Shown here one piece after another: positions 1 to 28,231 of a stretch of DNA of 28,231 nucleotides; within the stretch, counting starts at the first letter, position 1, and the number at the start of each line of letters is the position of its first letter. The stretch is from positions 1 through 28,231 of IMG/VR virus record IMGVR_UViG_3300025093_000660; one strand, 5' to 3'. The position numbers and the translations under genes were made by a program. Under the pieces are notes generated by a model that ran no database searches, was not told the origin of the DNA, and saw nothing but the letters and a program-made list of their open reading frames with translations. This DNA is from a virus.

Positions 1-104
1 TTTGTGCGTTTGCGTTGTTGATGGGCTTGTTCTGTTCGGTCCCAGTAGAAACAGAGAAGGGTGAGTCCTCCACCGAAGGCGAGGGGGATGAGTAGGTCTC
101 GCAT
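1..104 (-). CDS. Small membrane protein, 3' end beyond window
   Basis: This short reading frame starts with ATG at 104 and is still open at base 1, so the C-terminus is missing. The visible 34 residues begin MRDLLIPLAFGGG and continue through a hydrophobic stretch (about residues 4-20) into a charged tail rich in Arg, Gln and Lys. That is the layout of a single-span small membrane protein. The start codon follows directly on the TAA stop of the gene upstream, which suggests translational coupling. No Shine-Dalgarno is obvious. I do not recognise a family. It is one of a run of small membrane proteins, so a role at the cell envelope (lysis or superinfection exclusion) is possible but unproven. 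Confidence 0.5.
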   Translation of the reverse strand, partial: MRDLLIPLAFGGGLTLLCFYWDRTEQAHQQRKRT

Positions 105-191
105 TTATCTGTCCCGTAGGAAGAGATCTACCAGCATCATGATAAGGATTACTCCTAAGACTATTCCGTAAGAAAGTACTACTGTATCCAT
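105..191 (-). CDS. 28-residue membrane micro-protein
   Basis: ATG at 191, TAA at 105-107, immediately followed by the ATG of the next small gene. The product is 28 residues. It has an almost uninterrupted hydrophobic core (about residues 4-24, rich in Val, Leu and Ile) ending in the charged tail FLRDR, so it would be a single transmembrane helix. The stop/start contact with the next frame argues that both are real and co-translated. No strong ribosome binding site is seen and no family is recognised. Confidence 0.45.
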   Translation of the reverse strand: MDTVVLSYGIVLGVILIMMLVDLFLRDR

Positions 192-280
192 ATTGAGTGT
201 TTCTGTATAGGGTAATTGGGTACTTTGGTGGGTTTTTGGATCGTGGAGGTGTTTAGCGGTCGTTTATTGGGGTGGGTTGT

Positions 281-625
281 TTAGTCTATGCGGGGTGATG
301 GGTAGGCTCGGACGAGTTGGGTGAAGTCTTTGAAGAAGAGGTAGATGACTCCGTGGTTTTCTTCCCAGATGATGGAGAAGTACGGATCGGGTCGGCGGCT
401 GAGGTCTTCTAGGAAGGAGTGGTTGTCTGCGATGGGGGCTGAGATGCTGATCGGGTAGGGTGTGTCATCGTAGGCAGCTATTCTATCTTCCTTAATCTGG
501 ATTAGCAGATTTAGCTGGTCGGTTTCTTTGATGACCGTTCCGTCGTTTTTGTCTGTAATTTTGACGTATTTGCGGTCGGTATCTATGTACCAGTAGTTGT
601 CTTCGGCAGCGAATTCGTAGATCAT
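281..625 (-). CDS. Hypothetical protein, 114 aa
   Basis: Starts with ATG at 625 (MIYEFAAEDN), with a modest upstream AGGAAA. The start overlaps the stop of the upstream frame by 4 nt (ATGA), typical of coupled phage genes. The product is acidic and rich in Tyr and Asp, with no transmembrane segment and no motif I recognise. The alternation of charged and aromatic residues suggests a small mixed alpha/beta soluble protein. The 89 bases that follow (192-280) hold no gene and no convincing promoter or terminator. Confidence 0.7.
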   Translation of the reverse strand: MIYEFAAEDNYWYIDTDRKYVKITDKNDGTVIKETDQLNLLIQIKEDRIAAYDDTPYPISISAPIADNHSFLEDLSRRPDPYFSIIWEENHGVIYLFFKDFTQLVRAYPSPRID

Positions 626-855
626 TGGGGGTAATTTCCTACTGTGTTTACGAAATTAGCGGTTTCGGTCATATGGGAGTAGCCTCGGCGGAGGGCTTTT
701 AACGTGGGTTTGATGCTTAAAATCATGAACATTGCCGCCGCCACACCCCACAGGGTACGCTCTTTCCACACCGGAATCGACGGTCTCGTTCTGGACTTTA
801 TCACCTTCATGTTGGCTTTTTGGTACCCGGGGGAAGATGGCATCCGCACGGACAT
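622..855 (-). CDS. Small predicted membrane protein, 77 aa
   Basis: ATG at 855 is preceded by GCGAGG about 5 nt upstream. The stop overlaps the next start by 4 nt (ATGA). One transmembrane segment is predicted at about residues 35-50 (LWGVAAAMFMILSI), with a basic N-terminal half (Lys/Arg-rich) and a polar C-terminus. Starting at the internal Met16 would give a 62-residue protein with the same membrane segment. The family is not recognised. A second reading frame overlaps most of this gene; this frame is preferred because of its coupled stop and membrane segment. Confidence 0.55.
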   Translation of the reverse strand: MSVRMPSSPGYQKANMKVIKSRTRPSIPVWKERTLWGVAAAMFMILSIKPTLKALRRGYSHMTETANFVNTVGNYPQ

Positions 856-934
856 AGGGGCCTCGCTTTTCTCTTCTCTTTGTCGTAAAGTTTACCTCCC
901 ACACACTCTGTTCCGGACGGAACTTTACAAACAT
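656..934 (-). CDS. Possible overlapping ORF, 92 aa
   Basis: This frame opens with ATG at 934 (MFVKFRPEQSVW) and covers 855-934, which otherwise holds no gene. The first 45 or so residues look protein-like: mixed hydrophobic and charged, ending in a basic patch around KRREKRGPYV. The second half, which overlaps the membrane-protein frame, is rich in Gly, Pro and His and looks like out-of-frame sequence. No Shine-Dalgarno precedes the start. It could be a short gene that ends by frameshifting into the neighbouring frame, a true overlap, or noise. Confidence 0.3.
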   Translation of the reverse strand: MFVKFRPEQSVWEVNFTTKRREKRGPYVRADAIFPRVPKSQHEGDKVQNETVDSGVERAYPVGCGGGNVHDFKHQTHVKSPPPRLLPYDRNR

Positions 935-973
935 GGTTAGTATTTTTACGACGTTTAGCCACTAGTTAAATCC

Positions 974-1159
974 TCAAATTTGGTCCATTGAGGAGGTCTT
1001 TTCTTCGATCTGTTCCCATGTTTCATCCAGCCGAGCAAGCCTCTCTTGAAAGGTTCTATTCCATTCTGAGAGGTCTTTTTCTAGCTGCCGAACCAGCCAA
1101 ATGTTAGCGACGATGGCTGATGCGATCAACGATACCATGACGATGAGTGCTAGAATCAT
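974..1159 (-). CDS. Small membrane-anchored coiled-coil protein
   Basis: The 61-residue product has an N-terminal transmembrane helix (about residues 2-22, ILALIVMVSLIASAIVANI) followed by a charged heptad-like helix (LEKDLSEWNRTFQERLARLDETWEQ region). One span plus an amphipathic helix is typical of inner-membrane spanin subunits and some holin-like phage proteins. It is also common in small phage membrane proteins of no known role. The start overlaps the upstream stop by 4 nt (ATGA at 1156-1159). No lipobox partner or endolysin is present in the window, so a lysis role is only a suggestion. Confidence 0.6.
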   Translation of the reverse strand: MILALIVMVSLIASAIVANIWLVRQLEKDLSEWNRTFQERLARLDETWEQIEEKTSSMDQI

Positions 1160-1452
1160 GTCTTTTTTCGTCTTTCGATAGGGAATTTACGGGGAAATTT
1201 AAAGAACTTTGCCTTGTTCCACATGGAAGTTCTGAGCGTATAGGGGATGAAATCGTCACCTCGGCGGGCTTTCATGAACCCTGAATTGCTCTGCTGCCTC
1301 ATGCTTTTACGGGAAAAATAGTACAATAACGACACCAAAAGGTTAGCTAGAGCTACCTTTATCAGTAGGTTCCCAGGGTAAACAGCAATAAACAACAGCA
1401 GCACAGGTGTGGATAGCTGCCATCGTAAGAAGTAACGTAAGAATTGCCTCAT
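1156..1452 (-). CDS. Two-span membrane protein, holin-like topology
   Basis: 98 residues from ATG at 1452 (MRQFLRYFLRW). Two hydrophobic segments are visible, at about residues 14-27 (TPVLLLFIAVYPG) and 30-46 (LIKVALANLLVSLLYYF). They are followed by a strongly basic C-terminal tail ending RRKKT. Two spans with a basic C-terminus match class II holin topology, but small size and topology alone cannot assign that function. The gene is coupled by ATGA to the coiled-coil membrane protein downstream and sits 3 nt after the small acidic gene upstream, so the group is probably one operon running from Hsp20. Confidence 0.6.
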   Translation of the reverse strand: MRQFLRYFLRWQLSTPVLLLFIAVYPGNLLIKVALANLLVSLLYYFSRKSMRQQSNSGFMKARRGDDFIPYTLRTSMWNKAKFFKFPRKFPIERRKKT

Positions 1453-1455
1453 ACA

Positions 1456-1623
1456 TTACAGTTCCTCATCCGACGATAGGGTCAGCGAACGGGCCGACTG
1501 CATCAAATCGAGCAGTCCGTTCTGCATATCGGCTGCCGAAACCACAGTGTGGCCTGCAACCTGCTTCAACATATCCTCAATTTGAGAGATAAAGTCGGTG
1601 ACATCCATAGTTGAATCAGTCAT
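1456..1623 (-). CDS. Small acidic protein, 55 aa
   Basis: ATG at 1623 is preceded by a clear ribosome binding site (AAAGGA, then TAGAA, then ATG) and the frame ends with TAA at 1456-1458. The 55-residue product begins MTDSTMDVTDF and ends SSDEEL. It is acidic, mostly helical in composition, and has no membrane segment or Cys. The start overlaps the end of the upstream 48-residue gene by 8 nt, and the stop lies 3 nt before the next start. The strong binding site and tight packing support a real gene of unknown function. Confidence 0.6.
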   Translation of the reverse strand: MTDSTMDVTDFISQIEDMLKQVAGHTVVSAADMQNGLLDLMQSARSLTLSSDEEL

Positions 1624-1762
1624 TTCTATCCTTTGGTAGTGGCTTGACGTACTCGCCGGGAGGCTGAGTAATCAAACCGATGAACGGTTGCGTGAATGTA
1701 TATCCCTCAAACGGGTCTTCGCCGTAACGTAGCTTACGTAGCCACTTCTTAAACTTCTTCAT
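1616..1762 (-). CDS. Small basic protein, 48 aa
   Basis: ATG at 1762 (MKKFKKWLRKLRYGEDPF), TGA at 1616-1618. The N-terminus is a very basic amphipathic helix (seven Lys/Arg in the first twelve residues). It is followed by a short Gly/Pro-containing segment and a charged C-terminus. It starts 17 nt after the Hsp20 stop and overlaps the next gene by 8 nt, so it is likely transcribed from the Hsp20 promoter. The basic helix could bind nucleic acid or lie on a membrane surface. No family is recognised. Confidence 0.5.
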   Translation of the reverse strand: MKKFKKWLRKLRYGEDPFEGYTFTQPFIGLITQPPGEYVKPLPKDRND

Positions 1763-1779
1763 GTATATACTGATTCTAC

Positions 1780-2202
1780 TTACGAGATCTCGATCTCAAT
1801 CGGCTGCTGCTCTTCCGGAATGACCTTCTCTACATTGATACTCAGCAAGCCGTCAGCCATCGACGCAGACACAACTTCCACGTTGTCTGCGAGTGTAAAC
1901 GTCTTCTTGAAATACCGCTTTGCGATACCACGATGAATAATCTTACGATCATCAAGGGTATCAGACTGGGTAGCCACAATCAGTTTACCACCGTCTACCG
2001 AGACGCTAATATCTTCCTTGGTAAAGCCAGCAACCGCAATCTCAACAACAAAATGCGTGTCGTCCGTCTTAACAATGTTATATGGCGGGTACGACTTGGA
2101 TGCTTCATCAAACTGAAGCACTGATTCCAAGTGATCAAACAAAGAATCAAACCCGATACTCAAAGGCCGAAGCCGGTGCAAAACGCTCAAATCTGAAGCC
2201 AT
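1780..2202 (-). CDS. Hsp20 / alpha-crystallin small heat-shock protein
   Basis: An ATP-independent holdase chaperone that forms oligomers and keeps unfolding proteins soluble. The 140-residue length is normal for the family. The alpha-crystallin domain spans about residues 39-127, with the hallmark A-x-x-x-GLL type motif at MADGLL (115-120). The C-terminal I-x-I anchor is present as IEIEI (135-139), which docks into a neighbouring subunit. ATG at 2202 has a good binding site (TTAGGAGATT). Small heat-shock proteins are common in T4-like cyanophages and other aquatic phages, where they are thought to help virion protein folding or host survival. A near-consensus promoter lies just upstream, making this the first gene of the small-gene operon that runs to base 1. 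Confidence 0.93.
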   Translation of the reverse strand: MASDLSVLHRLRPLSIGFDSLFDHLESVLQFDEASKSYPPYNIVKTDDTHFVVEIAVAGFTKEDISVSVDGGKLIVATQSDTLDDRKIIHRGIAKRYFKKTFTLADNVEVVSASMADGLLSINVEKVIPEEQQPIEIEIS

Positions 2203-2260
2203 AATAATCTCCTAAAGCATAGTTATGTTTCTACAAGGACCCAATCGGCATCCTCTGTTT

Positions 2261-2289
2261 ATTATACCTGTTTTAACCATGAGAGTCAA
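2261..2289 (-). promoter_or_regulatory. Sigma70-type promoter for the hsp20 operon
   Basis: Read on the minus strand: -35 TTGACT (2284-2289), a 17-nt spacer and a perfect -10 TATAAT (2261-2266). It sits between the CCA end of tRNA-Thr (2294) and the Hsp20 start (2202), with a predicted leader of about 50 nt. It matches host RpoD consensus. The phage's own RpoD-like sigma factor might also read it. Confidence 0.8.
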
Positions 2290-2293
2290 AACT

Positions 2294-2369
2294 TGGAGCC
2301 TCCGACAGGAATCGAACCTGCGACCTGCTGTTTACAAGACAGCTGCTCTACCAACTGAGCTACAGAGGC
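2294..2369 (-). tRNA. tRNA-Thr (anticodon UGU), CCA encoded
   Basis: Full cloverleaf on the minus strand. The acceptor stem GCCTCTG pairs with CGGAGGC (one G-U), the D arm is GCTC...GAGC, and the anticodon loop CTTGTAA gives UGU. The T arm is GCAGG-TTCGATT-CCTGT and the 3' CCA is encoded (2294-2296). It reads ACA codons. It lies 1 nt from tRNA-Arg, so the two are probably processed from one transcript. Confidence 0.93.
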
Positions 2370-2370
2370 A

Positions 2371-2447
2371 TGGCACCCTCGGCAGGACTCGAACCTGCAA
2401 CCGGCGGGGTAGAAACCCGATACTCTATCCAATTGAGCTACGAGGGC
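2371..2447 (-). tRNA. tRNA-Arg (anticodon UCU), CCA encoded
   Basis: Cloverleaf on the minus strand. The acceptor stem GCCCTCG pairs with CGAGGGT (terminal G-U), the D arm is GCTC...GAGT, and the anticodon loop TTTCTAC gives UCU. The T arm is GCAGG-TTCGAGT-CCTGC, the discriminator is G and CCA is encoded. The top pair of the anticodon stem is mismatched (T-C). It reads AGA, a codon often rare in bacterial hosts. Confidence 0.92.
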
Positions 2448-2453
2448 AAAGAA

Positions 2454-3338
2454 CTAGTAGTCGATACCTTTCTTCGCAGCGATACCGCTGTCGTAAGCGT
2501 GCTTATGGTTACCCATGACCGTAACAGTGTCTGAGATGTCCATGAGCCAGTCAGGGGCGTCACGGCCCGTCAGAACCAGCGAGGTGGCCTCAGGGCGGCT
2601 CTCAATCGCTGTACGGACCTCCTGAGCGTCGATCCATCCCCAGTTGATAGGGTACGTGATCTCGTCAAAAACAATAAGACGATACTTGCCGCTCTCAATC
2701 AGGGCCTTGCCTTGCCGCCACGCTTCACGAGCCTCAGCCTCAGACTGCGACAAATCTTCACTATCCCAAGTAAAGCCGTCACCGAGCGACCAGAAATCGA
2801 CACCCAACGGTTCGGCCATCTTCTGCTCGCCCGTAACCCAATCAGGACTCTTCAAAAACTGAACAACAGCCACAGGCCAATCCCTAGCCCGAGCACGAAG
2901 CATAATACCGAAAGCCGACGAAGACTTGCCCCGGCCATCGCCTGTGTTCAAAACCACGAGACTCTTTACGTTGCGTAGTGTTTCTGGCCTCGGATCTTCT
3001 TCCAGCGGAGCCGGAGTAGGCGCCTCAGGAGCGTCTGTAAGCGGCTCAGTTACATGCTCAGGAGTACCGCTGCTAACGTCTAGACGGTACTCGTAAACGT
3101 TTTGATCAGATCGCATACGGGTTTCAATCGTGAAACCACCAAACTTCTTCTTACGTAAGTCACGCATCCGGGCTGATGCTGAAGCTTCAGGAGCGTCAGC
3201 AAGCAAACTAATCTCGCTTAAAGGTAGCCACTTTTCCGTGGCCATCACATCATAAACACGAACCAGCTGCTTCTTAAGCCGAGGGTCTTTCTTAGCGCCT
3301 TCAAGATCGCCATCACCATCAAATAGACTTTGCATCAT
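2454..3338 (-). CDS. Winged-helix / cob(I)alamin adenosyltransferase fusion (CobO/BtuR family)
   Basis: The C-terminal domain (about residues 124-294) is a CobO/BtuR-type ATP:corrinoid adenosyltransferase, which converts cobalamin to adenosylcobalamin. It shows the P-loop GDGRGKSS (133-140), VAVVQFLKS, GFTW (188-191), the acidic DEITYPINWGW motif (225-235) and the terminal block VLTGRDAP...KHAYDSGI..KGIDY. The N-terminal domain (about 20-87) is a winged helix with a recognition-helix region PEASASARMRDLRKKKFGG. This domain recurs in phage proteins, especially in actinobacteriophages from memory. A Pro/Glu-rich linker (88-122) joins the two. Typical CobO is near 200 residues, so 294 reflects the fusion. 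ATG at 3338 or 3335 follows AAAAAGGA. A likely purpose is coenzyme supply for a B12-dependent (class II) ribonucleotide reductase, but none lies in this window. The enzyme family is secure and the role of the DNA-binding-like domain is unknown. Confidence 0.88.
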   Translation of the reverse strand: MMQSLFDGDGDLEGAKKDPRLKKQLVRVYDVMATEKWLPLSEISLLADAPEASASARMRDLRKKKFGGFTIETRMRSDQNVYEYRLDVSSGTPEHVTEPLTDAPEAPTPAPLEEDPRPETLRNVKSLVVLNTGDGRGKSSSAFGIMLRARARDWPVAVVQFLKSPDWVTGEQKMAEPLGVDFWSLGDGFTWDSEDLSQSEAEAREAWRQGKALIESGKYRLIVFDEITYPINWGWIDAQEVRTAIESRPEATSLVLTGRDAPDWLMDISDTVTVMGNHKHAYDSGIAAKKGIDY

Positions 3339-3351
3339 TCTTCCTTTTTAG

Positions 3352-3441
3352 TGGCGGAGAGGGTGGGATTCGAACCCACGGAGGCTGTGACACCTCAACG
3401 GTTTTCAAGACCGGCCCATTAGTCCACTCTGGCACCTCTCC
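3352..3441 (-). tRNA. tRNA-Ser (anticodon UGA), CCA encoded
   Basis: A 90-nt class II tRNA on the minus strand. The acceptor stem GGAGAGG pairs perfectly with CCTCTCC. The anticodon stem-loop CCGGT-CTTGAAA-ACCGT gives UGA. There is a long variable arm, the T arm is GTGGG-TTCGAAT-CCCAC, the discriminator is G and CCA is encoded (3352-3354). It reads UCA codons. It lies 6 nt after the dCMP deaminase stop and just before the CobO fusion gene, so it is probably cut out of the shared transcript. Confidence 0.93.
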
Positions 3442-3447
3442 CGGTTA

Positions 3448-4005
3448 TCACAATGTGTGAATTTTACCTGTACTATCTTTCCATTGTGTCAACGAATGCG
3501 AATCATAAGACTTCTGAACCGGCTCAGGAACCGGCATCACTTCAGCCCTATCATACAGAATCAGTTCAATACTAGACTGAAGCAACAACTCCTGCACCTT
3601 AGGCAAAGACGGACGGTTCTCACGAATACCGTGAACCAGCCGAACACCGCTGTTAGCGATAAGTTTCGCACAATCAAGACAAGGCTCACCGTTCACATAC
3701 ATAACCACGCCGCCCATACGGGCACGGGCGTTGAAATCGCTATGCAACAAAGCGTTAGCCTCAGCATGAACAGCAACACAATCACTGTAATCAGAAGACT
3801 TATGGCCGCTTCCTGCAAGAGCACGAGGACACGCACCCTGATTACAATGCGCAGCGCCCCGAGGAGCACCGTTGTAGCCTACGCCCAACACAAAGCCGTC
3901 AGTATCGACAATGATTGCCATATACTGACTCTTAGAACAGGTAGAGAACAACTTGGCTCCCTGATCTGCCCACTTTAGAAACTTGAAGTGCTTTTCAGTA
4001 GACAT
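3448..4005 (-). CDS. Deoxycytidylate (dCMP) deaminase
   Basis: Zinc-dependent deaminase converting dCMP to dUMP, feeding dTMP synthesis for phage DNA. The catalytic HAE is at 80-82 and the zinc ligands are in PCLDC (Cys109, Cys112). The segment VGYNGAPRG (42-50) matches the substrate-binding region of dCMP deaminases. The 185-residue length fits the family. Additional Cys54, Cys59 and Cys76 near HCNQGAC could form the second, structural metal site known in some phage dCMP deaminases, but this is not proven. ATG at 4005 has the strong binding site GGAGG 4-5 nt upstream, and that site sits inside a UUCG-capped hairpin (see 4011-4028). No thymidylate synthase is in the window. A second, different deaminase lies upstream. 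Confidence 0.9.
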   Translation of the reverse strand: MSTEKHFKFLKWADQGAKLFSTCSKSQYMAIIVDTDGFVLGVGYNGAPRGAAHCNQGACPRALAGSGHKSSDYSDCVAVHAEANALLHSDFNARARMGGVVMYVNGEPCLDCAKLIANSGVRLVHGIRENRPSLPKVQELLLQSSIELILYDRAEVMPVPEPVQKSYDSHSLTQWKDSTGKIHTL

Positions 4006-4010
4006 ACTAC

Positions 4011-4028
4011 CTCCGACCGAAGTCGGAG
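4011..4028 (-). promoter_or_regulatory. UUCG-capped hairpin covering the dCMP deaminase Shine-Dalgarno
   Basis: On the minus strand the RNA folds as a perfect 7-bp stem, CTCCGAC and GTCGGAG, closed by a C(UUCG)G tetraloop, one of the most stable tetraloops known. The 3' arm carries GGAG of the GGAGG ribosome binding site, which ends only a few bases before the ATG at 4005. There is no downstream T run, so it is not a classical terminator. It could restrain initiation, act as an RNA processing or stability element, or protect the 5' end of a processed transcript. Confidence 0.65.
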
Positions 4029-4053
4029 CGCTCTGAGCCTAAAGCCTATTTAA

Positions 4054-4069
4054 CGTCGCTCAGACGACG
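4054..4069 (-). terminator. Short hairpin after the 95-aa gene
   Basis: On the minus strand CGTCG-TCTGAG-CGACG forms a 5-bp stem, followed by the AT-rich TTAAATAG, 6 nt past the stop of the gene ending at 4076. It resembles a weak intrinsic terminator or an mRNA-stability hairpin. The T run is poor, so termination would be partial at best. Confidence 0.35.
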
Positions 4070-4075
4070 GTACGA

Positions 4076-4363
4076 TCATCGGGTGGTCGCAACAACCTCG
4101 CCCCACGCCATGCCCTTGTTGGCACGGGTGTTAGCCTCACGGACCCAAGCGGTAGCCGCCGGGTTCAGGAAACGATCGTACTTGCGGTTGCCCTGCAGAG
4201 AACGAATCTCACGGGGCGAAAGACCGGCAGCATGCAAAGCATTACCGATAAGGCCACGAGGATGACGATACGTCACCATCTTCGAGGAACGGTTACGGGC
4301 CTTCGGGGCACGATCCGCAACCTCACGAGCTGCCTCAATAATTGCCTTCTTCGTAATCAACAT
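4076..4363 (-). CDS. Small basic hypothetical protein, 95 aa
   Basis: The chosen start is ATG at 4363 (MLITKKAII), behind AAAGGAG. An in-frame ATG at 4378 exists but would lie only about 11 nt from the predicted transcription start. The product is strongly basic (Arg/Lys-rich, AAREVADRAPKARNRSSK) and has a helix-turn-helix-like stretch around HAAGLSPREIRSLQGN in the middle. That could indicate DNA binding, but I do not recognise the family. The gene has its own near-consensus promoter (4396-4424) overlapping the end of the upstream deaminase gene, and a weak hairpin after its stop. It may therefore be expressed independently of its neighbours. Confidence 0.7.
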   Translation of the reverse strand: MLITKKAIIEAAREVADRAPKARNRSSKMVTYRHPRGLIGNALHAAGLSPREIRSLQGNRKYDRFLNPAATAWVREANTRANKGMAWGEVVATTR

Positions 4364-4395
4364 AATCTCCTTTGTCATAGATGCTGATATTGGGT

Positions 4396-4424
4396 ATCTT
4401 ACTAGCCTAAACAAAGTGCGTCAA
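4396..4424 (-). promoter_or_regulatory. Sigma70-type promoter before the 95-aa gene
   Basis: Minus strand: -35 TTGACG (4419-4424), 17-nt spacer, -10 TAAGAT (4396-4401). The -35 box overlaps the TGA stop codon of the upstream deaminase. The predicted transcript starts near 4389, about 26 nt before the preferred ATG at 4363. Confidence 0.6.
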
Positions 4425-4795
4425 GGCCAGACTCTAAAGAATTTCCACTCCCCCAACTCATCCGTGTAATACACCTTCTTAATACCGTGGTCCCTGATCG
4501 TTTCCATACAACGAGAACAAGGCTTAGCCAACGCCAAATTGCCTCCCCGAGTAACCCGGGCCACAAACAACTTGGCGCCATCCGTATCACCGGCATTCCG
4601 CAACGCATCAACCTCCGCATGCACCGAGCAATGAAAATACTTCTCATGCTCAACAACGGAAGGATTATTGCGGTAACGGTTATATCCCTTACCCAGAACA
4701 GAGCCACCACGCCACACAACAGAACCAAGCTTCCACTTATCGTGGCTTGAATGTTCGGCCATAGAGACCGCTAGTGTCATCGCTGTAGTGCTCAT
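4421..4795 (-). CDS. Second CDA/dCMP-type zinc deaminase, 124 aa
   Basis: Belongs to the cytidine/deoxycytidylate deaminase superfamily: catalytic HAE at residues 59-61 and zinc ligands in PCSRC (Cys93, Cys96), numbering from ATG at 4795. It is shorter than, and clearly different from, the dCMP deaminase at 3448-4005. It lacks the VGYNGAPRG segment and instead has SVVWRGGSVLGKGYNRYR. The substrate is unclear: a free cytidine or deoxycytidine base or nucleotide, or a tRNA or modified nucleoside, are all possible. The frame is open back through the tRNA-Lys gene, but that extension encodes the tRNA and is not protein. ATG at 4795 lies 5 nt from the tRNA 3' end with no Shine-Dalgarno. Internal Met codons at 4780 and 4762 are alternative starts. 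Confidence 0.8.
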   Translation of the reverse strand: MSTTAMTLAVSMAEHSSHDKWKLGSVVWRGGSVLGKGYNRYRNNPSVVEHEKYFHCSVHAEVDALRNAGDTDGAKLFVARVTRGGNLALAKPCSRCMETIRDHGIKKVYYTDELGEWKFFRVWP

Positions 4796-4800
4796 AGTAG

Positions 4801-4872
4801 TGGGAGTGGTGGGGATCGAACCCACGCTCTTCGGATTAAAAGTCCGCTGCCTTACCGCTTGGCTACACTCCC
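4801..4872 (-). tRNA. tRNA-Lys (anticodon UUU), CCA not encoded
   Basis: Cloverleaf on the minus strand. The acceptor stem GGGAGTG pairs perfectly with CACTCCC, the D arm is GCCA...GGC, and the anticodon stem-loop GCGGA-CTTTTAA-TCCGA gives UUU. The T arm is GTGGG-TTCGATC-CCCAC and the discriminator is A, then CTACT and the ATG of the deaminase gene. CCA is not encoded and must be added after transcription. Reads AAA (and AAG by wobble). Confidence 0.93.
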
Positions 4873-4886
4873 GTGTAGTAGACAGT

Positions 4887-4914
4887 ATGATAACGGCCTT
4901 GTAGGGAAAGTCAA
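4887..4914 (-). promoter_or_regulatory. Sigma70-type promoter for tRNA-Lys and deaminase
   Basis: Minus strand: -35 TTGACT (4909-4914), 16-nt spacer, -10 TATCAT (4887-4892), ending 14 nt before the first base of the tRNA. The short leader suggests the transcript is mostly tRNA followed directly by the deaminase message. Confidence 0.6.
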
Positions 4915-4930
4915 CCCCTGAACCCAACTT

Positions 4931-12335: not shown

Positions 12336-12812
12336 TCATGTTAGGTACGCTTTACCGGAAAATGCTGATTCGAACGACACAGTTACACTGCTCGTACTAC
12401 TATATGATACCTCACCAATAACCACGGTCCCTGCAGAATCAACAACAGTTACCGACGGAAAACCATCTAAAGTATGCGTAATAGTCCACGTATCAGAAGC
12501 AGACGACTGATTATGGGTAAATCGCTTCGGAATCAACGCTAAAGCATCAGCACTCCAAGAACTCGCCCCCTTGGGGCCATACAACTTCCCGTTAGAAACA
12601 TCAACGTAAAAGTCACCCTCTGAACCAGTAGCATCAGTAGGTGCCCCGTTGGAATAAAAAAGACTAGAAGCAGCGCCAGCATCGTTAACAAACGTGGCAG
12701 CAACAACAGTAACCGAATTACCGTCAGTCTCAGAAACACTAACCGAATTGATAACGTCAGTTACAGAAACGGTATTTGTTGCTTCTTCAATTGATACCGT
12801 GTAATCAGCCAT
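12336..12812 (-). CDS. Small fibre-like virion protein, 158 aa
   Basis: The N-terminal half is Val/Ser/Thr-rich (TVSIEEATNTVSVTDVINSVSVSE), followed by the fibre display module GSEGDFYVDVSNGKLYGPKGASSW (about 63-86). The C-terminal domain RFTHNQSSASDTWTITHTLDGFPSVTVVDSAG (from about residue 96) is a beta-sandwich module often found at the end of phage tail appendage proteins. It lies between a baseplate-upper-like protein and a large fibre, with gaps of 1 and 13 nt. It is likely a virion component, an adaptor or short fibre. The exact role is unknown. Confidence 0.7.
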   Translation of the reverse strand: MADYTVSIEEATNTVSVTDVINSVSVSETDGNSVTVVAATFVNDAGAASSLFYSNGAPTDATGSEGDFYVDVSNGKLYGPKGASSWSADALALIPKRFTHNQSSASDTWTITHTLDGFPSVTVVDSAGTVVIGEVSYSSTSSVTVSFESAFSGKAYLT

Positions 12813-12813
12813 G

Positions 12814-13158
12814 TTAGGACCCTACTATAAAATTGCCTTTAACTAACCGTAAGACCGCAGCTCTGGCACCAGTACTAACCAACTCCAAATCGTATACGTA
12901 GGTGTCGGCAGCAATTGACCCGGTTTCTTCACTGGAAAGACTTATAGTTATTGTACCAGTACTAGAGTCGTGGCTAAGCCTACCATTGGAAGTAGTTAAC
13001 TCAATTACGGTATCGTCAGATGCAACAGTCCTACGGACATGCATTCGTGAGTCCCAGTAGTCTAAATTTGACATCGTTTCATCAGGGTTCTTTACTAAAA
13101 GGTCCACGCTTAACGCCGACCCCTTAGTGCAGTTGATCGTCAAGTTTCCTGCCGTCAT
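12814..13158 (-). CDS. Baseplate-upper-protein-like module (BppU_N-like), copy A
   Basis: 114 residues with the signature DSRMHVRRT...IELTTSNGRLS...TITISLSSEET...YVYDLELVS. This matches the beta-sandwich module resembling the N-terminal domain of baseplate upper proteins (PF10651-like, from memory) that attaches receptor-binding proteins to the baseplate. A paralogue with the same core lies at 21280-21624. ATG at 13158 overlaps the upstream stop by 4 nt (ATGA), and the stop is 1 nt from the next gene. A virion adaptor role is inferred from family resemblance and the fibre-gene context. Confidence 0.65.
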   Translation of the reverse strand: MTAGNLTINCTKGSALSVDLLVKNPDETMSNLDYWDSRMHVRRTVASDDTVIELTTSNGRLSHDSSTGTITISLSSEETGSIAADTYVYDLELVSTGARAAVLRLVKGNFIVGS

Positions 13159-13484
13159 TCTCCCATAAACCCCATGTTACCGATAGCCAAGTAGTCGTCG
13201 GCTGTCATAATCATGCCACGGCTAACCCATTCGGGCAGATTATCGGACGTTACGACCATAAGCTGTGCTTCACCGTCAGCGTTAATAATCTCACCGATAA
13301 ACACGAAGTTGCCTAGGACGCCGATATCATCACCACGCTCTTCAAAAACTTTAGACACAAGATTGTGGACAATTTCTTGAGACGAACACTCTTCCGTGTC
13401 CTGCATCGCAGAAGCCACCATGTCGAGAATATCATCAATCGAATCCTCGTCGTCACGATCTCTAAACGGTACGTCTTCTGCCAT
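13155..13484 (-). CDS. Acidic hypothetical protein, 109 aa
   Basis: Starts at ATG 13484 (MAEDVPFRDRDDEDSIDDILDM) behind GAGGGA. The N-terminus is very acidic and probably helical. The rest (FVFIGEIINADGEAQLMVVTSDNLPEWVSRGMIMTADDYL) looks like a compact alpha/beta domain. No catalytic motif or membrane segment is recognised. It is coupled by ATGA to the baseplate-upper-like gene, so it may be a small tail-associated or assembly protein, but this rests only on position. Confidence 0.7.
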   Translation of the reverse strand: MAEDVPFRDRDDEDSIDDILDMVASAMQDTEECSSQEIVHNLVSKVFEERGDDIGVLGNFVFIGEIINADGEAQLMVVTSDNLPEWVSRGMIMTADDYLAIGNMGFMGE

Positions 13485-13508
13485 TATTCCCTCGTATCTC
13501 TCAGGAAC

Positions 13509-13793
13509 TCACTCTGGATCTCCAGAAGTAAGCTCGTTGTTTTTCCGTTCCAAATTAACAATTTCTTCCTGCAGATGATGAATAATGTACCGAAGTCTAT
13601 TATTTTCTTTCCGCTGTAAAGCATATTCTATACGACTTTGCTTAACTAAATCTAGCCACACAAAGTCTTGTGCAGCGTCTACTTCCATGTTAAGTTTTTT
13701 GTTTTTGACTCTGCTGGAAAGAACTATGCCCGTAAACGTTACCCCTGAACCGACAAGGGCAGGGATAGTCATGCTCATGAATTCAGACCACAT
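13509..13793 (-). CDS. Membrane-anchored coiled-coil protein, 94 aa
   Basis: One transmembrane segment near the N-terminus (about residues 7-25, MTIPALVGSGVTFTGIVLS), then a basic stop-transfer patch (SRVKNKKLN). A long helix follows with heptad character (residues 40-88, ending LQEEIVNLERKNNELTS). The layout recalls inner-membrane spanins or small phage proteins of holin type, and the place among tail-fibre genes is a common location for lysis genes. No endolysin is recognised nearby, so the lysis role is open. ATG at 13793 has a G-rich site (AAGGGGG) upstream. Confidence 0.65.
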   Translation of the reverse strand: MWSEFMSMTIPALVGSGVTFTGIVLSSRVKNKKLNMEVDAAQDFVWLDLVKQSRIEYALQRKENNRLRYIIHHLQEEIVNLERKNNELTSGDPE

Positions 13794-13813
13794 GCCTGCC
13801 CCCTTGTTATTGT

Positions 13814-14554
13814 CTAGTAGTCAAGTACTACTTCTAGGCGTGGACGTTTGAAATAAGTCAAAATGAAAAAGCTTGTGTCTGTGTTATCGTACAGGGCACT
13901 GTAGTTAGTGTCGTTACCGCCTGGATAAGTAAGACTAGCCACACTAGTGACGTTTCCTACTACGAGTGAAGCCCCGTCGGCTACTTCTTCAATTAGACTC
14001 TGACTTAACCCCGAAGCTGTGATATCGGACTCAGCGGCCCAACCACCTACTGCAAGAGTAACCTGATACGCAGTGTTAAAGGACGGTACTCCACTACCCA
14101 AGGTTGAGGTGCTGTGTCCAATGTAGTAAGGGTTAGCTCCGGAAGGGATAGTGCCGTAGCCGCCAGTATCTCGATACAGATGTAATTTAGCAGAAGTTAC
14201 AGTACCTCTTGTTTCTAAAGCGTCACTCAAAGTTTGACCGGTCGTCAAAGAACCATCAGCGTCAATTGCGTAAGCGGACGTGTCATTGAATTCAAAAAAC
14301 GACATGTGGTCACCGAACCCATATGAACCCACCCGCAACTCACTACGCCAACCAGACGTGCGATACGCTTGATCGTCTGAAGGATAAAAGTTATATGTTA
14401 CGGGATCTGATTTTGACCAAGCAATCTCCCAGCTAGAACCATCCCAATATTTTACATGCTTCGGACTATCCCATCCCCCAGAGTAACGCTGTACAGCAGT
14501 ACCATTAGGAATAGCAACCCAGGATGATCCGTTCCATCTCTTTAGTACGCCCAT
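13814..14554 (-). CDS. Tail appendage protein with DNRLRE-like domain
   Basis: 246 residues. It opens with two copies of the W-x-G-S-S-W display motif (KRWNGSSWVAIPN, VKYWDGSSWEIAW) that is widespread in actinobacteriophage and other phage tail proteins. A beta-sandwich follows (VTYNFYPSDDQAYRTSGW...SELRVGSYGFGDHMSFFEF...TVTSAKLHLYRD) resembling DNRLRE-type domains of surface and fibre proteins. The C-terminus FILTYFKRPRLEVVLDY is the usual last strand. A virion location at the fibre or baseplate periphery is inferred. It shares a base with the upstream stop (TAATG). Confidence 0.72.
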   Translation of the reverse strand: MGVLKRWNGSSWVAIPNGTAVQRYSGGWDSPKHVKYWDGSSWEIAWSKSDPVTYNFYPSDDQAYRTSGWRSELRVGSYGFGDHMSFFEFNDTSAYAIDADGSLTTGQTLSDALETRGTVTSAKLHLYRDTGGYGTIPSGANPYYIGHSTSTLGSGVPSFNTAYQVTLAVGGWAAESDITASGLSQSLIEEVADGASLVVGNVTSVASLTYPGGNDTNYSALYDNTDTSFFILTYFKRPRLEVVLDY

Positions 14555-15654
14555 TATGCACTCGTATCAATCCACAACGTGTCAGAAGCATTTGAAGGCT
14601 GACTTGCTGATACAACAATTCTTGTAATATCTCCATGCTTGTGTGAGCTATCTGCAACCGTGGTCGAGAGAGTTACGGTACTGCCGGTACCGATCGACGT
14701 GGCAGTAGTAGTAGTAACATCACCAGAAAGCTGAATCTTGTTTGCGCTAGTAAGGCCCGTAGCGTCACCGTCAAATGTCGTGGCTGAAACTGTACCAGAG
14801 GCTACACCCAATGTGTTTATGTCAGGACTATACCAAAGATTACCACTCGCTCTTTGGTTTTGATTACCAGTAGTGCCACTTACAAAAGTAATATTAAAGA
14901 GCGTACCGCTTGTCTGATTGGTTATGGAAGTTTGTGAAGCCACACTAGCAGTACCAGACACGCTGCCAGTCAAATCTCCTATAAAACTGTCAGCAGTCAA
15001 CGTGTTAGAACTCGCATTATAGGACAGATTTGTGTCCCTTCGTGCTCTTGTATTCCCAGTACCGGTAGCAAACAAAAGATACGCCGTGCTACTACTATTG
15101 TCTGCAAGAACATCAACGTTCGTAGAGTTCGTAGCGTCATCAGCTGTAGCCGCATTACCGCTCGTGTCCAACGACAAAGAACCAAAAAGCTTAGAAGCAT
15201 CCAAAGTATCAATCTTCGCATCGGTAATAGCTCCCGCAGCGATACGATCCATATTTATCGTATTAGTCAACTTCGTAGCATCCATCGTATCAATCATAGC
15301 ATTAGTAATAGCACCAGCAGCAATACTATGCTTATGCTCAGCATAAGCCAAACCAGACGCAGACGTACCAGCAGACGCCGTACCATCAATCTCACCAATA
15401 TTGCCATCCGTAGTATTCTCTACCGCAATATCATTCCACACCGTACCATTACAATACGACAGCTGACCCGTAGTCGAATAATGGAAAAAGCCCTTATACG
15501 CTAAAGCTGCAGCAGGACGAGAAGCCGCCTGACTATAACCAGCCACACGATCCTCCAGCTCCTCATGAGAAGCATCCAGTTGCGCACGAGTAAACGCATC
15601 CGTACCCGAAGTCCAACGATAAATACCTAAACGAGTTGTCTGTGAAACAGCCAT
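14554..15654 (-). CDS. Tail fibre protein, 366 aa
   Basis: ATG at 15654 has an excellent binding site (AGGAGG, 7 nt). The N-terminal 75 residues (LGIYRWTSGTDAFTRAQLDASHEELEDRV...) form a conserved virion-attachment region seen in many phage fibres. A repeat AAGAIT(N/D)A(M/K)IDT(M/L)DA(T/S)KL follows near residues 111-158, then GNAATADDATNST and the SFDG-like DSFIGDLTGSV and TTFDGDATGLTSANKI strands. The C-terminal SASQPSNASDTLWIDTS is a typical end. It is likely a trimeric fibre near the tail-protein-I product encoded just upstream. Confidence 0.8.
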   Translation of the reverse strand: MAVSQTTRLGIYRWTSGTDAFTRAQLDASHEELEDRVAGYSQAASRPAAALAYKGFFHYSTTGQLSYCNGTVWNDIAVENTTDGNIGEIDGTASAGTSASGLAYAEHKHSIAAGAITNAMIDTMDATKLTNTINMDRIAAGAITDAKIDTLDASKLFGSLSLDTSGNAATADDATNSTNVDVLADNSSSTAYLLFATGTGNTRARRDTNLSYNASSNTLTADSFIGDLTGSVSGTASVASQTSITNQTSGTLFNITFVSGTTGNQNQRASGNLWYSPDINTLGVASGTVSATTFDGDATGLTSANKIQLSGDVTTTTATSIGTGSTVTLSTTVADSSHKHGDITRIVVSASQPSNASDTLWIDTSA

Positions 15655-15681
15655 AATACAGCCTCCTGTAACAATATTTTA

Positions 15682-18600
15682 CTAGGAAATCTCGGTTCCC
15701 AATAGTGTAATCTCAATATCAGACAAACGTCTGTCGAAAAATGCGAATTCTGCCAAACCAAAACGAGCGTTAAACTCGCTAGCTGCTCCCTGACCAAACG
15801 TGGCAGAGTTAGTAGCTGTTGTAAACGTAGTGGCAACCGCTGCTGTTGCTGTTGACTCCGAAGTACCATCTACGATAAGTTCTAAGCCGTTAGCGGGGTC
15901 TCTACGAACGACTAACCAATGCCAGTCACCGAACGAGGGGCTTTCGGTCCAAGTTACGGTTTCTGTGTTGGTGTTGTCCGTAAACGTTGCTTTGATATCT
16001 CCGTCGTCGTAGAAGACCCGCAAACCTTGGTTGGTGGCGTTTTCGAGACGGAAAATGTCGTATGTTCCGCTGGTCCAGAAACGCCGCACCTGTAAGAGTA
16101 CCGAGAATGGGTGGTAGCTTTCGAGAGACGGAGGGTTGTGCATGCTTGGTGAGCCTTCGTAGACATGCAGAATGTCCCGATCGACCACTTGACTTGGAGA
16201 ATAAGCAACAGACGAAGCAGGGAACGTCCGAGTTAGAGTCCATGTCTGAGTCAAGGGAGCAATTTCGTCATCGCCAGTCGTTGCGCTCCCCGCAATCGTG
16301 GTCGGTAAGAATTTAGCGACTTCTGTGCTAGAGTGCTCCACGCTAATCTGTTTAATGGAAGAACCGGCATACTTAGTAGAACCAGTGAACACATCTTGAG
16401 CATCAATCGTAATAACCCCGCTAGATGCAGTTACCGCATTACTGTACACAGACTCACTGCCATCAGCCACGTTATACACGGTCACTATAACGTCATGGCT
16501 AGCAGACGGATTCGCCAGCCCGCTAATAGCCAACGTGTCGCCGCCGCTAGCAGCAGCCCCAAAGGACCAAACGTCCGCACCCGAACGCTGACGCATAACC
16601 AACACGTCCAAATCATTAGACGAAGCCTGATTAACCGTCAACGTAACCGAAGCACCCCCACTATCAGTTGCTGTAAACGAATCAGCGTAAACAGCGACAG
16701 CAGACAGGTCAATATCAAGCGTGGGCGAGTACACATACATGCCGAAATCATCAACATCGTCACCGCCCACGTATGCGTGAGCAGAAGACGACGTATCAGA
16801 CGAACCTGTAAAAGAAATCGGTGCGTCAAACACCAGTACACGTTTTACACCGCAAGAAACCGGTGTTGCGTCAGCCCAATCATCGGTAGCGTTAAGTTGA
16901 CCTAAAATTTGGATTCCAGCGTCTGCTCCTGCCGAAGCCGAATCCGGAGTGAACGTAGAGCTACCGACAGCGTGAGAGTCCCAATCGTCATACAGCGAAC
17001 CTTGAGCGTAGAACGAAACAGTAGCATCACTAGCTGACAAAGCTGATCTGGAAACACGCAACACGTACTGGCCTGTAGCGCCGATGCTGTTGAAATCAAT
17101 CGGGTCGGAAACGGCATAGTTCGATGCCCCGACAGCCTCGTAGCCGTCAACAAGCAAAAGCCTAACGTCAGTATCGGGACCCGGAGTGTGACCCGAAACT
17201 AAGTAAACAGCCCAGTCATTGTCCGAACTACTTGAGTCGGTACCGCACGCTAAAAGATATTTTTCACGGTACAACCAGTCAGCAGGAGTGTTGCCGCCAT
17301 CGCCAGCAGTATCAACCGCCGCAGAAGGCAGCGTAATATCTGTTAAAACAAAAACGAGATCGTATCCTGCAGACGAGCCACCTAAATCTAACGTAGCTGT
17401 ATCGCTGCTCGTAATCGACCCGTAAGTTGAACCGGACATATCGCCGTAGAAGTATTGTGAATCGGCGCTGTAATGCGAGTCGCCCACGCCGCCACCAATC
17501 TCAACAACAGTATTTGAAGACGTTTCGTTAAGTCGAATATGTCGAGCAAAGTTCCGTTCATCAGAAATAAAAGATTTTCCGTAAATAGATACGCCACCAG
17601 CCGCAGAATTAGAATACGTGGCAGGATACAGCAAGCTCGTCATGTCGTAAGACACATCACCTGAGTTGGTTGCTTCAGAAACTTTGGTTGCAAATGCACC
17701 GGCAGACAAGCTGCTGTTTACAGCGTCAGTAATGAAACTGCCTGCTGAGTCGGGATCTGCCGCAGGGTCTACGAGCACACTCAACTGGAATGGGTTTTCC
17801 ATAGCGTTTTTGTTTACAACAACAGCAGTATCGTCTGGTGTTGCTGTGTCCAGCAAGGTACGAATGTAGCTTACGATCGTATCTGCACGGCCTGCGTTGA
17901 TACCTGAGAAACCTGTCCGGATCTGGTCACGGAAACCTTGAATTGTGTCAAAGAAATCAGGATCTAAACTTTGAAGAGCAATCCAATCAGCTAACGTTTC
18001 AAAATCTTCCCATTCGCCAGGATTAGTGTCCGAATCACCGTCATAATCTTCCAATGCGGCCCATGGGGTAAACCCAGAAGAAGATGACAACAAAGTCGTG
18101 GCTGTAATGGATGCTAGCCAAAACAGATAGGCTGCGTCTACAGTATCGGGGTCAGTGAGCTTAGATTTACTTTCGGTACCTTCGGTCGCTCTTGTGTATT
18201 GAAAACTAGCGGCGGTGTCCGCAATCTGGTCAAGGTATACGCACAAAAGTTCCACAAATCGTTTCAGTGGAAACGGGATTTGGTTTGATCCTTTAAGTGA
18301 TTGAATATTTGCGTCATCTAAACGCATAAACTCTGGCAGGTCTCGGTAAACTTTATAAGAAACGTAGCCGTAACCTTCGTAGTGGTCTTCACACACGAAC
18401 GGGTCAAATAAAACTAGTCTGTTGCCCGAGGTTAAGTTGGCTGCAGATGCTCCAGTAAACGTAATTTTTATTTTTAGCAGCGTTGTTTCAGTGACGCTTT
18501 CTTCAGACAAAAATAAATAGCTAAACGTGCCAGCGCTTAAAGTAGCTGTAAAAGATTTGGATCCAGTAGTTGGGGATGCGTCTGTACTAGATTTATAAAA

Positions 18601-18924
18601 TTTGTACTCAATAGTTGCTTCCGTAGAAGCGTTTGAAGCTACAGCAATAGAAGCCAAATAACTTCTAGCTTCAACCGCCGTAACAAACGGAGACTCAATA
18701 ACAAGCGAAGCTTGCGTAGTGTCCGACTCAAACCGTAAACTGTTTCCGGTGTATGCGGCGGCGAAAGCGCTGCCTGGAACGTATTTGTTGTAGAACGGCG
18801 TGTCTCGCAAAAAGGTTATGGTCGCTGAGCCTGAAGATAGCGTCCAACCACCGTAGTCGCTGTCTTGTGGCGTACCAAAATTGTTCTCTGTATCTGAAAA
18901 ACCGTTGTATGTTCTTAGAGCCAT
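15682..18924 (-). CDS. Tail protein I-like baseplate protein fused to large adhesin with LamG-like C-terminus
   Basis: 1080 residues. The region about 190-410 (VYRDLPEFMRLDD...LKRFVELLCVYLDQIADT...YLFWLASI...VSYIRTLLDT) resembles the P2 gpI/tail protein I family, which links baseplate wedge and fibres. The position directly after baseplate J supports this. Residues 1-180 form an extra beta-rich N-terminal domain. The middle (about 430-920) is a Ser/Thr/Asp-rich beta region. Residues about 930-1080 (YHPFSVLLQVRRF...GLRVFYDDGDIKATF...WHWLVVRRD...LAEFAFFDRRLSDIEI) form a concanavalin/LamG-like jelly roll suggestive of glycan binding. Usual gpI proteins are under 250 residues, so this is a baseplate protein with an added adhesin. 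The start is ATG 13 nt after the J stop, with a weak binding site. Confidence 0.78.
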   Translation of the reverse strand: MALRTYNGFSDTENNFGTPQDSDYGGWTLSSGSATITFLRDTPFYNKYVPGSAFAAAYTGNSLRFESDTTQASLVIESPFVTAVEARSYLASIAVASNASTEATIEYKFYKSSTDASPTTGSKSFTATLSAGTFSYLFLSEESVTETTLLKIKITFTGASAANLTSGNRLVLFDPFVCEDHYEGYGYVSYKVYRDLPEFMRLDDANIQSLKGSNQIPFPLKRFVELLCVYLDQIADTAASFQYTRATEGTESKSKLTDPDTVDAAYLFWLASITATTLLSSSSGFTPWAALEDYDGDSDTNPGEWEDFETLADWIALQSLDPDFFDTIQGFRDQIRTGFSGINAGRADTIVSYIRTLLDTATPDDTAVVVNKNAMENPFQLSVLVDPAADPDSAGSFITDAVNSSLSAGAFATKVSEATNSGDVSYDMTSLLYPATYSNSAAGGVSIYGKSFISDERNFARHIRLNETSSNTVVEIGGGVGDSHYSADSQYFYGDMSGSTYGSITSSDTATLDLGGSSAGYDLVFVLTDITLPSAAVDTAGDGGNTPADWLYREKYLLACGTDSSSSDNDWAVYLVSGHTPGPDTDVRLLLVDGYEAVGASNYAVSDPIDFNSIGATGQYVLRVSRSALSASDATVSFYAQGSLYDDWDSHAVGSSTFTPDSASAGADAGIQILGQLNATDDWADATPVSCGVKRVLVFDAPISFTGSSDTSSSAHAYVGGDDVDDFGMYVYSPTLDIDLSAVAVYADSFTATDSGGASVTLTVNQASSNDLDVLVMRQRSGADVWSFGAAASGGDTLAISGLANPSASHDVIVTVYNVADGSESVYSNAVTASSGVITIDAQDVFTGSTKYAGSSIKQISVEHSSTEVAKFLPTTIAGSATTGDDEIAPLTQTWTLTRTFPASSVAYSPSQVVDRDILHVYEGSPSMHNPPSLESYHPFSVLLQVRRFWTSGTYDIFRLENATNQGLRVFYDDGDIKATFTDNTNTETVTWTESPSFGDWHWLVVRRDPANGLELIVDGTSESTATAAVATTFTTATNSATFGQGAASEFNARFGLAEFAFFDRRLSDIEITLLGTEIS

Positions 18925-18937
18925 GCTGAAATCCCAA

Positions 18938-20554
18938 CTACGAAACTGTAATATTCAGCGTGCCGAAAGTTAGCAAAGTACCAAGGTTGCGAACTGTCAG
19001 GTCACTATCAACTGCTCCTGTACCGTTTAGTACCGTAAATGTGTTGCTGTCGTTGCTTCCCCCGGTGAAAGCGCTACCGGGGCTAGCGTTAACAATTGCC
19101 GAGCCTAAAGTATTCGGACTACCCCCAGCAGTAGACCCCGTTCCAGGGTAGGTTGCTGAAGCATCAACGCTACCTCCGTTCGAAGTATCGTTATACAGAA
19201 GACCGTTAGCTACGGCTTCAAACGGCTGGTTAAGTGCACCGCCGCCGGAAATAATCACATCAGAAGTATTTCTAAACTCGTATAAAACTGGATCAGCAGC
19301 GTCCGCATCAACATAGTAAAAACCTAGCTTCCCAGCAGCATACGTACCATCCGGAGAAACTAAAGTACCAGCACCGCCTTGACCTATATCTAAATTAACA
19401 GTAGTCTTCGTACCACCAGACGATGTGTAATAACCAATGTTATCCGTACCAATAAGCGTCTGACCATCAAGCGTCAAAGAAGAAACATAGTCAACACCAG
19501 AAATACCGTCAATCAACGAAATCAACTCGTTCTGACGAACCGTGTTTGCAGACCAATCCCACACATTCGGATCAAAATACGCTTTAATCGCATTCTCTAC
19601 AGCAGTCCGAACAGTCGAAGCAACTGCACCCGAAGTCTTGACCACAGTGGCCGTAACGCTAATTGAAGCAAGCTCGGCACTCATCACATCAATTGTCACA
19701 CCAGAAGCAACTCTAGCAGTAAGAGAATCATACAAGTCCGACAGATTGCTAGTCGAAACAGGAACCTGCGCCGTCGCAGAGGCAGCCGTACTCACATTGC
19801 CGCCAACAGCAACAAGAACATAACCATCATGGGTGCTGTAATCCGTGGCGGTAGTATCACGGTCCCGGTAACGTTTACGATTATATACTTCCACCCGGTT
19901 GGCGTAAGCCTTGTTCGCAGACACAAAAGATTTAATCTGTGTCGCCGTGGTAGAAGCGGTTGTGTAGCTAGCCAATAACGCTACCCCACGGTCGAAATAC
20001 TCATTATCAGTCTCAGCGTTCAAACCGCCAGAGGGGTTCGTAGCAAAAGTAGCTGAATCGAAAATATCACTACCCGTAAGCAGCGACAAGGACGAACCAG
20101 TTGCCCCACTCAAGTTGTAGGCTGTACCAACAGCTTGCGCTGTCACAGCCAAACCAGAACCAGAAGTTCCCGTAAAGTCAGCGTCTAACACAAACCTGTA
20201 CGACCTCGCAGTAGAGGCGTCGTAGTATAAAAACTCTGTTCCTGCCCGCAAAGTGCCCGAAGAGAACAAAGCGACATCAATAGTGGCAGTAGCTTTAACA
20301 CCGTCGCTTCTTGTAAGACCAAAGAGTTGAAGTAAAACTTCTGTAGTCGCCGCAGGAAGTCGGTTAATATCGGCAGCAAGCTCCGAAGAACGGTTAGCAA
20401 TCGCTTCAGCCAAAACAACTTCAATCTGCCCAGCTTCAGGTCGCCAAACAGGCAGGTTACCACGACCAGACTTGAGAATTGTATTTAAAACTTCTACTGG
20501 ATTATCGTCGTAAACAGTCAAGTCCACATATGAAGAAACATCGGGGGACGCCAT
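18938..20554 (-). CDS. Baseplate J-like wedge protein
   Basis: 538 residues matching the baseplate J family (PF04865; P2 gpJ, T4 gp6-related). Supporting segments are the N-terminal wedge-binding helices (NLPVWRPEAGQIEVVLAEAIANRSSELAADINRLPAATTEVLLQLFGLTR), the central LRAGTEFLYYDA...AQAVGTAYNL...PSGGLNAETDNEYFDRGVALL...KSFV, and the following VEVYNRKR. The C-terminal extension (about 360-538, ending LLTFGTLNITVS) is longer than in P2 gpJ. J proteins form the ring of wedges around the tail hub and change shape on contraction. ATG at 20554 follows GAGG. It sits between gp25 and tail protein I, the standard order in contractile tails. Confidence 0.88.
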   Translation of the reverse strand: MASPDVSSYVDLTVYDDNPVEVLNTILKSGRGNLPVWRPEAGQIEVVLAEAIANRSSELAADINRLPAATTEVLLQLFGLTRSDGVKATATIDVALFSSGTLRAGTEFLYYDASTARSYRFVLDADFTGTSGSGLAVTAQAVGTAYNLSGATGSSLSLLTGSDIFDSATFATNPSGGLNAETDNEYFDRGVALLASYTTASTTATQIKSFVSANKAYANRVEVYNRKRYRDRDTTATDYSTHDGYVLVAVGGNVSTAASATAQVPVSTSNLSDLYDSLTARVASGVTIDVMSAELASISVTATVVKTSGAVASTVRTAVENAIKAYFDPNVWDWSANTVRQNELISLIDGISGVDYVSSLTLDGQTLIGTDNIGYYTSSGGTKTTVNLDIGQGGAGTLVSPDGTYAAGKLGFYYVDADAADPVLYEFRNTSDVIISGGGALNQPFEAVANGLLYNDTSNGGSVDASATYPGTGSTAGGSPNTLGSAIVNASPGSAFTGGSNDSNTFTVLNGTGAVDSDLTVRNLGTLLTFGTLNITVS

Positions 20555-20564
20555 AATACCTCAC

Positions 20565-20873
20565 TCACTTAAACTGAATTAAAACATCAGTTACAACACC
20601 AGCGTTTTTAAGAAGACTAATTTCTTCTAAAACAATATCCTTATTGGAAGGATAGAAATTCAAAAAATCTACAGAAAAAGCCGCAACGTCAAACTTATCG
20701 AACACTGGATCTCTGATACCAAACTCCGGCATCAGCACTCTTTCGTTTTTCCTCGTTTTTAGAAACGCAGAAATCTGCTCCGCCTTGTACGTATCTGTCT
20801 CGGTATTGACAGTAGAAATCTTAGAGTTTGCCGTGTCAATGCTGAAAGGATAAGACATAACAAAAGCAGCCAT
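20565..20873 (-). CDS. gp25-like baseplate wedge protein
   Basis: 102 residues from the preferred ATG at 20873, which places GGAGG 5 nt upstream. ATG at 20876 is an alternative, and the longer frame from TTG is unlikely. It shows the family hallmark block (AEQISAFLKTRKNERVLMPEFGIRDPVFD), in which R-K-x-E-R-x-x-x-P-x-F-G is the diagnostic EPR-like core of gp25/gpW proteins. It nucleates sheath assembly and joins the wedge core in contractile tails. The gene is followed 10 nt later by baseplate J. It appears to start a transcript behind a possible promoter at 20901-20930. Confidence 0.85.
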   Translation of the reverse strand: MAAFVMSYPFSIDTANSKISTVNTETDTYKAEQISAFLKTRKNERVLMPEFGIRDPVFDKFDVAAFSVDFLNFYPSNKDIVLEEISLLKNAGVVTDVLIQFK

Positions 20874-20900
20874 CATTGCCTCCAAAAAGCCCTCATATAC

Positions 20901-20930
20901 ATTCTACCGAAAAAATAAACAAGCCAACAA
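20901..20930 (-). promoter_or_regulatory. Possible promoter before the gp25-baseplate genes
   Basis: Minus strand: TTGTTG (20925-20930), 18-nt T-rich spacer, TAGAAT (20901-20906), in the short gap between the 111-residue gene and gp25. Both boxes are near consensus but the spacer is long, so this is tentative. Confidence 0.4.
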
Positions 20931-20933
20931 CTA

Positions 20934-21269
20934 CTAGTCTGAAGAAACTTCACTAAACCAATCAGCAAAATACGGATCAGTCACAGGAATGACACACAAA
21001 TCAACCAAGTCAATCTCCCACTTGTTATCCTCAACCGTCGCCCACGCTATCTCAAGACTTGACTCAGCAGGAACCGTCCCAATATTACACTCTAAACCAA
21101 ACACGTTAATAAAATAGTTGACCATACAACCAGAAATGCCCTCGTGGTAACAAGGAGCATCTTCGCTGTTACCATGAGGGCAAATACTGGGAGCAATATC
21201 AATATTTGTCTTATTAATGTTTAGTAGAATGCGGTGACCATCAACATGCCATTCTACTTCGTTAATCAT
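20934..21269 (-). CDS. Hypothetical protein, 111 aa, Cys/His cluster
   Basis: ATG at 21269 (MINEVEWHVDGHRILLNIN) is about 8 nt after TAAGG. The product is acidic with a cluster CPHGNSEDAPCYHEGISGC (about residues 30-48), which could bind zinc or form disulfides. Aromatic, Asp-rich sequence (LEIAWATVEDNKWEIDLVD) follows. No family is recognised. It lies between the baseplate-upper-like gene and gp25, so a small virion or tail-assembly protein is plausible. Confidence 0.7.
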   Translation of the reverse strand: MINEVEWHVDGHRILLNINKTNIDIAPSICPHGNSEDAPCYHEGISGCMVNYFINVFGLECNIGTVPAESSLEIAWATVEDNKWEIDLVDLCVIPVTDPYFADWFSEVSSD

Positions 21270-21279
21270 AAGATTTACC

Positions 21280-21624
21280 TTACCGTGTAACCTCTAAGTC
21301 AAGCGTAAAGATGCCTTCAACAACCCGCTCCACGTTGCCTTCGCTATCTTCAATCTCCAAGTCGTAAACACCCCCGTCAGTTAAAGCGGCGGTGTCAGTA
21401 GCTGAGATAGACAACACGATCTCACCAGAACTATTAGTTGACATTCTACCGTTAGCGGTAGTTAACTCGATAATCGTGGTAGAAGAACCCGTAGTGCGGC
21501 GAACATGCATTCGGCCAGTATACGAGCTAAGGTCACGTGCGTCCCCGTTGCTATCTTTTACAGTTAGGGTGCGAGAAAACGTAGCACCCTGCTCGCACAC
21601 CATGTCATAAGCTCCAGCAGCCAT
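21280..21624 (-). CDS. Baseplate-upper-protein-like module (BppU_N-like), copy B
   Basis: 114 residues, ATG at 21624 with strong AAAGGAG 6 nt upstream. The core TFSRTLTVKDSNGDARDLSSYTG followed by GRMHVRRT...IIELTTANGRMS...IVLSISATDTAAL...YDLEIEDSEG is the BppU_N-like beta-sandwich. It shares the invariant MHVRRT and IELTT(A/S)NGR(M/L)S blocks with copy A at 12814-13158, so the two are paralogues. This copy lies at the head of the baseplate cluster and the other lies among the fibres. They probably act as two distinct adaptors on the virion, which is inferred from family and position. Confidence 0.68.
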   Translation of the reverse strand: MAAGAYDMVCEQGATFSRTLTVKDSNGDARDLSSYTGRMHVRRTTGSSTTIIELTTANGRMSTNSSGEIVLSISATDTAALTDGGVYDLEIEDSEGNVERVVEGIFTLDLEVTR

Positions 21625-21680
21625 AGAAATCTCCTTTACAAGACCTATCTCTAGTATACCGAAGCTTCAGGGTACTTATC

Positions 21681-21872
21681 TCACGACTTGGCAGTCTTGC
21701 CTGACTCCTTCGGAGTTTCTTCTTCAGCCAGAGCAGCCTGCTCCTGAAGTTCAGCAATAACACGCTGAGCAGTGTTCAGGTTCACACGCAAAACGGTGTT
21801 AGCTGCCGTTAGCTGCTTGATCTGCTCAAGCAGGTCTTCTACAATTGCATTAGGATCAATGTTTGTTTCCAT
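21681..21872 (-). CDS. Small coiled-coil protein, 63 aa
   Basis: The start is ATG at 21872 (METNIDPNAIVEDLLEQ), 6 nt after AAAGG. The longer frame from 21935 overlaps the upstream gene out of frame and is rejected. The product is almost entirely one amphipathic helix with heptad spacing (EDLLEQIKQLTAANTVLRVNLNTAQRVIAELQEQ) and a charged tail ending TAKS. It may be a small scaffold, assembly or oligomerisation factor. No homologue is recognised. The 56 bases between its stop and the next gene hold nothing clear beyond that gene's binding site. Confidence 0.68.
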   Translation of the reverse strand: METNIDPNAIVEDLLEQIKQLTAANTVLRVNLNTAQRVIAELQEQAALAEEETPKESGKTAKS

Positions 21873-21891
21873 TTTAAACCTTTCAGGAAGT

Positions 21892-22410
21892 TTACCACCA
21901 AGCCGGTGCTGGGCGTCCTTTTGACCATACGGCAAAAGATTCTTTGTCTATTATATAGAACTCGCGATAAATGTCAACGGCTTCATCAATCGGAGCATGC
22001 TTAAAACCAAGACGTTCGTGGAATGCATCACCAACAGCCAACGCAATATCAGTCAACTCACCATCAGGGAGAAGATGGGACGAATCAACAATCTTGTCCA
22101 ACTGCTTCAAACAAGCATGCTCCTTGTTGAACCGGAAACTGAACTCTTCACACAACGCATAGGCGTGCTCAAAAAGCCAGTTAAAGTTACTGATCGACTC
22201 GCCCACCCAACGGGTACTCGGATGATTCGCATACCCGCCACGATGCGGCGTACCCTTAGCAGTCAAAGGCACATCGTCGTCCATAGCACCATGTCTACGA
22301 AGAGCAGACACCAACATCTGAACGCTCTCAACAGTCATCTTCGGCACATGCTTATCACACAGAGCCTGCGCTGCTTCTACCGGATCAGTTTCAACAACAA
22401 ATATGTTCAT
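21892..22410 (-). CDS. Conserved phage protein of unknown function, 172 aa
   Basis: The start is ATG at 22410 (MNIFVVETDPVEAAQALCDKHVPKM). The frame extends nine codons into tRNA-Leu but that part belongs to the tRNA. The N-terminal pattern D-x-D/N-P-x-x-A-A-x-x-x-C-D-K-H-V-x-K-M is one I recognise from a widespread family of uncharacterised phage proteins. Invariant Asp, Cys and His residues suggest a metal or catalytic site. Further conserved-looking parts are HPSTRWVGESISNFNWLFEHAYALCEEF and LLPDGELTDIALAVGD. The ATG lies 2 nt past the tRNA 3' end, and the only Shine-Dalgarno-like bases (GGGGGT) are inside the acceptor stem. Confidence 0.78.
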   Translation of the reverse strand: MNIFVVETDPVEAAQALCDKHVPKMTVESVQMLVSALRRHGAMDDDVPLTAKGTPHRGGYANHPSTRWVGESISNFNWLFEHAYALCEEFSFRFNKEHACLKQLDKIVDSSHLLPDGELTDIALAVGDAFHERLGFKHAPIDEAVDIYREFYIIDKESFAVWSKGRPAPAWW

Positions 22411-22412
22411 AG

Positions 22413-22495
22413 TACCCCCGGTGGGACTCGAACCCACAAACCGTGAAGGTGACGGATTTTAAGTCCGCTGCGTATGCCAATTCCGCCACGGGGGC
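22413..22495 (-). tRNA. tRNA-Leu (anticodon UAA), CCA not encoded
   Basis: An 83-nt class II tRNA on the minus strand. The acceptor stem GCCCCCG pairs with CGGGGGT (terminal G-U). The anticodon stem-loop GCGGA-CTTAAAA-TCCGT gives UAA. A long variable arm (CACCTTCACGGTTTG region), a T arm TGGG-TTCGAGT-CCCA and discriminator A complete it. It is followed by CT and the ATG of the next gene, with no encoded CCA. Reads UUA codons. Confidence 0.92.
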
Positions 22496-22499
22496 TAGT

Positions 22500-22525
22500 G
22501 AGAAGCAGTGTAGCACCTACTTCTC
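22500..22525 (-). other. Stem-loop between sigma gene and tRNA-Leu
   Basis: Minus strand: GAGAAG pairs with CTTCTC, and an inner GTG/CAC pair closes a small CTA loop, with short internal bulges. It lies between the sigma factor stop (22537) and the tRNA 5' end. There is no T run, so it is more likely a processing or mRNA 3'-stability element than a terminator. Confidence 0.4.
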
Positions 22526-22536
22526 AAACAACAACC

Positions 22537-23460
22537 TCAGTCGTCGTTTTCTTGACTAAAAGCCCAAGCAATCCCAGAAGAAGGATGCCGCAACCGGGCA
22601 ATAGCTTTAGCCTCTAGCTGCCGGACACGCTCACGAGTCAAACCCATCGACTCGCCAATCTCCTGCAACGTCTTAGGAGCGCCCTGACCCGCTAGGCCAT
22701 GATGCTTAATCAACACATCATACTCACGATCAGGCAGAATCGACAAAGCCTGCATGATATCGTCAGCGAAACTGCCCTCAATACCTGCGTCCTCTACCGC
22801 AATCTGATCCGAATTCACCAACGTGTCAGCATGAGAAACCATGCTTTCCTCGCTCAAAGGCACATCCAAAGACTCCAACTTTGTGTTCTCCATATGGCCC
22901 CAAATCTCATCCAAATAATCGTCTTCCCAATCCAGATAGTCAGCAATCTCATACATCGAAAAACTGCTACGGCTAGACTCAAACTCCTCAACCACAGCAG
23001 CCAGCTTACGCACATCAGCCTCAACATGCATAGGCAGACGTATAGCACGGCCCTGGTTCGCTATGGCACGCTGGCACGCCTGTCGGCACCACCACGTCGC
23101 ATATGTAGAGAACTTGAACCCACGCTCAGGATCAAACTTGTCTGCTGCTCGCATAAGACCAATCGTGGCTTCCTGAATGAGGTCTTCATACTCCATGCGG
23201 GACTGCGAACGTGCGTACTTTGCTGCCGTGTCCATCGCTAGCCGCAAGTTGTGCGAAACGAACGTGTCCTTGGAGCGCTTACCTTCCCGAACGGCTGCGT
23301 TCAACCGCCGCCTCTCCATGGGATCAAGACTAACGCCTTCAATGTGGGATTCGTTGAGAATCCGGTCGGCTTCTAGTCCTTCTTGAATTGCCCGTCCCAG
23401 CACAATCTCTTCTTCACGGGTAAGAATCTTGTGCTTTGAACTGAGAGTGTATCCAGCCAT
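22537..23460 (-). CDS. RpoD-like sigma-70 family RNA polymerase sigma factor
   Basis: 307 residues from the preferred ATG at 23460 (MAGYTLSSKHKILTREEE), 7 nt after AAAGG. Longer starts add an unlikely basic stretch. Domains in order: region 1.2 (ILTREEEIVLGRAIQEG), regions 2.1-2.4 (NLRLAMDTAAKYA...DLIQEATIGLMRAADKFDPERGFKFSTYATWWCRQACQRAIANQGRAIRLP), a region 3-like part, and region 4 (LPDREYDVLIKHHGL...TLQEIGESMGLTRERVRQLEAKAIARLRHPS). It is a full-length group 1/2-like sigma without region 1.1, unlike T4 gp55 or ECF types. The -35-reading helix TRERVRQLE is nearly RpoD-identical, so it probably recognises TTGACA-like boxes, as found here. It likely redirects host RNA polymerase to phage genes. 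The gap upstream (23461-23622) shows no clear promoter. Confidence 0.93.
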   Translation of the reverse strand: MAGYTLSSKHKILTREEEIVLGRAIQEGLEADRILNESHIEGVSLDPMERRRLNAAVREGKRSKDTFVSHNLRLAMDTAAKYARSQSRMEYEDLIQEATIGLMRAADKFDPERGFKFSTYATWWCRQACQRAIANQGRAIRLPMHVEADVRKLAAVVEEFESSRSSFSMYEIADYLDWEDDYLDEIWGHMENTKLESLDVPLSEESMVSHADTLVNSDQIAVEDAGIEGSFADDIMQALSILPDREYDVLIKHHGLAGQGAPKTLQEIGESMGLTRERVRQLEAKAIARLRHPSSGIAWAFSQENDD

Positions 23461-23622
23461 ATAGCTGCCTTTCATCTGAGATATACGGTATCTTCTACGC
23501 TTTGCGGAAGATGTCGGAGACCTTAGCACCGATCAAACGGGGACACAACCCCACATCGCCAAGTTTTGCGAATAATTTTGTAGAAATGCTAGTAAGTCGC
23601 CGGTTTTGTAAGTAATACGAGC

Positions 23623-25557
23623 CTAAAACTCGTAAGTCGGTGACTCAAAAAGTGCCTTCCGCAAAGTCTCGTCACCGTACTTCTTGCGGTCGTCGTCAGT
23701 CAACTCAATTACCTCATGTTCACCTTCTGTATATAGCGTGCCCCACGACTCTCCACCGAGGTCAGGCTCAGTAGAAATGTGAACATCTTTGAGTATCATC
23801 TCCATAACCACCCCCGCTTCCCGGCACATCTCTACAGCCGTCTCTTCAGGGAAACTAAATAGGATCTCATCGTGGATGGGAAGCAAAGCATAGTCCCAAT
23901 AACCGGCCTCGTACAGCTTCACCATGGCTCTACCGAGAACATCTCGGGCCGTGGACTGAATGCAGTAGTTGAGTGCAGCGTAGGGCCTCTCAGCGTCTAC
24001 AGGAAGCTTCCTGCCAGTGTGTGTAATAACATAGTTACGCTTGCCTGTTTTAACCGGATGAGCTAGCTGGTGCGCATAGCGGGTCACGCCCTGGTAGGTG
24101 CTGTCGAACAAGTCGCACACTTTCTGGGCTTCTTCAACTGAAAGTCCTGATTGTCTAGAAAGTGTCTGGGGACCTGCCCCGTAAACCTTACCGAAGTTAA
24201 CTGTTTTAGCAATTTTTCGGGTAACTCCAGTGTTGTCAGCGGTCGTTTGGTGCAGGTCGCCGCCTTCTTTGAACACCTGCAACATAACAGGGTCTTGGGA
24301 AAGTGCCGCTAAAACTCTTAGCTCTACGCCAGAGAAGTCGATAGAAGCCATCCGGCATCCTTCTTCTGCAAGGAACATTCGACGTATAGCATCGCCGCTA
24401 GACGGTAGCTGCTGCAACGGAGGGTCTGTCAAGGACATTCTCCCGGTTCGTGCTTGCAAGCTGTTCATCTTGGGATGGACTCTCAAATTGCTGTCCATAC
24501 TGGCAAGAGAAGAAATTACGTAACTATCTCGCCATTTAGCACTGTTCTTAGCAGCCATAACCGCACGGGCAAGCTCTCCGGCCATACCGGAGTCTTCATC
24601 GTCAATAACAGACTGCAAAACCGTCTTATCTACCTTCAAGCCGCCTGAAGCAGTAGTTTCAGTGAGTCGCACCCCTAGCTTAGTCAAAGCCTCAGCCACG
24701 TCTTTTGTAGCGTTATGGTTTTCGACCCCAAACGAGCGAACGACATCAATATGGGCCTGCTCTTCAGCGTTCATTTGCTCAACAAGCTGTTCGGCGTAGC
24801 CTACGTCAATACGCAGGCCCCGACGTTCCATGTCAGCCACAAGCTTCAGAATCTGATGCTCATACCTGACCAAATGGTCCATAGTTTGACGTTTAATTTC
24901 CTTACGCAAATGAGGAAACAAACGAGCCGTCAAAATAACGTCCGTGCCCGCATAGTGAACCAGCGTCGGATGTGCTGCAGGAATGTTTCGCCAACCTTCC
25001 TTAACCGACCACTTCTGCTGCTTAAACAAGTCCTTAAGCGCCTGATCCGAATCAGGAGCACTCTTGTCAACATGATGCGCTGCAAGGTTCTTCAAACCGT
25101 GACCTACACCGCCCTCAACTCGGCTACGAGGATCAGCCAAATGCGACAAAATCTTCGTATCATAAGTTCTATCTAAAAGCTCGATAGCGTCAACATGATT
25201 GTGGCGATCCAGTCCCAACGCATCGAAAACAGCATTATGAGCCAGAAGCCTACAATCGGTCTCGCTCATCACGATATCAATAGATCGCTGAAACCACGGC
25301 TCTTTCCAAATGAACACAAACGCTTCATCCTGATCGCCCCATTGAATACTCTTAATCTCCCAAGTTGTGGAGAAAATATCAAGGCCCGTGGCCTCAATGT
25401 CGTATGCAAGAGGACGCTGCTTACTAAACAACCAGTCTCTGAAATTAGCAAAATCGTCGTCAGACCTTACCAGCGTGACGTTGCCGATAGACGTATCAGC
25501 TACATACGTTTCGTGCAGCCAATCATCAAACAAAGTAAGGGAGGTGTCTTCACTCAT
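23623..25557 (-). CDS. Family A DNA polymerase with 3'-5' exonuclease
   Basis: 644 residues. The N-terminal proofreading domain has intact DEDDy motifs: YDIEATG (Asp53, Glu55), AHNAVFD (Asn108, Asp112) and YAGTD (Tyr202, Asp206). The polymerase domain has motif A SIDFSGVELR (catalytic Asp407), motif B RKIAKTVNFGKVYG (Arg447, Lys451, Phe455) and motif C IHDE (Asp563). Phe455 aligns with E. coli Pol I Phe762, the site used to sort environmental phage polymerases. There is no 5'-3' nuclease domain, typical of phage replicative Pol A. The start overlaps the GMP reductase-like stop by 4 nt (ATGA). A second exonuclease of the same superfamily is encoded two genes upstream. It is most likely the replicative polymerase. 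Confidence 0.95.
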   Translation of the reverse strand: MSEDTSLTLFDDWLHETYVADTSIGNVTLVRSDDDFANFRDWLFSKQRPLAYDIEATGLDIFSTTWEIKSIQWGDQDEAFVFIWKEPWFQRSIDIVMSETDCRLLAHNAVFDALGLDRHNHVDAIELLDRTYDTKILSHLADPRSRVEGGVGHGLKNLAAHHVDKSAPDSDQALKDLFKQQKWSVKEGWRNIPAAHPTLVHYAGTDVILTARLFPHLRKEIKRQTMDHLVRYEHQILKLVADMERRGLRIDVGYAEQLVEQMNAEEQAHIDVVRSFGVENHNATKDVAEALTKLGVRLTETTASGGLKVDKTVLQSVIDDEDSGMAGELARAVMAAKNSAKWRDSYVISSLASMDSNLRVHPKMNSLQARTGRMSLTDPPLQQLPSSGDAIRRMFLAEEGCRMASIDFSGVELRVLAALSQDPVMLQVFKEGGDLHQTTADNTGVTRKIAKTVNFGKVYGAGPQTLSRQSGLSVEEAQKVCDLFDSTYQGVTRYAHQLAHPVKTGKRNYVITHTGRKLPVDAERPYAALNYCIQSTARDVLGRAMVKLYEAGYWDYALLPIHDEILFSFPEETAVEMCREAGVVMEMILKDVHISTEPDLGGESWGTLYTEGEHEVIELTDDDRKKYGDETLRKALFESPTYEF

Positions 25558-26576
25558 GCCACAATCATATCGTGCGGAGCGGACTCACGCAAGGAGGCGT
25601 TGGAAACTTTCATAAACGTAGCGTTGTTATGAAGCTCAAGAATGTTCTTCGCACCCACATAGCTGCAAGTAGACTTAATGCCTCGCTCCAACCCTTCAAC
25701 GATGGATTCAACGCTGCCCTTGTAGTCAACGTAGCCTGACACGCCCTCGGGGTAGTCAGAGCCTGCGGCTGTTGAAGCCATACCACGGTAAGCCTTTACC
25801 TTCTTACCGTCTACTTCCATGATCTCGCCGGGTGCCTCGTCGGTGCCTGCAAACATGTTGCCAATCATGACGGCATCTGCACCAGCGGCTAGCGCCTTAG
25901 CGGCATCGCCGGGAGTCTTGATACCACCATCAGCAATAATCTGCACATCATAGGCGTCGGCGGCTTCAGCACAATCAGCAATAGCAGTTAGCTGCGGAAC
26001 GCCAACACCGGTCACAACCCTGGTCGAACAAGCACCGCCCGGACCGATACCGACCTTCACGACATTAGCACCAGCTTCAGCAAAGTCAGCAACACCCTGA
26101 CCGGTAGCCACATTACCGCCAACAATCGTCACTTCGTGATCAAACTGATCCTTAATGTAGTGGATAGCGTCCAATGCGTGAGCGCTGTGGCCGTGGGCAA
26201 TATCTAGGACAACGATCTTAGTTCGCCAATTGTTGACCTCTCTAATTACCGTATCAAGGTCGTCGTTGACGCCGAACGCTACAGCAGTGCGGTTAGTTCT
26301 ACCCGCTACACAACCAAATCGGGACGCTAGCGGATCCATAGCCTTCAAAGGGATGTTGCGGTGAATTACACCGAAACCTCCCAAACGATCCAAAGCTCCA
26401 GCCATTTCATGCCCGCAAACAGTATCCATGTTGGCAGCGATTATAGGAATCCGCATATCAACATGGCCTAAACGAGTAGACAAATCTACGTCTGACCGGC
26501 TACGAACTTCCGAATACCGAGGAACAATAAGGACATCTTCGAAAGAAAGTCCTTCAGTTTCAGTCATCTTCAACAT
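25554..26576 (-). CDS. GMP reductase / IMP dehydrogenase family enzyme without CBS domains
   Basis: A TIM-barrel purine enzyme, 340 residues. It shows [24 protein letters not shown] at the N-terminus, [17 protein letters not shown], the catalytic-Cys loop [20 protein letters not shown] (Cys183), [35 protein letters not shown] and [37 protein letters not shown]. The T-R-x-x-T-G-V-G-x-P-Q wording around the Cys resembles GMP reductase (GMP to IMP). IMP dehydrogenase (IMP to XMP) is the alternative. The CBS pair of typical bacterial IMPDH is absent and the length fits GMP reductase. ATG at 26576 overlaps the previous gene by 17 nt, and ATG at 26567 is also possible. It overlaps the DNA polymerase start by ATGA, tying purine metabolism to replication. 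Confidence 0.88.
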
Positions 26577-26793
26577 ATGTTTGCTTCACCTGCTTAAGGT
26601 CGTATTCTTCTACAATTGTCCTCCGCACGTCTCTGTACTCGCTCTTAGACGAATAGCAGAACGATTCTAAAGTACCCGTACTGTTTGTCAGTACACACAG
26701 GTCACTGTCGTAACAAGCGTACCATGTCGTGTAGCTACGATCATAATACAGCCTATCGGGCACGGACTCGTAAAGATCTTCTTCAAGTGTCAT
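26560..26793 (-). CDS. Hypothetical protein, 77 aa
   Basis: The preferred start is ATG at 26793 (MTLEEDLYESVPDRLYYDRSY), 4 nt after the stop of the exonuclease gene. The longer frame back to 26964 overlaps the zinc-ribbon coding sequence and is rejected. The product is acidic and unusually rich in Tyr, Asp and Ser, with three Cys and no membrane segment. It overlaps the start of the purine enzyme by 17 nt. No family is recognised, and no Shine-Dalgarno is seen, so translation probably depends on coupling to the upstream gene. Confidence 0.6.
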   Translation of the reverse strand: MTLEEDLYESVPDRLYYDRSYTTWYACYDSDLCVLTNSTGTLESFCYSSKSEYRDVRRTIVEEYDLKQVKQTYVEDD

Positions 26794-26797
26794 ATTA

Positions 26798-27556
26798 TTA
26801 CGGGACGATTGAGGGACGTTCGACCTGTTCAGAAACTCGGGTTCTACTGTACGACTTGCAGTCGTTGCACTGCCACTGCTGATACGTAGCGACCTGGGTG
26901 TAACGTACACCTCGCTTTTGTAGCTTGCTAGAGCCACAAGTCGGGCAGTTATGTCCACCATCATACACGTTAAGGTTCGGGTGGTTCTTCATCCAAGGAC
27001 GCAACTTCATGTAAACTTTGCGGAGCAAATCAACATCCTGCTTAGCGTACTTAATCATCAACTTCCAATACTTCATGTCGCCACGCATACAGCCAGCCCA
27101 AGTTTCAAACCCTCCCGTAGAAACCTTACGACCAACACCTAGATGATCGCCAAGATGATCCAGCTTGTTACTGTTGAACATAAAATACCTACGAGCGGCC
27201 TTCAAAGTATCTACAGACTTAACAGGAGAAGCCGGACCTAAGCCGTGGGCAACAAAACGAGCGTTAGCCTTACGCATATCGAACCTATCGCCGTTGTGTG
27301 CGATCACAATATCAGCTTCGTCAAACAGTTCCCACAGCTTCTTAACGACATGGAAATCGTTTTCTGGATCCTTCTTGTAGAAGGAAGGGAAGTCAACAAG
27401 AGAAGTCACATGTGTCTTGTTCTCATGCTCCCAACGGTACGAAACACAAAGCATATACCATTCCCGCTCGTGCGCAATCACGTTCTGCTCGTACTGTCCC
27501 CACACCATACTGAGGTTCGGTGCGGTCTCAATATCGTAGTATAAGATTTTTGCCAT
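26798..27556 (-). CDS. DEDD-type 3'-5' exonuclease with C-terminal zinc ribbon
   Basis: 252 residues from ATG at 27556 (MAKILYYDIETAPN). A TTG at 27601 would overlap the upstream gene and is rejected. The RNase H-like exonuclease core has YDIETAP (Asp8, Glu10), IAHNGDRFDMR (Asn88, Asp93) and YAKQDVDLL (Tyr170, Asp174), the DEDDy set found in the predicted PolB-related 3'-5' exonuclease group. The C-terminus (about 200-240) adds a zinc ribbon: CPTC (204, 207) and CNDC (230, 233) with basic and aromatic residues between, a likely nucleic-acid-binding unit. The role could be repair, recombination end processing or nucleotide recycling. It is separate from the proofreading domain already present in the polymerase downstream. 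Confidence 0.87.
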   Translation of the reverse strand: MAKILYYDIETAPNLSMVWGQYEQNVIAHEREWYMLCVSYRWEHENKTHVTSLVDFPSFYKKDPENDFHVVKKLWELFDEADIVIAHNGDRFDMRKANARFVAHGLGPASPVKSVDTLKAARRYFMFNSNKLDHLGDHLGVGRKVSTGGFETWAGCMRGDMKYWKLMIKYAKQDVDLLRKVYMKLRPWMKNHPNLNVYDGGHNCPTCGSSKLQKRGVRYTQVATYQQWQCNDCKSYSRTRVSEQVERPSIVP

Positions 27557-27570
27557 TTGAATCACTGCTT

Positions 27571-27831
27571 TCAGTTTAACGCATCTACTTGTGAAAGGCA
27601 AGCTCTCAGTCGTTTAATGTCGTCTAGTTCGTAAAATTTGCTTCCCGCAGAAAAAAACGTTCTCCGGTTCTTTCTTTCTTTTTCCAATATGCCTTCTTTA
27701 ACAAGTCGATCTAGTGCCCGCCAAACATGCTGATATCTAATTCCTACTTTGTCAGCAATCTGCTGCTGTGTAAGATTAGGGTTCTCTAACACGGTAACAA
27801 GCACTCTCGCATTAACTGTCAGAATCCTCAT
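27571..27831 (-). CDS. Winged-helix DNA-binding protein, 86 aa
   Basis: The N-terminal two thirds are a clear winged helix-turn-helix: LVTVLENPNLTQQQIADKVGIRYQHVWRALDRLVKEGILEKER, with a recognition helix around IRYQHVWRALDRL and a wing KERKNRRTFFSAG. This is the MarR/ArsR-like fold. The C-terminus is a short charged helix. It is probably a transcription regulator of phage or host genes or a DNA-binding accessory of replication. ATG at 27831 overlaps the end of the upstream gene by 20 nt and the stop lies 14 nt before the exonuclease start, so it belongs to the replication operon. Confidence 0.82.
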   Translation of the reverse strand: MRILTVNARVLVTVLENPNLTQQQIADKVGIRYQHVWRALDRLVKEGILEKERKNRRTFFSAGSKFYELDDIKRLRACLSQVDALN

Positions 27832-28231
27832 CGAAAGTCACAGACTCCATAACGGACAAAGAAATGTCCATCTCGGCCAACTTACCCTCAAGAAACGCTG
27901 TCTTTTCCAAAGCAACGTCAAGCTTAGCAAACGTGTCAGCAAGAACACTAGTCAGGTAGATAATCTTCTCATCAGTGGTTGGGATAGCGCTCATCTTTTC
28001 AAGCACCGTAAACTCGGTCACATCATATTCTTCAACCTTTGAAGAAACGAACCTGCGGTACCCGCTGAGTAGCTTAGAGGTTCCCGGATCTGCGTCAGCA
28101 AGGCTAATCAGGAGACTCTCAAAGTCTCTACCGATCGTAATTGTAGCACCATCCCGATTAACATAGCCTCGCTCAATAAGCGGACGCAACGCAGCATGGA
28201 CCCACTTCTCTTCGGTCCTGAACACGCCGTT
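27812..28231 (-). CDS. Hypothetical protein, N-terminus beyond window
   Basis: The frame is open to the last base of the window (reading Asn-Gly-Val-Phe-Arg before EEKWVHAALR), so the GTG at 28225 is probably internal and the 5' part is missing. The visible part starts with a winged-helix-like piece (EEKWVHAALRPLIERGYVNRDGATITIGRDFE: helix, helix, then a turn and strand). It continues with a long helical region (TDEKIIYLTSVLADTFAKLDVALEKTAFLEGKLAEM) that could dimerise and ends in an acidic tail, FDEDSDS. It may be a DNA-binding regulator. The overlap with the next winged-helix gene suggests the two are co-expressed. Confidence 0.65.
   Translation of the reverse strand, partial: NGVFRTEEKWVHAALRPLIERGYVNRDGATITIGRDFESLLISLADADPGTSKLLSGYRRFVSSKVEEYDVTEFTVLEKMSAIPTTDEKIIYLTSVLADTFAKLDVALEKTAFLEGKLAEMDISLSVMESVTFDEDSDS

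Follow-up and report, generated by a model that had tools for sequence, protein, structure and literature searches.

A winged-helix domain fused to a host-type corrinoid adenosyltransferase in a tRNA-bordered slot of a phage lineage

Results

A phage gene that joins two proteins

Analysis of a linear 28,231-bp virus record from IMG/VR (a fragment, hereafter the window) identified a single gene in which a predicted phage winged helix is joined, through a short linker, to a CobA/CobO/BtuR-type ATP:corrinoid adenosyltransferase. We consider it likely, all parts taken together, that the host-derived CobA half supplies the cofactor of a class II ribonucleotide reductase (RNR) and that the winged helix was attached to it in a lineage-specific fusion; the winged helix itself is best explained as an N-terminal addition that was opportunistic or mildly adaptive. 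Because the window is a 28-kb fragment, absences from it carry little meaning. The parts of the gene are as follows.

2454..3338, minus strand: fused gene, winged helix, linker and CobA/CobO/BtuR-type ATP:corrinoid adenosyltransferase, 294 aa
3078..3284, minus strand: predicted winged-helix domain, residues 19-87 (AlphaFold2 and Foldseek; 77-row alignment)
3191-3135, minus strand: recognition-helix motif PEASASARMRDLRKKKFGG, residues 50-68
3009..3038, minus strand: fusion linker TDAPEAPTPA, residues 101-110
2457..3008, minus strand: CobA domain, residues 111-294
2945-2919, minus strand: P-loop TGDGRGKSS, residues 132-140
2777-2766, minus strand: GFTW, residues 188-191
2669-2652, minus strand: FDEITY
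2468-2457, minus strand: C-terminal GIDY

The open reading frame reported in the initial annotation was recovered at exactly the same coordinates, on the minus strand, and encodes 294 aa; it starts with ATG shortly after an AAGGA-type Shine-Dalgarno sequence and runs without interruption, and translation of the plus strand across 2454-3338 encounters many stops. When the two halves were compared pairwise with their homologues, dN/dS was 0.08 for CobA and 0.12-0.14 for the winged helix, values that cover the time before as well as after the fusion and do not isolate the post-fusion branch. Purifying selection thus seems to act on both halves, and the low ratios argue that the reading frame is not a chance one.

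The CobA half matches the Pfam family PF02572 (CobA_CobO_BtuR) along its full length (positions 2-172 of 172, residues 125-294; E = 2.2e-54, 184.7 bits vs. a cut-off of 25.7); the fused protein also exceeds the cut-off of NF004637 (194.1 vs. 185) and falls slightly below that of TIGR00708 (160.8 vs. 167.75). All 23 columns that are invariant among 26 aligned CobAs are present in the window, including the P-loop TGxGxGK, GFTW, DE (225-226) and TGR (257-259). The closest solved structures are those of Salmonella CobA (4HUT, 1G5R/1G5T/1G64; E = 7e-35), and in a full-length AlphaFold2 model the CobA half is mostly confident, with a TM-score of 0.92 to 1G64, normalised to the target. Judged by sequence, this half is a complete ATP:corrinoid adenosyltransferase, and it is predicted to be catalytically active; the full-length family match and the invariant columns agree with the earlier description of a complete CobO/BtuR domain with its P-loop and terminal motifs.

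Residues 1-100 match no Pfam model above the cut-off; a few homologues of the winged helix show weak matches to HTH_5/HTH_24, and among PHROGs there is only a weak match to phrog_25381, a family without annotated function. The N-terminal region was modelled with AlphaFold2 from a 77-row alignment of the window and 76 homologous viral sequences; joint MAFFT alignments of winged-helix and CobA rows misaligned the halves and were left out of the modelling. The model, with a core pLDDT of 84-91, consists of a helix (19-32), a short strand (38-39), two helices (40-47 and 51-62) and two strands (70-76 and 81-87), i.e. the H1-S1-H2-H3-S2-wing-S3 topology of winged helices, and Foldseek matched it to winged helices of the MarR/ArsR/TFE type with a probability of 1.00 (best E = 0.0036). 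On the modelled structure, residues 19-87 are a winged helix, with boundaries very close to the range of about 20-87 given previously; the topology and the Foldseek matches together indicate that the protein had been described correctly. The domain may bind DNA in the fused protein.

A cargo slot with exchangeable content

The fused gene occupies a slot (2294-3441) between tRNA genes, next to a gene of nucleotide metabolism.

3352..3441, minus strand: tRNA-Ser(UGA), upstream border of the slot
2371..2447, minus strand: tRNA-Arg(UCU), downstream border of the slot
2294..2369, minus strand: tRNA-Thr(UGU), the neighbour of tRNA-Arg in those slot-bearing relatives long enough to include it
3448..4005, minus strand: dCMP deaminase, the neighbour with a role in nucleotide metabolism

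We surveyed 15 contigs that share a small gene adjoining this tRNA cluster. The slot holds CobA alone, 89-90% identical to that of the window, in two relatives (L140 and L145), and tRNA-Trp with the winged helix alone in three others (77% identical in L146 and L147; L148 as far as the contig reaches). A further relative has only tRNA-Trp (L142), five have tRNA-Ser and tRNA-Tyr with neither CobA nor the winged helix (L149-L153), and three have no tRNAs at the slot (L141, L143 and L144). One contig closely similar to the window (L139; 95% DNA identity over 4 kb) shows the same winged-helix start directly after tRNA-Ser and ends eight codons into the gene. The intact fusion is seen in one metagenomic contig only, the window itself. 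Slot content thus swaps between close relatives: domain shuffling, one of the possibilities raised in the initial annotation, is seen directly in syntenic phages that carry CobA alone, the winged helix alone or the fusion.

Within the tRNA cluster, just upstream of the dCMP deaminase gene and flanked on its other side by a small conserved gene, lies a Pistol self-cleaving ribozyme (RF02679; window 4005-4069, minus strand; 70.8 bits, E = 6.5e-11), which is also found in at least two relatives (L139, 4243-4307; L150, 6292-6361). Elsewhere in the window, an IMP dehydrogenase/GMP reductase-like gene (25554-26576, minus strand; PF00478, E = 8.7e-104) is located directly upstream of a family A DNA polymerase gene, with an overlap of a few bases.

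The fused protein comprises almost the whole stand-alone winged-helix protein, the linker and almost the whole stand-alone CobA. The linker is bounded by the last residues common to the stand-alone winged helices (..VTEPL) and the first residues common to the stand-alone CobAs (PLEEDPRP); its ten residues, rich in Pro and Ala, occur in neither stand-alone gene, and the reading frame is preserved through them. Confidence of the AlphaFold2 model is low across the linker, which is predicted to be flexible. The stop of the stand-alone winged-helix gene (CTTAAGTAA) aligns with CTTACAGAC in the window.

The winged helix as a stand-alone phage protein

Searching viral DNA with a pattern for the core motif PEASxSARxRDxRK yielded at least 119 stretches. 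Among the matches listed, nearly all open reading frames end about 30-75 residues after the start of the motif, and a few have longer C-terminal extensions; the domain is thus normally a small protein of its own. In Mycobacterium phage PenguinLover67, a protein annotated as an exonuclease begins with a homologous domain. Among 123 open reading frames neighbouring the winged-helix genes, the commonest Pfam assignments, as raw counts, were PDDEXK_1 (7), DUF2800 (4) and DNA methylases, and DnaB, PolA, RecA and ssDNA-binding protein were represented once or twice each, which suggests a DNA-metabolism context for the stand-alone genes.

Origin of the CobA half and the probable host

In a scan of bacterial genomes, the nearest cellular CobA was that of an Acidimicrobiaceae metagenome-assembled genome (MAG; locus L154), with 73% identity, well ahead of others. 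There, the CobO gene lies in an operon (15-5342) with genes for BtuC/BtuD-like transporter components, a CobU-like kinase, CobT and CobS (CobT, CobS and the ABC ATPase assigned by profile, the other genes by sequence reading), and the gene content points to corrinoid uptake and B12 salvage. The phage and MAG proteins also have in common a stretch that precedes the domain (APPEEDPRPDGLRSAKSL vs. APLEEDPRPETLRNVKSL), and in a phylogenetic tree three phage CobAs group with the Acidimicrobiaceae CobO with support of 100/99. These observations indicate that the CobA half was captured from an Acidimicrobiia-type host and that the two halves have separate origins, CobA from the host and the winged helix from phages. 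A relative (L013) carries a gene for WhiB, a protein characteristic of actinobacteria and of the phages that infect them. The host is probably a marine, Acidimicrobiia-like actinobacterium, an assignment that draws on the CobA phylogeny and one WhiB gene.

Class II RNR and proposed cofactor supply

The closest long relative of the window phage (G001, a 90-kb contig, L008) carries in the same slot a CobA that is 90% identical to that of the window. Its genome is predicted to encode an adenosylcobalamin-dependent class II RNR of the monomeric type (RTPR; 673 aa, L008:12960-14981) that matches TIGR02505 with E = 1.4e-100 and 337.5 bits, slightly below the cut-off of 340, and carries a C-terminal CATGACPIR. 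The link between adenosylcobalamin and class II RNR that had been drawn from the CobA domain gains support from this gene. A B12-dependent RNR, which the initial annotation proposed to look for elsewhere in the genome, is thus seen in this sister phage; within the 28-kb window, a fragment, no RNR gene was detected. None was detected either in the other 15 slot-relative virus records, which are fragments of up to 55 kb. RTPR may nevertheless be encoded in the window phage's own genome and use the CobA product. Directly after the RNR gene of the sister phage, there is a peroxiredoxin gene (L008:15012-15530).

The window encodes two dCMP deaminases and the following gene, whose product is a plausible reductant for class II RNR.

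5260..5646, minus strand: thioredoxin (PF00085, 1.6e-28)

The Acidimicrobiaceae MAG has class I NrdA and no RTPR match; the need for adenosylcobalamin may therefore arise from the phage RTPR itself. Among 1198 phage records that match RTPR, only seven match the fused protein at all, one of these through the winged helix alone; class II RNR thus does not need a phage CobA. Control by a B12 riboswitch was considered and rejected, given that no cobalamin riboswitch reached the gathering threshold in the loci scanned (the window, L002, L008 and seven other loci).

Under the proposed mechanism, the gene would be a phage auxiliary metabolic gene. Its CobA half, which came from the B12-salvage operon of a marine host of the Acidimicrobiia type, would adenosylate reduced cob(I)alamin with ATP as the donor; the resulting adenosylcobalamin would be used by the phage RTPR, which would convert NTPs to dNTPs for phage DNA synthesis. 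The Pro/Ala linker joins this enzyme to a phage winged-helix protein of 100 aa, which is usually found on its own in this slot. Most likely, adjacent cargo genes were read through or joined to give the fusion, which is at least tolerated.

Discussion

The alternative readings of the fusion bear mainly on the winged helix and can hold together with the cofactor-supply scheme. The leading one is a neutral or transient fusion, in which two independent cargo proteins came to share a polypeptide after the winged-helix stop was lost, each working as before. This is a serious contender, though we give it less than even weight: each stand-alone protein is kept nearly whole, the former stop has its counterpart in the window, there is a single fused example, and the winged-helix motif was found upstream and in frame in 0 of 80 bacterial CobAs, whereas no relative was found in which both genes are adjacent and unfused.

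Targeting of the enzyme to DNA or the replisome and a role as a regulator are less likely. If functional, the winged helix could keep adenosylcobalamin synthesis at phage DNA or at the replication machinery, handing the cofactor to RTPR where dNTPs are consumed. The stand-alone homologues adjoin PD-(D/E)XK and DUF2800 nucleases, DnaB, PolA, RecA and ssDNA-binding proteins, a homologous domain leads the PenguinLover67 exonuclease, and the winged helix has a low dN/dS relative to stand-alone copies. However, the neighbour counts are raw and low, with even the commonest family reaching only 7 of 123, the pairwise ratios mix the periods before and after the fusion, sister phages have CobA without the domain, one of them alongside RTPR, and a small cofactor diffuses, so that tethering would bring little obvious benefit. 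We therefore regard this reading as unlikely, and its most far-reaching form, in which the enzyme is held at phage DNA or replication complexes with production beside class II RNR during dNTP synthesis, as slightly less likely still.

A B12-sensing transcription regulator, loosely analogous to CarH, in which the CobA half would sense the ATP/corrinoid state and the winged helix would control phage or host genes, appears improbable. The winged helix is MarR/ArsR-like and CobA, by homology, binds ATP and corrinoid; however, CobA is a P-loop enzyme with a fold different from that of the cobalamin-binding domain of CarH, the linker is apparently flexible, no riboswitch or operator has been demonstrated and the fusion is not conserved. 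Least probable of all is an assembly chimera of two phages from one population, one bearing the winged helix and the other CobA: the fusion occurs once, in a metagenomic contig, relatives carry either half and the junction is not matched exactly by any sequence in IMG/VR, but this reading is disfavoured by the in-frame linker private to the fusion and by the independent contig L139, which has the same winged-helix start right after tRNA-Ser, though it ends eight codons in, and the winged helix of the window, at 77% identity to stand-alone copies, is not a near-copy of them.

The locus has several implications. Phages with B12-dependent RNRs occur widely in the sea, yet are reliant on host corrinoid; here, a phage lineage of probable Acidimicrobiia has acquired the adenosylation step from a host operon for B12 salvage, for which there are few phage examples, cyanophage P-SS2 among them. 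A gene fusion is caught among close relatives, with sister phages keeping the parts separately in one tRNA-bordered slot. Should the winged helix be functional, this would be a DNA-binding-type domain on a corrinoid adenosyltransferase, with no other case found in the sequences searched.

The arrangement appears to be undescribed. Scans for close relatives among viral contigs, run with the full-length protein, the winged-helix and CobA alignments, the P-loop pattern and a junction pattern, yielded no second fusion, and no paper joining a corrinoid adenosyltransferase with a winged helix was found in the open-access literature. The initial annotation's remark that no such phage protein was known to it is consistent with these results; phage CobO itself was already known (PMC2784084).

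Compared with Salmonella CobA (1G64/4HUT), the window protein has the same complete domain and invariant motifs, with about 35% identity and the structural similarity given above, but adds an N-terminal winged helix and a linker, neither of which Salmonella has; the P-loop reads GDGRGKSS in the window vs. GNGKGKTT in Salmonella. The phage winged-helix proteins that stand alone (~75-100 aa, with a weak match to phrog_25381), including the slot proteins of L012 and L013 (77% identity to the window winged helix), are homologous across the whole domain, but are unfused, and fusions to enzymes, such as the PenguinLover67 exonuclease, are rare. B12-dependent virioplankton with RTPR (PMC10547690, in the text of which 'cobO' does not occur) and the cobaviruses, for which dependence on host B12 synthesis has been argued (PMC6775973), resemble the present lineage in having a phage class II RNR that needs adenosylcobalamin. 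The pairing of phage CobO with class II RNR is already known from cyanophage P-SS2, which has cobO, class II RNR and thioredoxin in one genome (PMC2784084) and is thus similar in carrying a host-derived CobO; it has class II RNR in common with the sister phage and thioredoxin in common with the window. The N-terminal extension of the P-SS2 protein was considered as a winged helix and rejected, being a second CobO half. The P-SS2 CobO is a tandem protein of 344 aa with two P-loop halves, no winged helix and a cyanobacterial origin, whereas that of the window is single and fused.
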